Shown: piece by piece, positions 1 through 64,000 of the stretch
Position numbering within the stretch: position 1 is the stretch's first letter
Layout: every line of letters starts with the position of its first letter
From: Desulfobulbaceae bacterium
Lineage (GTDB): Bacteria > Desulfobacterota > Desulfobulbia > Desulfobulbales > SURF-16
Assembly: GCA_020444175.1 (NCBI GenBank)
Contig: JAHLLM010000001.1
Coordinates: 62,001 to 126,000, forward strand
Direction of reading: 5' to 3'
Length of the DNA: 64,000 nt
The notes under the pieces: generated by a model
Databases searched by the model: none
What the model saw: the letters and a program-made list of their open reading frames with translations, nothing else
Told to the model about the DNA's origin: nothing
Made by a program: the position numbers and the translations under genes

Positions 1-1
1 G

Positions 2-649
2 CTGACCGTTTTTTTTCTGGTGGACCTGTCGGCCTCCGGCTCCTTTGGCAGCATTCGCAATATGAAAAATGAAGTAGCGGCAGAACTCTGTGCCCTGCTG
101 GCCTTTTCAGCCATTAAAAATAACGACAAGGTAGGTCTCATTGCCTTTACAGATAGCGTGGAGATGTTTATCCCGCCCAAAAAAGGAGCTACCCATGTTT
201 TGCGGCTTATCAGGGAAATCCTGACTTTTTCACCGGAACGGGGAAAGACGCGTATCCGCTCTGCCCTTGATTTTTTCGGCAGGATCAACAGGAAACGCTC
301 TGTTGCCTTTCTTGTTTCTGATTTTCTGGATTCAGACTTTATCAGCCCCATGAGAATAGTTGCACGCCGCCATGATCTGATAGCAGTCTCCATAACCGAT
401 CCAAGGGAACGGGAACTGCCGAATGTCGGGCTGGTTGACCTTGAAGACGCCGAAACCGGCAAACAAATTCTCATCGATTGCGGCAGCCAAGAGGTTCGCC
501 GTGCCTTTTCAGCATCATCCCGCCGGAGGGCGGCTGAGCTTGAGTCGCAATTCGCCGCCATGGGTGTCGACCACATCCCTTTACAGACAAAGCATGATTA
601 TGTTCAGGATCTGGTACGTTTTTTCAAAATGCGGGAACGACGACGCTAA
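2..649 (+). CDS. DUF58 domain protein (5' end outside window)
   Basis: The reading frame is open from the first complete codon at base 2, so the N-terminus lies upstream of the window. The visible 215 residues hold the C-terminal DUF58/vWA-like half. A DLSAS stretch near the start matches the metal-ion-dependent adhesion site pattern DxSxS. In Bat (aerotolerance) operons a DUF58 protein sits directly before BatA and usually behind a MoxR AAA ATPase; that order holds here, with MoxR presumably off the left edge. The next gene starts about 24 bases downstream on the same strand. Family assignment is good; biochemical role (MoxR-dependent assembly or maturation at the membrane) is known only loosely. 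Confidence 0.85.
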   Translation: MTVFFLVDLSASGSFGSIRNMKNEVAAELCALLAFSAIKNNDKVGLIAFTDSVEMFIPPKKGATHVLRLIREILTFSPERGKTRIRSALDFFGRINRKRSVAFLVSDFLDSDFISPMRIVARRHDLIAVSITDPRERELPNVGLVDLEDAETGKQILIDCGSQEVRRAFSASSRRRAAELESQFAAMGVDHIPLQTKHDYVQDLVRFFKMRERRR

Positions 650-672
650 CCTCATACTCTTTTTTGGGCTCC

Positions 673-1761
673 ATGAAATTTCTGAGAAAACATACACATC
701 CGCCCTTTTCCCTCTACGGGGAGTCGCGCAGCACCCTGCCATCTGCTTCGCAATTTCTTGTTTTTTATAAGCTTATTGCGATTCTTTGCCTTCTTTCTTT
801 TTGCCTTTGCGCTGCAGGTTGCAACCGGACACAAAGCGACGATGTATCGACAAAACTCGCTCCAACCAGCAAAGAGAGCGCAAGCAGCGGACCCTTGACC
901 GTTACCCTCTCTCTTTCGGCGACAAGCATCTCCCTTGCCGAGACATTGACGCTCACCCTTGAGGCTGTGGCCCCTGAAGAGTCGGAAATAACTTTCCCTG
1001 ATTTTGCGGCAAGTGTCGGAGATTTCACCCTTGTTGACACAAAGGTTCTGCCTAAGAAATTAACGGGAAAAGGGGTCAGCATGGGCCGCATCTGGTTTCT
1101 TTCTCCATTTTTAGCAGGTGACTACGTCATCCCGGACCTCGCGGTCAAGGCCCAAAGTAACGGCAAACTTTCTGAAGTTTCTTTTCCGGGACAAACCATC
1201 ACTGTCACCTCTTTTCTTGATCCCAAAGATAAGGAGATGGCGCTTGCCGATATTCAGGCGCCTCTTTCTCTTCCCGTTCCTCCTCTTTATTATCTGCTGG
1301 CGGGTTGCGCTCTTTTTGTTGTGCTGGCACTGCTTGTTTATATAGTGCGCAGGAAAAAGACCCCTCAAAAACTGCCTCCTCCCATTGCAGCCCACCTGCA
1401 GGCCCTTGAAAAAATAAACATGCTGCTTGGGGAAAATAAAAACATCACAGACTATTCCCTTTTTTACAACCGTCTTTCTCTTATCCTGCGGCGCTATATT
1501 GAAAAACGGTTCGGCATCAAAGCTCCGGAACAGACAAGCGAGGAGTTTCTGCAGGCGCTTGGGTCAGCCTCCATGTTTTCCGATCAGCAGAAAAATCTGC
1601 TTAAACATTTTCTCCTGCACAGTGATTTAATCAAATTTGCCCAAATGACTCCAACCGACTCCGAAATCATGGAAAGCGTGGAACTGTGTCGGAACTTTAT
1701 CAGCGCTACAGGGGATGAAGGCCTGCCTGGAAACAACAAACAGAGAGGAGAAAAGACATGA
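673..1761 (+). CDS. BatD-like lipoprotein with one membrane segment, in bat operon
   Basis: About 362 residues from the ATG at 673; an in-frame TTG at 664 is possible. A hydrophobic segment near residues 35-50 ends in LCAAGC, a good lipobox. Residues about 75-190 have the beta-rich look of a BatD N-terminal domain, followed by a transmembrane helix near residues 210-232 with a positive stop (RRKK) and a helical cytoplasmic tail. The stop overlaps the batA start by four bases (ATGA), so the two are translationally coupled. Small proteins of this layout are common between DUF58 and BatA. I infer a helper role in the Bat membrane complex. Confidence 0.65.
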   Translation: MKFLRKHTHPPFSLYGESRSTLPSASQFLVFYKLIAILCLLSFCLCAAGCNRTQSDDVSTKLAPTSKESASSGPLTVTLSLSATSISLAETLTLTLEAVAPEESEITFPDFAASVGDFTLVDTKVLPKKLTGKGVSMGRIWFLSPFLAGDYVIPDLAVKAQSNGKLSEVSFPGQTITVTSFLDPKDKEMALADIQAPLSLPVPPLYYLLAGCALFVVLALLVYIVRRKKTPQKLPPPIAAHLQALEKINMLLGENKNITDYSLFYNRLSLILRRYIEKRFGIKAPEQTSEEFLQALGSASMFSDQQKNLLKHFLLHSDLIKFAQMTPTDSEIMESVELCRNFISATGDEGLPGNNKQRGEKT

Positions 1762-2816
1762 AATTCGCGTCCCCTCTGGCCTTTATCGCTCTGCTTATTA
1801 TTCCCGTTCTTATCTGGACGGAGTTGCGGAAAGGCAAATCGCCCTCCCTCACATTCTCTGACATTAGCCTTTTGCGGCCAGCGGGCATTTCATTCCGCCA
1901 GCGCCTTTTCCGGCTCCCCCTCATTTTGCGCCTCCTCTCCCTTCTTCTGCTGATCATCGGTCTGGCCCGGCCTCAGCAGGGGATTGAAAAAGTATATGAC
2001 GTCAGCCACGGCATCGCTATTGAGATGGTCATTGACCGCTCAAGCAGCATGGGAGAGGAGATGATTTTCAACAACAGGGAGACAAATCGTCTTGAAGTGG
2101 TAAAAAATGTATTCAAGGAATTTGTCAATGGCAATGGCAGTTCCCTTGATGGCCGTCCCAATGATCTTATCGGTATAGTCTCCTTTGCCCGTTATCCGGA
2201 AACGATCTGTCCGCTGACCCTGGCCCACGAAGCGCTGAATGGCTTCATGGATCAGGTACAGCTTGTTAGCAGACGCGATGAAGATGGGACAAGTATAGGC
2301 GACGGCATAGCACTGGCCGCAGCCCGGCTTCAGAAAGTTGATGAAACCCTTGAGCAGGAGTATCTCAAGAAGGACAAAAAGACCTATGAAATCAAAAGCA
2401 AAATCATCATTCTTCTCACCGACGGAGCCCATAATGCCGGTCGGCTCACGCCTCCGGAGGCCGCGGAAATGGCCAAAAAATGGGGAATAAAAATTTACAC
2501 CATCGGCATTGGACAAGACATTGAACCTTCCGGTGTCCGTGGTTTCTTTGCCTCGCTGAACCGCTTAGGCCGCGGCGTGGACAAGGAAACGCTGCAGAGA
2601 ATTGCCCAAACAACCGGCGGCATTTTTCGTATGGCGGCAGATGCCGATGGCCTCAGGTCAATTTACGAGGAGATTAACGAGCTGGAAAAAAGCGAGATTG
2701 AAAGTGTCCGTCATGTTGATTATGCGGAATATTTTCACTATTTTGTCCTGATGGCACTTTTACTCCTTGTTCTCGAAATCGTTCTCCGCACAACGATTCT
2801 GCGAAGAATTCCATAG
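1758..2816 (+). CDS. batA: BatA, vWA-domain membrane protein
   Basis: 352 residues. An N-terminal hydrophobic helix, a second around residues 50-70, a von Willebrand factor A domain at about 85-300 and a C-terminal helix at about 325-345 give the BatA layout. The MIDAS motif DRSSS is intact, and the later MIDAS residues (TDGAHN) are visible. BatA and BatB are thought to present vWA domains in the periplasm next to the inner membrane; in Bacteroides and Leptospira the operon is tied to oxygen and peroxide tolerance. Start ATG overlaps the previous stop. Confidence 0.9.
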   Translation: MKFASPLAFIALLIIPVLIWTELRKGKSPSLTFSDISLLRPAGISFRQRLFRLPLILRLLSLLLLIIGLARPQQGIEKVYDVSHGIAIEMVIDRSSSMGEEMIFNNRETNRLEVVKNVFKEFVNGNGSSLDGRPNDLIGIVSFARYPETICPLTLAHEALNGFMDQVQLVSRRDEDGTSIGDGIALAAARLQKVDETLEQEYLKKDKKTYEIKSKIIILLTDGAHNAGRLTPPEAAEMAKKWGIKIYTIGIGQDIEPSGVRGFFASLNRLGRGVDKETLQRIAQTTGGIFRMAADADGLRSIYEEINELEKSEIESVRHVDYAEYFHYFVLMALLLLVLEIVLRTTILRRIP

Positions 2817-2830
2817 GAGAAAAGGCGGAA

Positions 2831-4708
<1,878 letters not shown>

Positions 4709-4714
4709 CAAAAC

Positions 4715-6565
4715 ATGAAGAGTAAAAAAATATCCCTCATACTGTTTCTCACTTTCTGCGTATGCCTTTTTCTGACTCTGCCAGTGAACGCTGCCGACGT
4801 CTCCGTGCAAATCGTCGTCACCCAGCGGGAAGCCTCTGTTGGCGAGCCTCTCTCCATGCAACTTCAGGTAAACGGCGCAAACTCTGCAGATGAACCTGAC
4901 CTGAGCCATCTCGATTCTTTCCATGTTCAGCCTCGGGGAGGCCAGAGCACCAGCAGCACCCAGGTCACGAACATCAACGGCAACTGGGAACGCATTACCA
5001 ATCTTGGCTACATCTTTAATTACACCATTACCCCCATGAAACCAGGGGAACTGGTCATACCTCCCATCCCGGTCACGGTAGAGGGCAAAACATACAAAAC
5101 GAGACCCGTGACTATCCAGGTCCACAAACCAAGGGAAACCGAAGATTTCAAACTGCGAACCTTTCTTTCTTCAAACACATGCTTTGTCGGTGAACCAATT
5201 ATCATGACAACGACCTGGTTTGTCGGCAAGGACGTGACCAATTTTGAATTTCAGCTTCCCGTTCTTGCTGATTCCCGTTTTGACCTGCTGCCCCTCAAGA
5301 TGGAGCAGGGTAGCGGACCTCCACAGGATGAAATCAAGGTGCCTGTGGGTGATGATGTCCTTATCGCCATGAAAGGAACCGGAGAACTTGGCGGTAAAGA
5401 ATTTCTTACCGTAACGTTCCAGCACCTCCTGGTCCCCCGGGAGCCGGGAACTTTTACCATTCCCCAGTCAACAGTGGCCTGCCAGACCGTTTCCGGCTAC
5501 CGCAAATCCCGCAGAAGAAACCCATTCAGCGGCTTCGGCGGCTTTGATGATTTTTTCGGTAGCGGTCGTGAAGCCCTATACCGGACGCTGGTCATTCCGT
5601 CCAGCGAACCGCCATTAAATGTTATTCCCCTGCCGGAAAAAAACAAGCCGTCGAATTTTTCCGGTCTTGTGGGTGATTACTCCATAAGCAGCACGGCGGA
5701 TCCAGTGGATGTCGCCATTGGAGATCCCATCACCCTCACTGTTACCATCAAAGGTCCCTTGGCTGCAAAGGCGGAACTGCCCGGACTGGCTGACTTTCTT
5801 CCTGAATCCTCTTTTAAGATTCCCGAAGAGATTTCGCCGGGAGAAGTGCAGCAGGGTCAAAAAACATTCACCCAGACTATCCGCATCAAAAACGAAAATA
5901 TCCATGAAATCCCCTCTCTGCAACTCGTCTATTTCGACCCTAACAAAAAAGAATACAAGTCAGCTAAAACAGAGGCCATTCCCGTTAGCGTCGCTGCCGC
6001 CCGGGTAGTCACTGCCCAGGACGCCGTGGGTGCTGCGGCCTCGCCGGCTAAAACAAAACTGGAAGAGGCGGAAAAAGGGCTGGCCTTTAACTATGAAGGC
6101 AAGGATGTCCTCATAAATCAAAAAAATGCTCTATCAGCGAATGGAAGCTGGTTCCTGTATGTTCTCTTCATCCCTCCCATGCTGTTCTTTCTGCTTGCCG
6201 CTTTTTCGTGGTACGCAAAATACCGGCAAAAAGATCCCGCTGGCCGCAGGGCGCAGAAGGCCCTGGAAACATTGGAACGCTCTCTTGCCGGGCCTTCTCT
6301 TTCAGCTGAAGCCATTTCAGCTGCTTTAAAAGAGTACCTTGGGGCTAAACTGCAAATCAACCCGGGGGCTTTGACTTTTCAAGATGTTGCCCCGTTACTC
6401 CAGGATCGCGGAGTGGACCAACAGCCCCTTACGGAGTTACAACAACTGCTTGAACTTTTTGAAACATGGCAGTATGGCGGTCAACATAAAGAGGATTCAA
6501 ATCTCCAGACATTCAAAGAACAAACAAGAGAAATTGCCGGAAAACTGGAAGCCTGTTTGTCCTGA
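4715..6565 (+). CDS. batD: BatD, large periplasmic Bat protein
   Basis: 616 residues: signal peptide (cleavage after VNA-A near residue 27), tandem immunoglobulin-like beta domains over about residues 30-430, a single transmembrane helix near 475-497, and a helical C-terminal cytoplasmic domain. The N-terminal sequence (VTQREASVGEPLSMQLQV) is characteristic of BatD. It closes the contiguous bat gene string; the usual next gene, batE, is found detached 4.9 kb downstream. Confidence 0.88.
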   Translation: MKSKKISLILFLTFCVCLFLTLPVNAADVSVQIVVTQREASVGEPLSMQLQVNGANSADEPDLSHLDSFHVQPRGGQSTSSTQVTNINGNWERITNLGYIFNYTITPMKPGELVIPPIPVTVEGKTYKTRPVTIQVHKPRETEDFKLRTFLSSNTCFVGEPIIMTTTWFVGKDVTNFEFQLPVLADSRFDLLPLKMEQGSGPPQDEIKVPVGDDVLIAMKGTGELGGKEFLTVTFQHLLVPREPGTFTIPQSTVACQTVSGYRKSRRRNPFSGFGGFDDFFGSGREALYRTLVIPSSEPPLNVIPLPEKNKPSNFSGLVGDYSISSTADPVDVAIGDPITLTVTIKGPLAAKAELPGLADFLPESSFKIPEEISPGEVQQGQKTFTQTIRIKNENIHEIPSLQLVYFDPNKKEYKSAKTEAIPVSVAAARVVTAQDAVGAAASPAKTKLEEAEKGLAFNYEGKDVLINQKNALSANGSWFLYVLFIPPMLFFLLAAFSWYAKYRQKDPAGRRAQKALETLERSLAGPSLSAEAISAALKEYLGAKLQINPGALTFQDVAPLLQDRGVDQQPLTELQQLLELFETWQYGGQHKEDSNLQTFKEQTREIAGKLEACLS

Positions 6566-6581
6566 ATTTGGTTGTGTTCTC

Positions 6582-6770
6582 CAGCGGAATATGGGATACT
6601 GGGCCTCGTAACTATTAAGCTGCACCCCATCTTTGAACGATCAGGCCTCCTCACATAGGCGGACTATAGATTCGCAGGCCTGCTTGTCCAAATTTGAGGC
6701 ACATCTGAACAGTTACGGCCTGGAGTTGAGGATCATTCCCAGTTCACAGCGGAATATGGGATACTGGGCC
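6582..6770. repeat. 24-base direct repeat in the gap between batD and the response regulator
   Basis: The 297-base gap 6566-6862 contains the same 24 bases twice, at 6582-6605 and 6747-6770, with no mismatch and different flanks. The stretch between the copies has an open frame of about 60 codons on the plus strand that I cannot match to any family. No gene is called here. The pattern fits a small duplication or a mobile-element scar. Confidence 0.6.
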
Positions 6771-6862
6771 ACAATGCTTGCCGAATGACCAGAAAAAAGG
6801 CACACCTTGTTTCTGATCATTTTTTATGAACGTCTCAGCCACAACTAACAAAGTAAAGAGCG

Positions 6863-7240
6863 ATGACAGGTAAGAAAATTCTGGTCATAGAGGATAACGA
6901 ACTCAACCTCAAGCTGGTGCGTACATTGCTTGAACTGGCAGACTATACAGTAACAGAGGCAGATAATGCGGAACAGGGCATTACCCTGGCCCATGAACAA
7001 TCCCCGGATCTCATCCTGATGGATGTCCAGCTTCCCGGACTGGATGGATTAAGCGCCACGAAAAGTATCCTGAAAGATCCAAAAATAAGACATATCCCTG
7101 TTATCGCAGTGACCTCCTTTGCCATGGAAGGAGACAAGGAAAAGGCTCTTGAAGCAGGTTGCGTTGGCTACATCAGTAAACCGATTGATACCCGGAATTT
7201 CGTCAACGAAGTAACCCGTTTTCTTGATACGAAAAAATGA
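6863..7240 (+). CDS. Single-domain response regulator (CheY/DivK type)
   Basis: 125 residues and only a receiver domain. The acidic pair Glu10-Asp11, phospho-acceptor Asp54 (LILMDVQLPG), switch Thr (AVTSFAM) and the Lys of the SKPID motif are all present. Sequence style (NELNLKLVRTLLE) resembles DivK-like or hybrid-kinase-derived receivers. It carries no output domain, so it must act by protein contact. A sensor kinase without receiver lies 2 kb downstream on the same strand beyond the two selenoprotein genes, and is the natural partner by position (inference). Confidence 0.9.
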   Translation: MTGKKILVIEDNELNLKLVRTLLELADYTVTEADNAEQGITLAHEQSPDLILMDVQLPGLDGLSATKSILKDPKIRHIPVIAVTSFAMEGDKEKALEAGCVGYISKPIDTRNFVNEVTRFLDTKK

Positions 7241-7401
7241 TGGATTCGCAAAAAGCCCTGAAGCTGAACAGCCGCCACCGCAATATCAGCAAGTTGCATC
7301 GGCGGAGGAGGTTGCATGTTTTTTCAGGCAACCATCAAAAAACGATGTTTGCACAAGGGGGTGATAACTCCTTAAAAAAACCAGGCGCTGACCAGCCGCC
7401 A

Positions 7402-8217
7402 ATGGTGACATTGCCGCATTCTGCCTCGATTCACAAACGAGCTTCTCTTATTCTCCTTATTTGTTTCTTTCTCGTCATTTCGGGCTCCTCTGTTTTGCCG
7501 GCCCATGCCGAGGGCTTCCAGTATATCACTGCGCCTGAGGTTAAAAACATGATCGAGAACAATCCAAATGTTGTGATCATCAATGCCTTAAGCAAGATTG
7601 AATATAACGGGCTGCATATTCCCGGCTCAATCAATATTCCGATAATCGACTTCAAGGCCAGCAAGGATCTCCCCAAGGACAAGAAGACCCCGCTTATCAC
7701 CTATTGCATGGGCCGGAGCTGACCTTATAGCCCCAGGGCTGCAAGGATTGCAGTGATGCTTGGGTACAAAAATGTATTTTGCTTTCAAGGCGGTATTCCG
7801 GAGTGGCGTGCTTTCAACTATCCTTTAACGGTTAATGATGAATATGCGGCCATTAAAGTCAAAAAAATCAGCCCGCAAAAACTGAATGCACTGCTGAAGA
7901 AAGATCCGTCGATTTATGTCCTTGACGTGCGCCCTATTGACTGTGAGAGCGAAAACATTTTTATTAAAAACGTACATATATGCCCTATGGTTTATCTGTC
8001 ATACTGGCACAGCAATATCCCCAAAGACAGGAAAATAGTTGTCACCGACAAGATCAATAAAAAAGCCATTCTTGCCGCAAAGTTCCTCAAAAACAAAGGC
8101 TTTAACGTAATCGGGGCTCTCAAGGGAGGTATCGCTCGTTGGCGTGCTGAAAATCTTCCAGTTGAATATATCGCAGAACCATTAAAACATATTTCCGACA
8201 ATCCATGCAGAGATTGA
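7402..8217 (+). CDS. Exported rhodanese-like selenoprotein, copy 1 (TGA at 7720 read as Sec)
   Basis: 271 residues with Sec107. A normal gene call stops at TGA 7720-7722, but the same frame continues to 8217 without another stop and the downstream part completes a rhodanese fold (AARIAVMLGYKNVF, GGIPEW). Signal peptide residues 1-35 (cleavage near AHA-E). Domain 1 (about 36-135) has the active loop Cys102-M-G-R-S-Sec107; related rhodaneses carry C-x4-C at these positions, so Sec replaces the second Cys. Domain 2 (about 150-250) keeps the fold but has Asp instead of the catalytic Cys. A hairpin at 7738-7754 fits a bacterial SECIS. The start is uncertain: ATG 7402 is chosen because the signal peptide follows; in-frame ATG 7237 would add 55 unlikely residues. 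Confidence 0.85.
7738..7754 (+). promoter_or_regulatory. SECIS-like hairpin of selenorhodanese 1
   Basis: Fifteen bases after the TGA comes GCTGCA, loop AGGAT, TGCAGT: a six-pair stem (one G-U) with G in the second loop position and about 21 bases from TGA to loop. This meets the usual description of bacterial SECIS elements. The same stem and identical loop occur at the same distance in copy 2. Confidence 0.75.
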
Positions 8218-8218
8218 A

Positions 8219-9064
8219 ATGAAAAAAATACACATATTACACAAGTCATACCCTTTCCTCATTCTCTCATTACTCCTGCTCATGCTTCCGCTTAGTTCAG
8301 GTGCCACAGAACTCTCAATGGATGGCTATAGCGAGATTACCGCTCCAGAAGTAATGAAGTTGTTTGATCAAGGCCGACCTGTACTTATTATCAATGTCTT
8401 AAGTGAGCTCGAATATGACATGCAACACATAAACGGCTCTATCAATATCCCGATCACCAAAATGTTGACCACCAAGAAACTTCCGAAGAACCTTGACACA
8501 CCGTTGGTCTTTCACTGTTTGAGCGAAAGGTGAACATACAGCAAACGGGCTGCAAGGATTGCGGTCGCAAAAGGACACCGGGAAGTTTATTATTTTATCG
8601 GCGGAATACCTGAATGGCGCTTTTTTAACTACCCCATGACAACAGGGGAGAAATGGAAGGCGATCAGGGTCCGCAAAATTCCACCGAAAAATTTTCAAAA
8701 AATCCTTAAAGAAGAAAAAGATCTTTTTATTCTGGATGTCCGGAGCCTGGACAAAAGAACCTTGTCTCAACAAGATTTTGATTTCACATTTGACAATGCA
8801 ATGCTCTCGGGAAACTATATTAAAGGGGTTATGCACTGCCCTCTTATTTTACTTGAAGACAACTATCGCCTGATCCCGAAAGATAAAAAAATCATTATCA
8901 CTGATTGGATCATGAAGCAATCAACCATTGCAGCCAAGTTTCTTATCATGAAAGGGTATGACGTTGTAGGAATTTTGAAGGGTGGGACCGCGCGCTGGCA
9001 AGCCGAGGGCTATCCACTCATTGAAGGGAAAAACAGTTTACACAATGAACTGTTGTGTGACTGA
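8219..9064 (+). CDS. Exported rhodanese-like selenoprotein, copy 2 (TGA at 8531 read as Sec)
   Basis: 281 residues with Sec105, starting one base after the stop of copy 1. Signal peptide about residues 1-29. Domain 1 contains Cys100-L-S-E-R-Sec105 and continues through the TGA in the same frame with YSKRAARIAVAKGH and GGIPEW, aligning residue for residue with copy 1. Domain 2 (about 155-265) has Asp where the catalytic Cys would be. The two genes are clear tandem paralogues, diverged throughout but with TGA, spacing and hairpin kept, which argues strongly against a sequencing error or chance nonsense mutation. Likely periplasmic thiol/selenol sulfur transferase or reductase (inference). Confidence 0.85.
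8549..8565 (+). promoter_or_regulatory. SECIS-like hairpin of selenorhodanese 2
   Basis: Fifteen bases after TGA 8531-8533: GCTGCA, loop AGGAT, TGCGGT. One stem base differs from copy 1 (A to G) and converts a T-A pair to a T-G pair, so pairing is preserved. Loop and spacing are identical to copy 1. Confidence 0.75.
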
Positions 9065-9169
9065 TACGGACCAATCAAAGATGTCTCATTTTTGGTCTTT
9101 CTTTCCATGGTCAGCCTCGGCATTTTTTAACCGTTCATCAAATTCAAGAGAACTACTGTTACGACACCA

Positions 9170-11080
9170 ATGAGTTCTGTCCGGTCAGACAAAATTGAGG
9201 CCCAGGAGATAGGACCCCGCAGGACAATCATACGCAGAATTGTTTTCCTCTTTATTCTGCTCATTGCCATGATCATCGGCAATGCCATCTATTCAACCCT
9301 CCAGGAAACCAAAAAAGTTAAACACCAGTTGGCTCAGGAACTGCGTTCCGAATTGATTATTGCCGAATCAATTTTAAACAATGAAATAGACAAGCTGGAA
9401 ATGGTTTCCGGAATTATCAAGGAACAGAACAGCAAGTTTGTTGATTTTCTTGATTACGACAAAGTCAAGCCAATCACCGTCATGCTGCAGACCATCGCAG
9501 TAAAACATGATATTGATTTAATCTTTCTTTTTGACGGAGAAGACAATCTGCTCACCTGTAATAGGCTCGGCGCGGAATTCTCTCTGGCCGGGCAGTACCA
9601 GATTTTCCTCAAATCGCACAACCAGCAGGTCGGGTTGACAGAAATCCCGCCCAGCATTCTTGCCTTGCAAAATCTACCCAAAAGCCTCTTCCCCAAACGT
9701 GGAAAAGTCCTGGCACTGCAGTCCCTTGTTCACCTCCTGCATGACTCGGGAGATATCTATGGCTTTATAGTTATGGCCAAAATAATTAATGGCGATAAAA
9801 AGCTGGCCGGCCAAATGAAAAAAATTTCCGGTGCTGAAATCATTTTTTTTAACAATGACCTGCAAACTGCGTTAACGAGCTTTGAAGAAACCCACATCGC
9901 CTTTCCCCACGAGAACATCCTTCATCACAATGGTCTTACATATGCCACAAACACGTTACGCATTCAAAACAACGCCGGAAAAGATATAGGCCACTTAACC
10001 GTGGCTCTGAATCAGGAAAGCTTTCTCCAGCAGCGACGTCGTCTCATAACAACAAATCTTATCCCATTTTTCGGTTCTGTTGTCATTTCAATTGCCCTTT
10101 TCCTTCTTCTTAAATTTCGCGTTTTCAACAAAATTAACCAACTTATCATCGCCCTGCACCAGGTCACTGAAAAGGAAGGGAATCTGAGCATACGTCTTGA
10201 GGAGCCCGACAAAAAAGAAACAGGGATCGATGAAGTTGAAAACATGGCCATAGATTTTAACGTAATGATGAATACCCTGGAGGAAACGTATAATCAATTG
10301 AGCAGGGCCAGAAAAGAAGCGGAAGTAGCCAGTGTTTCCAAAAGTGAATTTCTGGCCAACATGAGCCATGAACTTCGGACTCCTCTAAATGCCATCATAG
10401 GCTTTACGGAGATCGTCCTTGATAAACACTTCGGAGAACTGAATCCAGTACAGGAAGATTATCTCAATGACGTACTGCAATCCAGCCGCCATCTTCTTTC
10501 AGTTATCAATGACATCCTTGATCTTTCCAAGGTTGAGGCCGGCAAACTGGAATTGAATATGTGGGAATTTCACCTGGGGGGAGTCCTTGCCAACAGCTTC
10601 ATTATGATTAAGGAAAAAGCACAAAAAAATAACATCACCCTTTCACTGGATACCGATAAAAATCTTCCGGGAATCGTCATGGCTGACGAGCGGAAAGTAA
10701 AACAGATTCTCTTCAATCTCCTGGCCAATGCCATCAAATTCACCCCACCTGGTGGGCATATATCTGTTAAAGCCATTAACGCCGACATTTCTGACTGGCT
10801 CCAACATTCCCCAGCAGATTCAGGACAACAAACTCTTCCCCGGGGAAAACTTGTTAAAATTTCAGTCAGTGATACAGGTATCGGTCTCAACAAAGATGAT
10901 ATGGAAAGGATTTTTACCCCGTTTGAACAGGTAGAAGAATCAAGCAGCAGAAAATACCAGGGAACAGGGCTGGGGCTTTCACTCACCAAACGCCTGGTTG
11001 AGCTGCATCATGGCAGGATATGGGCAGAAAGCCAGGGGCCTGGCAAGGGAAGCACTTTCACCTTTATTCTCCCTGTTTAG
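9170..11080 (+). CDS. Membrane sensor histidine kinase
   Basis: 636 residues. Transmembrane helix near 22-44, extracytoplasmic sensor region about 45-285 (dCache-like in length, family not certain), second helix near 290-313, HAMP linker, then HisKA with H400 in NMSHELRTPLN, and a HATPase domain with N, G1 (DTGIGL), F and G2 (GTGLGLSLTK) boxes. No receiver is attached. It follows the two periplasmic selenorhodaneses and, with the receiver protein at 6863, could form a signalling unit that reads their redox or sulfur status. That link rests on gene order only. Confidence 0.9.
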   Translation: MSSVRSDKIEAQEIGPRRTIIRRIVFLFILLIAMIIGNAIYSTLQETKKVKHQLAQELRSELIIAESILNNEIDKLEMVSGIIKEQNSKFVDFLDYDKVKPITVMLQTIAVKHDIDLIFLFDGEDNLLTCNRLGAEFSLAGQYQIFLKSHNQQVGLTEIPPSILALQNLPKSLFPKRGKVLALQSLVHLLHDSGDIYGFIVMAKIINGDKKLAGQMKKISGAEIIFFNNDLQTALTSFEETHIAFPHENILHHNGLTYATNTLRIQNNAGKDIGHLTVALNQESFLQQRRRLITTNLIPFFGSVVISIALFLLLKFRVFNKINQLIIALHQVTEKEGNLSIRLEEPDKKETGIDEVENMAIDFNVMMNTLEETYNQLSRARKEAEVASVSKSEFLANMSHELRTPLNAIIGFTEIVLDKHFGELNPVQEDYLNDVLQSSRHLLSVINDILDLSKVEAGKLELNMWEFHLGGVLANSFIMIKEKAQKNNITLSLDTDKNLPGIVMADERKVKQILFNLLANAIKFTPPGGHISVKAINADISDWLQHSPADSGQQTLPRGKLVKISVSDTGIGLNKDDMERIFTPFEQVEESSSRKYQGTGLGLSLTKRLVELHHGRIWAESQGPGKGSTFTFILPV

Positions 11081-11186
11081 AGGGTAAGATTTTTTTCTGA
11101 TGATAGAGGCAGAGAATAAAGCTACTATGGAAAAAGCTACTGGAAAATGGAACTTTTACCACTTTCACACATCACTATTTTCAAAT

Positions 11187-11371
11187 ATGATTACCACTCA
11201 TCTTCAGCCTTTTTATACGTCATTCCCGCGAAGGCGGGAATCTAGGCGGACTAGCCAGCTATTCTGGATTCCCGCTTTCGCGGGAATGACTTTTGTGGAG
11301 ACAGTATTTTTTGAATTATTAATGCATTACAGTACCTGCTGCAAGACTGGCTGAGTTTCAGTGGTAATCAC
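11187..11371. mobile_element. MITE copy A, 185 bp, with 10-bp target duplication
   Basis: The element has imperfect 12-bp terminal inverted repeats (core GATTACCACT / AGTGGTAATC) and an internal palindrome built on GTCATTCCCGCGAA and its complement. A second 185-bp copy, differing at only a few bases, lies at 31356-31540. Flanks 11177-11186 (attttcaaat) and 11372-11381 (atttttaaat) match at 9 of 10 bases, a slightly decayed target duplication. It carries no credible gene. It fills most of the 369-base gap 11081-11449. Confidence 0.85.
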
Positions 11372-11449
11372 ATTTTTAAATATTAAGACCAGACACAGCA
11401 AACCAGCAGCATATAAAGACGAATTCAAACCTACTTAAAGAGTGTAGCA

Positions 11450-12250
11450 GTGCGAATATTTCTTTTCCCTTTCATTTTTCTCATGTTCACCATTTCTTTG
11501 CTGCCGCAAATTTCCTACGGCATGGCAGCGGAGAACGACACACAACTTTTGCAGGAGGCCAACAGCTTCTTTCACCAGGCAAATGAGAAGCAGGATCCCG
11601 AAGAATCAAAAAAGCTCTATGAAAAGGCCTTGCTTCGCTATCAAAAGCTGAGTCGCGACGGGAGCAACGGCAAACTCTTCTACAATATCGGCAACACCTA
11701 TTTTAAACTTGGCGATATAGGTCGGGCAATAGTAAGTTACCGCCGGGCAGAACAACTTATTCCCGCAGATGAAAATCTGCAGCAGAACCTGAATTATGTC
11801 CTCTCTAAGCGTCAGGATGCTATCCAGAAAGAGCAAAAAGAAAAACTTCTCCAAACCCTCTTCTTCCTGCATTATGACCTTTCCCATGAAACAAGAGAAA
11901 TTCTCTTTTCAACCGTTTTCATCACGTTCTGGGCCGCTGCCGGCCTCATGTATTTTTCACCGATTCCTGTCCCAAGGTGGTTAAGCGGTTCATTGCTGGC
12001 CTTAACCCTGCTGTTTGCCACCTCGCTGCTTGTTGATCAGTTTCAGAAAGAAAAACCAAGCGGTGTCATTGTATCTCAAGAAATTATGGCCCGCCAGGGA
12101 GACGGAAATAATTATAAGCCGAGCTTTACAGCCCCGCTTCATGCCGGTACAGAGTTCACTCTTATAGAAAATCGGACGAGCTGGCTCCAGGTGGAATTGC
12201 AGGACGGCAGACGCTGCTGGCTGCCCGCCAAAAGCTGCGAGCTGATATGA
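11450..12250 (+). CDS. batE: BatE-like protein: TPR plus SH3 domain
   Basis: 266 residues from a GTG start. Signal-like N-terminus (about 1-25), TPR repeats at about 35-125 (KLFYNIGNTYFKLGDIGRAIVSYRRAE), two transmembrane helices near 155-200, and a C-terminal bacterial SH3 domain (TSWLQVELQDGRRCWLPAKS). This TPR-TM-TM-SH3 order is diagnostic of BatE. It normally follows batD; here 4.9 kb of signalling and selenoprotein genes and a MITE separate them. The stop overlaps the next ATG (ATGA). Confidence 0.82.
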   Translation: MRIFLFPFIFLMFTISLLPQISYGMAAENDTQLLQEANSFFHQANEKQDPEESKKLYEKALLRYQKLSRDGSNGKLFYNIGNTYFKLGDIGRAIVSYRRAEQLIPADENLQQNLNYVLSKRQDAIQKEQKEKLLQTLFFLHYDLSHETREILFSTVFITFWAAAGLMYFSPIPVPRWLSGSLLALTLLFATSLLVDQFQKEKPSGVIVSQEIMARQGDGNNYKPSFTAPLHAGTEFTLIENRTSWLQVELQDGRRCWLPAKSCELI

Positions 12251-12675
12251 AAAAAATTTCCTGGAAAAGCGATTACAGCGTTTCATCCAAGTATCTGGAC
12301 GACCAGCATCAGTGTCTTTTAATGATCATAAACGACTTTATTGAAGCCGTCTCAAAAGGCAAGGGAACCGAGAAAGCCTTTCCCATCCTCAACAGGCTCA
12401 CCCAATATGCAGAGGAGCATTTCAGGGATGAAGAACATCTGATGAATGCGGCGAGATTCCCCCAGGGAATGCTCAAGGAGCATATGAGAGAGCACGAAAA
12501 ACTGACGGAAGATATTTTTGCAATCTGCGCACACTTGAACAAAAGTGGAGAAGAAACTCTGCCGGAAATCAGTCAATTTCTGAAACATTGGCTGCTTGGC
12601 CATATCCTGACAACCGACAAGGAATACAGCAAATATGTGGCGAACATCGATGACTCATTCATGTACGCCGGATAA
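12247..12675 (+). CDS. Bacteriohemerythrin
   Basis: 142 residues, a single four-helix hemerythrin domain. All seven expected di-iron ligands can be placed: H21, H58, E62, H79, H83, H119 and D124. These proteins bind O2 at a non-haem di-iron site and in anaerobes serve oxygen scavenging, delivery or sensing. Coupling to batE by a four-base overlap fits the oxygen-tolerance theme of the Bat genes. Confidence 0.93.
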   Translation: MKKISWKSDYSVSSKYLDDQHQCLLMIINDFIEAVSKGKGTEKAFPILNRLTQYAEEHFRDEEHLMNAARFPQGMLKEHMREHEKLTEDIFAICAHLNKSGEETLPEISQFLKHWLLGHILTTDKEYSKYVANIDDSFMYAG

Positions 12676-12700
12676 CAATCCCATACCCCAGTTTTTTTGA

Positions 12701-12750
12701 TTGACGGTTTCGTAGTTGTGCCCTTGAGGGTGAAACCCACTCAACCTCCG
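12701..12750 (+). repeat. Dispersed palindromic repeat, copy 1
   Basis: Starts TTGACGGTTTCG and contains nested inverted repeats GGTTTC/GAAACC and CCCT/AGGG. A close copy is at 33435-33485 and a more diverged minus-strand relative at 60595-60653. All copies lie between genes. Confidence 0.65.
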
Positions 12751-12814
12751 CAGGAACACTTGGAAGTTGTTGATATTGTGTTGCGGTCCCTTCAGGAATT
12801 TTTTTGCGAGGTTG

Positions 12815-13774
12815 TCAATAGTCCACCTTTACCCAATCGTTATTGCGGGCCGAGTCAAGGCAGGCTGTACAGACATTCACAGCGGCAAGACCTTCCTCGC
12901 CGGAAATGGGGTTACCTGCCTGTCCTTGGAGAAACAAGAGCCAATCACGAAGTAAAGGCACAATGGTTCCGGCGGGAAATTCATGGGCAATCGGCTCGAT
13001 GGTGGTTCCGGAAATAAATTCAAGCTTCCCATGAATCTGGTCTCCTTGCAACTCGCCGTCATGGCCGACAAATTCATACCGTCCGGTTCGAGCCGGACCG
13101 ACTTTGGCGGCATCCACAGTGCCTATTACCCCGTTTTCCATCTCCACCTGGGCCGTGAAAAGATTTTCAAGGTTGGCGTTGTGGATCTGCCGCAAGGATG
13201 CCCTGACTCGACTGATTCTGTATCCGGTAATAAAGTGAAGTGCATCGAACATGTGCACCGCGGTGTGGAGAATAACACCGGCACCGGCCACAGAGGGATC
13301 TTCAAGCCATGGCAGCGTAGAAGGTTCCAGGCGGTGACTGGCGGAAAAGCTGTAAAGAGTCCCCACCCTGTTCAGGGATTTCTGCAGAGCTAAAATTGTA
13401 CTGTTATAACGCAGGATCTGGCCCACAGTAAGGGGAAGTGATTTCTCTTTAAAAAGAGAGACTATTTCCGCAGCGGCCTGGCTATCCACGGCCAGGGGCT
13501 TTTCCAGGAGAAGAGGCTTGCCTGCCTGTGCACAGCATCGGGCGATGTCCACATTCAGTACCGGGGGCGTAACGGCAATAACCGCATCAACCTCAGGGTC
13601 TGCTATTAAATTCTGCCATTCTGCATGATAGTGGATCCCCCACTCCCGGGCCTGCTGGGCTCCTGAGCTTGACCTTCTGGAGATGGCACAGAGCTCCAGT
13701 CCCGCTACATCATGAAGGATATGACGGGCGTAACGCGACCCGTGTTTGCCTGTGCCGATTATGCCAATTTTCAC
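12815..13774 (-). CDS. Gfo/Idh/MocA family NAD(P)-dependent oxidoreductase
   Basis: 319 residues from a GTG start with GGAAGG upstream. N-terminal Rossmann domain (IGIIGTGKHGSRYARHI, GxGxxG-like), the EKPLAVD motif near residue 95 (the lysine-proline typical of this family), and a C-terminal alpha/beta substrate domain. Substrate cannot be told; members act on sugars, inositols and bile pigments. It lies downstream of the peptide maturase on the same strand, with a 274-base gap holding an inverted repeat, so co-expression is possible but not shown. Confidence 0.85.
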   Translation of the reverse strand: MKIGIIGTGKHGSRYARHILHDVAGLELCAISRRSSSGAQQAREWGIHYHAEWQNLIADPEVDAVIAVTPPVLNVDIARCCAQAGKPLLLEKPLAVDSQAAAEIVSLFKEKSLPLTVGQILRYNSTILALQKSLNRVGTLYSFSASHRLEPSTLPWLEDPSVAGAGVILHTAVHMFDALHFITGYRISRVRASLRQIHNANLENLFTAQVEMENGVIGTVDAAKVGPARTGRYEFVGHDGELQGDQIHGKLEFISGTTIEPIAHEFPAGTIVPLLRDWLLFLQGQAGNPISGEEGLAAVNVCTACLDSARNNDWVKVDY

Positions 13775-13904
13775 AAAAACACCTTCCCTTGGACTGTCGA
13801 CTTGCTTTCACACTCCTGAACCGAAACATGGAACCTGCGACGGAAGGCTGACAGTACAAAATTTCACCAGGAATTTCGATTCCTGCGCCCTCCCTTTTTT
13901 ATCT

Positions 13905-13979
13905 ACCACAGTGTTCACGAAGCGCACGAAGAAATACTTTTAAAATTTTTCTTCGTGTTCTCAGTGTGCTTCGTGGTGT
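13905..13979. repeat. Imperfect inverted repeat with CACGAAG units
   Basis: Two arms of about 30 bases, both built from CACGAAG/CACGAAGAAA motifs, face each other around an AT-rich centre. The layout could fold on either strand and sits between the maturase stop and the oxidoreductase start. Similar CACGAAG-rich repeats are common in related genomes. It may act as a weak terminator or a repeat element. Confidence 0.5.
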
Positions 13980-14048
13980 AATATCTGAAGTTGCTCTTAA
14001 AAACAAAGGCCGATCTCCAGACCAGCCGCATTGGCTAACCAGCTTGTT

Positions 14049-15632
14049 TTATTCGATAAAACAATAGGGATCTTTGTCGTGAAAAACATCCAGCCCAAAA
14101 CCATGAACCACGGCAAGACAGCCGCCGCATACCGGCCTGATTGAACACGCCGAACAGGCCTCGGTGCCGGCCCGGTACTGCTTGGCCTTTTCTCCATGAT
14201 AAACATCATGTATTGATTTTTCAAAGACATTCCCGATATAGGAAGGTAATTTTCGACAGGCATGGGCCTCGCCGTCCGGCAGGATGGAAAAAAAATTGAA
14301 TGCCGCTCCACAGCCATGACCAGCGCACCCTCCGAAAAAAGGTTGCCCCTGCTCTTTTCGAATAATATTCATCAGATTATCTTTTAAACTGAGAATCGGA
14401 TTCTCTGTGGCGGCATCCATGTATTTTTTGAGAAAAACAGCGTATTCATCGGGTTCGGCAGATTTGAGCTGTGCCCCTTCGCCCACCATGGCCAATCTGT
14501 TAAAAGTGAAAAGATCAACCTTCTGCCGCAGCTCTTCGCCCAGGGGAAGCACCTGATCCATATTATCCCTGGTCAGGGTCAGCATCACCATGGAATAGAC
14601 ATCAAGCTCCCTAAGCAGGTCAAGAAACTCCATGACACGACGGTAATGCCCCTTGCCCCTGATATAGTTGTTATGCTCTTCAAGTCCTTCGAGACTTACC
14701 TGGTAAAAAACTGGTTTTTTTATGGCCAGAATCTTTTCCATTGTCTCTTTTGAGGCAGGGTTTCCAAGGATGGCGACCATGAGATTTCGATCAACCGCGC
14801 CTTGATAAAATTCAAAAAAGTGGGGATGAAGGAGCGGATTTCCCCCTGAAAATGAAATCTGCCCCCGCACATGATGCTCCAGACAGAAACGACGCAAATC
14901 ATCCAGAATATGAAATCCCTGCTCCTTTTGCAGGGAAACACGATCACTTCTGTCATAACAATGCTTACAGTGCAGGTCGCATACCTGGGTGATATGCCAT
15001 TGAAGGGTAAAAACCGGTGACGAAAAGTACTTCAAAGGAATGTTGTTTCCCCGGGGGAAGGAGTCGGGATTCCGACGGATGCGGGATTCTGGTTTCAGAA
15101 GTATACCGCGGTGAACAGCCTGACTCAGAGACTGGTCAATGCGCCCCACCGGCACCTCCTGTTCTTTGGCGAGCAGCTCCGGGCTCAGATCGTCGATGAC
15201 GATTTTCAGAGCCAGAAGATCAGCCTCCGAGGCTGTTTGCAGGTGGACTTTTCCTGTTTGAGGCTGACAATAAACCAGAATAAATTCTTCTCCCGGCTGC
15301 GGGGGATTCACTTCCCCCTGATCTGACTCGCGTAACAGTGCAGGAAGATGCTGCCAATCAAGTTTGATCAGTTCAAGGGTCGGGTTCACCGTGAGTTGCT
15401 GAACAGTCTCCGGCATTTGCCGGCAGCCACGCTGCCGGGCCTGAAAGAGAATCCACTCAAGACGGGCCAGGTCATCCAAATAAGCAGGCAGGTTCCAGCT
15501 TTTTTGCAGCTCATCCGATATCTGGGCAAACTTCTCAGGAAAAACGCCAGGGCTTTCTTCCTGAAAAAGCTGCCCCCATTGCTCCTTTGTAAAAAAAGTC
15601 GAACAGCCAGGGAAAATTTCTTCGGGGTTCAT
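14049..15632 (-). CDS. Radical SAM/SPASM maturase of the selenobiotic peptide family
   Basis: 527 residues from ATG 15632 (AAGGA upstream); a GTG at 15707 would add 25. Residues 1-200 are an accessory region of the type seen in this maturase family. The radical SAM cluster motif C218-x3-C222-x2-C225 (VCDLHCKHCYDRSD) is intact. The C-terminal 110 residues are a SPASM domain rich in Cys (GCAGHGCG, CRKLPS, CSACSIRPVCGGC) for auxiliary FeS clusters, as in enzymes that modify ribosomal peptides. It lies directly downstream of a precursor peptide with three in-frame TGA codons, the defining arrangement of the family named selenobiotic in TIGRFAM/NCBIfam. Chemistry and product are unknown. Confidence 0.85.
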   Translation of the reverse strand: MNPEEIFPGCSTFFTKEQWGQLFQEESPGVFPEKFAQISDELQKSWNLPAYLDDLARLEWILFQARQRGCRQMPETVQQLTVNPTLELIKLDWQHLPALLRESDQGEVNPPQPGEEFILVYCQPQTGKVHLQTASEADLLALKIVIDDLSPELLAKEQEVPVGRIDQSLSQAVHRGILLKPESRIRRNPDSFPRGNNIPLKYFSSPVFTLQWHITQVCDLHCKHCYDRSDRVSLQKEQGFHILDDLRRFCLEHHVRGQISFSGGNPLLHPHFFEFYQGAVDRNLMVAILGNPASKETMEKILAIKKPVFYQVSLEGLEEHNNYIRGKGHYRRVMEFLDLLRELDVYSMVMLTLTRDNMDQVLPLGEELRQKVDLFTFNRLAMVGEGAQLKSAEPDEYAVFLKKYMDAATENPILSLKDNLMNIIRKEQGQPFFGGCAGHGCGAAFNFFSILPDGEAHACRKLPSYIGNVFEKSIHDVYHGEKAKQYRAGTEACSACSIRPVCGGCLAVVHGFGLDVFHDKDPYCFIE

Positions 15633-15719
15633 TACGAACAATCCTTGATTCTTGACAAGAGAGACTCCCGGGAAGGGGACAGGAATGCAACACTCCATGT
15701 CCCCCACAAAAAGATATGA

Positions 15720-15747
15720 ACCTGAAGAGCAATCATGCCCTTCAGGT
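15720..15747 (-). terminator. Hairpin between precursor and maturase genes (possible attenuator)
   Basis: On the minus transcript a 12-pair stem (ACCTGAAG pairs with CTTCAGGT, inner GCA/TGC, one G-U) closes a four-base loop and is followed six bases later by TTTTT. This could terminate part of the transcripts after the peptide gene, giving more peptide than maturase. Confidence 0.55.
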
Positions 15748-15755
15748 CTTTTTTT

Positions 15756-15774
15756 GCAGCACGAACCGTGCTGC
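15756..15774 (-). promoter_or_regulatory. SECIS-like hairpin after Sec93 codon, lying beyond the stop codon
   Basis: Begins 14 bases after the TGA: GCAGCAC, loop GGTTC, GTGCTGC, seven perfect pairs. The TAG stop lies between the TGA and the hairpin, sharing its last base with the stem, so this element is free of coding constraint. That makes it the cleanest evidence that the hairpins are selected for Sec insertion rather than for peptide sequence. Confidence 0.8.
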
Positions 15775-16067
15775 TACTTAGAGCCGCTTCAGCCACTGGA
15801 GCCGGCTGGTTCATCATGTTTTTCTTCTTCAGTGTCTGCGTCCGGCGTGTCTTCTTTTTCTTCATGGGTACTGACCGCACCCTCTTTTTTTGCACCTCAG
15901 CCACTTCCGGAGGATGTTTCTTCTTGCTTTTCAGCGCTAACTGCGCTGTCATCTTTTGCTCCTCAGCCGCTGCCGCCCAGGGCGACTCCGGTCGTCATGG
16001 GCAGACCGCTCAACAGGCCGGCAATACCGACCCCGGCCAGCAATTTCTTCAATTCTTTTACATCCAT
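15774..16067 (-). CDS. Selenobiotic-type precursor peptide with three selenocysteines
   Basis: 97 residues when TGA codons at 15963-15965, 15897-15899 and 15789-15791 are read as Sec35, Sec57 and Sec93; the stop is TAG. Start ATG 16067 has GGAGG eight bases upstream. Residues 1-34 form a leader (MDVKELKKLLAGVGIAGLL then a Gly-rich end). The core repeats a unit of the form G-S-G-Sec-G-A-K...A-V-S separated by acidic Glu/Asp/Lys linkers and ends Ser-Ser-Gly-Sec-Ser-Gly-Ser-Lys. Each TGA is followed 14 bases later by a strong hairpin. The adjacent maturase confirms the family. It contains no Cys, so the selenols are the obvious modification sites (inference). Confidence 0.88.
15866..15882 (-). 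promoter_or_regulatory. SECIS-like hairpin after Sec57 codon
   Basis: Begins 14 bases after the TGA: GGGTGC, loop GGTCA, GTACCC. Six pairs including one G-U; the loop GGTC equals that of E. coli fdhF. The stem sequence is unrelated to the other two while spacing and shape are the same. Confidence 0.8.
15932..15948 (-). promoter_or_regulatory. SECIS-like hairpin after Sec35 codon
   Basis: Begins 14 bases after the TGA: CAGCGC, loop AGTTA, GCGCTG. Six perfect pairs, with G in the second loop position and a GT in the loop, like the Escherichia coli fdhF element. Confidence 0.8.
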
Positions 16068-16300
16068 TTTTTTGCCTCCGTCATTTCTTGTTTTTTTTGA
16101 GAGACTGTCTCCAACCTGCTCGTGAACATTACGAATCAGGCTTTCTTCAAGCAAGCGTCAGGCGTTCCCGGGAAGACGCCTTCACCTGCTCCGAACCTCT
16201 AAACAGCAATTATTATCGTTAATAACGACAACCCTGTCAAACTTTATACCAAAAACTTTTTCCATTCGTTTGCACATAAAAAAAGTGGTAGATTACTGCC

Positions 16301-17746
16301 ATGCAATCTTTAGACATTTTACAGAAGTTCTTTGGCTACTCTTCTTTCCGTGGCCAGCAACAGGCAATCATCGACCACATCCTCTCCGGTCGCCATGCCC
16401 TTGTGCTTATGCCAACCGGCATGGGAAAGTCCTGCTGCTATCAGATTCCGGCCCTCATGCTGCCGGGACTGACTGTGGTTATCTCACCTCTTATTGCCCT
16501 GATGCAGGATCAGGTCGATACGCTGGTGCATAAAAATATTGAGGCCTGTTTTATCAATTCATCCCTTGACAGGGCTGAAAGGGAAAAGCGCTATAGGGCC
16601 ATTGACAAGGGCAAATATAAACTTCTTTACGTGACTCCGGAACGTTTTCGGAAACCCGAATTTATCGATCTGATCAGTAAACGGCAGATAAGCCTGCTTG
16701 CTGTGGATGAGGCGCATTGCATCAGTCAATGGGGCCATGATTTCCGGCCGGATTACAGCAGAATCAAGGAATTTCGCAGCTATCTCGGCAACCCGACAAC
16801 CATTGCCCTGACAGCAACGGCAACACCCGATGTTCAACGGGATATCATCGAGCAACTGGGACTTGCCCCCCATGAAGTAAAAAAATTCCATGAAGGCATC
16901 AACAGGCCAAACCTGATTTTGCGTGTCCATGATCTTTATGGCGATGAGCAGAAATGCAAAACTATTGTTGACCAGTTCGTCAGCGCACCCGGCAACACCA
17001 TTGTCTACTTTGCCCTTATAAAAACCCTGGAACGCTTCAGCATACTCCTCAACAAACAGGGGATCTCCCATCTCCTTTACCATGGAGGCTTGGACAAAAG
17101 AGAACGCCGCCGCATCCAGCAAACTTTCATGTCAGGGGACAACAATCTTATTCTTGCCACCAATGCCTTTGGCATGGGCATTGACAAGGCTGATATCCGC
17201 CACGTCCTGCATGCGGAGGTACCTGGTTCCATGGAGGCCTATTACCAGGAAATCGGCCGAGCCGGTCGTGATGGCAAAAAGGCGGACTGCACCCTGCTTT
17301 ACGACGAGCAGGACCTGCTCATTCAGATGGATTTTATTAAGTGGAACAACCCTGATGCGGATTTCTACAACCGGCTTTACCAGATTTTAACTGAAGATCC
17401 TGAAGCGGTAAACGCCCAGGGAACAGAGTGGCTGAAAGAAAAACTTCTCTTTAAAACCAAACACGATTTCAGGGTGGAAACCGGGCTGTCAATGTTTGAC
17501 CGTTACGGGGTCACGGAAGGATCAATTGAAAAACACGACCTTAGAGTAGCGTCACCTTTTCCCAAAGAAATCTCCCAGGAAAAAGTAAACGCCAAGATGA
17601 AAAACGAACAAAAAAAACTGCATTTCATGGTTGGCTACATCAAGACAGAGGGCTGTCGCAAGGCCCTTATTCATGAGTATTTCGGCATTGAACACCCAGA
17701 CCGGTGCGGAGCCTGCGATCTCTGCCTCGGCTCTTTTAACGGGTAA
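16301..17746 (+). CDS. RecQ-type ATP-dependent DNA helicase, short form without HRDC
   Basis: 481 residues. Walker A in MPTGMGKSCC (about residue 47), DEAH box in VDEAHCISQWGHDFRPDY with the RecQ aromatic loop, motif III TATATP, and motif VI QEIGRAGRDG. A four-Cys zinc-binding segment closes the protein (GC...CGACDLC). Typical bacterial RecQ is about 600 residues with winged-helix and HRDC domains; here the region after motif VI is short and HRDC is missing. It is divergent from the precursor peptide gene. Role: 3'-5' unwinding in recombination and repair. Confidence 0.88.
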   Translation: MQSLDILQKFFGYSSFRGQQQAIIDHILSGRHALVLMPTGMGKSCCYQIPALMLPGLTVVISPLIALMQDQVDTLVHKNIEACFINSSLDRAEREKRYRAIDKGKYKLLYVTPERFRKPEFIDLISKRQISLLAVDEAHCISQWGHDFRPDYSRIKEFRSYLGNPTTIALTATATPDVQRDIIEQLGLAPHEVKKFHEGINRPNLILRVHDLYGDEQKCKTIVDQFVSAPGNTIVYFALIKTLERFSILLNKQGISHLLYHGGLDKRERRRIQQTFMSGDNNLILATNAFGMGIDKADIRHVLHAEVPGSMEAYYQEIGRAGRDGKKADCTLLYDEQDLLIQMDFIKWNNPDADFYNRLYQILTEDPEAVNAQGTEWLKEKLLFKTKHDFRVETGLSMFDRYGVTEGSIEKHDLRVASPFPKEISQEKVNAKMKNEQKKLHFMVGYIKTEGCRKALIHEYFGIEHPDRCGACDLCLGSFNG

Positions 17747-17767
17747 AGGAACAAAAAACAATTTGCC

Positions 17768-19384
17768 ATGCAAACCACAACGCTCTGGATTATTATTCTT
17801 ATCTTGGTCATCACCATACTTTTTCTTGCCCGCGCTAATCTGGCACCTAAACGCAGAAAAGGCCAAAAACTTCCCAGGAAAGACTTCACGACACCGGCAT
17901 CCGCCGACAATACCAGTCACATCGAGCATGTAAAAACACTTCCCTCATCAGACAGTATCCATCTCCAGCTTGAGATTCTCCGCCAGGCTTTAAGCGCGAC
18001 AACAGTCATTCTCTTATGGGCCGGGGAAGCCGAGGAAAACATCCAGACACTGGCAGTGGCCAGTCAGAGGGATGACGTTATCATCACCCCCTTTCACAGA
18101 GGAAGCGGCATTATCGGCGGCATCGGGCCGCAATGCAAAGAAATTTCTGTGGCCCCTGTTCCCCAGCACCTGGCGACCATTTCCTATTATCCTTCAAATC
18201 GCGATGTGGGAAGTTTCCTGGCCTATGCCATCCCTCTTACTCGGGCTATTCTTTGTGTTGATCGTCTGGATTCTTCCCCCTGGCGGGACAATGAAAAGGA
18301 ACTTGCCCAGCTCACGGTGCAAAAACTTTCCCAGGATCTGCGGACAGAAAAGAAGATGGAAGAAACGAGCAGGGACAAGCAGGCTATCCAGAAAATCTGC
18401 CTGGGTATGCAGGAACTCAATCAGGCTCTGGGACTGCAGTCTGTTTTCACGGCCACCATAAAAATGGTTTCTAAATTTCTCGAGGCCGATTTTATTGCAA
18501 TCAACCTTTTGCAGGGCAAAGAGCATTGCATTGTCAAGGCTGTGGGCCCCAAGGCCGATGAAATCGAAGGTCTCTGTTTTCCTGCCGAAGAAGGTCTGGT
18601 TGGCCAGGCAATAAAACTCAGGCGCTGGATGCCTCCCCACTCAAACTATCAGGGGGCGGCTCCTATCTTCAGCACCCAGCTCTGGAGTCTTGATTTCCAG
18701 TCACTGCTTATACTTCCCCTTCTCAAAGAAGACAATGAGGCTATCGGAGCCTTGACAGTGGCCTGCAAAAACCAGAATCTCATCTCGCCTGAACTCAGAT
18801 CTATTCTGCAGGTCATTGCAGCCCAGGTTGCCACAAAAATCGAATTGGGCCGCGCCCATGAAAAAATCTACCAGCTGGCTACAACCGACGGCCTCACCGG
18901 ACTGAGTAATCACCGGACATTTCAGCTTGCCTTCGACAATATGCTGCACCGCGCCCAGCGGCAGTCCACCTCCCTGGCCATGGTGCTCTGCGACCTGGAT
19001 CACTTTAAAAGCGTTAACGACACCTATGGACATCCATTCGGAGATATCGTTTTAAAGAAAGTTGCTAGCGTCCTGCAAAACACTATCCGCGCTGTTGACC
19101 TTGCCGCCCGCTACGGAGGCGAGGAATTTGCCCTGCTCCTTGAGAATTCAAACAGCGAGGGCGCCGGCATCCAGGTTGAAAGGGTTCGCAAGGCCATTGC
19201 CGATCTTTCATTTCAACATGAAGTCAGGAAGGTGACGATCTCAATGTCATTCGGACTTGCCTCCTTCCCTGCCGATGCGGACAATAAAAATGACCTCATT
19301 GAACAGGCCGACCAGGCGCTCTATGAAGCAAAAAAACAGGGCAGAAACCGTACGGTTGTCTGGTCTCCGCTTTTAAAGGGTTGA
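17768..19384 (+). CDS. Membrane-anchored GAF-GGDEF diguanylate cyclase
   Basis: 538 residues. N-terminal transmembrane helix (about 4-22), two GAF-like regions (about 55-185 weak, 215-360 clear), a short helix, then a GGDEF domain (about 370-535) with TDGLTGLSNHR and the intact active-site loop RYGGEEF. An RxxD inhibitory site is not evident just before the loop. It should make c-di-GMP from two GTP in response to a GAF ligand. The riboswitch at 55.6 kb and two PilZ proteins elsewhere in the window are candidate targets of the same second messenger. Confidence 0.92.
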   Translation: MQTTTLWIIILILVITILFLARANLAPKRRKGQKLPRKDFTTPASADNTSHIEHVKTLPSSDSIHLQLEILRQALSATTVILLWAGEAEENIQTLAVASQRDDVIITPFHRGSGIIGGIGPQCKEISVAPVPQHLATISYYPSNRDVGSFLAYAIPLTRAILCVDRLDSSPWRDNEKELAQLTVQKLSQDLRTEKKMEETSRDKQAIQKICLGMQELNQALGLQSVFTATIKMVSKFLEADFIAINLLQGKEHCIVKAVGPKADEIEGLCFPAEEGLVGQAIKLRRWMPPHSNYQGAAPIFSTQLWSLDFQSLLILPLLKEDNEAIGALTVACKNQNLISPELRSILQVIAAQVATKIELGRAHEKIYQLATTDGLTGLSNHRTFQLAFDNMLHRAQRQSTSLAMVLCDLDHFKSVNDTYGHPFGDIVLKKVASVLQNTIRAVDLAARYGGEEFALLLENSNSEGAGIQVERVRKAIADLSFQHEVRKVTISMSFGLASFPADADNKNDLIEQADQALYEAKKQGRNRTVVWSPLLKG

Positions 19385-19527
19385 CTGGCGGATTGCAAGA
19401 CTGTAAAAAGGAACGCTACATTCAAACAATAAAGGCCATATTCAGGAAGATATGAAACAAGCCTTCAATCCAGAACGTAACTGCTCAGTTACAAAATAAC
19501 AATCTTAGTTGATCTTGAGGGAATTCA

Positions 19528-21210
19528 ATGAGTAACGACGCTGAAAAAATTATCTACTCGATGATTCGGGTAAGTAAATATTATGACAAAAAACCGATTT
19601 TAAAGGACATCAGTCTCTCCTATTTCTACGGAGCCAAAATCGGCGTGCTCGGCCTGAACGGCTCGGGAAAAAGCTCTCTGCTGCGCATCCTGGCCGGAGT
19701 TGACAGCGATTTTGAAGGAAGAACGTCCATTTCTCCCGGCCTCGCTGTGGGCCTTCTTGAACAGGAACCTACGCTTGATCCGGAAAAAAACGTCAAACAG
19801 GTCGTGGAGGAGGCAGTCCAGGAGACAGTTGATCTCATGGAGGAATTTAACCGCATCAACGAAAAATTTGCCGAACCCATGAGCGACGACGAAATGAATG
19901 ATCTGATCGCCAAACAGGGAGAAGTACAGGAAAAACTGGACAACCTTGAGGCCTGGGACCTTGACTCCAAGCTCGAAATGGCCATGGATGCCTTGCGCTG
20001 TCCTCCGGGCGAAACAAATGTTGCCGTTCTTTCAGGTGGGGAAAAAAGACGTGTTGCCCTCTGCCGTCTCCTGCTCCAGAAACCGGACATTCTCCTGCTT
20101 GACGAGCCGACCAACCACCTTGATGCTGAATCAGTGGCCTGGCTGGAACATCACCTGCAGCGCTACGAAGGAACAGTCATCGCCGTTACCCATGACCGTT
20201 ATTTTCTCGATAACGTTGCCGGCTGGATTCTGGAACTGGATCGTGGACGGGGTATCCCCTGGAAAGGCAACTATTCATCCTGGCTTGACCAGAAAGCAAA
20301 ACGCTTACAACAGGAAGAAAAACAGGAAAGCGACCGACAAAAAACACTGCAGAGAGAGCTTGACTGGATCAATATGAGCCCCAAGGGCCGACGGGCCAAA
20401 TCAAAGGCCAGGATCAAATCCTATGAAGAGATGCTGGGCCAGGAAGGCGAAAAAAGGTCAAGAGATCTGGAAATCTACATTCCACCGGGACCGCGTCTTG
20501 GGAAAGTGGTTATAGAAGCAGACAAGGTGGGCAAGTCCTATGAGGACAAACTCCTGGTGGAAGAGATGACTTTTTCCCTGCCGCCGGGTGGCATTGTCGG
20601 TGTCATCGGCCCCAATGGGGCGGGTAAAACAACGCTTTTTAAAATGATAACAGGCCAGGAAACCCCTGACTCCGGAACCATCACTCTTGGCGAGACAGTT
20701 AAACTTGCCTATGTCGACCAGAGCCGGGACGCCCTTGATCCGGACAAAAGCATCTGGGAAGTGGTTTCAGGAGGACAGGATGTCATTGCCCTTGGCAATC
20801 GTGAAGTCAATTCCCGTGCCTATGTGGCCCGCTTTAATTTTTCCGGTTCCGAGCAGCAGAAAAAGGTCGGCCTTCTTTCCGGAGGCCAGAGAAACCGTGT
20901 TCATCTGGCCATGATGCTCAAAGAAGGGGCCAATGTCATTCTGCTTGACGAACCGACCAATGATCTTGATGTCAATACCCTGCGTGCCCTGGAAGAGGCC
21001 CTGGAAAATTTTGCAGGCTGCGCTGTTGTTATCAGCCATGACCGCTGGTTCCTTGATCGCATTGCCACCCACATCCTTGCCTTTGAGGGCGACAGCAAGG
21101 TCCTCTTTTTTGACGGCAACTATACGGAGTATGAGGCAGACCGCAAGAAAAGACTGGGAGCCGAGGCTGATCAGCCCCACCGTATTAAGTACAGGCAACT
21201 GACGCGATAG
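19528..21210 (+). CDS. ettA: EttA-type ABC-F translation factor
   Basis: 560 residues, close to the E. coli EttA length of 555. Two ABC ATPase domains (Walker A GLNGSGKSSL and GPNGAGKTTL; signatures LSGGEKRR and LSGGQRNR; Walker B LLLDEPTNHLD and ILLDEPTNDLD). The arm insertion in domain 1 and the linker (MSPKGRRAKSKARI) match EttA, which binds the ribosomal E site and gates entry into elongation by the ATP/ADP ratio. Confidence 0.92.
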   Translation: MSNDAEKIIYSMIRVSKYYDKKPILKDISLSYFYGAKIGVLGLNGSGKSSLLRILAGVDSDFEGRTSISPGLAVGLLEQEPTLDPEKNVKQVVEEAVQETVDLMEEFNRINEKFAEPMSDDEMNDLIAKQGEVQEKLDNLEAWDLDSKLEMAMDALRCPPGETNVAVLSGGEKRRVALCRLLLQKPDILLLDEPTNHLDAESVAWLEHHLQRYEGTVIAVTHDRYFLDNVAGWILELDRGRGIPWKGNYSSWLDQKAKRLQQEEKQESDRQKTLQRELDWINMSPKGRRAKSKARIKSYEEMLGQEGEKRSRDLEIYIPPGPRLGKVVIEADKVGKSYEDKLLVEEMTFSLPPGGIVGVIGPNGAGKTTLFKMITGQETPDSGTITLGETVKLAYVDQSRDALDPDKSIWEVVSGGQDVIALGNREVNSRAYVARFNFSGSEQQKKVGLLSGGQRNRVHLAMMLKEGANVILLDEPTNDLDVNTLRALEEALENFAGCAVVISHDRWFLDRIATHILAFEGDSKVLFFDGNYTEYEADRKKRLGAEADQPHRIKYRQLTR

Positions 21211-21237
21211 CCTTGGTATGCTTGGCTCATTGGTTGA

Positions 21238-21277
21238 TTTGTTTGACCGGGAAAAATGATTTTCCCAGTCAAACAAA
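21238..21277. terminator. Bidirectional hairpin between convergent genes
   Basis: Arms TTTGTTTGAC plus GGGAAAA pair with TTTTCCC plus GTCAAACAAA, 17 pairs and one mismatch around a four-base loop. It lies between the ends of ettA (plus) and the hybrid kinase (minus), the expected place for a shared terminator. There is no long T run. Confidence 0.75.
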
Positions 21278-21304
21278 CAGGAACACTGTCCCCCCAAAAC
21301 CAAT

Positions 21305-23797
21305 TCAACCAGACATTACCCTGGCGATTACTCTACTGAGATCGGCAAGCAGGAAAGGTTTATTGACAACCCCTTTAAAGCCAAAGGCCTTATAGTTTGA
21401 CAGCACTTCATCGTTGGAGTAGCCGCTGGCCACAATGACCTTGGCCTCAGGATCAATCTTCATAATTTCACCGGCAGCCTCCCTGCCGCCCATGCCTCCG
21501 GGCACAGTGAGATCCATTATCACCAGATCTATGGATTTCTCCGTGCCAAACACCTCTGTGTAGCAATCAATTGCCTGTTTGCCTTCAGCAACGCATTGTA
21601 CTTCATAACCCATATGCGAGAGCATTTTCATTGCCACGTCACGTACAATCTCCTCATCATCCATGACAAGAATTTTGCCCTGCCCTTTCACATACTGATC
21701 TGCACCAGCCAGAGCACCTTCCTTCTCCTCTTCCGTTGCTGGGAGATAAACAGTAAAGGTTGTCCCCTCTCCGAGCTTTGAAGCCACGTCAATCAGGCCG
21801 CCATGCCGACTGACAATTGAATGTGCAACGGCAAGACCAAGTCCGCTTCCTTTGCTTGCCCCCATATTTTTTGTTGTAAAATACGGGTCAAAAATACTGG
21901 CAAGATGTTTTTCCGAAATACCTATCCCCGTGTCACGGATGGAGAGTTGAATGTAAATACCGGGAGGGAGCGAAATTTCCGACCCCGGTTCTATAACCAC
22001 GTTTTCAGCGGTAATATCTACGACGCCGCCATGGGGCATGGAGTGGGCCGCATTCAAGGTAATATTCTGGATGACCTGACTTATCTGCCCCTTGTCAATG
22101 GGGGTCAGCCAGAGATTGTCGGCCAGGTCGTATTGGCAGGCAACATTGGCGCCATGGAGAACAAAATCAGCAGAATCCCGGATAACCTCTTTGATATCCG
22201 ATGTCTCTTTTATAGGAGCCCCTCCCTTGGCAAAGGTGAGGAGCTGCTGGGTCAGGTCCTTTGCCCGCATGCAGGCTTTTTCCGCGGCAATAAGCATCTC
22301 ATGAATCTTATTATCTGATCCGAGTATGTGGGATGCGACATTTATATTCCCGAGAATTGCGGCAAGGATATTATTAAAGTCATGGGCAATACCACCGGCA
22401 AGCACACCAATTGATTCAAGTTTCTTTGCCTTCAGCAGTTCTTCTTCCATGCGCCGCCTCTGGCGGATATCCCGTACCGTGGAAATGACAGTGGGATGTC
22501 CCTCAAATTCCAGCAAAGAATCACTTATCTCCGCGGGAATTTTCTGGCCGTTTTTACCAATCAGGGTCAGCTCAAAAAGAGTACGCCCGGATTTGTGCAA
22601 CTGTTCGATCAAGCCGGGAATCCTGTCTATGAACTCTGGAATAACAAAATCCTTCGGCCCAAGGCGCAGGAGTTCTTCCCGACTGCAGCCTAGCAACCTG
22701 CAGGCATTTGAGTTTACCTCAATAAAATTTCCAATCGTGCCGTCAGGAGAAGGCTGGTACACAAAGACAGCGTCACTGGCACTTTCAAAAAGTGAATGAA
22801 ATTTCCTGCGGCTCTCCTCAAGATGCTTTTCAATCTTTTTGCGTTCAACAAGTTCCTGTTCCAGGTCAAGCGTTCTCTGGGAAACCTGCCTGCGCAACGT
22901 CATATTCCAGAGCAGAACAAGCGCACAGAGAAAGAATGCAAGTGCGGTCAAAATAGAAAGAACCGTTTTCCTGTCAACACGAAAGCCTGGCTGTTTCAGC
23001 GTCATCCACTTGCTTAATATCCCCTGCCGCTCCTCCGGTGTGATGGAGGCTGCGGCTTTCTGCAAAATGGAATGAAAAAGGGGCCAGTCGCTCCGCGTTG
23101 CAAATGAAAGCTTAAAAACATAGCCTGAATCAATGGCAGACCGTAAATTGGTTATTCCTTCTTTTTCTATGTAATAGGTAGCTGAGGCAAGATTAAGGAT
23201 CATGGCATCAACATGCCCGAACGAAACAGCCCTGAGTCCGCTGACAATATCAGGCATTGGTTCAAGATCCACTTCCGGATAGTTGTCTTTCATATATTCA
23301 TGATCGGCGTAATTGCGGACAACTGCCACCGTATGTCCCATGAGAGCCTGCATGGAAGGAATTTCCTCCATATTGTCGCGAACTATGACCACTGCCGGGA
23401 ATTCAACAAAAGGCAGAGTAAAATGCAGATACTTTTCCCTGGAAGGAGTGGCGCAGGCTGCCCCGGTCATATCGATGCTTCGTTCCTGGGCTCTGTCGAG
23501 TACTTCACTCCAGGTCTTAATCGTTACGATCTCGAACTTAACGGAAATCTTCTTTTCAAGAAGCTTGAGAAAATCAATAAAAATTCCAGAGAAATTCCCT
23601 TGATTATCAAGGGATTCCAGGGGAGGAAAATCACAATCAGGTCCCACTCGGATTACGGGATGGTCAGCAAGCCACTGCTGTTCTTCAACGGTTAAATTTA
23701 GATCATTGAAACGGCCCTGCTGCTGTTCGTGTGCAGAAACGGGCAACCCCGCAAGCAGACAAAACAAAATAAAATAGAAAAGAATCTGTTTTTTCAT
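21305..23797 (-). CDS. Hybrid sensor kinase with periplasmic substrate-binding sensor
   Basis: 830 residues from the ATG at 23797, chosen because the signal peptide (MKKQILFYFILFCLLAGLPVSA) begins there; an upstream in-frame ATG at 23836 is less likely. Order: extracellular solute-binding domain family 3 (about 25-265), transmembrane helix (about 275-295), coiled coil, PAS (about 325-440), HisKA with IAHDFNNILAAILGN, HATPase (DTGIGIS, GSGLGLAVAH), and a C-terminal receiver (VMDDEE, LVIMDLTVPGG, NKPF). BvgS-like domain logic, sensing an amino-acid-like ligand. Confidence 0.9.
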   Translation of the reverse strand: MKKQILFYFILFCLLAGLPVSAHEQQQGRFNDLNLTVEEQQWLADHPVIRVGPDCDFPPLESLDNQGNFSGIFIDFLKLLEKKISVKFEIVTIKTWSEVLDRAQERSIDMTGAACATPSREKYLHFTLPFVEFPAVVIVRDNMEEIPSMQALMGHTVAVVRNYADHEYMKDNYPEVDLEPMPDIVSGLRAVSFGHVDAMILNLASATYYIEKEGITNLRSAIDSGYVFKLSFATRSDWPLFHSILQKAAASITPEERQGILSKWMTLKQPGFRVDRKTVLSILTALAFFLCALVLLWNMTLRRQVSQRTLDLEQELVERKKIEKHLEESRRKFHSLFESASDAVFVYQPSPDGTIGNFIEVNSNACRLLGCSREELLRLGPKDFVIPEFIDRIPGLIEQLHKSGRTLFELTLIGKNGQKIPAEISDSLLEFEGHPTVISTVRDIRQRRRMEEELLKAKKLESIGVLAGGIAHDFNNILAAILGNINVASHILGSDNKIHEMLIAAEKACMRAKDLTQQLLTFAKGGAPIKETSDIKEVIRDSADFVLHGANVACQYDLADNLWLTPIDKGQISQVIQNITLNAAHSMPHGGVVDITAENVVIEPGSEISLPPGIYIQLSIRDTGIGISEKHLASIFDPYFTTKNMGASKGSGLGLAVAHSIVSRHGGLIDVASKLGEGTTFTVYLPATEEEKEGALAGADQYVKGQGKILVMDDEEIVRDVAMKMLSHMGYEVQCVAEGKQAIDCYTEVFGTEKSIDLVIMDLTVPGGMGGREAAGEIMKIDPEAKVIVASGYSNDEVLSNYKAFGFKGVVNKPFLLADLSRVIARVMSG

Positions 23798-23937
23798 AGG
23801 AATCCCGAAAAAAAGGGCAAAGAACAATGTTTCCATTGATTAGACTAGCATGCGCCGGAAAATAATAGCAAGATTTATGTATTCGGGAGGTGCAGAGAAA
23901 AGACAAGAGAAAAAACAAGGTCGGTTCAACCAATCAA

Positions 23938-26136
23938 CTAGCTGATCAGTGAACCGATCTGAAAAACCAGAATTGCCAGAGCAAAGGCAAAAATGGTGTT
24001 AAACACCATGGAAAATGCACCCCATTTCCAGGAACCCGCCTCCTTGGAAATACAGACAACCGTGACAAAGCAGGGGGCATAATAGGATATGAAAAGCAGG
24101 ACACTCAGAGCCTTCACAGGATTCCAGCCAGGGTCGGCTGCCAATGTTTTGGCAAGGGAGCCGCTTTCCCCAGGATCAACCTCTCCCAGAGAATAGGCTG
24201 TGCCCAGAGTGGAAAGAACCACTTCTTTCGCTGCTATGCCGCCGATGAGGGCAATATTGGTCCTCCAGTCAAATCCTGCCAGTTGGCTGACACTTTCCAG
24301 CGCAGTCCCCACGCGTCCGGCCACGGAATGACGCAATCCCCTTTCCGCCTCTTCACGGTCAATTGCCACAAGACGTTTCTGCAGCTCTTCAACCGCGCCC
24401 GGAACTGTATCCCCGGGCAGAGGTTCAAACTCTGCCACAGAGGCCTCAACAGCATGCCGTTGCGCTTCAAATTGCGCCTTTTCACTTTCAGGAAGACCGG
24501 GATAGGTCATCATGGCCCAGATAATAATTGAAATACCGAGAATCACAGTTCCGGCTTTCTTGATATACTGCCAGGTCTTTTCCCAGGTATGAATCATGAG
24601 TCCTTTTAAGGTGGGGAAGCGATACGGCGGCAACTCCAGCACAAAAGGGGTTGCATCCCCTCTTAAAATCGTCAGACGCAGAAATTTCGCAACCAGAAGG
24701 GCAACGCTCCAGGCAAGGAGAGTGAAAAAAAACATATATCCGGCCTGATTTTCGGAAAAAAAGGCCCCTATTAACAGAGCAAGCACAGGCAGCTTTGCTC
24801 CACAGTTCATAAAAGGCGCGGTGAGCAGAGTAGCCATTCTCTCTTTTGGTGAACGCAGGGTCCGCGTTGCCATAACACCGGGGACAGCACACCCTCCGGC
24901 AATTCCGCCCGAAACAATGTAGGCCATCACCGAACTGCCGTTCAGCCCGAAAATCCTGAAAATACGGTCCATCATAAAAGCAACCCGTGCCAGGTAGCCG
25001 GAGTCTTCCAGGATGGCGATACCGAAAAACATAAACATGATAAGCGGCACAAAACCGAGCACTCCTCCGACTCCGCCGATAATTCCGGAAACTATGAGAG
25101 ATTTCAGAGGACCATCAGGCAGCAGTCCATCTGCCACCTGGGCAAGCAACGCAAAAAAACTCTCCAGCCAGGATACCGGCAACTCACTATAGGAAAAGGT
25201 AAACTTATATAGACCAAGCAAGACAAGACCCATAAAAAGAGGCCCGAGAAAACGGTTTGTCAAAACCTTGTCAATGCGGTCGGAAGTGTAGAGTCTGTCG
25301 CGGTCATACTTATGGGCAATGACCCCTTTCTTCAGAATTCCTTTAATATATCCGTAGCGATGATCTGCCACCATGGCTTCGGGATATGTTTCCATGGTAT
25401 CGCTCAAGTGGCGTGTGAGGTCGGCGACCTTGTCTTCAAGGCATGTTGACAGAGAAGAATCTTCCTCTCTTCCTTTATCCAGGATCTGTTGATCGTTCTC
25501 CAGATATTTTATGGCAATCCAGCGGCTCGGGTAATCGGCTGTCAGGAAGTTGTCTGCTTCGATCTTTTCCGCCAGATCAAGCAGGGTTGAATCAATGTCC
25601 TCCCCGTATGAGATTGCCTTGGGATGCCACTCTTTCACCTTGGAGGCAACACGCACGGTTTCCTCCATAAGCTTCTGGGTACCGAAGCCGCTGCGGGCAA
25701 CGATAGGCACCACCGGTACGCCAAGAAAATCAGCCAAGCGGTCCGCCTTAATCTCAATGCCCCTGTCACGGGCAACATCGATCATATTGAGGGCGATTAC
25801 CACAGGAATACCAAGCTCAAAAAACTGGGTGGTCAGATAGAGATTTCTTTCCAGATTGGCGGCATCGATGATATTGACAATGACCTGCGGTTTGTCAAAA
25901 ATCAAAAAATCCCGGGCAACCACTTCCTCTTCTGAGTAGGCGGTTAAGGAATAGGTGCCGGGCAGATCAACAATATTGATGGTAAGATTGTCAAGATGGT
26001 AGTTGCCCTCTTTTTTTTCAACCGTGACGCCGGGATAGTTACCCACATGCTGCCGTGCACCGGTAAGGGCATTAAAAAGTGTTGTTTTACCGGAATTCGG
26101 GTTCCCAGCCAGGGCAATTTTAATATTTGCACTCAT
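23938..26136 (-). CDS. feoB: FeoB ferrous iron transporter
   Basis: 732 residues. N-terminal G domain with G1 GNPNSGKTTLFN, G2/G3 (DLPGTYSL) and G4 (ALNMIDVA), a helical GDI region, then about ten membrane helices with the two gate regions (GCAVPGVMATR, FMNCGAKLPVLALLI). Imports Fe2+ across the inner membrane. It is the third gene of a minus-strand operon after the Cys-rich protein and feoA; the 206-base gap to feoA holds nothing recognised. Confidence 0.95.
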   Translation of the reverse strand: MSANIKIALAGNPNSGKTTLFNALTGARQHVGNYPGVTVEKKEGNYHLDNLTINIVDLPGTYSLTAYSEEEVVARDFLIFDKPQVIVNIIDAANLERNLYLTTQFFELGIPVVIALNMIDVARDRGIEIKADRLADFLGVPVVPIVARSGFGTQKLMEETVRVASKVKEWHPKAISYGEDIDSTLLDLAEKIEADNFLTADYPSRWIAIKYLENDQQILDKGREEDSSLSTCLEDKVADLTRHLSDTMETYPEAMVADHRYGYIKGILKKGVIAHKYDRDRLYTSDRIDKVLTNRFLGPLFMGLVLLGLYKFTFSYSELPVSWLESFFALLAQVADGLLPDGPLKSLIVSGIIGGVGGVLGFVPLIMFMFFGIAILEDSGYLARVAFMMDRIFRIFGLNGSSVMAYIVSGGIAGGCAVPGVMATRTLRSPKERMATLLTAPFMNCGAKLPVLALLIGAFFSENQAGYMFFFTLLAWSVALLVAKFLRLTILRGDATPFVLELPPYRFPTLKGLMIHTWEKTWQYIKKAGTVILGISIIIWAMMTYPGLPESEKAQFEAQRHAVEASVAEFEPLPGDTVPGAVEELQKRLVAIDREEAERGLRHSVAGRVGTALESVSQLAGFDWRTNIALIGGIAAKEVVLSTLGTAYSLGEVDPGESGSLAKTLAADPGWNPVKALSVLLFISYYAPCFVTVVCISKEAGSWKWGAFSMVFNTIFAFALAILVFQIGSLIS

Positions 26137-26342
26137 GTATTTCTATGTCCATCTCAGCTGGTGTCTACCAAGTCTGTTATCAGTTGCTCCACAGTTCATC
26201 TCGAACCAGATGAGTCGGTGTAGTTCGCTCTCGCCCAACCCGGGGAAGCGGCATTCGATATTTACTATTATACTTGTTACACTCTGCAGGCCGGAACCTT
26301 CCTGAGACTCCTCCATTTTTTCTGATTTGAATAAAAGAAACA

Positions 26343-26582
26343 CTACTGCTCTTCCACTTCGACTTCAATGAAATCAGCCTCATTGTTTCGCAGGGTCAGA
26401 ACACTGCCCATAACGCGCAAGGCAACAGGATCATATAAAGGGGCGCGGCCCTGTATTTTAATTTCAGAACCCGGTACAAGGCCCATATCACGAATCCTTC
26501 GCCCCATCTCTCCACCCTGCTTCACGGCTGTGATAGTGCCTCTCTGATTTTTTTTCATCTCTCGCAACATGACACGGGGCAT
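26343..26582 (-). CDS. feoA: FeoA SH3-like regulator of FeoB
   Basis: 79 residues, the usual FeoA size, with the signature region RIRDMGLVPGSEIKIQGRAPLYDPVALRVMGS split over the SH3-like barrel. An AGGAG lies seven bases before the ATG. It begins three bases after the upstream Cys-rich gene, so the genes are one transcript. Confidence 0.92.
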   Translation of the reverse strand: MPRVMLREMKKNQRGTITAVKQGGEMGRRIRDMGLVPGSEIKIQGRAPLYDPVALRVMGSVLTLRNNEADFIEVEVEEQ

Positions 26583-26585
26583 TTC

Positions 26586-26807
26586 TTATTCTCCTGAACA
26601 TTTACAGTTTTCTGACTTCGCCTGGTCCGACACATTCTTGTCGGAACGCCAATCCGGCACCCCAAAATTCTCATTCCGTGTGCCGCACTCATCCCCGCAT
26701 CCACAGGAACAGCCGGTGCACCCCTTGCCGCCGAAAAAAATCTTTACAAGATAGCCGGCAGCTGCCGCCACAATTAAAAAAGTAAGAACAGTATCAAAAG
26801 AGATCAT
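26586..26807 (-). CDS. Small Cys-rich membrane protein of the FeoB-associated type
   Basis: 73 residues from ATG 26807 (GGAGA upstream; a TTG at 26822 is in frame). One transmembrane helix (about 6-24) followed by GGKGCTGCSCGCGDECG and a second Cys pair at the C-terminus, eight Cys in all. This matches the small FeoB-associated Cys-rich proteins usually found downstream of feoB; here it is the first gene of the feo operon. Perhaps handles Fe2+ on the cytoplasmic side. Confidence 0.75.
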   Translation of the reverse strand: MISFDTVLTFLIVAAAAGYLVKIFFGGKGCTGCSCGCGDECGTRNENFGVPDWRSDKNVSDQAKSENCKCSGE

Positions 26808-26842
26808 TTTTAAATCTCCCAAAAATCATAGTCATCGAACAA

Positions 26843-26860
26843 AATTAGGCTCACCTAATT
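26843..26860. promoter_or_regulatory. DtxR/IdeR-type metal-repressor operator before the feo operon
   Basis: A perfect inverted repeat AATTAGG-CTCA-CCTAATT lies 36 bases before the first gene of the feo operon (minus strand). The half site TTAGG...CCTAA is the core of DtxR/IdeR iron boxes. It suggests Fe2+-dependent repression by a DtxR-family protein rather than Fur. Confidence 0.7.
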
Positions 26861-26985
26861 CTGGGCTTGAATAAAAAGTAATGAATAGCTGCCCTTCTGT
26901 CAATAGCTTTGTCAAAAGAGCGAAAACTTTCCCCTCCAATTCCTCTCTTTTGCGCATAGCCGCTCCCCATAAAAGCCCACCCCTG

Positions 26986-27915
26986 TTAATGACGAATAAA
27001 CTGATCAGGATACAGGATGGAAGCTATCATTTTAATACCATCAAGCAGCCGCAGGGTTGGCCGGGAAACAATTGTTTCATCAACAAAATAAATTTTCCCC
27101 TGCTGCACGGCCTTAATTGCCATAAAGCCGGGTTCACTGACAATCTGTTCGCGGGTAACCCTGTTCATCCGTCCCTGCTGGGCAAGATAAATATCAATAC
27201 TGTCGGCATGGGAAAGAATTCGTTCTTTCCCATAAAAGGCAATATTGGAAGTGCCACGCACAGGGCTCGCGTCATCAGCCACATTGATGCCACCCGCTTC
27301 GGCCAAGGTAAAAGCAGCCATGCTGGAGGAAGAAAATGTTTTCATTTTAGCGTGAATTGCCTCAAAATAAACCCGTTTTCGCCGGGAATCAGGAATCCCT
27401 GCCACCTGTCCTCTTATTCCCTGAAGTCCATCTTTGAAACGTTGCACCATTTCGTCAGCCTGTAGGCTTTTTCCTGTCAAAAGGCCAAGTTTACGCCAGT
27501 ATTCAAATGTTTCTTCCACAGTGGTAGGCTGCAGGGAAACAACTGTGATGCCCGCCATTCTCAGTTTTTCAATGAGATTTGCATAACTCCTGGCGATCAT
27601 GGGCCGAATGAGTACCAGGTCAGGACGCGCTGCTATAAATTTTTCCGGATCTTCCCGGTAGCTGAAAAGATCTTTCTCTTTCACCTGGGGCGGAAAATCA
27701 TTGTGTGAGGAAACCCCTATAATCTCCGCATCCAAACCAAGGGAAAACAGATTTTCCGTATGGGCCGGATAAAGGGAAATAATCCGGCTAAAGGGCTTGG
27801 CAACCTCAACCACTTGTCCAGCCCGGTCAATAACCAGATCATCTGCCACCACTCCCGTTATTTTCACCACAAAGGACACAAGTAAAAATAACCAAAAACA
27901 GACACTCTTTTTCAT
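26986..27915 (-). CDS. Periplasmic substrate-binding protein of a metallo-cofactor ABC importer
   Basis: 309 residues (ATG 27915; a GTG at 27927 overlaps the upstream stop and is possible). Signal peptide about 1-24. Two-lobed BtuF/FecB-like fold: SLYPAHTENLFSLGLDAEIIG in lobe 1 and DLVLIRPMIARSY near the hinge. Ligand class is cobalamin, haem or ferric siderophore. No cobalamin riboswitch was found before the operon, and the neighbouring feo genes favour iron, but this is weak. Confidence 0.85.
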   Translation of the reverse strand: MKKSVCFWLFLLVSFVVKITGVVADDLVIDRAGQVVEVAKPFSRIISLYPAHTENLFSLGLDAEIIGVSSHNDFPPQVKEKDLFSYREDPEKFIAARPDLVLIRPMIARSYANLIEKLRMAGITVVSLQPTTVEETFEYWRKLGLLTGKSLQADEMVQRFKDGLQGIRGQVAGIPDSRRKRVYFEAIHAKMKTFSSSSMAAFTLAEAGGINVADDASPVRGTSNIAFYGKERILSHADSIDIYLAQQGRMNRVTREQIVSEPGFMAIKAVQQGKIYFVDETIVSRPTLRLLDGIKMIASILYPDQFIRH

Positions 27916-27923
27916 CACGTCAC

Positions 27924-28715
27924 TCACTTAGCAGCATACAGGAATGTGATCTGATGATGGCAAGAAAATTCATCATAATATACACGGTTTTCCACACCAA
28001 ATACCTCCCTGATATTTTTTTCAGTCAATACATCTTCTGCCAGACCGGCGGAAAAGACCCTGCCCTCCTGCAGAAAAATAATTTCATCACAATAGGCTGC
28101 GGCAAGATTCAAGTCATGGATAGCCGCAATGACCGTATCCCCTTTTTGTCGCACGCGTTGCTGTACGACCTGGAAAATCTCCAGAGTATGACAGATATCA
28201 AGATTTGAGGTCGCCTCATCCAGGATCAGCACCGGAGTCTCCTGGGCCAGGGCACGGGCTGCCACCACTCTTTGTTTTTCACCGCCGCTGAGCTCGGTCA
28301 CAAATCGATTTTCAAAACCCTTAATGCCGATTGCAGCCATTGCCATCTGAGCCACCTCAAGATCATGGGAGGATGGAGTGCCGAAGCGGGGAATATAGGG
28401 ATGCCGCCCCATGAGGACGACGTCAAGCACCGTATAACTGAACTGAATTGAAAAATCCTGGGGCACCAGGCTGAGCTCACGGGCCAGTTCCCGCCGCGGG
28501 TAGCCGCTTATCTTACGTCCCTTATAAGAAAGGCTTCCTGACGCAGGCTCCAGGTTACCAATAAGGAGATCGAGCAGAGTCGTCTTGCCGCTGCCGTTTG
28601 GCCCGATCAGCCCATAGAATTTCTTCGGAGAAAAGGTCAGGTTGATATCACGGAGCACATCTTTTTCGCCATAGGAAAAAGAAACATTGCGCACATCAAA
28701 GAGAGCATCAGACAT
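27924..28715 (-). CDS. ABC importer ATPase (FecE/BtuD type)
   Basis: 263 residues from ATG 28715, which overlaps the permease stop by eight bases; upstream in-frame starts would intrude further into the permease. Walker A GPNGSGKTTLLDL, Q loop VPQDFSIQ, signature ELSGGEKQRV, Walker B VLILDEATSNLD, switch His in IHDLNLAA. A standard type II importer ATPase. Confidence 0.92.
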   Translation of the reverse strand: MSDALFDVRNVSFSYGEKDVLRDINLTFSPKKFYGLIGPNGSGKTTLLDLLIGNLEPASGSLSYKGRKISGYPRRELARELSLVPQDFSIQFSYTVLDVVLMGRHPYIPRFGTPSSHDLEVAQMAMAAIGIKGFENRFVTELSGGEKQRVVAARALAQETPVLILDEATSNLDICHTLEIFQVVQQRVRQKGDTVIAAIHDLNLAAAYCDEIIFLQEGRVFSAGLAEDVLTEKNIREVFGVENRVYYDEFSCHHQITFLYAAK

Positions 28716-29748
28716 AGCGCTCACCCAGCCTGCTCCTGAAAATATAACAGAAAAAGGGGCCGCCAAGCAGGGCCGTGAGCACGCCGATTGGAACCTCGGC
28801 AGGAAGAACTGCGCGGGTCACGGTGTCGGCCGAGAGCATCAGAATGGCCCCTGCCAGAAAGGAGGTGGGAATAAGTCTCCTGTTATCCGGCCCGACAACC
28901 ATTCTCATCAGATGCGGGATAATAAGGCCCACAAAACCGATTATCCCGGAAACCGAAACGCAGACCGCAGTAACCAGAGAGCCGGTGACCAGAAGAATCT
29001 TGCGCATGCGAACGCAGTCAACGCCAAGTGACTCTGCTGCCCGGGGGCCAAGGGACATGATGTTTAAATCCCGGGCATAAAAAAAGGCAACCATCAGGCC
29101 GACCAGGCTTATAGCCAGGGTAACGCCGACATCCGACCAGTTCTTGGCAGCAAAACTGCCCATAAGCCAGAAAATGATGACACCGACCTGTTCATCCGCC
29201 ATATATTTGATAAACCCGATACCGGCGGAAAGAATGGCGGCCACAATGACACCGGATAGAATAAGCGTGTTGGAGGCAAACCGACCGTCAACCGAGGCGA
29301 GATAAATAACTGCCGCAAGCGTCGCCAGGGCGCCAAGGAAGGCGAAAAGAGGTACAGAAACAACACTGAGCAGTGTCAAATTGAGCAGCAGCGCCAGAGA
29401 GGCGCCAAAAGCCGCTCCGGATGAAATACCGAGGGTATAGGGATCAGCCAGAGGATTTAAGAGTATTGCCTGGAAAATAACACCCACCACAGCCAGAGCG
29501 CCACCCACAATGGCAGAGGTCAGGATACGCGGCAATCTGACCTCCATGACCACAAACGGGAAAGACTGGTTCATATTGTCAAGCCCCGCCCCATCATTGA
29601 ACTGAGCCACAAGAACCTGCAAGACCTCGGAAGGGCTTATTTCCAGATATCCCATACCGCTGGCCACTACAATTGCCAGCAGCAGAGCTGTTAAAAGAAG
29701 AAATGTCAGACCGGCACAACGCCGTCCTGACATTTGATTTGCAGTCAT
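28708..29748 (-). CDS. ABC importer permease (FecCD/BtuC type)
   Basis: 346 residues from ATG 29748; upstream in-frame codons lead into repetitive, non-protein-like sequence. About ten membrane helices and the FecCD landmarks ARLPRI-like VRLPRILTSA, AGVIFQAILLNPLADPYTLGISSGA, and FVGLIIPHLMR. First gene of the importer operon, order permease-ATPase-binding protein. Confidence 0.9.
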   Translation of the reverse strand: MTANQMSGRRCAGLTFLLLTALLLAIVVASGMGYLEISPSEVLQVLVAQFNDGAGLDNMNQSFPFVVMEVRLPRILTSAIVGGALAVVGVIFQAILLNPLADPYTLGISSGAAFGASLALLLNLTLLSVVSVPLFAFLGALATLAAVIYLASVDGRFASNTLILSGVIVAAILSAGIGFIKYMADEQVGVIIFWLMGSFAAKNWSDVGVTLAISLVGLMVAFFYARDLNIMSLGPRAAESLGVDCVRMRKILLVTGSLVTAVCVSVSGIIGFVGLIIPHLMRMVVGPDNRRLIPTSFLAGAILMLSADTVTRAVLPAEVPIGVLTALLGGPFFCYIFRSRLGERYV

Positions 29749-29921
29749 ATTGTTGAACTTGTTGTATTTGGTTTGGCGGTTGATTGGTTGATTGATTAGT
29801 TGAGGCGGCCTCTGTTGACCAACAAAACGAATCAAATCAATTTCATTACCCTCTCCTCCGGCCTTTGTCAACCAGGAGACTCAAACAACAGAGTTGCCAC
29901 GGCTGCTTGAGACTCGTCTGA

Positions 29922-30890
29922 CTATATGGTAAGCAAATAATACCCTATACCCAGCAAAATGATGCTTCCCACCCGAAAGGCCTGGTTATAGATAATGAGT
30001 TTAACAGCAATTCCGGTTGGGAAAATGCCGGCATAATAGGGGAACTGGTGACGCACTGCCCGCATGGGCGAAGAAAGCACATTGCCGACAAGCAAGGCCA
30101 GCACCACTTCGCGGTAACCAAGGTCGCCGGCATTGATAAGGGCACCGGCCATGGCAAGGCCTGCCGTAAATTCCGCCGCTACATGCAGAACAATAATACC
30201 GATACTCTGGGGGTTCAGCCAGGAAAGAAAAGAAAGATGATCGCTGATAAACTGCTCAAGAAGATGAAAAATACCGGCCTTGTGAAAGGCAAAAATAATC
30301 GTGTAAATCGGAACAGTAAAATAAAGAACCTTTTTGATACGTTTTTTAAATCTTTTCCAGGCTTTATCAAGGGCCTGGCGCCACCCGTTGACCCTGTTTC
30401 CAGCAAGCTGTTTTTCAATATTTCCCGTTGCCTGGACCGGCAAGAGCATCCTGCCGAGAAAAAGGACAAGAAAAGTGCGAAGGACGGCAGCAAAAAAGGT
30501 CAGCCCCACATAAATAAATGCCGCGCCCTTGATAAGTGGGGCGGTAATAAAAAACACGGTGGGCAAATGCAGGAAATAGGTTGGCAGACTGTTAAAAAGA
30601 TTTGCCAGCACCAGTTCGCGCTCATTTATTTTGCCCTGATCATACCCCTCGGCGAGCATGGTGTTGGCCGAGACGCCGGAAAAAAAGGCCATGGAGAAAC
30701 TCGCACCGGTCACATCGGAGAGATGACCGATCCGAATAAGCGGGGAGGCAATTCTCGCCATATTATGAGTCCAGTTCAGGGCCTCAATAAAGTTGGCAAC
30801 CATTAAGCCAAGCGAGATATAGAACACTATTCGCAGAAGCGGAAACCCCAACCCCTGCCAGAGGGTCACCGCAATATCAGAAAATTCCAT
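29922..30890 (-). CDS. Gate (nucleoside-recognition) domain membrane protein
   Basis: 322 residues, about eight hydrophobic segments. Pattern SMAFFSGVSANTMLAEGYDQGKINERELVLANLFNSLP (positions about 85-120) and its echo in the second half fit the gate domain found in FeoB cores, SpmA/B and nucleoside transporters. Transport substrate unknown. It stands between the ABC importer and a small membrane protein gene. Confidence 0.75.
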   Translation of the reverse strand: MEFSDIAVTLWQGLGFPLLRIVFYISLGLMVANFIEALNWTHNMARIASPLIRIGHLSDVTGASFSMAFFSGVSANTMLAEGYDQGKINERELVLANLFNSLPTYFLHLPTVFFITAPLIKGAAFIYVGLTFFAAVLRTFLVLFLGRMLLPVQATGNIEKQLAGNRVNGWRQALDKAWKRFKKRIKKVLYFTVPIYTIIFAFHKAGIFHLLEQFISDHLSFLSWLNPQSIGIIVLHVAAEFTAGLAMAGALINAGDLGYREVVLALLVGNVLSSPMRAVRHQFPYYAGIFPTGIAVKLIIYNQAFRVGSIILLGIGYYLLTI

Positions 30891-30904
30891 CTTTTATCCA
30901 CACC

Positions 30905-31183
30905 TCAATCTTTCTTCTCTGTCGTACCATAAAACTTATGGAAGGCGACACTTCGCTTGCATTCCATTAGAATTGAGGCTGCGGCAATAAGATGAACCAG
31001 CATAAAAAACTTTATTGCGAGTGATAAAGTGCCAAAATGGAATAGAGCATAAATCGCATCAATCCAGATACTGACTATGGTTACAATTCTGATGGGCGTG
31101 ACATATTTCAAGCAGATCACTGATCGTGAGCTCGGTTTTCCGGTTCGCAAAAAAAATTTACGGCAGCATCCCATTATGCCCAT
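30905..31183 (-). CDS. Small membrane protein, unknown
   Basis: Up to 92 residues with two hydrophobic segments (about 30-50 and 55-72). It ends 14 bases before the gate-domain gene starts and reads in the same direction, which supports a real gene. The true start may be internal (near ICLKYVTPIRIV). No family recognised. Confidence 0.4.
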   Translation of the reverse strand: MGIMGCCRKFFLRTGKPSSRSVICLKYVTPIRIVTIVSIWIDAIYALFHFGTLSLAIKFFMLVHLIAAASILMECKRSVAFHKFYGTTEKKD

Positions 31184-31355
31184 CCCCTTCTCTGCACGAT
31201 ACTATTCCCATTAATGCCTTTGCCTTGAGCTTTTCATTGCCCACTTCACACTTTCAGCCCAATAATGCATTGTCTTACTACTCTTTTGACACCCATTCAA
31301 TCAAACAGGTTCCTGTTGGCTATTTATCATACCAAAACCATGAAGAAAGAAATAT

Positions 31356-31540
31356 TTGATTACCACTCATCTTCAGCCTTTTTATACGTCATTCCCGCGA
31401 AAGCGGGAATCTAGGCGGACTAGCCAGCTACTCTGGATTCCCGCTTTCGCGGGAATGACTTTTGTGTAGACAGTATTTTTTGAATTATTAATGCATTACA
31501 GTACCTGCTGCAAGACTGGCTGAGTTTCAGTGGTAATCAC
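31356..31540. mobile_element. MITE copy B, 185 bp, with perfect 10-bp target duplication
   Basis: Same element as at 11187-11371. Terminal repeats TTGATTACCACT and AGTGGTAATCAC, internal GTCATTCCCGCGAAAGC palindrome. The flanks aaagaaatat at 31346-31355 and 31541-31550 are identical, an intact target-site duplication, so this insertion is younger than copy A. No transposase is in the window. Confidence 0.9.
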
Positions 31541-31644
31541 AAAGAAATATGGCACCCCTGGATTTTTTGTGCAAAGGGAGAAACTGCATTATCCTGCTGC
31601 GGGTTGCTGCTGCCGTGCCGGCCAGCTCCATCGGCATCCCTTGA

Positions 31645-31731
31645 ATGCGCAGAGTGAAGCTTTGTCACCTAACCACTGTCGGTTATGGCGATATTTATCA
31701 AGCGACAAAAGCCGGAGAACTCATCGCCTGA
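31645..31731 (+). pseudogene. Remnant of a potassium channel pore region
   Basis: The short frame reads LTTVGYGDIYQATKAGELIA: the K+ selectivity filter TVGYGD plus the typical following residues. Upstream, the pore helix continues only in another frame (AQSEAL), so a frameshift and loss of both membrane helices are implied. It lies 105 bases beyond MITE copy B. The gap 31184-31756 otherwise shows no gene. Confidence 0.5.
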
Positions 31732-31756
31732 AAGCGGTCAATCATTTCATCCTGGG

Positions 31757-32386
31757 TCAGTCGCCATTCACTGTTGCCTTGCCCGTTACCCTGCGGACAA
31801 GACGGACAACGCTGTCCGAATAAAAACAAAAGAGCATACCAAACACGGTTGCCCCTGTGGTAACCCAGAAAAGCAGGAGGTGAAGACGGGGCATTTTGTA
31901 AAAAAAGACATCAAGAACAAAAAGAATAATTCCCAGATGGATAAGTGAAGAACCGACCCGCATCCAGTAGCCGCTTTTCTCGAAATGCAGCCTTTTACTG
32001 CCTGCCACGGCGAGTCCCAGGACAAGAAGCTGTAAACCCAGGGACGCCACAAGCACGAAAACAAGTCCGGTCTTTATGCCCAGCCCTATGGATAGGCCCA
32101 CTCCCAGCAGGGAAAGGGCAACGGCAAACCTGTTGAGCCAGATCGTGGGCAGCAGTCTTTTGGGCACGCATATGCCCAGAAGCAGAATAAGGGCAATAAT
32201 AAACGGAGCAATCACCGCATTCATGCTTTTCATATAGGCCATCTTATCTGCTGGAGGCAAATGATGAATCTGGGCCAGTTTGAAATAAAACATGCCATAG
32301 ACACAAATGACGGAGATAATAAAAAGCACCGCCACTGTGGACAGAATCAGGTAAAAATCAAAAGACGCTTTTTTCTTCATGACCAT
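31757..32386 (-). CDS. Membrane protein coupled to CcsA-like gene
   Basis: 209 residues with about five or six transmembrane helices and little else. Its ATG overlaps the TAA of the CcsA-like gene (TAATG), so the two are coupled. No family recognised. By position it may be a partner in haem delivery or cytochrome c assembly. Confidence 0.65.
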   Translation of the reverse strand: MVMKKKASFDFYLILSTVAVLFIISVICVYGMFYFKLAQIHHLPPADKMAYMKSMNAVIAPFIIALILLLGICVPKRLLPTIWLNRFAVALSLLGVGLSIGLGIKTGLVFVLVASLGLQLLVLGLAVAGSKRLHFEKSGYWMRVGSSLIHLGIILFVLDVFFYKMPRLHLLLFWVTTGATVFGMLFCFYSDSVVRLVRRVTGKATVNGD

Positions 32387-33420
32387 TATCCGACAAAGCT
32401 GTGCTCACCCGGGAAAAAGAATGAGGTGAGAAAGGTAAAAATCATGGCGAAAAAACAAACAATGCCGAGAATCGACGAAAAATACCACATAGCCGGCTTA
32501 TTGGCGTACAGCCTGGTATGCAGATAGGTGCTGTAAATGGCCCACATCATGATTGAACTGCATATCTTCGGATCCCACCACCAGTTCGGCCCCCAGGCCT
32601 TAAGAGCCCAGGGATATCCCAGCAGCATTCCAAGGGTCAGCAGAAAATAGCCCAGTTTTGCATAATCGTACCCCAACCTTTCGATATCAAGATCCCGTTT
32701 TATCAACATGAAGACCGACGACACAAAGGTCATGGTGATGCAGGCGTAGGACAGAAATAAAAGTGGAGGATGAAACCACATGTAGTGGGCATTATAATAG
32801 AAAATCATTTTGGGATAGAGCTTCATAAAGAGGCCAAAGCGCTGATAACCTTGTACAGGACTGGTAAACCAGGGGCCGACCTCATTAAAAAATTGCGGAA
32901 GAGGCTCAAGATATGGGTCGGTTTTCATGTAAAGAATAGCCACCTGAACGATGAGCAGAATATGAAGGACTGCCCGAAAGCGATGTTTGTTCAGGCGAAG
33001 ATGGCCAATGAGGGCCATGCAGGAGTAACACATGAACCAGAAATAATATTTGCCGTTTTCGAGCCAGAGCGGCAGGACGTAGCGCGGCGGGGCATCACTG
33101 TTATACAGGGGCAATCCATATTCAGCACCTTTGTTCATGGCAGCCAGTTGCCGGTTCAACATCTGAACGAATGGTTCCGGCAGTTCCAGGGGAAGAAGCT
33201 GATAAATCTGGTAATGAAACCAGCTTATCCACAGAAAGCCGCCTAAAAAGACAATGGTGGTCAGAGCGAAAAGAACGGTTGTGGTTCTTGGCAGAAAAGG
33301 GGTGGATCGAAACAGGTTGACTACTCCGGAAAACCCTGTAAATCCTGCCAGCAAAAGCAAGAGAACAAGAAGCAGGTGGCCTGTCTGGCTATAGAGGGAA
33401 AGAGGGAGCAGTGTTTCCAT
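32386..33420 (-). CDS. CcsA/CcmC-type cytochrome c biogenesis protein
   Basis: 344 residues, about eight membrane helices. The haem-handling tryptophan-rich motif WGPNWWWDPK is present, with nearby conserved HPPLLFLSYACI in a loop. Members present haem to the apocytochrome c synthase on the outer face of the membrane. ResB/Ccs1 is not adjacent; the small coupled membrane protein downstream is not an obvious ResB. Confidence 0.85.
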   Translation of the reverse strand: METLLPLSLYSQTGHLLLVLLLLLAGFTGFSGVVNLFRSTPFLPRTTTVLFALTTIVFLGGFLWISWFHYQIYQLLPLELPEPFVQMLNRQLAAMNKGAEYGLPLYNSDAPPRYVLPLWLENGKYYFWFMCYSCMALIGHLRLNKHRFRAVLHILLIVQVAILYMKTDPYLEPLPQFFNEVGPWFTSPVQGYQRFGLFMKLYPKMIFYYNAHYMWFHPPLLFLSYACITMTFVSSVFMLIKRDLDIERLGYDYAKLGYFLLTLGMLLGYPWALKAWGPNWWWDPKICSSIMMWAIYSTYLHTRLYANKPAMWYFSSILGIVCFFAMIFTFLTSFFFPGEHSFVG

Positions 33421-33434
33421 AGTGTTTGTAAATT

Positions 33435-33485
33435 TTGACGGTTTCGTATTGATGCCCTTTAGGGTGAAACCCCACTCAACCGCCG
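33435..33485 (+). repeat. Dispersed palindromic repeat, copy 2
   Basis: Matches 12701-12750 across about 50 bases with few changes, keeping GGTTTC/GAAACC and CCCT/AGGG pairing. It lies in the 430-base gap 33421-33850 between divergent genes, where I see no gene. Confidence 0.65.
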
Positions 33486-33850
33486 CCGACAGGTCTGTAA
33501 CTTGTTGCTATTACGTTGGCGGATGGTCAGCTTCAAGGCTTTTTACGAGATCATCAATTTTCATCCTTTTTGTCTTTCAGGTGTCCACGCCAAAAATAAA
33601 AAAATTCATGTTTCCGGCCCAAAGTAGCATATATTGCGAGCCCGTCAAGCGAGGATTGCCATTGTCACTTTCAGCATCTTCCATTACTATATCTAATAAA
33701 CGTTATTATACCCGGCCTATAACTCCTGCCCCAGCATAACGGGATAAGATTCTTGACTCTAAGCAAAACTCGTAATTTCAAACAATTACAATAGAGAGCA
33801 ATAAATCTCCAGGTTACGGGAGGAAGAATCGCAAATCACACCGAGAGAAC

Positions 33851-35080
33851 ATGAATTTACAAGGTGATTTTGAAGGATCATTTCTAACCAGTATTTTGCA
33901 GCTCTTATGCGACGACCAGAATACAGGAGTCCTGCAAGTTACCTGCGGCAGCAAGGGATGCAGTGTCTTTTTAAGGAAAGGCGCCATCGTCTACGTTCAA
34001 AGTTCGCGCAAAGAGGCAAGACTCGGCTCCATACTCAAAAGGGACAAGGTAATATCCGACGATCAACTGCAAAAAGCCCTTGCCGTGGCGCGTCAGAAAA
34101 ATATCGCCCTGGGAAAAGCTCTTGTCGAACAGGAGTATGTTTCCCTGGATGTTTTATTTGAATACAATAAAAAACAGGCTGAGGAAATTCTTTACAGCAG
34201 CCTCTTCTGGGAAAAAGGAAAATTTAAGTACAAAGATGCCTCACTGAACCTTGACGGCATGCTGATAACGCGCCTGAACCCGATGAAACTGGTCCTTGAG
34301 GCATCACGTCGCATAGATGAAATGTCAATTCTGACCAAACTGATCACAACAGACCAACTTGTTTATAAAAAAATTGGCAAAAAAACAAAAAATCGGCAGG
34401 ACTTTGACTTCAGCCCCAGTGAAGAGTATGTGTTCTCTTTGATTAACGGCACCAGGACGGTACGACAGATTATCGACAAAAGCCTGTATGAAGAATTTAG
34501 CGTCTACAAAAGCCTGTACGGTCTTATTTCATCAGGGCTCATCGAACAGAAACAGCAAAAAAAGGAAGAAAACAGCGCGTTTGACCTGGGTTTCATCCTG
34601 TCGATCTACACCAACGCCATCCGGGTTATCACCAGGATCCTTGCCGAAAAATCAGGCATAAAAGCTGCACATCACGTTGAAGAGGCAAAAAAAAGTCTGC
34701 CCCAGGCCCAGGCAGAAATCGTTGCAAACTTCAAGGCCAACTCCTCGGCCACTATAAATAAAAAGGCCATCCTGACAGCTTATAAAAAAAATAATACCAA
34801 TAAAGCACGCCAAAACCTCCTTCTCATTGACGGCCTTAACGGCCTGTGCCACTATCTGCTCAGCAAAACAACCCCTCTTGTTGAACAGCATCTTATGTAT
34901 GAAATTATCCAGGAAATTGATCAGGTCATCGATTATGTCAGGGAGTACCAGAAGGACTCCATTGAGAAAGATAAAATCATCTCTGACATGAAAAATGTGC
35001 TTGATGACACCATCAAACAGGTGCAATCAGCCGCCGCAGGAAAAAACAAGAAAGGATTGTTTTCTTTTTTAAGAAAATAA
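33851..35080 (+). CDS. DUF4388 (PATAN-type) protein
   Basis: 409 residues, no signal or membrane helix. The N-terminus (GDFEGSFLTSILQLLCDDQNTGVLQV) is the DUF4388 domain, followed by a second region (about 60-250) that looks like a tandem of helical winged domains. The C-terminal 130 residues are helical with coiled-coil tendency and a basic tail. DUF4388/PATAN proteins are adaptors in two-component and motility signalling. Stands alone on the plus strand. Confidence 0.75.
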   Translation: MNLQGDFEGSFLTSILQLLCDDQNTGVLQVTCGSKGCSVFLRKGAIVYVQSSRKEARLGSILKRDKVISDDQLQKALAVARQKNIALGKALVEQEYVSLDVLFEYNKKQAEEILYSSLFWEKGKFKYKDASLNLDGMLITRLNPMKLVLEASRRIDEMSILTKLITTDQLVYKKIGKKTKNRQDFDFSPSEEYVFSLINGTRTVRQIIDKSLYEEFSVYKSLYGLISSGLIEQKQQKKEENSAFDLGFILSIYTNAIRVITRILAEKSGIKAAHHVEEAKKSLPQAQAEIVANFKANSSATINKKAILTAYKKNNTNKARQNLLLIDGLNGLCHYLLSKTTPLVEQHLMYEIIQEIDQVIDYVREYQKDSIEKDKIISDMKNVLDDTIKQVQSAAAGKNKKGLFSFLRK

Positions 35081-35409
35081 GCAGAACTTTTTCCCACAGC
35101 CAAACACTCTAAAAATATATTAAACGACGTAAATTTTCCCGTTTTTTTCTTAGCCGAATGAACGCATTTTTTTTCGCAGCCATGTCAAGCAGTTACTCAT
35201 TCTCTTTGTTATTTTTTTGTTCCAGCTACATCGTTTTTTCAACAAATAATCGCGGACTTGAAAAAAAACAGGGGAAAAATAATCGCAGTGTATTAAAGTA
35301 TGGTTACAGATACATTACAAGTTACAAAAATGAAGATAAATTTTTTATTTTAGAATCGTCATCCATCAACATGACTGGGCGTCAATCTATGACAAATAAG
35401 GTGAAAAAA
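35081..35409 (+). other. AT-rich leader region before PEP-CTERM gene
   Basis: Bases 35081-35409 are AT-rich. An open frame from 35158 runs into the PEP-CTERM gene but encodes no recognisable protein before the signal peptide. I found no convincing sigma-54 site, although genes of this class are often under that control. Confidence 0.4.
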
Positions 35410-36081
35410 ATGAAAAAGATCTCTATCCCCCTGCTGGCCTCTCTGTCTCTCTTTCTGCTGACCGCCACTGCCCAGGCAGATGTCGTCAATCCCTTTCCGC
35501 TTCTCTTGCAGGATGATAATAATACGGAATTATTCAATCCGAATGGCTTTCCTTCCATCAACCTGCTCCAAGGAATATCTTTGACAGTTCAGCTCAATGA
35601 TATCGCCAGTACCGGTGGAGAGAGCGAGTTTGGCTTTTTCTCTGCAGGCACAGACCCGAGAGATAATACTAATCGTGTTGTGCTTTTTGATTCTGCCGAC
35701 CAAAATTACGGGCAGGACCGGCAGAGCGCCATTGTTAACTTTAATACCGGGAATATCTGGGATCTTGACGATTCGGAGATGCAATCAGTTTTTACACCAT
35801 CATCGCAGCCCATAGGCTTCTACTATTCCTATTCCAATGCGCTGGTTGATTATACATGGTACTCTGTAATATCGTATAATCAGACAGGATTTGATGTCGG
35901 CACCTTTCCGACTACATTCAGTGACAGTATTTACCTCTTGGCCTTCGAGGCCCCGGATGGCGAAACCTATGCCCAGGAAGCTATTCTGGGAATGAGCGCC
36001 GCCGTACCAGTTCCGGGTGCATTTTTTCTTTTTGGTTCAGGGCTGTTGGGGCTAGTGCTTTTTATACGCAAAAAAGGATAA
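35410..36081 (+). CDS. PEP-CTERM-sorted exported protein
   Basis: 223 residues from ATG 35410 (AAGGTG upstream). Signal peptide 1-22 (cleavage after AQA-D), a beta-rich body of unknown fold, and a C-terminal VPVPGAFFLFGSGLLGL plus RKKG: sorting motif, hydrophobic helix and basic end. Proteins with this tail are cleaved by exosortase and linked to exopolysaccharide production. No exosortase in the window. Confidence 0.8.
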   Translation: MKKISIPLLASLSLFLLTATAQADVVNPFPLLLQDDNNTELFNPNGFPSINLLQGISLTVQLNDIASTGGESEFGFFSAGTDPRDNTNRVVLFDSADQNYGQDRQSAIVNFNTGNIWDLDDSEMQSVFTPSSQPIGFYYSYSNALVDYTWYSVISYNQTGFDVGTFPTTFSDSIYLLAFEAPDGETYAQEAILGMSAAVPVPGAFFLFGSGLLGLVLFIRKKG

Positions 36082-36089
36082 AAATTATG

Positions 36090-36115
36090 GAAGCCACCGG
36101 GACCTGTGTGGCTTC
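36090..36115 (+). terminator. Hairpin after PEP-CTERM gene
   Basis: GAAGCCAC and GTGGCTTC form eight perfect pairs nine bases after the stop codon. No strong T run follows. Confidence 0.6.
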
Positions 36116-36183
36116 TAACTCAATTCAAGAGGGATGAGGCGGTCGAGCGTTTTTGGAGAAACTGGCAATTTTGACGGTTTTGA

Positions 36184-36750
36184 TTAACAGCGTTTCCTAT
36201 AAAGGGCTTGATCAACTATCTGCAGCATCTTGCCGTTATCAAGTTCGTGGTTGAAAAAGCTTGTGAGGCGATCCATTTCTCTTTCTGGATCGGTAAACAT
36301 GCCATTGAATGAAATTCTGCATGTGCATATGTTTTTTTTTTGTGCGAGCCACGATGTGACCTTGGCCAGATGCTTGGCAAACAGAATGCGAGTCTCTTGG
36401 TCTTCGGCAGCAGCCTTACGCCCCAACCTTTTCAGCATCGCATTTTGAGACTGGATAATTTCCTCCAGTGTTCTCTGCATGAATACCACTCTATACTGAT
36501 ACCGGCTCGGCAATTGAAAGAGCTGCAGAGAAATCACCTTCAGCGTCTTTCCTCTGGCATCGCCTATCCAGGATGAATCCTTGTGCAGCCTCTTCACTTT
36601 CTCGTACTCAAAATACCCCTTTGGATTGTCTTCATCAGCAGTACGAATGTCATCTACAAGAAGTTCCATCCCACCGGCCTGTAGCATTTTCATCATCATG
36701 GAAGTCCCGGAACGGGGCAGGCCGGAAACTACTGTTATAATTTGATTCAT
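36184..36750 (-). CDS. Sulfotransferase-like P-loop protein, last gene of 14-gene operon
   Basis: 188 residues. The N-terminal SGLPRSGTSMMMKML (residues 9-23) is the 5'-phosphosulfate-binding loop of PAPS-dependent sulfotransferases, and VVFMQRTLEEIIQSQ resembles the 3'-phosphate region (usually RNP/RDP). It is shorter than most cytosolic sulfotransferases (250-300), so the acceptor domain is small. It could sulfate the product of the cluster. It follows the TolC gene by 103 bases. Confidence 0.72.
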   Translation of the reverse strand: MNQIITVVSGLPRSGTSMMMKMLQAGGMELLVDDIRTADEDNPKGYFEYEKVKRLHKDSSWIGDARGKTLKVISLQLFQLPSRYQYRVVFMQRTLEEIIQSQNAMLKRLGRKAAAEDQETRILFAKHLAKVTSWLAQKKNICTCRISFNGMFTDPEREMDRLTSFFNHELDNGKMLQIVDQALYRKRC

Positions 36751-36853
36751 CTTGTTTATCTGAAATATGTTTGATTGATTATAAAAAAGCGTGATGCAGA
36801 TGTCTCACTCTATTTTTTTTAACAGAGGGGATAGGGGTGATGGCCATAGTCCG

Positions 36854-38233
36854 TCACGAAGCGGGGATGATATCCCGGGCGAAAAGACCAATAGCTTTTT
36901 TTAGCTTCAGAAGAGAAATCTGCAAATCAATCCTCTTAACAGCCAAGTCTGACTTCACCGCATCCAGTGTACTAATTGCCTGATTCAAATCCACCGAACT
37001 CGCGGCACCGTATTTAAATTTTGAAAAAACAATCTCATAGTTTTTCTTGGCCAACTCCTCTTGTTTTTCCAGGTTAACGAGTACGCTTTCATTGGTTTTG
37101 ACCTGGAGCATGGCCTCTTCAACCTCTATGCGAATATTCTTGTAGAAGTCTCTTGCCGCAAGCTCAGCCTGGCTAACACTTTCCCTTTTCTCCTTCAAAT
37201 CATGAAACCGTATACCGCCTTCATAAATGGGAACTGTCAACTGCACTGCAAAAATCCAGTAGTCTGTATCCTGATAATAAGAGGGGTTATCAAAGGAAAA
37301 ATAATCCCAGGAAGTCTGAAGGGATGGATGGAATTTTGACTTTGCCACTTTCATATCCGCCTCGGCAATGTCGACCATGCTCTTCACTTTTTTATAATCA
37401 TGCCTGCTTTCTGCAGCAATATCAATCAGCTCGGACAACTCTCTTTTATCCATGGGCAAGGCCGGGGGAGCCATGACATCAAACTCTCCGATTTCTCCAC
37501 CGATGAGCCTTTTAAGAATCTTTTTAGTTAAGGTGAGTCGGTTGCCGTATTCAATTAACTTACTCTTTGTTGAGGTAATTTTCAGATCAGCATTGAGTAC
37601 AGCGTCTTCAGTTACCGCTCCTTCTTCAAATCGAGCTTTCGCTACTTGTTTTTCCTCATTCGCCAGTTTCAGTATCTCCTGTGAGAGTTTAACAAGTTCT
37701 TTTGATTTGATAACTTCATAGTAAACCTGAGCCACCTGAAAGAGGATGTTCTGTGAAATTTGATAATAATTTTCCGAGTCACGGCTGATCGAATAATGAG
37801 CCTGTTCTTTTCGTGGGAGCCAATTGCCTTTATACAGTGGCTGAACGACCTCAAAATTTCCTCCCAATTGATGCTCCGGGATGGTGACAATGGGCGGTAA
37901 GGTCAGAGAACCGAGTTCTGCCTCAAAAGCAATATCTTCATCGTACTCCCTGTACTCACCGGATATATTAACTTTGGGCAGCATGATGGAATCGGCTTTT
38001 TTAGGCAGGAGCCTGCTCTTCTCCACCTCTTTTTGGGCATAAAGAATCTGTTCATGATTCTTTTGAGCGAGTTCGTAAGCCGCATCAAGACTTAAAAAAG
38101 CGACCTCGTTGCCAAAAGCCTGACTATGTGTCAATAACAAAAGGCTCGTTACGGAAAGCCAAAGGACAATTAACGTTTTTCTTCCGGATTTCATATAGTT
38201 TTTTGGGCAGAAATTAGTAAATGTATTGATCAT
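36854..38233 (-). CDS. TolC-family outer-membrane channel
   Basis: 459 residues from ATG 38233, which overlaps the upstream stop (ATGA); a start at 38194 would place the signal peptide (KTLIVLWLSVTSLLLLTHSQA) nearer the N-terminus. Two OEP repeats of long helices follow (SLDAAYELAQKNHEQILYAQ..., and a second set ending in LDAVKSDLAVKRIDLQISLL). Should form the outer-membrane duct of a tripartite exporter with the HlyD-like protein encoded just upstream. Confidence 0.88.
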   Translation of the reverse strand: MINTFTNFCPKNYMKSGRKTLIVLWLSVTSLLLLTHSQAFGNEVAFLSLDAAYELAQKNHEQILYAQKEVEKSRLLPKKADSIMLPKVNISGEYREYDEDIAFEAELGSLTLPPIVTIPEHQLGGNFEVVQPLYKGNWLPRKEQAHYSISRDSENYYQISQNILFQVAQVYYEVIKSKELVKLSQEILKLANEEKQVAKARFEEGAVTEDAVLNADLKITSTKSKLIEYGNRLTLTKKILKRLIGGEIGEFDVMAPPALPMDKRELSELIDIAAESRHDYKKVKSMVDIAEADMKVAKSKFHPSLQTSWDYFSFDNPSYYQDTDYWIFAVQLTVPIYEGGIRFHDLKEKRESVSQAELAARDFYKNIRIEVEEAMLQVKTNESVLVNLEKQEELAKKNYEIVFSKFKYGAASSVDLNQAISTLDAVKSDLAVKRIDLQISLLKLKKAIGLFARDIIPAS

Positions 38234-40536
38234 GGAATCCACGACCAAATCTCAACGTAGATCAGCCGGAATAACCAGCGAAAAAATGAAAGTCCAACAA
38301 GTCTGTCTTCCGCATCAATCTTTGCATAGCCAGTCATGTCTGCTGTTTTTAACAGACTTTGATCGTCAAACTTGACCATTACCCGAACCACCTTGCCCTT
38401 GTCTCGTAATAATTGTTTCTGACCCAAAAGCATTTCTCTTTCACTTAAGCCCGGAGAACTGCGATGCAAGGTTTTCTCATAGGCGATCGGGGCAATGGAT
38501 GTGGTGTGGCCGACAATGACAGTTTTCGGTTCAGCCCAACTTCTGAGCTTAACCGAAGCACCGACGGTTACTTCGTTGATATCTCCTTCTGGGACTTCCA
38601 CCTCTGCCACGTAGCTGTGAGGATCATCAACCACAGCAAAGAGTTCGCCAACTTCAAGGCGCTGACCGATTTTCTGCGACAGGTACGGCGTGACGATTAT
38701 GCCATCCATGGGACTGAGCAGGGTTGTGTTTTTTACATCATCAATGGCATGGGCCAATTCCACCTCGTAACGGCGGATCTCGGCTTCAATGGCTTTTATT
38801 TCTTCATCGCGGGGACCGCTTTTTACCAGCTCTATATTTCTCTTGGCAATTTCAAGCTTTTCCTTATCAAGATCACGTACACGCAGGGCATACAGGTATT
38901 CACTTTCAGGAACGGCATTTCGTTCAAACATATTTTTATAACGTTTTGCCTCTTGTTCGCTGTATTCAAGCTGCTTTGCTGCCGCCTGGGTTTCCTGCTC
39001 GGCCATGGCGACTTCCTCCGGACGTGTTCCTTTACGTCGGAGGCTGAGAAGAGCCTGCTGTTCTTCCAAGGCAGCGGTCAAGGATTCTACTTTTTTCTTG
39101 GGAAGCCGATCATCAAGTTTGGCTACAGGTTGTCCTTTGAAGACCCGATCATTTTCCTTGACCAGTACGCTTTCTATTGAACCTGCAACTTCAGCCCTGA
39201 TACTGAGCTGATTAAGTGGCTTGACGACAAATGTTCCGCCGACCTCAAAAGGGTACGGCAGGAAAAGAACGATAACAGCCAGAAAAAGGAACCCCAACTT
39301 GATCAACAGCCCTGTTTTCACAAATCCAGTCTCATTGGCAACTACCCGGGAGAAAGGGTGGAAAAAACCCTGAACAGTTTTTTTGATCGACTCCTCAAAC
39401 CTTAGAAAAAGAATGATAAGAAATGCCATAGCCCCCAGACCTTGTAGATTTTGTACGAGAAGAGTACCGAAAAAAGCGAGAATTAAAAAGGTAAGAATAT
39501 TTTTAAACATCAGCCGCAGCAGACCATACCACCAGAACCAGCGCCGCTCTTTTTCAGTAAGCGGTTCGGAGACCGGACGCAAAAAAAACAGGTCTTTGGC
39601 ATACTGTTCAGAACGCGATTTCAGTTCATCAACATTCAATCCGGTGGCGAGCATAAAATAGCCATCCCGCGTAAATAAGGGATTGATGTTAAAAAAAAGA
39701 AAAAGAAAACAGATAAAAGAAATAAAGCAGGCAAAATTATGGACCGGACTCCAAGGCTCAGCCGCCATCCAAAAGAGCACCATGCCAGAGAAGACCAGCA
39801 GTTGCATCAAGGGGCCGGCGGCAAACACCCGAAGACGTTTGCGTCTATTCATGATCCACAGGGCATCAACGATATCAACATGAAAGAGAGGGATAAGACG
39901 AAACATATATGCCAAACGCAATGCAGGAACCTGGCCACCATAATATTTACAGGCAAGCCCTTTGGCAAACTCCGCCAAAGGGTAAACAACGAGAAAGCCG
40001 ATAACAGGCCCTATAAAAATGAGATTCAGACCATAAATCTGCCGCAAGACACGGAGCTGATAAAAATAATCGGAAAAGTATCGGAGCAACGAAGCGATAG
40101 AAAAGAGTGCCAGTAGTGGGAGCAGCAAATAAAGTATTTTGGGAATCATGGGACTGCACAGACTGTGAAAAATTCCAAAAAACCTGTCCGGGTTGAAAAG
40201 CAATTTTGTTGCAGCCTCATCTTTTTCAATCTGTCGGGCATGCAGATCGGCCTTTTCATTGGCCAGAAGCCCCATATTGTCGAGCTTCCGAACAAAAGCC
40301 TCCACTTGACTGGGATTAATGGTCTCGCCAAAGGTGCTGGTGAATTCCCGGCAGATCGAAACACTATCCTCACAATTTTTCAACTGTTCAATGAGGAAAT
40401 ATTCGCCTTCTCCGAACTCGTAGATTTCGCCACAATCAGGGTCTTTTACATAATAACGAAACCGTCCCTCTTCTGCGATATAGGGGATAATCTCCAGGTT
40501 GTCCCGAATGCCAGCCATATTTATCCTGTCAAACAT
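38230..40536 (-). CDS. PqqD-like/inactive M50/HlyD fusion exporter adaptor
   Basis: 768 residues. Residues 20-95 resemble a PqqD-like winged-helix domain; 125-430 hold about eight membrane helices in an M50 (site-2 protease) arrangement; 440-768 are a HlyD-type membrane-fusion region with lipoyl halves and a long coiled coil (about 510-620). The M50 zinc motif HExxH is replaced: positions 188-192 read AEFAK, keeping only the Glu, so proteolysis is unlikely. Proteins of this layout accompany export of modified peptides or other small products. No ABC ATPase is encoded nearby. Confidence 0.8.
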   Translation of the reverse strand: MFDRINMAGIRDNLEIIPYIAEEGRFRYYVKDPDCGEIYEFGEGEYFLIEQLKNCEDSVSICREFTSTFGETINPSQVEAFVRKLDNMGLLANEKADLHARQIEKDEAATKLLFNPDRFFGIFHSLCSPMIPKILYLLLPLLALFSIASLLRYFSDYFYQLRVLRQIYGLNLIFIGPVIGFLVVYPLAEFAKGLACKYYGGQVPALRLAYMFRLIPLFHVDIVDALWIMNRRKRLRVFAAGPLMQLLVFSGMVLFWMAAEPWSPVHNFACFISFICFLFLFFNINPLFTRDGYFMLATGLNVDELKSRSEQYAKDLFFLRPVSEPLTEKERRWFWWYGLLRLMFKNILTFLILAFFGTLLVQNLQGLGAMAFLIILFLRFEESIKKTVQGFFHPFSRVVANETGFVKTGLLIKLGFLFLAVIVLFLPYPFEVGGTFVVKPLNQLSIRAEVAGSIESVLVKENDRVFKGQPVAKLDDRLPKKKVESLTAALEEQQALLSLRRKGTRPEEVAMAEQETQAAAKQLEYSEQEAKRYKNMFERNAVPESEYLYALRVRDLDKEKLEIAKRNIELVKSGPRDEEIKAIEAEIRRYEVELAHAIDDVKNTTLLSPMDGIIVTPYLSQKIGQRLEVGELFAVVDDPHSYVAEVEVPEGDINEVTVGASVKLRSWAEPKTVIVGHTTSIAPIAYEKTLHRSSPGLSEREMLLGQKQLLRDKGKVVRVMVKFDDQSLLKTADMTGYAKIDAEDRLVGLSFFRWLFRLIYVEIWSWIP

Positions 40537-40622
40537 TATCCCCTCGCTGCAGCAGCAAAGATAATCAATGAGCGGTCATTGATTCTTGAACACAAAAAAA
40601 GTTCTTTCCCCAAAGACGCCGG

Positions 40623-42035
40623 TTACACGGCCATAAATTTTTCCCACACGCCGTTTTCACCCACCAGTTCTATGCCGAATCGGTGTTTTTCACTTGGCCT
40701 CTTGCTCTCAATCCTGACAATTTTTCCCCTTGAAGCAACTCGTTTTCCCTCAATGTCAACCCTGCTGATCACCTCAACATCACTGCCGACATCAAGTGCT
40801 GAGTCAGATTCAATAAGGAGTCCTTTCTTCGAGGCATTAATCGATCTGGCCACGACATAGTCCCCTGAATCATTGCTTCTGATGTCCACCGGAAAACGGA
40901 GGGCAAATCTGTCATGCCGCCGCTGTTCATTGCTTTCTTTGATGGCGCCATACACCACTTTTCCAGATGATGATTCAGGGAAAATTACCTTGGAGGAAAG
41001 GCTTAATGCCTCCCGGTACTCTTTGATCGCCTCTTGAAACATGCCACGCTCTCTGAGACGGTCTGCCTTATCTGCTGACACGCCGGCAAGTTGCGTGGCC
41101 TCTTTATATTGGCTGATTGCTTCAGCAAACTGGCCAAGAGCAGTAAAAGCATCACCACAATCTGTCTTAGCGGAAATGAAGGTAGGCTTGTGACGCAATA
41201 CAGACTCATACTGCTCTATTGCCTGCTGATATTCTCCCAGACGGTAGTAGATGTTACCCATCCTCTGCTGGGACTCAACAACTTCCGGATTGTGCTGTAA
41301 TGCCAACCTGTAACGCACAATTGCCTCCATATATTCTTCCTGGGCAAAGTGTACTTCTCCTGCTCGAAAATGTGCTTCAGCAAGGCGGGGATTGATTTCG
41401 ATGGCTTCCTCATATTCCAGCAACGCTGCGGAATAATCCTTATTGGCGAAATAAAGATCGCCAAGCAGCAGACGAAAACGAGGAAAGACAGGGTTAAGCC
41501 TGAGAGCCGACTCCACTGAAGCGATTGCTTCCTTGTTTTTTCCCTGGAATTGATAAATGGTGGCGAGTTTAAAATAGGCAACACTCATCTGCGGGTCATA
41601 AACAAGGGCCTGCTGAAAAGATTCAATCGCCTCATCGTACTCTTCAGCATCAAGGAAGAAGGTGCCCAGGGTAAAATGCGCTTTCGCATTTTTCGGTTCC
41701 TGACTGACCACCTGGCGGCATTGGTCTATTGCTTCAGACAGATTCCCCTGCTCCGCCTCAACCTCTGCAAGGAGTAATCTTGCCCTGACAAGATCCGTAT
41801 CGTATTTAAGAGCCGAACGACAAGAAGATATTGCCTCATCCATACGACCAACAACCTTGCAAACGATCCCCAGGCCGAAATGAGCCAACGCCATTTTCGG
41901 ATTAAGGTGCAGCGCCGCCTGGCACTCTTCGATGGCACGATCATGGTTGCCGTTCTCAAAATGAACTTTGGCCAGTGTCAATCTGGCCATGGGATTTCGG
42001 CCAAGCCGCATAATTTTCGGTACGTATTCAAGCAT
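40623..42035 (-). CDS. TPR protein with C-terminal PilZ (c-di-GMP-binding) domain
   Basis: 470 residues from ATG 42035 (GGAG seven bases upstream). About nine TPR units span residues 10-330 (AHFGLGIVCKVVGRMDEAIS type). A PilZ domain occupies the last 105 residues, with RRHDRF for the RxxxR motif and NASKKG for (D/N)xSxxG, so c-di-GMP binding is expected. Cytoplasmic. It sits between the B12 radical SAM enzyme and the exporter adaptor, so it may assemble or gate the cluster machinery according to c-di-GMP level. Confidence 0.85.
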   Translation of the reverse strand: MLEYVPKIMRLGRNPMARLTLAKVHFENGNHDRAIEECQAALHLNPKMALAHFGLGIVCKVVGRMDEAISSCRSALKYDTDLVRARLLLAEVEAEQGNLSEAIDQCRQVVSQEPKNAKAHFTLGTFFLDAEEYDEAIESFQQALVYDPQMSVAYFKLATIYQFQGKNKEAIASVESALRLNPVFPRFRLLLGDLYFANKDYSAALLEYEEAIEINPRLAEAHFRAGEVHFAQEEYMEAIVRYRLALQHNPEVVESQQRMGNIYYRLGEYQQAIEQYESVLRHKPTFISAKTDCGDAFTALGQFAEAISQYKEATQLAGVSADKADRLRERGMFQEAIKEYREALSLSSKVIFPESSSGKVVYGAIKESNEQRRHDRFALRFPVDIRSNDSGDYVVARSINASKKGLLIESDSALDVGSDVEVISRVDIEGKRVASRGKIVRIESKRPSEKHRFGIELVGENGVWEKFMAV

Positions 42036-42094
42036 CGTTTTCTCCATCAAAGAAATCGTTTTGCCATTCCAACTTCTCTCTACCGTCTTCCATG

Positions 42095-44032
42095 TTAATT
42101 CAAGGTGCTGGCCCGAACCTCGGCGATCAGGAGTTCCTGTTCTACTGCCTTTAGCACCCTGTCATCAAGGCCTGCCAAGCCTGTGCCCGTGGGGCCGCCA
42201 GTCCCTTCTTTTCCCATTTTAGCACTACTGCTGTTCTTTGCACCAATGACCTCGTCGGCCAAGGACTTTAATTCAGTGAGCAGAATTGATTCATTATTAT
42301 CCAGAGTCAAGCGATTGTGCTGTAAATATGTACTGAAAATATCAATAACAGTTTCTTCAACAGAGTTCTTGTCTTTGAGTTCAGTTGAGACTTTCTGATA
42401 AATTTCAGCAAAAAGGTTTTCATAAAATTCAAGAAAGGCTTGGGGCAGCAACTCCTCATCCTCGGCAATTTCGAGGCTGACCTTGCCAGCCTTTTCCAAT
42501 CCTATCAGCTCTTCAATGGACTCCTGCAATTTCGGTCGATGGGCGTATCCATACTGGCGAATAATAAACCCTGTCAGCCTTGGTAACATGAAAGGAGCAT
42601 TTTTTAAAGTATGCATGATTATTCCCAGAACAACCTTCCGGCTTTCGCCGTCCATCCGGGTGAGAGTAAAATAGATGAATTGCAGAACTCTTTTATAATA
42701 TTTCATCCCTTTTGGGACTCGTGGCTTTCTGGAAACATTCGACACAAAGCCTTTTATCCGTACGGCAAAATTATGCCAATCATAAACCTTGCCAATAAGG
42801 CCAAGGTAGCCTGTTAATAATTCAGGCCGGCTCATATTTTTGGGGAGAATATTGGTTGTCCCTGGATTACCGAAAAAGCGTCCTTCCATCTCAGTCTTCA
42901 GGAGTCGCCCATCTTTTCTCATCCTTTTCCAGAGTCTGGTTCCAGGGGGGGCCATCAGCACTCTAATAGAAGGAACAGTAAGGCAGGATTCCTGCACAAA
43001 CTGGAAATGCTGGTCAAAAATATCGGCATGGTCGTGGTCAAAACCGACAATCAATGAACCTCGCACCGCCATACCGTAGGATTGGATTTTTCTGATATCC
43101 CCGATCAAATTGCTTTTGAAATTCTGCAACTTGTTGGCCTCTTTTAAACTTTCCTTATTCGGAGATTCGATGCCGACAAATATTTCAACAAAATTGGCAT
43201 CAGCGAGAAGTTCGAGCAGTTGTTCATCTCCGGCGATATTGATGCTTGCTTCGGTGGCAAATCCCATTGGCATGGAAAAAGAGTTGTTGAGGCTGATCAT
43301 TTCTCGCAGGAGATTCTTTGTGTAGGCGGGATTCCCTGCGAAATTATCATCGCAGACAACAACTTTCCGCATGCCGAGCTTTTCAAGGGCACGCAGTTCA
43401 TCAAGAACTTGATCAACGGATTTATGCCGGAACTTGCGTCCGAAAAGATAACTGACATCACAAAATTCACAATTAAAAGGGCAACCACGCGAGGTCTGTA
43501 CACCGGCCAACATGTAGCTTTCCATATCATCCTTGATACTGTCCCAACACGGAAGCGGTGTTTTAGACAAATCAACCGGTCGGACCTGCCGATATATTTT
43601 CTTGTAGTTGGCCTGCTGCCAGTCAGCAAGAAACTGTGGCCAGGTCTGCTCTGCCTCACCAATAAACAGCACATCAAAATCATTATAGTATTTCTGCGGC
43701 AGGGAGGAGATACCAGCCCCGCCTATGACCACCATGACTCCTCTTTGCCTGAACAGCTTGCTGACTTCGGCGGCCCGGGGAAGATGAGCGGTGTATCCGG
43801 TAAGGCCAACAAGGTCATAGCCTTCCGGCATGTTTTCAGCACTGATCCGACCATGCACAGCTTCATCCCAGATCACAACCTCATACGCTGAGGGAGTCAG
43901 TCCGGCCACCGTTGCAAGATGCAGAGGCAAAATAAAACTTTTCACCTTTGATAGCGGCAGGTTGCGATACACGTCATCCTGTGTAAGCTCAAAACGCAAC
44001 GGCAGGGGGGCGATAAGAAGAATACGTTTCAT
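42095..44032 (-). CDS. B12-binding-domain radical SAM enzyme
   Basis: 645 residues from ATG 44032. Residues 1-150 form a cobalamin-binding-like Rossmann domain (LVGLTGYTAHLPRAAEV, VVIGGAGISS); the DxHxxG motif of base-off B12 is not obvious. The radical SAM motif is C184-x3-C188-x2-C191 (SRGCPFNCEFC), followed by SFMxMG-like GFATEASINI and a DUF4070-like region. The C-terminal 170 residues are helical and lack a known domain. Related enzymes methylate or rearrange unactivated carbons (hopanoid methylases are in the wider family). Substrate unknown. Confidence 0.85.
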   Translation of the reverse strand: MKRILLIAPLPLRFELTQDDVYRNLPLSKVKSFILPLHLATVAGLTPSAYEVVIWDEAVHGRISAENMPEGYDLVGLTGYTAHLPRAAEVSKLFRQRGVMVVIGGAGISSLPQKYYNDFDVLFIGEAEQTWPQFLADWQQANYKKIYRQVRPVDLSKTPLPCWDSIKDDMESYMLAGVQTSRGCPFNCEFCDVSYLFGRKFRHKSVDQVLDELRALEKLGMRKVVVCDDNFAGNPAYTKNLLREMISLNNSFSMPMGFATEASINIAGDEQLLELLADANFVEIFVGIESPNKESLKEANKLQNFKSNLIGDIRKIQSYGMAVRGSLIVGFDHDHADIFDQHFQFVQESCLTVPSIRVLMAPPGTRLWKRMRKDGRLLKTEMEGRFFGNPGTTNILPKNMSRPELLTGYLGLIGKVYDWHNFAVRIKGFVSNVSRKPRVPKGMKYYKRVLQFIYFTLTRMDGESRKVVLGIIMHTLKNAPFMLPRLTGFIIRQYGYAHRPKLQESIEELIGLEKAGKVSLEIAEDEELLPQAFLEFYENLFAEIYQKVSTELKDKNSVEETVIDIFSTYLQHNRLTLDNNESILLTELKSLADEVIGAKNSSSAKMGKEGTGGPTGTGLAGLDDRVLKAVEQELLIAEVRASTLN

Positions 44033-44043
44033 GCGCTTTCCTG

Positions 44044-44832
44044 TCACAAGGGTTTCTGGGCAACAGCCAGGAGATAATACTCCATGGTTTCCACCCTCCG
44101 ATAGGTGTGGAACAAACATTCCTGCAGACGTTGCCGGTCAATTTTGCGTTCAAGAAACTGCCGGTGAACATAGCGTACCACATGCCAGAAATGACGCCTC
44201 CAGCACTCTTCGGTAACGTCAATCACCTGAATATTTGCGTACCCGCAGTTCTCCAGCAATTTCTGGTAGGCGCCAAGGTCTGGCAGATAATTTTTTTCTG
44301 TCCTGCTTTCCCGCTCCTGCTCTCCTGTCATGGACATCAAAATGTCCGACAAAACAATGTGTCCCCCTGGTTTCAGCACTCGCAAGGCATCTTTAAAAAA
44401 CATTTCACGGGTATAAAAATGAAAAGCAGCTTCTACAGATATGATTGCATCAAAGGTCTTATCCTCAAAAGTCATTTCTATTGCATTCATTTTGTAAAAA
44501 TTGCAGCCAGGTGCAGTTTCTCTGGCTACTTCAAGCTGCACGTCCGAGATGTTGATCGCTGATACCTGCTCAGCTGTATAGTATTTCAAAAGATAGGCAG
44601 TGGTTGCTCCTTTTCCGCACGCCACATCCAGGATAGTACCATTTTTCTGCGGCAGAAGAGCAAGCAGCTTTTCCATGAGATTGTCGCAGGCCTCCAACTG
44701 GCTGGATGTATCTTCATACCAATATCCAAAATTGAGATAGTGACTCTGACTGTAATACTCTAGAATTTCAGGAAGAAAAGAGAGACCATCATATCGGTTG
44801 ATTATATATTCGTGCATTTTTGCTTCGCTCAT
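44044..44832 (-). CDS. Class I SAM-dependent methyltransferase, tandem copy 1
   Basis: 262 residues. SAM site LDVACGKGATTAYL, post-motif VEAAFHF and LRVLKPGGHIVLSD, and a C-terminal IDVTEECWRRH segment shared with its two neighbours. Same length and alignable along the whole chain with the next gene, so a tandem duplicate. Resembles small-molecule (sarcosine/tocopherol-like) methyltransferases. Ends 11 bases before the radical SAM start. Confidence 0.88.
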   Translation of the reverse strand: MSEAKMHEYIINRYDGLSFLPEILEYYSQSHYLNFGYWYEDTSSQLEACDNLMEKLLALLPQKNGTILDVACGKGATTAYLLKYYTAEQVSAINISDVQLEVARETAPGCNFYKMNAIEMTFEDKTFDAIISVEAAFHFYTREMFFKDALRVLKPGGHIVLSDILMSMTGEQERESRTEKNYLPDLGAYQKLLENCGYANIQVIDVTEECWRRHFWHVVRYVHRQFLERKIDRQRLQECLFHTYRRVETMEYYLLAVAQKPL

Positions 44833-44880
44833 TGCATGTCGCTCCCCTGGTTTACATCCATGGTATACCTGTCCTCCCGT

Positions 44881-45669
44881 TCAGATTCTCTGGTCCTGTT
44901 TTTTTTGCAGACAAACCAGAAGGTAAGATTGCAAAACAGGTGTTAGTTTGTATGTTTTTTCAAGTGAAACCTGCAGACTCTTATAGGCTATTTCCCCCTG
45001 CAGGTACTTCTGGTGAATAAACCTGACAGCATTCCAGTAATGTCCGTGCCAGCACTCTCCGGTGGCATCAATAATTTTTAAAATGTCAAAGCCAAGACCG
45101 CGGCAAAGTTCCTCATACTGGCTGCTGTCACCCAGGTAATTCTCACCATGAAAAGAAGGCATCTTTTCTTCCGCCCCTTCATAAAAAAGCACATCAGACA
45201 TGACAAGGTATCCTCCTGGTCGAAGAACACGCAGTGCCTCTTTAAAAAAATGTTTGCGGGTACAGAAATGAAAGGCTGCCTCTATGCAGATCAGCCCATC
45301 CAGGGAGTTGTCTGTATATGCGAGGTTGACGGCGTCCATTATAGAAAAATGTGCTTCAGGGACATCTTGTTTTGCTGTGCGTATTTGTTTTTCGGAAATA
45401 TTGATGCCATGGACGTCTGCATCAGGAAAAAATCTGGTTATAAATCCTGTAGTAGCCCCTTTTCCACAGGCCACATCCAGGAAAACACCTTTTTTCTTTG
45501 GCACATAGGATAAAAGTTTTTCCATGAGGCGGTCGCTTGCCTCTCTGGCAGTTTGAATATCTCTATCCCAATAGCCAAAGTTTGCATAGTTGCTTCCCCC
45601 ATAATATTCCACAAAGAGATTATTATAGAAGCTGGCATCATACTGTTGAATGAGACGTTTCTGCATCAC
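44881..45669 (-). CDS. Class I SAM-dependent methyltransferase, tandem copy 2
   Basis: 262 residues. SAM site LDVACGKGATTGFI; shared IEAAFHFCT, LRVLRPGGYLVMSD and IDATGECWHGH. Its ATG overlaps the stop of the fused methyltransferase gene upstream (ATGA). Copies 1 and 2 differ mainly in the N-terminal lid and C-terminal tail, which suggests different acceptor positions. Confidence 0.88.
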   Translation of the reverse strand: MMQKRLIQQYDASFYNNLFVEYYGGSNYANFGYWDRDIQTAREASDRLMEKLLSYVPKKKGVFLDVACGKGATTGFITRFFPDADVHGINISEKQIRTAKQDVPEAHFSIMDAVNLAYTDNSLDGLICIEAAFHFCTRKHFFKEALRVLRPGGYLVMSDVLFYEGAEEKMPSFHGENYLGDSSQYEELCRGLGFDILKIIDATGECWHGHYWNAVRFIHQKYLQGEIAYKSLQVSLEKTYKLTPVLQSYLLVCLQKKQDQRI

Positions 45670-48032
45670 TGTTTCTTCAAGGGTTTAGCGGCCGACACCA
45701 GCAGGCAGGCGCTGATAGACAATTCGTGTTTTAGAAAAAATGCGCTCACTTTTTTGAGATATTTATCATCATTTCCAGTAACCTTCTGCAGCCCCAGATA
45801 GTGGGCTCTGTATTTGGCAAAACCGGTCAGGCAGCGGCCTGTAACGTCAATAATGTCAACCTTCTCAAAACCTGCGTTCGTGACTGTTTCAGCATATTCC
45901 TGAGAACTGGCAATAGATCGTTTGTTATCCGTGAAAGACAACCAACGACGGACTTTTGGCAAGGGTGTCTCGATGATATCAAAAAGGACCAGTCGACCAC
46001 CAGGCTTCAGAAGCTGAAAAACTTCTGTCAGAAGCTGTCGCCTGTCTCCAAGGGGCAGCAGACCTTTCAGCCACATTGCATAATCAAAAGAATTATTGGG
46101 TAATTTCAGCCTGGGGAGTTTTCTATACACAAAAGTGCTCTGTGGTGCTTTGCGCCGGCAACTCTTGAGGAATTCTTTTTTACTGGTGACACCTGTTATC
46201 TGTTCCGGCGAGAAAAAATACGAAAGAAACTCCGTGCTTGCACCTGCCGCACAGCCGATGTCAACTATGGCGCCCTCCTTCCTGTCACCTGCACCGGCAA
46301 GAACCTCTGCAAGCAACTCTTCACAGGCTTCTTTTATATCTGTAATTTCAGGTCGCCAAAGGCCGTAGTGGCGCCAATCGCTTTGCTGGTAGAAATCGGC
46401 CACAATTTTTTCAATGTCTGTATCATCCTCGCTATCTTTGCCTTTTGTCTGAATGACATAAGAAAAAGGCGACGCATGTTCAGTTTTTGCCCGCACTTTC
46501 TTTCCTTTTTCTTCGCAATGTTCCTTTGCTCCCTGCCAGACTTCAAGGCCGCCCCTGAAATTTTTTTCATACTGCCAGCCGGCTGCTCTTTTGACCGCCA
46601 CTTCCGGAGTATACGGGTTGGCTGTTCCTGCAAACAATCCATATGGCGTAGATGCCATGCTTCGAATACCGAAATTATAATAATTTCCAAAGCCATTGAC
46701 GGTCACAGGATGCCAGTGGAGGCCATCATGACTCCGCCAGAGATCGCAGCCGCCGAAGTTTTTCAGAAGTTTTTCCAGGCGCTGTGAATCAATCATTTTC
46801 TGCAATCGTTTGGGCCATTTTGTCCTGTCACTGAATTTAGCATGGGAAAGCCATTGGAGATTCCCTATATAGAGACAACCTCGATGGACGCACATGGACC
46901 ATATATAACCACTGAAAGGATCATTAAACCCCGGCCCCATACCGCTTATGGGAACACGAAGCCCGTCAGGTGTGTTGCGGGCTTCTCCGGCAACCAGCTC
47001 CCAGGCGTCATCAGAACTGATGCGGATCACCTCGGGAGCAGCAGGCCCTATATGATTGTCTGTATCCCAGCCGCCTCCCTGAATTGCACTTCCGACATAC
47101 AGATAATCGCCAAAAGCCTTTAATGTAATTGCAGCCTGATTGAGTTTACCCCGGTGAGCCCCCTTGGCAACCACCCTGGTCCACTTGAAGGGAGGGTCCC
47201 CTTCGGCATCGGTCTTCCATACCTCAAACCCCTCCCGAACATTTGCTGTGCCAGCGTATAGGAAACCATTAAATTCTGCCATATCGAATACGGCCACATT
47301 ATTTGGGTTCCCAAAATTCGGTTTACAGGCAGTTTGCCATGAACCGTTATCAGGGTCGTCACTGGTCAGAATCACCATGGCATCGGCAATATTGTATTCA
47401 TAGCGCTTCATGCTTCCCACCGGAGTGGTGAACAGGCGGCCTTTAAAGGGAACCAGACCGCGTAGTGACCTTGGGGCAGGGTCAATTCCCAGACCGGGAA
47501 CCGAAACAGTATCAAACCGGCGACCGTCATATGATTTCAGCATCACTGTTTCAGGCCGGTATGATGTTGCCGAAGCAGGGATATACAGTGCCGGTGCAGT
47601 ATCATTACGTCCCTGGAAGACAGTGATTGTCCTGAAAGCCACACTCAGAGGGACATCAAAACCTGCCGATCCTGGGATCATAGGCGCGGTGTAGACCTTC
47701 TCCCATTTCTTAGATAAAGGGCAATAGCTCCATATCTGGCTGCGGAGATCAATGTCATATAAATTTTCCGGCACCCGGACTGGCCATATCTCACCGACAT
47801 AATCCGGATGCAGGGCGGCGCGCGCCCTGCCGCGAACAACAAGAACCGCCCGAGTTACACAAACAAAAAGCCTGTCTCCATGCCATGCCATGGCGTGGGC
47901 ATAACAATTATGGTCTTCTCCAAAACCGTTGGCGCAAACTTTGCGGAAATCCGCCATGGTCAGCCTCTGATCTTCGGGACTGTATCCTCCCTGAAAAACT
48001 GATTCACCTATTATTTTTTCAGATTGATACAT
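45666..48032 (-). CDS. Propeller-like domain fused to a third methyltransferase
   Basis: 788 residues. Residues 1-525 have repeated YIWSMCVHRGCLYIGNLQ / EFNGFLYAGTANVREGFEVWK / GDYLYVGSAIQGGGWD units, the look of a beta-propeller, without signal peptide or membrane helix. Residues about 545-788 are a methyltransferase with VDIGCAAGASTEFL, LKPGGRLVLFD and IDVTGRCLTG, clearly of the same subfamily as the next two genes. I know of no named family with this fusion; the propeller may bind a glycan or hold the substrate. Confidence 0.75.
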   Translation of the reverse strand: MYQSEKIIGESVFQGGYSPEDQRLTMADFRKVCANGFGEDHNCYAHAMAWHGDRLFVCVTRAVLVVRGRARAALHPDYVGEIWPVRVPENLYDIDLRSQIWSYCPLSKKWEKVYTAPMIPGSAGFDVPLSVAFRTITVFQGRNDTAPALYIPASATSYRPETVMLKSYDGRRFDTVSVPGLGIDPAPRSLRGLVPFKGRLFTTPVGSMKRYEYNIADAMVILTSDDPDNGSWQTACKPNFGNPNNVAVFDMAEFNGFLYAGTANVREGFEVWKTDAEGDPPFKWTRVVAKGAHRGKLNQAAITLKAFGDYLYVGSAIQGGGWDTDNHIGPAAPEVIRISSDDAWELVAGEARNTPDGLRVPISGMGPGFNDPFSGYIWSMCVHRGCLYIGNLQWLSHAKFSDRTKWPKRLQKMIDSQRLEKLLKNFGGCDLWRSHDGLHWHPVTVNGFGNYYNFGIRSMASTPYGLFAGTANPYTPEVAVKRAAGWQYEKNFRGGLEVWQGAKEHCEEKGKKVRAKTEHASPFSYVIQTKGKDSEDDTDIEKIVADFYQQSDWRHYGLWRPEITDIKEACEELLAEVLAGAGDRKEGAIVDIGCAAGASTEFLSYFFSPEQITGVTSKKEFLKSCRRKAPQSTFVYRKLPRLKLPNNSFDYAMWLKGLLPLGDRRQLLTEVFQLLKPGGRLVLFDIIETPLPKVRRWLSFTDNKRSIASSQEYAETVTNAGFEKVDIIDVTGRCLTGFAKYRAHYLGLQKVTGNDDKYLKKVSAFFLKHELSISACLLVSAAKPLKKQ

Positions 48033-48091
48033 GGCATTTCCTTTGCCCCGAAAATTCTTTCGAGTTTCGCACGTTTTCCTGGTTCCTTTGT

Positions 48092-49306
48092 TTAATCAAT
48101 GTCAAACGCGGTGCGGATGTCACTTTGCCTGATCGGGCTTATTGTATCTGCGCCTTTTTTGCCGACCTGAACAAGAATTTCCTGGTTGTGTTGCCCGAGA
48201 TCAGGTCCCGGCCAACGAAGAATTCCTTTGCCCCGGGATAATGTAAACGGCATCCCCATAAATCTTTTATCCGTCCCTGCAACGTTTGTTATAAAATAAT
48301 GCCGTTCTTGAAGGTGAGGATCTACGGAAACTTCTTGCATATCAAGCACTGCTGCAGCAGGAATTTTTTCTTTCTGCAGCAGAGACATCAGGGGACCATT
48401 ATCATATTTTTGGGTATATGAAGCAATAATGCCATCAAGGTCGTCGTGGTTCTGATGCCTGGCCGCAAGGTTGATGAAACGGGAATCTTCTATGAGTGTT
48501 TCATCGCCAAGAATGGAGCAGAATCTTTGCCACTCCTCTTCAGAGCGTATAGTGATGACGATCCACTTGTCTTTTCCCTTGCAGGGATAGCACCCCTGGG
48601 GAGCAAAATGGACATGTCGATTGCCCCTGGGAGATTCTTGGTTTTTTCGGGCCGCATAGCCAAGCAGATGTTCCCCGATCATTGCATGGCTAGCCGCTTC
48701 CAGCTGGGAAAGGTCAATATACTGCCCCTGGCCGGTTTTCTGTCGGTGCAGCAGAGCCGTCATCACAGCTCCTGCTCCAGCGATTCCGTTGGTGATATCC
48801 ATTTCCCGAATGCGCTGGGGAGGGCCGTTCCTGTAGCCGGTAAGACTCTGGATGCCGCTTACAGCTTCAAACACAGCTCCGTAGCCTGCAAACTGAGCAA
48901 ACGAACCTGTCGCGCCGAAGGCAGACATGGAGAGCATGATAATATCCTCATTGGCCGCAGATAAATCCGTATAGCCGAAACCAAGTTTTTCCAGAACACC
49001 GGGCCGCGAATTTTCAATAAAAACATCAGCATTCATGGCTAAGTCCATAAGAGCCTGGTGGTCTTCCGGTTTATCTAGATCCAAAGTGACTGCAGACTTA
49101 TTTCTGTTCACCTGGCGCCAGGCAGGATGCGTATTGTAGATTTCTTTCTCTTTTCTGGCTCCTCGAAGTATGCAAAGCCGCTTGACATATTCAACTTTGA
49201 TCACATCAGCTCCAAAATCTGCTAAGATCCTGGCACAATGCGGAGCTGCCCAGCTATGCGAAAAATCTATGACCCGCAAGTCCTTTAGTGGAGAACGCCG
49301 CATCAA
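48092..49306 (-). CDS. Type III CoA-transferase (CaiB/BaiF family), active-site Asp present
   Basis: 404 residues. DFSHSWAAPHCARILADFGADVIKVE opens the family fold; Asp170 in MDITNGIAG matches the catalytic Asp that forms the mixed anhydride. Moves CoA between carboxylic acids, or acts as an acyl-CoA epimerase. Start overlaps the stop of the second CoA-transferase gene by four bases, suggesting a fixed-ratio hetero-oligomer. Confidence 0.88.
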   Translation of the reverse strand: MMRRSPLKDLRVIDFSHSWAAPHCARILADFGADVIKVEYVKRLCILRGARKEKEIYNTHPAWRQVNRNKSAVTLDLDKPEDHQALMDLAMNADVFIENSRPGVLEKLGFGYTDLSAANEDIIMLSMSAFGATGSFAQFAGYGAVFEAVSGIQSLTGYRNGPPQRIREMDITNGIAGAGAVMTALLHRQKTGQGQYIDLSQLEAASHAMIGEHLLGYAARKNQESPRGNRHVHFAPQGCYPCKGKDKWIVITIRSEEEWQRFCSILGDETLIEDSRFINLAARHQNHDDLDGIIASYTQKYDNGPLMSLLQKEKIPAAAVLDMQEVSVDPHLQERHYFITNVAGTDKRFMGMPFTLSRGKGILRWPGPDLGQHNQEILVQVGKKGADTISPIRQSDIRTAFDID

Positions 49307-50493
49307 ACGATTCCCCTTTGCTGTAAATCCACGATTTCCGCCCGGCTTAATTCCAGTTTTTCTTCATAGACCGTATTGTTGTGTTCTCCCATGAGAGGAG
49401 CCCGTGATGCAATCCATGGAGACTGTGACATTTTAAAAGGGGTTCCGCAGTATGGAAGGTTGCCAGAAGCCGGATGATCGATACTCGTAAAAAAATTTCT
49501 GTCCCGGTGCTGTTGCAGCTCTGCCGCCTCAGCCAGATTGACAACCATGCCAAAAGCCAGGCCCTTCTCCTGTCCTGCCCGAAAAAGCTCCTCTTTTTCG
49601 AACTTGATCACCTGGGCTTGCAAAGCTTCTTCATATGTCAGTCGATCAGCAATCCGACCAAGAATATGTTTATATTCCTCCTGGAAAAGAAACGGATCAT
49701 CAAAAATATCAGCTGACTTGCTCCAGTTCCTGGCCGGCATGGCGATAACTACACAATAGCCGTCCCTGCATTCAAAGCTTCTCCATGGGACACCAGGGTG
49801 CGGTCCTCTTTTTGAAACCTTTCCGGTGTGCAGGTATGTTGTCAGGGCTATTTCAATATTTTCCAGGCTGCTTTCCAGCATTGAAATTTCAACCTGCTGG
49901 CCGACGCCGTCTTCGTTCCTCTGATACAAGGCCATGAGGACGCCCGTGTAGGCATGAAGGCCTGCCGTATAATGGCATATGCTTGGCCCTGCGGCAAGAG
50001 GTTCCCTGTCAGTTTCTCCAGTCATCGACATCATGCCGCTCAGTGCCTGAATCTGAATTTCCTCTGCAACATAATCCAGATACGGTCCCTTTGAGCCAAA
50101 GCTGGAAAGAGAGCAGACAACCAGACGTGGGTTGATTTCCTGCAACACGTCATATGTGAGACCCAACTCACGTTCTTTGCCCGGACCCAGATCCACAAGC
50201 AGCACATCGGCTTTCCGGATTAATTGTTTCAAAACTCCCATTCCGTCATGGTTCTCAAAATCAAGAGTGATGCTTTTTTTGCCGGTATTGAGCCATAAAA
50301 AGGGGATACTTGTTTCAGGGTCTTTGCGGTCATGGCAAAAGGGACCTCCCTCGCGCAGGGGGCTTGTGCCGCATGATGGCTCAACTTTAATGACCTCAGC
50401 ACCGTAGCCGGCAAGAAGTTTACCGCAATAGGCACCAGCTCTATTTTCTGAAACATCTATGACCAAAAAATTATGCAGGGCTTTTTTCTCCAC
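49303..50493 (-). CDS. Type III CoA-transferase homologue lacking the catalytic Asp
   Basis: 396 residues, same fold (VIDVSENRAGAYCGKLLAGYGAEVIKVE). At the position of the catalytic Asp the sequence reads SICHYTAGLH, placing His174 there. Probably a non-catalytic partner of the next gene product; two-gene type III CoA-transferases with one active subunit type are known (benzylsuccinate CoA-transferase is a two-gene example). Confidence 0.82.
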   Translation of the reverse strand: MEKKALHNFLVIDVSENRAGAYCGKLLAGYGAEVIKVEPSCGTSPLREGGPFCHDRKDPETSIPFLWLNTGKKSITLDFENHDGMGVLKQLIRKADVLLVDLGPGKERELGLTYDVLQEINPRLVVCSLSSFGSKGPYLDYVAEEIQIQALSGMMSMTGETDREPLAAGPSICHYTAGLHAYTGVLMALYQRNEDGVGQQVEISMLESSLENIEIALTTYLHTGKVSKRGPHPGVPWRSFECRDGYCVVIAMPARNWSKSADIFDDPFLFQEEYKHILGRIADRLTYEEALQAQVIKFEKEELFRAGQEKGLAFGMVVNLAEAAELQQHRDRNFFTSIDHPASGNLPYCGTPFKMSQSPWIASRAPLMGEHNNTVYEEKLELSRAEIVDLQQRGIV

Positions 50494-50529
50494 TCTTTCA
50501 TCCCATATGTAGCTTCAGCAAAAATTCTC

Positions 50530-51537
50530 TCACGGAAGCTTATGTTTTGAAAAAAAATGCCAGATATCATCGGTTGAAATCTCATTGGAAACCGCACCAA
50601 CAACACTTTTAAAAAAATACTGCGATCCGCTTGGCCAGGTATGCCCCATACCTGCAACTGAACAAAATTTCACCTCTGCTCCCCCCTTGCAGGGGTAGGT
50701 TGTACAGGTTACTCCGCCCTTTTTTTCAGTCTGCCCGGTTTCAGAGCAACCGTTTATGCTTTTCCAGCGCGCTACTGTCTCATGGGGCGGCATCCTCACA
50801 TAATCAACTTTGCTGCAGACCCCTGTTGGCAGACTGCCATCAAATGGATTACAGGGATCACCCGTTCCATGGATATCCAATACCGGAATAGGGCGGGCAG
50901 GAGTGCAGGCATCTGGCACTGCTGCCGGGGCAACAGTGGCAATGGCCGCAATCTTATCGGCCAGTTCACAGGCAAGACGATTGACCATCAAACCACCGTT
51001 GGAAATACCGGTTGCATAAATTCGTTTTGGATCAACATCATATTCTTCAATAAGGCGGTCAATCAGGTCAGATATAAATCCGACATCGTCATTATCACCA
51101 CAGCACTGCCCTCCTTTCCATTTGCCACCGTTCCACCGGGAAGACATCATTTTTCCACCTTCTTTCAATGCATTCGGCGCAACAAGTAAAAATCCGTATT
51201 TTTTGGCTGTCACATCGAGTGTATCTTTATACATGGACTTATAATTTGCTCCGCCTCCATGTATGTAAATGACGGCTGGCCTCTTTGCAGGCATACCTTT
51301 CGCAGCCTTCGCAGCCAATGCTGCTGGAGCAACAGGCGATGGCGGGGCATAAATATGGAAGCTCCGCTCAATACCTTTATGCTGCATGGAAAAATTCAGT
51401 TTCTGCTCCTCCCCGCTTACCATCTGGAATTTTTCCCCCCCTTGCCGTTGCGAGGAAAGACAGTTCGTCGTGGCAATCAAACAAAAAAACAACAGCCCCG
51501 GCATTCTCATTTGTTTCCATACTGTCATTACTGTCAT
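50530..51537 (-). CDS. Exported PHB-depolymerase-like esterase
   Basis: 335 residues with an N-terminal hydrophobic signal (about 10-27, weak lipobox ATTNC). Alpha/beta hydrolase of the LpqC/PHB depolymerase type: HGGGANYK oxyanion region, nucleophile in GISNGG, DIHGTGDPCNPFDG for the acid region, and His in GMGHTWPSGSQYF. Many Cys suggest disulfides in the periplasm. Could release or trim an exported ester product. Confidence 0.82.
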   Translation of the reverse strand: MTVMTVWKQMRMPGLLFFCLIATTNCLSSQRQGGEKFQMVSGEEQKLNFSMQHKGIERSFHIYAPPSPVAPAALAAKAAKGMPAKRPAVIYIHGGGANYKSMYKDTLDVTAKKYGFLLVAPNALKEGGKMMSSRWNGGKWKGGQCCGDNDDVGFISDLIDRLIEEYDVDPKRIYATGISNGGLMVNRLACELADKIAAIATVAPAAVPDACTPARPIPVLDIHGTGDPCNPFDGSLPTGVCSKVDYVRMPPHETVARWKSINGCSETGQTEKKGGVTCTTYPCKGGAEVKFCSVAGMGHTWPSGSQYFFKSVVGAVSNEISTDDIWHFFSKHKLP

Positions 51538-51619
51538 TTGCTTTCCTCCTTGTTTTTTTTATCATCGCGCTCAGCGCCCCAGTGAACATGAAGACCTTGT
51601 GGCCAGACCTCTCTTATGT

Positions 51620-52852
51620 TTAGCCCACAGAGCCCATGTCCACATTGAACTGTATCATTTCTGGATGTTCGTTCAATGCCTCAACAAGTTTTTCCCATTC
51701 TCTTGACCGATCTGTTTGACGAGCAGACCGAATTCCATAGCTGCAGCCATGGGAGGATATGGAAATGGCCCGTATGATTTCGCCTTCAAAGGCTATTGCA
51801 GGGATATTGGGCAACCCTTGCATGATGATACGAATCTCATTTCCTATATTGAGCTGCAAGTCACTTTCAATGAGCATCCCTTCAAGGGAAGCATTTTTCA
51901 TTCTGGCCACACTGTCCTGAATATTTTCATGATGAATATGAATCGGCAGGTTCAGCGTAAAACGTTTATGAATCCTTCTTTCTTTTTTGCTGCCAAATTG
52001 GAGAAAGTGCAGAACTTTCTGTGTAAAGAGATGCGGATGGGTAAGTGGAAAAAAATGCCCTACATCCGGAATTATTTCGGTCTGGCAAAGCGGAAGAACT
52101 CCCTGCAAAGCCTCAAGTGTTCGCAGAGCACTGGAATTTCCCCCGCAAAGAGCAAGAGTCGGCTTGCTGATGGATGCTATTGTTTCACATGTCAAACCGG
52201 TTATATTTTGAAAATCCTGTTTAGCAGTCGTATTCTGCATAAGCGCCAGCCATCTTTCAGCTGACTTATGGCTTTTGGTTCTGTTCCAGCCTCCAAAGGG
52301 GATAAAAATCTTGGATCGTTGAAAGAGTTCCACCTTGTCCCGCCACTCAGGCTTGGCTAACTGCTCAAGAAGCCATAAACCTGTTTCCTGTTCTCTTTTT
52401 GGCAATTGCAGCCCAATCGCCGCAAGCTTTGCTGCAAATTTTTTATTTTCCAGAACTTCCCGGCTGGAAAGATGAGGTTGAAATGCACGGATGCGGGTAT
52501 CTGCCAACACAAGCCGCTTGACCATTTCAGGGTAGAGAACAGCACTGTGCAACGCAACAACGCCACCGTAGCTATGTCCTATAAGAGTTGCATTTTTGAT
52601 TCCTAAATACTCAAAAAGTGCCCGCAAATCAGCAGCAAGCTCCCGGGAGGAATATCCCCTGGCCGGCATACTGCTATGCCCGTGTCCGCGAAGGTCCAGC
52701 AAAGTTACCCGGTATTTTCGCATCAGCGGCATCAACACAGCAGGACTCCAGAAGCCCTGATTGGCAGCCAGTCCATGGATCAACACCACATCTTCTCCCT
52801 GGCCAAGGGAGCGATAATTTATGCTCACCCCTCTGAGGGTTACTTTGCCCAT
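51620..52852 (-). CDS. Alpha/beta hydrolase fused to PilZ domain
   Basis: 410 residues. Residues 1-280 are an alpha/beta hydrolase (VLIHGLAANQGFW, DLRGHGHS, nucleophile S94 in GHSYGG, His in DVGHFFPLTHP). Residues about 290-400 are a PilZ domain with ERRIHKRF and NASLEG, which meets the c-di-GMP-binding motif. A cytoplasmic hydrolase or thioesterase switched by c-di-GMP is the simplest reading. This is the second PilZ protein in the operon. Confidence 0.85.
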   Translation of the reverse strand: MGKVTLRGVSINYRSLGQGEDVVLIHGLAANQGFWSPAVLMPLMRKYRVTLLDLRGHGHSSMPARGYSSRELAADLRALFEYLGIKNATLIGHSYGGVVALHSAVLYPEMVKRLVLADTRIRAFQPHLSSREVLENKKFAAKLAAIGLQLPKREQETGLWLLEQLAKPEWRDKVELFQRSKIFIPFGGWNRTKSHKSAERWLALMQNTTAKQDFQNITGLTCETIASISKPTLALCGGNSSALRTLEALQGVLPLCQTEIIPDVGHFFPLTHPHLFTQKVLHFLQFGSKKERRIHKRFTLNLPIHIHHENIQDSVARMKNASLEGMLIESDLQLNIGNEIRIIMQGLPNIPAIAFEGEIIRAISISSHGCSYGIRSARQTDRSREWEKLVEALNEHPEMIQFNVDMGSVG

Positions 52853-52863
52853 ATGACTTCCTT

Positions 52864-54471
52864 TTATTCGATGTAACCGAGGGCTCTCATCTGTTCAAAT
52901 ATCTGCTGCTCGCCGTTATCCTCTTCTGATTGTTGCTTTTTCTCTTCAGGCAGGAGAGTGTCCGGTACAAGAGTCGGTTCTCCGACCCTGGGAGGATGGT
53001 CGGCGATAAAATCTTTTGTAAAAATATCCTCGGGAAGACGGCCTTCAAGGTCGGAGGGAATGTCAAGACCAAGGCTGTAGAGTAAAATGGGCGTAACATC
53101 CATGATGGACAGGGGGTCAAGGCGTTCGTTCTGACGAATGCCGGGACCGTGGGCCAGAAAAATGCCTTCCGGATAATGGGTACCAACAATTTCCGGTCGT
53201 CGGGCAATGATAGGAGACTTGTTCATAATGGAAATAAACCCATAATCCGCCATAACCAGGGTCAGGTCGGGAGCCTGATCGTTATGGGCACCAGGATAGG
53301 CTTCCTCCCTGGTCATGATTTTCTTAATGATGGGCTTGCCTGATATCGGTTCACGGATGGCTAGAAGCTCTTCGGTCAGTTTGCGGCGAAAGGCTTCATA
53401 CTCCTCCATAGGGACACCGTTTTCCCCTGGATTTTGGGCTTTGCGGATGAATATTCCGTTTGAGGTGACTGATCGGGCATAGGCTGTTGTTTTATCCCAA
53501 TCAAGGAGAACAAAATGCTTCTCCACCACCTTCTTGGCTTTTTCCCGCTCGTTTTCTGCCAAATTTTCCAGATTCTTCCAGGTGAGATAGCCATGCTCAT
53601 GCAGCCAGGCATTGACCCGAAAAACAAACCAGGAAGGCCCGAAACCATGATCAGATGCCATAAAAACACGGGCCTGGGGACCGGCAAGTTCAACTATCCC
53701 CTGCAGGAATCCATCGAGTGCTCTGAAAAAATCAAGGCAGAGTTCCCGGATTTCCAGTTCCCACTCATCAAACTCGTCAACAGGGCTGGACGGATCAAGA
53801 AAACGCCAGCCCATATGAAATATCTTATCAGCGCCGTCAAAAAGGATTGCAGTAAGATCGCAGGGATGATTTTTCATGAGAAAGGTCATAACGTCGAACC
53901 ATTGTCTTTCCCGCCGTATATGGAAGCTTACCCAATTCCGGTATTCTTCTTTTTGGATCCCCTGTTCCGCCTTTTTTTCAAGTTCAAAATCCCAGGCAAG
54001 TTCCTTAACGTTGAAAAACGGCTGCTCCTTCAACTCTTCATAGAGCTCCCGGGGGAAGATATTTCGCCGCATATGTTTCCAGGCGACAAGGCCGGGTAAG
54101 ACATAGCCATTGATGACAGGCGGCGGAGACATCATAGTATAATTCAAGGTGCCGGCCCTGCCGTTCTGGCGGCTGACCATTGACCAGATGGTTTCACAGC
54201 GGATATCCCGGAAATTATACAGGGTGAAATACGGGTCGGCCTTATGCTGATCGGCCCAGATGAAATCAAAGACACCGTGATTGCCGGGGTTGCGCCCTGT
54301 AATCATAGAGATCCAGGCAGGCGGGGTAAGAGGGTTTGAAGTGGACATGAGTTCTGCCTGAACACCTCGGTCAACCAATCCTCTTAAAAAGGGCATGGTG
54401 CCATTTTCCATCAGGGGATCGAGAATTGTGAAAGTCGCTCCGTCGAGCCCAAGCAATAGTGTCGGATGCAT
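52864..54471 (-). CDS. Alkaline-phosphatase-superfamily phosphodiesterase
   Basis: 535 residues, no signal peptide. LLLGLDGATF supplies the first metal-binding Asp (D10); T49 in NPLTPPAW aligns with the nucleophilic Thr of nucleotide pyrophosphatase/phosphodiesterases; SDHGFGP and GTHYPEGIFLAHGPGI carry later metal ligands. Members hydrolyse or transfer phosphate-linked groups. It begins nine bases after the ACP gene, so a carrier-bound or phosphodiester substrate is plausible. Confidence 0.83.
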   Translation of the reverse strand: MHPTLLLGLDGATFTILDPLMENGTMPFLRGLVDRGVQAELMSTSNPLTPPAWISMITGRNPGNHGVFDFIWADQHKADPYFTLYNFRDIRCETIWSMVSRQNGRAGTLNYTMMSPPPVINGYVLPGLVAWKHMRRNIFPRELYEELKEQPFFNVKELAWDFELEKKAEQGIQKEEYRNWVSFHIRRERQWFDVMTFLMKNHPCDLTAILFDGADKIFHMGWRFLDPSSPVDEFDEWELEIRELCLDFFRALDGFLQGIVELAGPQARVFMASDHGFGPSWFVFRVNAWLHEHGYLTWKNLENLAENEREKAKKVVEKHFVLLDWDKTTAYARSVTSNGIFIRKAQNPGENGVPMEEYEAFRRKLTEELLAIREPISGKPIIKKIMTREEAYPGAHNDQAPDLTLVMADYGFISIMNKSPIIARRPEIVGTHYPEGIFLAHGPGIRQNERLDPLSIMDVTPILLYSLGLDIPSDLEGRLPEDIFTKDFIADHPPRVGEPTLVPDTLLPEEKKQQSEEDNGEQQIFEQMRALGYIE

Positions 54472-54480
54472 GAGGACTCC

Positions 54481-54783
54481 TTATAACTTATTTAAATGGG
54501 GGTATAAAAGTGCTGCCGCGTCTCCAACCTTTATTTCATCAACATAGCGCCCATCGGACATGAGAATATCTTCCCAGGGGAGACCCCTTCGCTGAAAATG
54601 TTCTTCTATGGCAACGATAAACTGAACAATATCGATTGACTCAAAACCAAGGTCGTCAACAAGTTTGGTGTCCGCCCCAATAGGACCGTTGAAATCCGTA
54701 TCCCAGTCTGCAGTGATGTCTTGGAGAATTTCCGTGAGACTGGAAAGGATTGTCTGTTCTGGAATAAGTGACTCCTGATTCAA
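54481..54783 (-). CDS. Acyl carrier protein, first gene of the 14-gene operon
   Basis: 100 residues. Helical ACP fold with phosphopantetheine site S49 in DLGFESIDIVQ (ESI replaces the usual DSL). Start is TTG 54783, fixed by a strong GAGGAGG seven bases before it. A carrier at the head of the operon means that an acyl or aminoacyl thioester is handled by the following enzymes. Confidence 0.85.
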   Translation of the reverse strand: MNQESLIPEQTILSSLTEILQDITADWDTDFNGPIGADTKLVDDLGFESIDIVQFIVAIEEHFQRRGLPWEDILMSDGRYVDEIKVGDAAALLYPHLNKL

Positions 54784-55493
54784 ATTTGCCGCCTCCTCAT
54801 TTTTTTATGACAAATCAAGTAAAGCATGTTTCTTATCAATTGATTACTCGTGCCGGAAGAGGAGCAATCAACAATGTAATATTCCTGAGAGAGAAATAGT
54901 ACATTCCTTGCCAATATAGTTTCATGTCTAAGGCAAAATTGTGAAGATTACGAAAATCACATATATATGACTTTGAGAATCTTTGCAAACAGTCAAGGAC
55001 GATGAAATCCACAAACTGTGTCTATCAAATTAAGAAAAGTCTCAAAATCCCCTGCACCGCCGAACCAAAAGACAGCAAAGGCCTCTCCTTTTTCATCGCC
55101 ATAGACGATGGTTGCCAGAACAATAACTACGTGCATCCATTCATGTCAGAAAATTCCCAAGAGCACTTACATACCACGCTGTTCCACGGACATTCAATTA
55201 CTGCTTCGCTCAAGCTGAACACGCTACGATCTGGCACAGCAAGAAATCTGCCAAAACCACTAATCCGACGGCACCACAGACACCAACAAACCGTTATGAA
55301 CCGAGCAGTTCCCATATACTCATGGCATCAACAATGCACAGCAAATTATCATTCCCTGAGGCCAAAAGAACGGGAGCCTCTTTGCATCTGTAATCAGTAT
55401 CATAGTGTCATGATCAATACACTTATTTTATTCAGAAGCAGAATTAAAATATGATTAAAATTGCTTGGCGGACTTTGTTTTATCCTTATATGC
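54784..55493. other. Intergenic region between the divergent operon and GEMM leader
   Basis: About 700 bases, AT-rich. The operon promoter must lie near 54800-54950 on the minus strand but I cannot fix it. An open frame at 55002-55454 (plus) has unusual composition and no recognisable domain, so it is not called a gene. Confidence 0.4.
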
Positions 55494-55521
55494 TTGACAG
55501 AAATTTTCCCCTTATGATAAA
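55494..55521 (+). promoter_or_regulatory. Tentative promoter before riboswitch
   Basis: TTGACA at 55494-55499 and GATAAA at 55516-55521, 16 bases apart, place transcription start about 50 bases before the riboswitch. The -10 is poor, so this is a guess supported by location. Confidence 0.35.
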
Positions 55522-55582
55522 CAGAAATTATATGAATTTTTTCTAAAAGTTTGACCACTTAAGCATTTTATTACATAGCAGA

Positions 55583-55652
55583 AGCAAAAGCCAAACCTGT
55601 CGCAAAACAGGGACGGAAAGCCACGGGTTTCACAGGAAACAGCCGGGTTGCC
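55583..55652 (+). ncRNA. c-di-GMP-I (GEMM) riboswitch
   Basis: The conserved GEMM core is clear: CCAAACC, a short hairpin CCTGT/ACAGG with a GCAA-type loop, GGGACGGAAAGCCACGGG, a second hairpin GTTTC/GAAAC, and AGCCGGGTTGCC closing the fold. Aligned to the Vibrio Vc2 aptamer, the G contacting the ligand (G20) appears kept, favouring c-di-GMP over cGAMP, but the alignment here is loose. Downstream, CGGCTGT at about 55667 can pair with ACAGCCG of the aptamer's 3' half, giving an alternative fold. The next gene is the secreted MopE-repeat protein. Confidence 0.82.
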
Positions 55653-55748
55653 TTCTTAGAGGGAGTCGGCTGTCCCCTGGGAACACTTTTATCATTCTTC
55701 CCGACAATCACCCCCTACTGTCTATCCCGAGCATTCTTACGTTTCAAA

Positions 55749-55779
55749 AAATGGATGAACCATAAAGCTCCATCCATTT
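55749..55779 (+). promoter_or_regulatory. Hairpin in riboswitch leader
   Basis: AAATGGATG and CATCCATTT form nine perfect pairs around a 13-base loop, directly before a GGAGG and an ATG (55800) that opens only a six-codon frame. Possibly a leader-peptide or relic of an earlier gene start. Confidence 0.45.
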
Positions 55780-55839
55780 GAGAGAAGGAGGAAACAGAAT
55801 GTACAAGATCCCATTTTAATGCTTCCGCTTTTTCTTTAA

Positions 55840-55986
55840 CTAGTGTCTGTCCAGAAATGAGGATTTTTGTTCAAGATCAAGGACTGCGAGAAAAATTACC
55901 GGAGGCATATATTTGATATTCCGAGGATAATTTTTTGAGCAAGACGCAGATATTGAGTAAAAAGACCATTTATGGACAGACACTAG
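55840..55986. mobile_element. 147-bp MITE in the leader of the MopE-repeat gene
   Basis: Perfect 13-bp terminal inverted repeats CTAGTGTCTGTCC / GGACAGACACTAG, with imperfect pairing continuing inward (AGAAATG / CATTTAT). The interior is AT-rich and non-coding. It separates GCTTCCGC (55821-55828) from GCGGAAGC (56002-56009), so it may have split an earlier hairpin. Confidence 0.75.
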
Positions 55987-56104
55987 CTTAATCCATTGCA
56001 GGCGGAAGCTCACCTATGGTCCACATCAGTGGACGCAGCATATTCTAAAAAACTTTCAAGCGGATAAAAAAAACACTTAATTGATAAGAAACAGGAGGTT
56101 TGGG

Positions 56105-59100
56105 ATGAAAAGAAAAAAAGCAGGAAAAGTGGACGACACTTCGTTTGTGCGTATCTTGTTGTTACCGATTTATTTTGTACTCTTTTTTGGGGGGACTCTG
56201 ATGGGGGACCCTGTTTTTGCTGCAGACTGCGTTGACAATGACGGTGACGGTTATGTGGCAACCTGTACGGGGTGTGATCTGCCGAGTGGCAAAATCTGCG
56301 GGGACTGCAACGATGGCGACCCGGCAATCAACCCGGGAGAAGCAGAAATATGTGGTGACGGCATTGATAATGACTGCCAGGCAGGAGCGTTGGAACCGGG
56401 TGACCCCTGTCTCATTTGTCCCACGGGGGATGCTGATCCCGCCTGTAACGAATTCCAAGCAGGCATCTGCCGTACAGGAAGCCTTTTTAAATGCAGTGGA
56501 GACCTGTTAAGCCTTGTCTGCCCCGAACCGGATGACGGCTATGATCTTCCCACGTCTGAAGGCTGGAGCGATCCGGCAAGCTGCTCCGATAAGAGTGATA
56601 ACGACTGTGACGGACTGACCGACAATCTCGCAGGCTATCATGACGTAATCATCCAGAACGATCCCCTTATCGTGGAAAGCGTCCTTATGACACCTGACCC
56701 GGATTGCGCTGCAACAACCGAAGTCTGCGACGGCTACGACAACGACTGGGACGGCATTATTGACAATGACTTTAATGTTGGTCAGGAATGCACCAGCGGA
56801 ACCGGTGAATGTGCAAGAACAGGGATACTGGTCTGCAGCGGAGACGGACTTTCGTCTGTCTGTACAGCCGATGCCGGCAGCCCAACGGCCGAATCTTTCG
56901 GCGTCGGTAACAGCTGTGCGGACGGGCTGGACAATGACTGTGACGGACTCATTGACATTGATGCGGAATGCGCCGCCCCGCCGAGCTATGAACTATGCGA
57001 CGGAATCGACAATGATCTTGTCAACGGCATCGATGATCTTTATCCCACCCTGGGCAATCCCTGTTCCGCAGGACTGGGTGAATGTTCCAGTGCAGGCATA
57101 ATCGTCTGCGCGGCGAACCAGCTTGAAACGGAATGTAGCGCTTCAGCTGGAACCCCGGTCGAAGAAAGCCTTGAGGCAATGACATGTGAAGACGGGCTGG
57201 ATAATGACTGCGACGGACTCACAGATACAGAGGACCCGAGCTGCGACCCGGCTGGTTCCGACCTGCAGGTTTCCTGCGCCCTGCCATACACCCATGGCAA
57301 ACCAGGCAACGATTGCGGCGGCAAACACACCACCGAATACTCTGTAACAGGAGGCGTGGATCCCGACGTTCATGCCGAGCTCCTTGCCCTGACCATTGAC
57401 GGCGAACTCATTGACCTGATCTCCGATGTGCAGCCTGGCGATGAAGCCCATATGGCAAGCCGGCTCTATCGATACGATTACAAGCTGGCCAGCAAGACCA
57501 ACAAAAAAGGGACCCGCCATGAAATCTTTGCCCCTGTGCCCATGCTGCGCGTCACAGCCCAGGAAGGCGATGAAAAGGCGGTAGCCTACTGCTCCAACAT
57601 TCCCTATCTTGAAGTCATGAAGCCTGACGGAGAGGTGGTCAGTGTGTCCTCCAGTGATACGGTGGAAGTGATAACAGCCATTCCCCGCGTCAATGCCCAG
57701 GCACTCATGATACTGGTGGATGGAGTTGATATTCTGGCGGCAATGGGTATTGATCCGGCACTCCAATTTCCGGGCGGACCCTTCTCCGGAACAGTTGACA
57801 TTAACGGTCAAATGGTTGCTGTTGACAACCTCATTGTTGATGCGGGAGATATTGACACCCTGTCATCCAACACCCTGACCATGACCTTGAAAAATCTGGG
57901 TGGTGGCGGTCATATTGTCTATGTTGCCGACGAAAGCCCCGACACCTTCCCTCCACTGCAACTCGCCTACGACTGTTATGATGACGACCTGGCAGATGCG
58001 GGTTCCGTAGCTGCCCTTGATGTAGACATCATCTCTCCCACGGACCAGGAGATAATTGACCCAATGCCGCCCGAAGGAGTTGCCGTGAGCGGCGAGGTCC
58101 GTCATGGCCGAGAAATCGCCGGACTCAAATTAAACGGCAAAGCAGTCACCATCCCTCCGGTTAACAGCGGACCGGAATATCAATTTGTAGCCGGAGACGG
58201 CATGACCACTGCTGATCAATATATCTTCTTCTTTAACGAAAACCTGCCCGAAGCCGACATGGGTCAGCTCATGTCCGGAACCGCCCCACTGGGAACGGTG
58301 CAGCGCGGCTCCAACAAGGTAACCGCCGATGCCGGTGACGATCTTGGCAACAGGGCTTTTGACACGCGCATGTTTGCCGCAGGCAATGTACTTTCTCCGG
58401 ACCAGACAGCAGCAATCAGTGCACAAGTTGAAGAAAAAATAAGCACAGCACTGTCAAAAACCTATGACGCAGTTCTGGAAAGCACCACAACGGAAATTGA
58501 AAACGCCTTTGTGGCAGGACTTGAAGAAGGTGCTGTTGATCGCATCTTTCAAAACGTCTGCTCTGCGGCATCCCAGGAATTCAAGGACCGCCTGGAGGAG
58601 AACATAAACGGAACAGATCTGGGTTCAATCACCGTTGATCCGGATTGTTCCTGTAAGGTTACGGCAAACCTTGTACTGGATAGCGTTACCCTGAATAATG
58701 ATTTCAACTGCGATGCGGCATTTTCAGACGGTGAAATTAACGTCACCTTTGCCCTGCCTGACGCTGAAATCTTAATCACAGCGAACAATTACTGTAAAAC
58801 AAAGGGAATTTTCGGCGAATGTTTCACCAAAACCGTCATCGATGTCTGGGCAAAAACCCTGATCAATGACCCGGTCTTTTCCTTTATCATTACCGAAGAT
58901 CAGATAGAAACAAGCACTCCGCCCACGGAAGACATGAAGTCCTTTGTTATCGGTTCATTGCGCTATCCCGGGTCAGAAGAGAGTGATGATTTGTCACATG
59001 ACATTTCCGGAATCTGGCACAACGGCAGCGATACCCATTGCTGGGGTGCCGGTGTCTGCTCCTTTTTTGAAGGAGTGACCGGTTTCCTTATTAACACTTT

Positions 59101-60394
59101 TACCTTCGGATTGGTTGACGCCACCGATGTTTTCGACTTTGTAACGGTTGAATTTGAGCTGGCTGATTTTGAAAACATCACCGGCTCCAGTGAACCTGAT
59201 CCCACTGGCATCGGCGAGATGCGGATCGATCCGCAAACGGTGGAAAACTATGGCAGGGCAAGCTTTACCCCAACCCTTACCGATATAGACATTTCATCTC
59301 TTGGCTTGACCGCTTCTTTCAGTTCAACCTTTGAAACCCAGACAGTTGACCCGGGTGCGGAAGAAACTCCAGGCGCGCCTCTGACACCTGCTCCGGCACC
59401 TGGTGCCGATCTCGGGACAAGCCCGGAGAACGCTTTCATCGTTCTGGCTGATGACACCATTAACCAGCTTTTTGCCAGCATGGCGGAATCGGGTCTTAAG
59501 ACGGAATGTACCGATACCGGGAAAACCATCAATGACCTGCTGCCACCTGACTGCGAGACTCTGACCGGGGAAACGGATCTGGCAACTGCGACCATCCAGG
59601 GTTTCTGTCACGGCATCCGCAATGCAGACTGTGAAACCCTGTTGAATGAAGGACACCCCGGCCTGCAGGGAACCGAACAGGGAGTATGCCATGGCGTCCA
59701 GGGTGATAACTGCGACACCATCCCGGTAGTTGCCCTTACAGGTGAACGCCTGGCCTGTGAGGTCACACCGGCCATCAGCCTGGAACCGACAGACCCGCTG
59801 CTTTTCTGCTCACGACAGAGTATCCCGCCACAGTTCGTGCTTGATGACGACGGCACCACGGAACCTTTGGAGTCAAGTCTGCTGCTTAACGACATGACCG
59901 TGGCAATGGTGGTTGACAGACCGGCAAACGGTCAGTTGGACGGCGAGCTTGCTGATATGCCCAACTGTTTTGCGGCTGAGGCATCCTCCCTGGTCGACTG
60001 TAACCTCTTTACCGCCTGCCTCGATATTACCTTAAATACCCAGATGACTCTGCAGAATAAGGGGGAGAATCCAACCTGCCCCAACGACCCTGCCTTTGTC
60101 TTCGGGGTAAATCTGCCGATTCTCACCTCGAACCTTGAGGCTGGTGTGGTCTGCGGCCAGGCAGCCACCCAGACGGACGACGAAACGGTAACCGGCCAGG
60201 CAGCAGCAGATGAAACGGTTGAAGAGATATCAGAAAACACTGCTCTCTTCACACCGCCTCTCTGCGCCAAGGGTCTTGATCTTGGCGGCCTGTTCAACTT
60301 CCAGAATCCGAAACTTATCTCAGTTGACACCGGAGGACCGGACAGCTACGGAGATTACTTCGGTATCAGCGGAGAGATTCAGGCTAACCCGTAA
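56105..60394 (+). CDS. Large secreted MopE-type metal-binding-repeat protein
   Basis: 1429 residues from ATG 56105, chosen for the AGGAGG before it. Signal peptide about 1-38 (cleavage at VFA-A). Residues about 40-390 hold six or seven Cys/Asp repeats of the form CxDGxDNDCDGxxD (for example GLDNDCDGLIDIDAEC), the putative metal-binding motif named after MopE. The remaining 1000 residues are beta-rich with scattered Cys and no domain I can name, ending without a membrane anchor. Surface or extracellular protein; expression is probably set by the upstream c-di-GMP riboswitch, consistent with a biofilm or adhesion role (inference). Confidence 0.85.
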   Translation: MKRKKAGKVDDTSFVRILLLPIYFVLFFGGTLMGDPVFAADCVDNDGDGYVATCTGCDLPSGKICGDCNDGDPAINPGEAEICGDGIDNDCQAGALEPGDPCLICPTGDADPACNEFQAGICRTGSLFKCSGDLLSLVCPEPDDGYDLPTSEGWSDPASCSDKSDNDCDGLTDNLAGYHDVIIQNDPLIVESVLMTPDPDCAATTEVCDGYDNDWDGIIDNDFNVGQECTSGTGECARTGILVCSGDGLSSVCTADAGSPTAESFGVGNSCADGLDNDCDGLIDIDAECAAPPSYELCDGIDNDLVNGIDDLYPTLGNPCSAGLGECSSAGIIVCAANQLETECSASAGTPVEESLEAMTCEDGLDNDCDGLTDTEDPSCDPAGSDLQVSCALPYTHGKPGNDCGGKHTTEYSVTGGVDPDVHAELLALTIDGELIDLISDVQPGDEAHMASRLYRYDYKLASKTNKKGTRHEIFAPVPMLRVTAQEGDEKAVAYCSNIPYLEVMKPDGEVVSVSSSDTVEVITAIPRVNAQALMILVDGVDILAAMGIDPALQFPGGPFSGTVDINGQMVAVDNLIVDAGDIDTLSSNTLTMTLKNLGGGGHIVYVADESPDTFPPLQLAYDCYDDDLADAGSVAALDVDIISPTDQEIIDPMPPEGVAVSGEVRHGREIAGLKLNGKAVTIPPVNSGPEYQFVAGDGMTTADQYIFFFNENLPEADMGQLMSGTAPLGTVQRGSNKVTADAGDDLGNRAFDTRMFAAGNVLSPDQTAAISAQVEEKISTALSKTYDAVLESTTTEIENAFVAGLEEGAVDRIFQNVCSAASQEFKDRLEENINGTDLGSITVDPDCSCKVTANLVLDSVTLNNDFNCDAAFSDGEINVTFALPDAEILITANNYCKTKGIFGECFTKTVIDVWAKTLINDPVFSFIITEDQIETSTPPTEDMKSFVIGSLRYPGSEESDDLSHDISGIWHNGSDTHCWGAGVCSFFEGVTGFLINTFTFGLVDATDVFDFVTVEFELADFENITGSSEPDPTGIGEMRIDPQTVENYGRASFTPTLTDIDISSLGLTASFSSTFETQTVDPGAEETPGAPLTPAPAPGADLGTSPENAFIVLADDTINQLFASMAESGLKTECTDTGKTINDLLPPDCETLTGETDLATATIQGFCHGIRNADCETLLNEGHPGLQGTEQGVCHGVQGDNCDTIPVVALTGERLACEVTPAISLEPTDPLLFCSRQSIPPQFVLDDDGTTEPLESSLLLNDMTVAMVVDRPANGQLDGELADMPNCFAAEASSLVDCNLFTACLDITLNTQMTLQNKGENPTCPNDPAFVFGVNLPILTSNLEAGVVCGQAATQTDDETVTGQAAADETVEEISENTALFTPPLCAKGLDLGGLFNFQNPKLISVDTGGPDSYGDYFGISGEIQANP

Positions 60395-60402
60395 AATTAA
60401 AC

Positions 60403-60442
60403 CCGGAGTGGCCACGACCCTTATGGGCCAAGGCCACTCCGG
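60403..60442 (+). terminator. Strong hairpin after the MopE-repeat gene
   Basis: CCGGAGTGGCC and GGCCACTCCGG, 11 perfect GC-rich pairs, nine bases after the stop codon. No T run follows. Confidence 0.65.
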
Positions 60443-60594
60443 CAATAGTGTCCGCAAAAAAACTATGAATAACCCTTTAGTGACTTAATTTTACTTGATT
60501 CCTCGGCAAATTTCCTTACATTGGAAATCTCATTGGTTTTCTCATCAAGAAAGTCTATAGTTTACATAAGTTCTGCATATAAAAATATGATGAA

Positions 60595-60645
60595 CTCGCA
60601 TTTATGCCCTTCAGGATTTTCTACCCTGAAGGGCATAAATGCGAG
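60595..60645. repeat. Perfect 21-bp inverted repeat (relative of dispersed palindrome)
   Basis: Bases 60595-60615 are exactly complementary to 60625-60645 around a nine-base loop. Read on the minus strand from 60653 it begins TTTGACGGT and contains ATGCCCTT-CAGGGT, like the repeats at 12701 and 33435. It lies 40 bases before the megasynthase start. Confidence 0.7.
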
Positions 60646-60684
60646 ACCGTCAAATATAGCTAAAAGGTTATTGTGGAGGAGCGC

Positions 60685-63600
60685 TTGATTCCGGATACAC
60701 CTCATTCAAAATTTTCTTTTTTTGCCTCCACTTTCCCCGGTTTTCCAGATCCCTCCCTGGCAATCGCCTGCTCCAGGGCCGGCGGCTGCGGCATTTGCAA
60801 TCTTGAATTTGAAACCGACACGGTTCTGGCAAAAACAAGTATTGCCAAGCTGGCTCGCTACACCACAACGCCCTTTGGCGTTAAATTGCGGGCTCTGCCC
60901 GATCAATTTCTCTGCGAACTCATAAGCGCCTTCTCTGATCGCCTGTCAACAGTCATTCTGAGGGCAACGGACCAGGACCAACTTGAAGAGACCGTTAATC
61001 TGCTGCGGCCTCTCAAAGTTTCCATACTGCTTGAATGCACCTCGCTTGAAGAAGCTGAGCTTGGCCAAAGACTCCGTGTCGATGGTCTCATTGCCAAAGG
61101 ACATGAGGCGGGAGGAAGAGTGGCCCATGAAACGACCTTTATTCTGCTGCAGCGTTTTCTTTCCCATTGTTCTCTACCCATCTATGCTCATGGCGGCATA
61201 GGCCTCCACTCTGCGGCGGGATGCTATGCGGCCGGTGCGGCCGGAGTGATACTTGACGCACAACTGGCCCTGACCAGGGAATCACCCCTTGCGGATGAGC
61301 TGAAAACAAGAATCACCAGGATGGATGGCCGGGAAACAATCCTTGTCGGCCGGCCCCTTTCAGAGTTGTATCGCCTCTGGCTTTCCCCAGGCTCGGCGGC
61401 GCTTGACGATCTCCGGGAGATCGAAGAAAAATGTGTTGCCCAGAGCGAGTCCCATGACACATTGAAAGCCCAATGGCACCAGGCCCTGAGTCGTTCCGCC
61501 AGTCAAGGCTATCTCCTTTTCCTGGGTCAGGACATAGGTTTTGCCCATGAGCTTGCTACACGGTACGTTACCGTTGCCGGTGTACTGCAGGCCATGGAAA
61601 AGGCCATAGAGGAAAGCTGCCAAGCCCTTGAACAGACTCCCATTTTATCCGAGCAATCGGCCATGGCTCGGTCCCACGGCACGCGCTACCCTTTGGTTCA
61701 GGGCCCAATGGCCAGGGTCAGCGATACGCCTTCTTTTGCCCATGCCATTGCCGGATCAGGCTCACTTGCCTTTATTGCCGCAGCCTGGCTGCGGGAAAAG
61801 GAACTCGATCCACTGCTCAAAGAAACCGGTGCCCAACTGGCCGGTCAATCCTGGGGCGTCGGCCTGCTTGGCTTTCTCCCGGCTGAAGTCTATAAAGAGC
61901 AGCGCGATGTTGTCTGCCGTTACAGGCCACCTTTTGCTCTCATTGCCGGTGGTCGGCCAGCCCAGGTAAAGGATCTGGAGCAGGAAGGAATCGCCACCTA
62001 TGTCCATGTGCCGACCCTTGGGTTGCTCAGCATGTTTCTTGATGCCGGCCTGACTCGCTTTGTTTTTGAGGGCCGCGAAGCAGGAGGCCATGTGGGGCCT
62101 TTGACAAGTTTTGTGCTCTGGGAAATGATGATTAATAAACTCCTGCTCTTTCTTGACAAGGGTTCAAAAGCAGAGAACTATCACATCCTCTTTGCCGGCG
62201 GCATCAAAGACGGACTCTCCTCTGCCATTGTCGCCGCCATGGCAGCACCCCTTGCCAAGCGCGGCGTACGGATCGGCCTCCAACTTGGCAGTGCCTATCT
62301 TTTTACCGAAGAGGCAGTTGCCACCGGAGCCATTGTCAAACGCTTCCAGGATGAAATCATCAAATGCAGGCAAACTATCCTGCTTGAAACCGCGCCAGGA
62401 CACGCAGTGCGCTGTGCGAACAGCCCCTTTACCCGAACATTCCTGCAGGAAAGACAACGCTTGCAGACAAACGGCAAAACCGTTCAGGAAATCCGCTCAA
62501 TGCTTGAAAAGCTGGAAAAGGGACGATTACGTGTTGCCAGCAAGGGAATCTCCGTCAATCCCGCTCATAAGGACGACCCGGATGTGCCACGACTGATTAC
62601 AATCAATGAGGAGGAACAGTTCAGGCAGGGAGAGTATATGATCGGCGAACTTGCCGCCCTGCAGAGCAGCAGCCTGACCCTTGACGCCCTTCATCAGGAA
62701 ATAATTGCAAGAGGCGCAGGCAGGCTCACACAAAAAAGCCGCCCACCCGTTGTCTCACAAGCAGAACCAGAGCAGCAACCATCGGATATTGCCATAATCG
62801 GCATGAGCTGCTTCTTTCCCCAGGCTGAAAACGTTGCCCAGTATTGGTCGAACATTGTCAACAAGATCAACACGATACGTGAAATCCCCAAGGAGAGATG
62901 GGACTGGCAACGATACTTTGACGCCGACCGCCAGGCCCCTGATAAAATCTATTCCAAATGGGGCACCTTTCTTGACGACGTCCCCTTTGATCCGCTGCAG
63001 TACGGCATGCCGCCCAAGGGAATTTCCTCGGTGGAGCCACTTCATCTCATCTCCCTGGAAACGGTCCGCTTTGCCCTGGAGGATGCCGGCTACAGCAATC
63101 GCCCCTTCTGCCGGGACAGCACCGCTGTTTTTTACGGCGTCAGCGGCTCGGGTGAGCTGGGGCAGCTTTACGGCTTCCGCACCATGCTGCCCATGTTTTT
63201 CGGAGAGGCGTCCTCTGATATCATCAACCATTTTTCCTCCACCCTGCCGGAGTGGACCGAGGATTCATTCCCCGGCATTTTAATGAATGTTGCTGCAGGC
63301 AGAATTGCCAACCGTTTTGACCTGGGCGGCGCAAACGCCCTGCTTGATGCCGCGTGCGCATCCTCCCTTGCCGCCCTCTACCTCGGGGTCAAGGAGCTGG
63401 AAACCAGAAGCTGCGACATGGCCCTGGTGGGCAGCACCGACTGTATGCAGAATCCCTTTACCTACATGTGTTTTTCAAAGACCCAGGCCCTCTCTCCCCG
63501 CGGTATCTGCAATTCCCTGGATCAGGGAGCCGATGGTATTGTTATCGGAGAAGGGTCGGTGATGTTCGTCTTAAAACGGCTTGACGATGCGGAACGCGAT

Positions 63601-64000
63601 GGAGACAAAATCTATTCGGTTATCAAGGGGATGGGGGCCTCAAGCGACGGCAGGGACAGGAGTCTCACCGCCCCCGGGGTTAAAGGCCAGATGCGAGCCC
63701 TGAAAAGGGCCTACGCCAAATCCGGTATTTCACCTGTGGAGGTGGAGCTGGCCGAGGCCCATGCTACCGGCACGGTGGCAGGCGACAAGGTGGAGATTGA
63801 ATCCCTCAGTACGGTCTATAAGCAGGCTGGCGCTTCACCAAAAAATTGTGCCATCGGTTCGGTCAAATCAATGATCGGCCATACCAAGTCCGCCGCCGGT
63901 CTGGCAAGTCTGATGAAGATTGTTCTTGCCCTTCACCATAAGGTTCTGCCGCCCACCCTTGGCGTTGAGAAACCGAATAAAGGACTGCTGCCCTCTGATT
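60685..64000 (+). CDS. PUFA/polyketide-type megasynthase, N-terminal NPD-NPD-KS part (runs off window)
   Basis: 1105 complete codons from TTG 60685, chosen for the GGAGG five bases upstream; no stop before the window ends. Residues about 15-310 resemble an NPD (2-nitropropane dioxygenase/PfaD-like) flavin domain (SRAGGCGICNLEF, HGGIGLHSAAGCYAAGA). Residues about 330-640 are a second, better-kept NPD domain (PLVQGPMARVSD, FEGREAGGHVG, FAGGIKDGLSSA). From about 690 a ketosynthase follows with C891 (DAACASSLA), H1026 (EAHATGT) and H1066 (MIGHTKSAAG), the full triad. KS sequence (YMCFSKTQALSP) is closest in style to PfaA/HglE secondary-lipid synthases. Confidence 0.88.
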   Translation, partial: MIPDTPHSKFSFFASTFPGFPDPSLAIACSRAGGCGICNLEFETDTVLAKTSIAKLARYTTTPFGVKLRALPDQFLCELISAFSDRLSTVILRATDQDQLEETVNLLRPLKVSILLECTSLEEAELGQRLRVDGLIAKGHEAGGRVAHETTFILLQRFLSHCSLPIYAHGGIGLHSAAGCYAAGAAGVILDAQLALTRESPLADELKTRITRMDGRETILVGRPLSELYRLWLSPGSAALDDLREIEEKCVAQSESHDTLKAQWHQALSRSASQGYLLFLGQDIGFAHELATRYVTVAGVLQAMEKAIEESCQALEQTPILSEQSAMARSHGTRYPLVQGPMARVSDTPSFAHAIAGSGSLAFIAAAWLREKELDPLLKETGAQLAGQSWGVGLLGFLPAEVYKEQRDVVCRYRPPFALIAGGRPAQVKDLEQEGIATYVHVPTLGLLSMFLDAGLTRFVFEGREAGGHVGPLTSFVLWEMMINKLLLFLDKGSKAENYHILFAGGIKDGLSSAIVAAMAAPLAKRGVRIGLQLGSAYLFTEEAVATGAIVKRFQDEIIKCRQTILLETAPGHAVRCANSPFTRTFLQERQRLQTNGKTVQEIRSMLEKLEKGRLRVASKGISVNPAHKDDPDVPRLITINEEEQFRQGEYMIGELAALQSSSLTLDALHQEIIARGAGRLTQKSRPPVVSQAEPEQQPSDIAIIGMSCFFPQAENVAQYWSNIVNKINTIREIPKERWDWQRYFDADRQAPDKIYSKWGTFLDDVPFDPLQYGMPPKGISSVEPLHLISLETVRFALEDAGYSNRPFCRDSTAVFYGVSGSGELGQLYGFRTMLPMFFGEASSDIINHFSSTLPEWTEDSFPGILMNVAAGRIANRFDLGGANALLDAACASSLAALYLGVKELETRSCDMALVGSTDCMQNPFTYMCFSKTQALSPRGICNSLDQGADGIVIGEGSVMFVLKRLDDAERDGDKIYSVIKGMGASSDGRDRSLTAPGVKGQMRALKRAYAKSGISPVEVELAEAHATGTVAGDKVEIESLSTVYKQAGASPKNCAIGSVKSMIGHTKSAAGLASLMKIVLALHHKVLPPTLGVEKPNKGLLPSD

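What the first reader, a model, noticed from the sequence alone, without database searches (positions are those of the whole stretch)
15774..16067. Hidden ribosomal peptide with three selenocysteines next to its radical SAM maturase
Reading TGA as Sec joins four fragments into one 97-residue peptide with leader, three G-S-G-Sec units and a TAG stop. All three TGA codons share the same protein context and each has a SECIS-like hairpin 14 bases downstream. The maturase gene lies directly behind. The general family (selenobiotic peptides with radical SAM/SPASM maturases) has been named in TIGRFAM/NCBIfam, but the product and function are, to my knowledge, not described. This copy is notable for three Sec in repeated units, no Cys at all, and long acidic spacers.
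Basis: partly seen in the sequence, partly recalled or inferred. Interest (0 to 1): 0.95.

Follow-up and report, generated by a model that had tools for sequence, protein, structure and literature searches.

The report
Selenopeptide maturase with bufferin-type helper domain
A two-gene system of a known family (SbtA/SbtM) encodes a 97-residue peptide whose three in-frame UGA codons are predicted to be read as selenocysteine and would likely be turned into selenium-containing rings by the neighbouring radical SAM enzyme; the front third of that enzyme is homologous to the DUF2063 helper proteins that serve copper-binding bufferin peptides, so the selenium peptide is possibly exported and metal-binding in the same way.

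Summary
The gene is an SbtA precursor (NCBIfam TIGR04081, above cut-off) followed by its radical SAM/SPASM maturase SbtM (TIGR04082, 742.9 bits). UGA as Sec is well supported: a hairpin stem starts 14 bases after each UGA; relatives keep the protein sequence across UGA or carry Cys there; the genome has selA, selB, selC and selD; Cys-only precursors sit in genomes where no selB was found (0 of 4). The family is named and its thio(seleno)oxazole chemistry is in print. Three Sec is not special: it is the commonest number (36 of 77 precursors; range 0-5). What I did not find in print: SbtM residues 1-188 are homologous to DUF2063-RRE proteins (hhalign E 4.6e-11 over 175 columns, score 77.5; best of 100 column shuffles 22.7), the family of MNIO partner proteins that serve thiooxazole-bearing, signal-peptide-led bufferins. 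SbtA leaders also resemble Sec signal peptides (lipobox in 19 of 77), and no exporter or peptidase is conserved nearby. Best reading: exported selenooxazole peptides made by a radical SAM enzyme in place of an MNIO, probably metal-binding. Export and metal binding are inferred, not shown.

The parts
15774..16067 (-). sbtA, 97-residue precursor with Sec at 35, 57 and 93, TAG stop
   Evidence: (TIGR04081, 38 bits, cut-off 30.5, residues 1-25)
15963..15965 (-). UGA codon 35 (GGSGU-GA)
15932..15948 (-). SECIS-like hairpin of UGA35, 6 pairs, loop AGUUA
15897..15899 (-). UGA codon 57 (GSGU-GA)
15866..15882 (-). SECIS-like hairpin of UGA57, 6 pairs, loop GGUCA
15789..15791 (-). UGA codon 93 (SSGU-SG), four sense codons before the TAG
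   Evidence: Cys in its place in L106 and L110
15756..15774 (-). SECIS-like hairpin of UGA93, 8 pairs, loop GUU; begins on the last base of the stop codon
15975..16067 (-). leader, residues 1-31, Sec-signal-peptide-like; possible cleavage VALG|GSGU (inferred)
16212..16240 (-). sigma-70-like promoter TTGACA-17-GATAAT
16075..16079 (-). ribosome-binding site GGAGG
15719..15748 (-). terminator-like hairpin between sbtA and sbtM (possible attenuation, untested)
14049..15632 (-). sbtM, 527-residue radical SAM/SPASM maturase
   Evidence: (TIGR04082, 742.9 bits, cut-off 350)
15069..15632 (-). SbtM residues 1-188: DUF2063/RRE-like leader-recognition module
14550..14993 (-). SbtM radical SAM domain (PF04055, residues 214-361)
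14145..14312 (-). SbtM SPASM domain (PF13186, residues 441-496)

Best explanation
This is an SbtA-family RiPP precursor gene whose three in-frame UGA codons are predicted to be read as selenocysteine, and whose S-G-Sec units would likely be oxidised to selenooxazoles by the adjacent radical SAM enzyme SbtM before the peptide is, as inferred, exported by its signal-peptide-like leader. Steps: (1) SelB and Sec-tRNA read each UGA with the hairpin that follows it (parts shown to be present; decoding predicted). (2) The front third of SbtM, homologous to DUF2063-RRE partner proteins, binds the leader (homology shown; binding inferred). (3) The radical SAM/SPASM part removes four hydrogens from each Sec and closes the ring (reported for another SbtM on Cys and Sec peptides; inferred here). 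(4) The leader then works as a Sec signal peptide: cleaved by signal peptidase I here, or by signal peptidase II with lipidation in relatives that have a lipobox (inferred from sequence). (5) The product, with three selenium heterocycles on acidic spacers, sits in the periplasm and most likely binds soft metal ions such as copper, as thiooxazole bufferins do (hypothesis by analogy, about 0.35 by itself).
Confidence: 0.7

Rival explanations
1. The product is a secreted antimicrobial ('selenobacteriocin') whose selenium rings attack competitors.
For: A 2026 review table lists TIGR04081 as 'Selenobacteriocin' (PMC13188914, passages); many radical SAM RiPPs are antimicrobials (established knowledge).
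Against: No exporter, peptidase or immunity gene recurs beside sbtAM: the next commonest neighbour cluster is in 15 of 81 regions and is a GGDEF protein in the window. Lipobox leaders would tie part of the family to the membrane.
Confidence: 0.12
2. The Sec residues mainly act as selenols: a periplasmic redox buffer, peroxide or metalloid scavenger, or selenium store, with the modification secondary.
For: Sec is usually a redox residue; multiple Sec per small peptide would give a high selenol density; the hosts are Desulfobulbaceae-type anaerobes by the titles of the closest loci.
Against: SbtM is always the partner: 37 genomes with both against 2 and 2 with one, and SbtM chemistry consumes the thiol or selenol (PMC11002830). 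Cys-only cores persist where selB was not found, so selenium is not indispensable.
Confidence: 0.16
3. The UGAs are real stops and the region is a decayed gene or unrelated short frames.
For: Standard-code ORF callers see only fragments.
Against: Sequence is conserved across all three UGAs in relatives, with Cys at some equivalent positions; hairpins, sel genes and the selB contrast.
Confidence: 0.02

Closest known systems
SbtA/SbtM thio(seleno)oxazole RiPPs (TIGR04081/TIGR04082; Lewis et al. 2021, doi 10.1021/acs.biochem.1c00469, not held, known from review passages and recall)
   Same: Leader family, maturase family, SGU core units, SECIS after each UGA, two-gene layout.
   Different: Nothing that sets this copy apart: three Sec is the commonest number, and 14 of 77 precursors share three Sec with no Cys. 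It has a second, unlinked precursor in the same genome.
Bufferins (MNIO BufB with DUF2063-RRE partner BufC)
   Same: Thiooxazole from Cys, DUF2063-RRE-type recognition module, Sec-type N-terminal signal in the precursor, some precursors with lipoprotein signals (PMC12452194 passages).
   Different: Radical SAM/SPASM enzyme instead of an MNIO; module fused to the enzyme; Sec instead of Cys; no DUF692 gene among ten neighbours scanned; copper binding untested.
Radical SAM RiPP maturases with RRE (CteB, SuiB, SkfB)
   Same: Fold of the catalytic part (5wgg E 1.0e-14, 5v1s 9.2e-14, 6efn 5.3e-13).
   Different: Form thioether or C-C links (recalled); SbtM is a separate equivalog family and its front module resembles DUF2063-RRE proteins.

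Membership tests
SbtA/SbtM thio(seleno)oxazole RiPP | Precursor leader matches TIGR04081 over its cut-off | tested here: met
   38 bits, cut-off 30.5, residues 1-25
SbtA/SbtM thio(seleno)oxazole RiPP | Maturase matches TIGR04082 over its cut-off | tested here: met
   742.9 bits, cut-off 350
SbtA/SbtM thio(seleno)oxazole RiPP | Core of S-G-[Sec/Cys]-[G/S] units with SECIS-like hairpins | tested here: met
   three units, three hairpins
SbtA/SbtM thio(seleno)oxazole RiPP | Sec insertion machinery in the genome | tested here: met
   selA, selB, tRNA-Sec, selD over cut-off
SbtA/SbtM thio(seleno)oxazole RiPP | Thio(seleno)oxazole in the product | not testable with these tools
   needs mass spectrometry and NMR
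Bufferins / MNIO RiPPs | MNIO (DUF692) enzyme beside the precursor | tested here: not met
   no DUF692 match in ten neighbouring ORFs scanned with Pfam; enzyme beside it is radical SAM
Bufferins / MNIO RiPPs | DUF2063-RRE partner | tested here: met
   as a homologous fused module only, aligning to the C-terminal part of DUF2063 and the RRE-like domain
Bufferins / MNIO RiPPs | Sec signal peptide as leader | tested here: inconclusive
   lipobox 19 of 77 over shuffles; AxA enrichment weak; no SignalP
Bufferins / MNIO RiPPs | Copper binding in the periplasm | not testable with these tools
   needs biochemistry

The most novel reading that the evidence does not exclude
SbtM is an MNIO-type DUF2063-RRE recognition module welded to a radical SAM engine: nature has installed the same thiooxazole/selenooxazole on the same kind of signal-peptide-led precursor with two unrelated oxidative enzymes, and SbtA peptides are periplasmic or lipid-anchored selenooxazole metallophores, the selenium counterparts of bufferins in anaerobes.
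Probability: 0.4. Interest if true: 0.82.

Novelty: new member of a known kind. Interest (0 to 1): 0.58.

Why it matters
The gene itself is a good, ordinary member of a named family. The value is in what the comparison shows: SbtM shares its leader-recognition module with the DUF2063 partners of MNIO enzymes, which make the same heterocycle on signal-peptide-led peptides that buffer copper. That turns 'selenobiotic of unknown function' into a concrete test: is SbtA exported after modification, and does it bind metal? If so, selenium enters biology in a new role, as a built-in ligand in a ribosomal metallophore, and one recognition module has been joined to two unrelated oxidation chemistries.

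Tried and rejected
Reading the + strand frame at the given coordinates: nonsense. Rfam for SECIS: seven matches in 15000-17000, all far below their gathering scores. A third conserved gene (exporter, peptidase, immunity): not found; the next commonest neighbour cluster is in 15 of 81 regions. Neighbours of the unlinked second precursors (L149-L152): only one gene pair is shared between any two of the four, so no common partner. AxA statistics for signal peptidase I: weak. Direct sequence match of the SbtM front module to PDB chains: best hits are chance-level (E 0.31 and worse) and NGO1945 was not among them. RRE piece alone against DUF2063 proteins: weak. Pfam scan of six SbtM front pieces: no DUF2063 hit; in the larger scans 4 of 29 members match PF09836 at best E 0.089 and 4 of 30 match PF22106 at best E 0.055. 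Whether the DUF2063 proteins in my alignment (P0129 and 58 relatives) lie beside MNIO genes was not tested. Five other hits carry no Pfam domain and look like fragments of SbtM; I did not check them.

Counting notes. The 77 precursors are distinct in their first 60 residues, drawn from the window, L021 and L023-L120; L017 and L022 (copies of the window gene) and other repeats were dropped. The Sec count uses a context rule, so a terminal UGA that is the true stop may be miscounted in a few (for instance L054); L038 was given too early a start and several C-termini run past a likely UGA stop. SbtA was found in 63 of 80 SbtM loci; of the 17 without, at least seven have under 400 bases upstream of SbtM.

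Papers. Passages only: PMC11002830, PMC13188914, PMC12452194, PMC12636315, PMC12710340, PMC10470005. PMC12013277: term search, no occurrence. Lewis et al. 2021 and Haft and Tolstoy 2025 are not held; what I say of the first beyond the reviews is recall. 'Not in print' for the DUF2063-SbtM link rests on searches and the find in PMC12710340 (no SbtM, TIGR04082 or selenium mention), in an open-access library only.

Full report
WHAT IS THERE. The finding's interval holds nothing on the + strand. On the minus strand it is one 97-residue frame, ATG 16067 to TAG 15774, if the three TGA codons are read as Sec: residues 35, 57, 93. NCBIfam places the leader in TIGR04081 (38 bits, cut-off 30.5, residues 1-25) and the gene behind it in TIGR04082, SbtM (742.9 bits, cut-off 350). 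SbtM starts most plausibly at 15632 (527 residues, as in the database copy P0004), 141 bases after sbtA. Upstream lie an RBS and a sigma-70-like promoter; a 13-pair terminator-like hairpin lies between the two genes.

UGA IS SEC. (a) Each UGA has a stem starting 14 bases downstream. (b) Across 188 motif UGAs of 77 distinct precursors, 169 reach hairpin score 14 against 7.3% of shuffles; at score 12, 173 of 188 against 12% of 25 Cys codons and 26% of 3234 other in-gene positions. (c) The peptide unit S-[G/S/A]-U-[G/S]-G-x-K is conserved on both sides of the UGA, and relatives show Cys at equivalent places, for instance the last unit of L106 and L110. (d) The genome (5.4 Mb, 100% complete by the tool's figure) has selB, tRNA-Sec, selA and selD over cut-off; its selD carries an in-frame TGA of its own. 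(e) Four precursors have Cys-only cores (L029, L039, L057, L090); selB at E <= 1e-60 was found in 0 of these 4 genomes and in 31 of the 36 others searched (Fisher p 0.0014): 28 of 33 with a Sec precursor and 3 of 3 where no SbtA was found in the locus. The 40 genomes are a chosen part of the 80 loci, and their completeness is not known.

THE FAMILY. SbtM relatives abound (3121 proteins at E <= 0.001 among those scored, which includes other radical SAM proteins). In 80 fetched loci 63 show an SbtA. Sec per precursor: 0 in 4, 1 in 5, 2 in 27, 3 in 36, 4 in 4, 5 in 1, of 77. So three Sec is the rule, not the exception; 26 of 77 have no Cys, 14 of 77 have three Sec and no Cys. SbtA and SbtM go together: the same 15 of 22 genomes in the family; in 395 genomes of the phylum, 37 with both, 2 with SbtA only (both inside long standard frames, probably chance), 2 with SbtM only. 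This genome has one SbtM but two SbtA genes: the second lies on another contig (C78, L021) and reads ...TSUGGSSGUGAKKPGAGGTDK; its last UGA has a good hairpin (score 14.8), the first only a weak one (11). Similar second precursors occur in G017, G018 and G019, below the TIGR04081 cut-off but with the same units. In G149, G398 and G435 the SbtA and SbtM matches are on different contigs. So SbtM probably works in trans.

EXPORT. In bufferins the leader is a Sec signal peptide, some with lipoprotein signals, and the authors have preliminary results that it is part of the recognition sequence (PMC12452194); a lipidated MNIO peptide has been shown in E. coli (PMC12636315 passages); DUF2063-associated RREs pair with precursors that have Sec signal peptides (PMC12710340 passages). 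SbtA leaders have the same look: net charge +1.5 on average in residues 1-10, a hydrophobic run, and a lipobox in 19 of 77 against 3.4 +- 1.7 in residue shuffles; of 25 precursors whose first Cys lies at 16-41, 24 have G, A or S before it. For those without such a Cys, AxA is only modestly enriched (24 of 43 against 16.5 +- 2.8); the window's leader would end VALG|GSGU. The sequences are related, so these are not independent trials. No exporter or peptidase is conserved, as expected if the general Sec route is used.

FUNCTION. By analogy with bufferins, which use thiooxazoles to hold copper in the periplasm (PMC12452194), the best guess is a soft-metal ligand. Nothing here shows metal binding. 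One second precursor (G017) lies within about 10 kb of an AcrB-family pump and an outer-membrane efflux protein; that is a single case of a common gene type. Rivals are an antimicrobial (a review calls the family 'selenobacteriocin') and a selenol redox or storage peptide.

VERDICT. Observation confirmed; a new member of a known kind. The link between SbtM and the MNIO partner module is the part that I would follow.

Noticed in passing
L021:1354-1578 (-), same genome, contig C78; also L149:8283-8507: A second, unlinked SbtA precursor with two UGAs, over the TIGR04081 cut-off; a 1025-residue subtilase with a proprotein-convertase P domain (L149:8768-11842, same strand) lies about 260 bases upstream of it.
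   Followed up: partly
L051, L052, L165, L168, L173, L174 (each with two hits of the leader profile): Two sbtA genes close together before one sbtM, one of them often with a lipobox and the other without.
   Followed up: no
L035, L037, L042, L054, L060, L078: sbtA lies downstream of sbtM instead of upstream.
   Followed up: no
L039:1429-1668, L057:6659-6868, L090:7726-7974, L029:7754-8041: Cys-only versions with SCSG-type repeats, in genomes where no selB was found; a natural way to make the thio form without selenium.
   Followed up: partly
L175 (leader hit on the minus strand): A precursor with six Cys and one Sec in its core, a possible mixed thio/seleno product.
   Followed up: no
L152:3777-9000: An outer-membrane efflux protein and an AcrB-family pump gene near a second-type SbtA (L152:202-456); single case.
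   Followed up: partly
L122 (selD, G000 contig C79): The genome's selD has one in-frame TGA, consistent with SelD being a selenoprotein itself.
   Followed up: no
window 15719-15748: Strong terminator-like hairpin between sbtA and sbtM, which might keep precursor in excess over enzyme.
   Followed up: no
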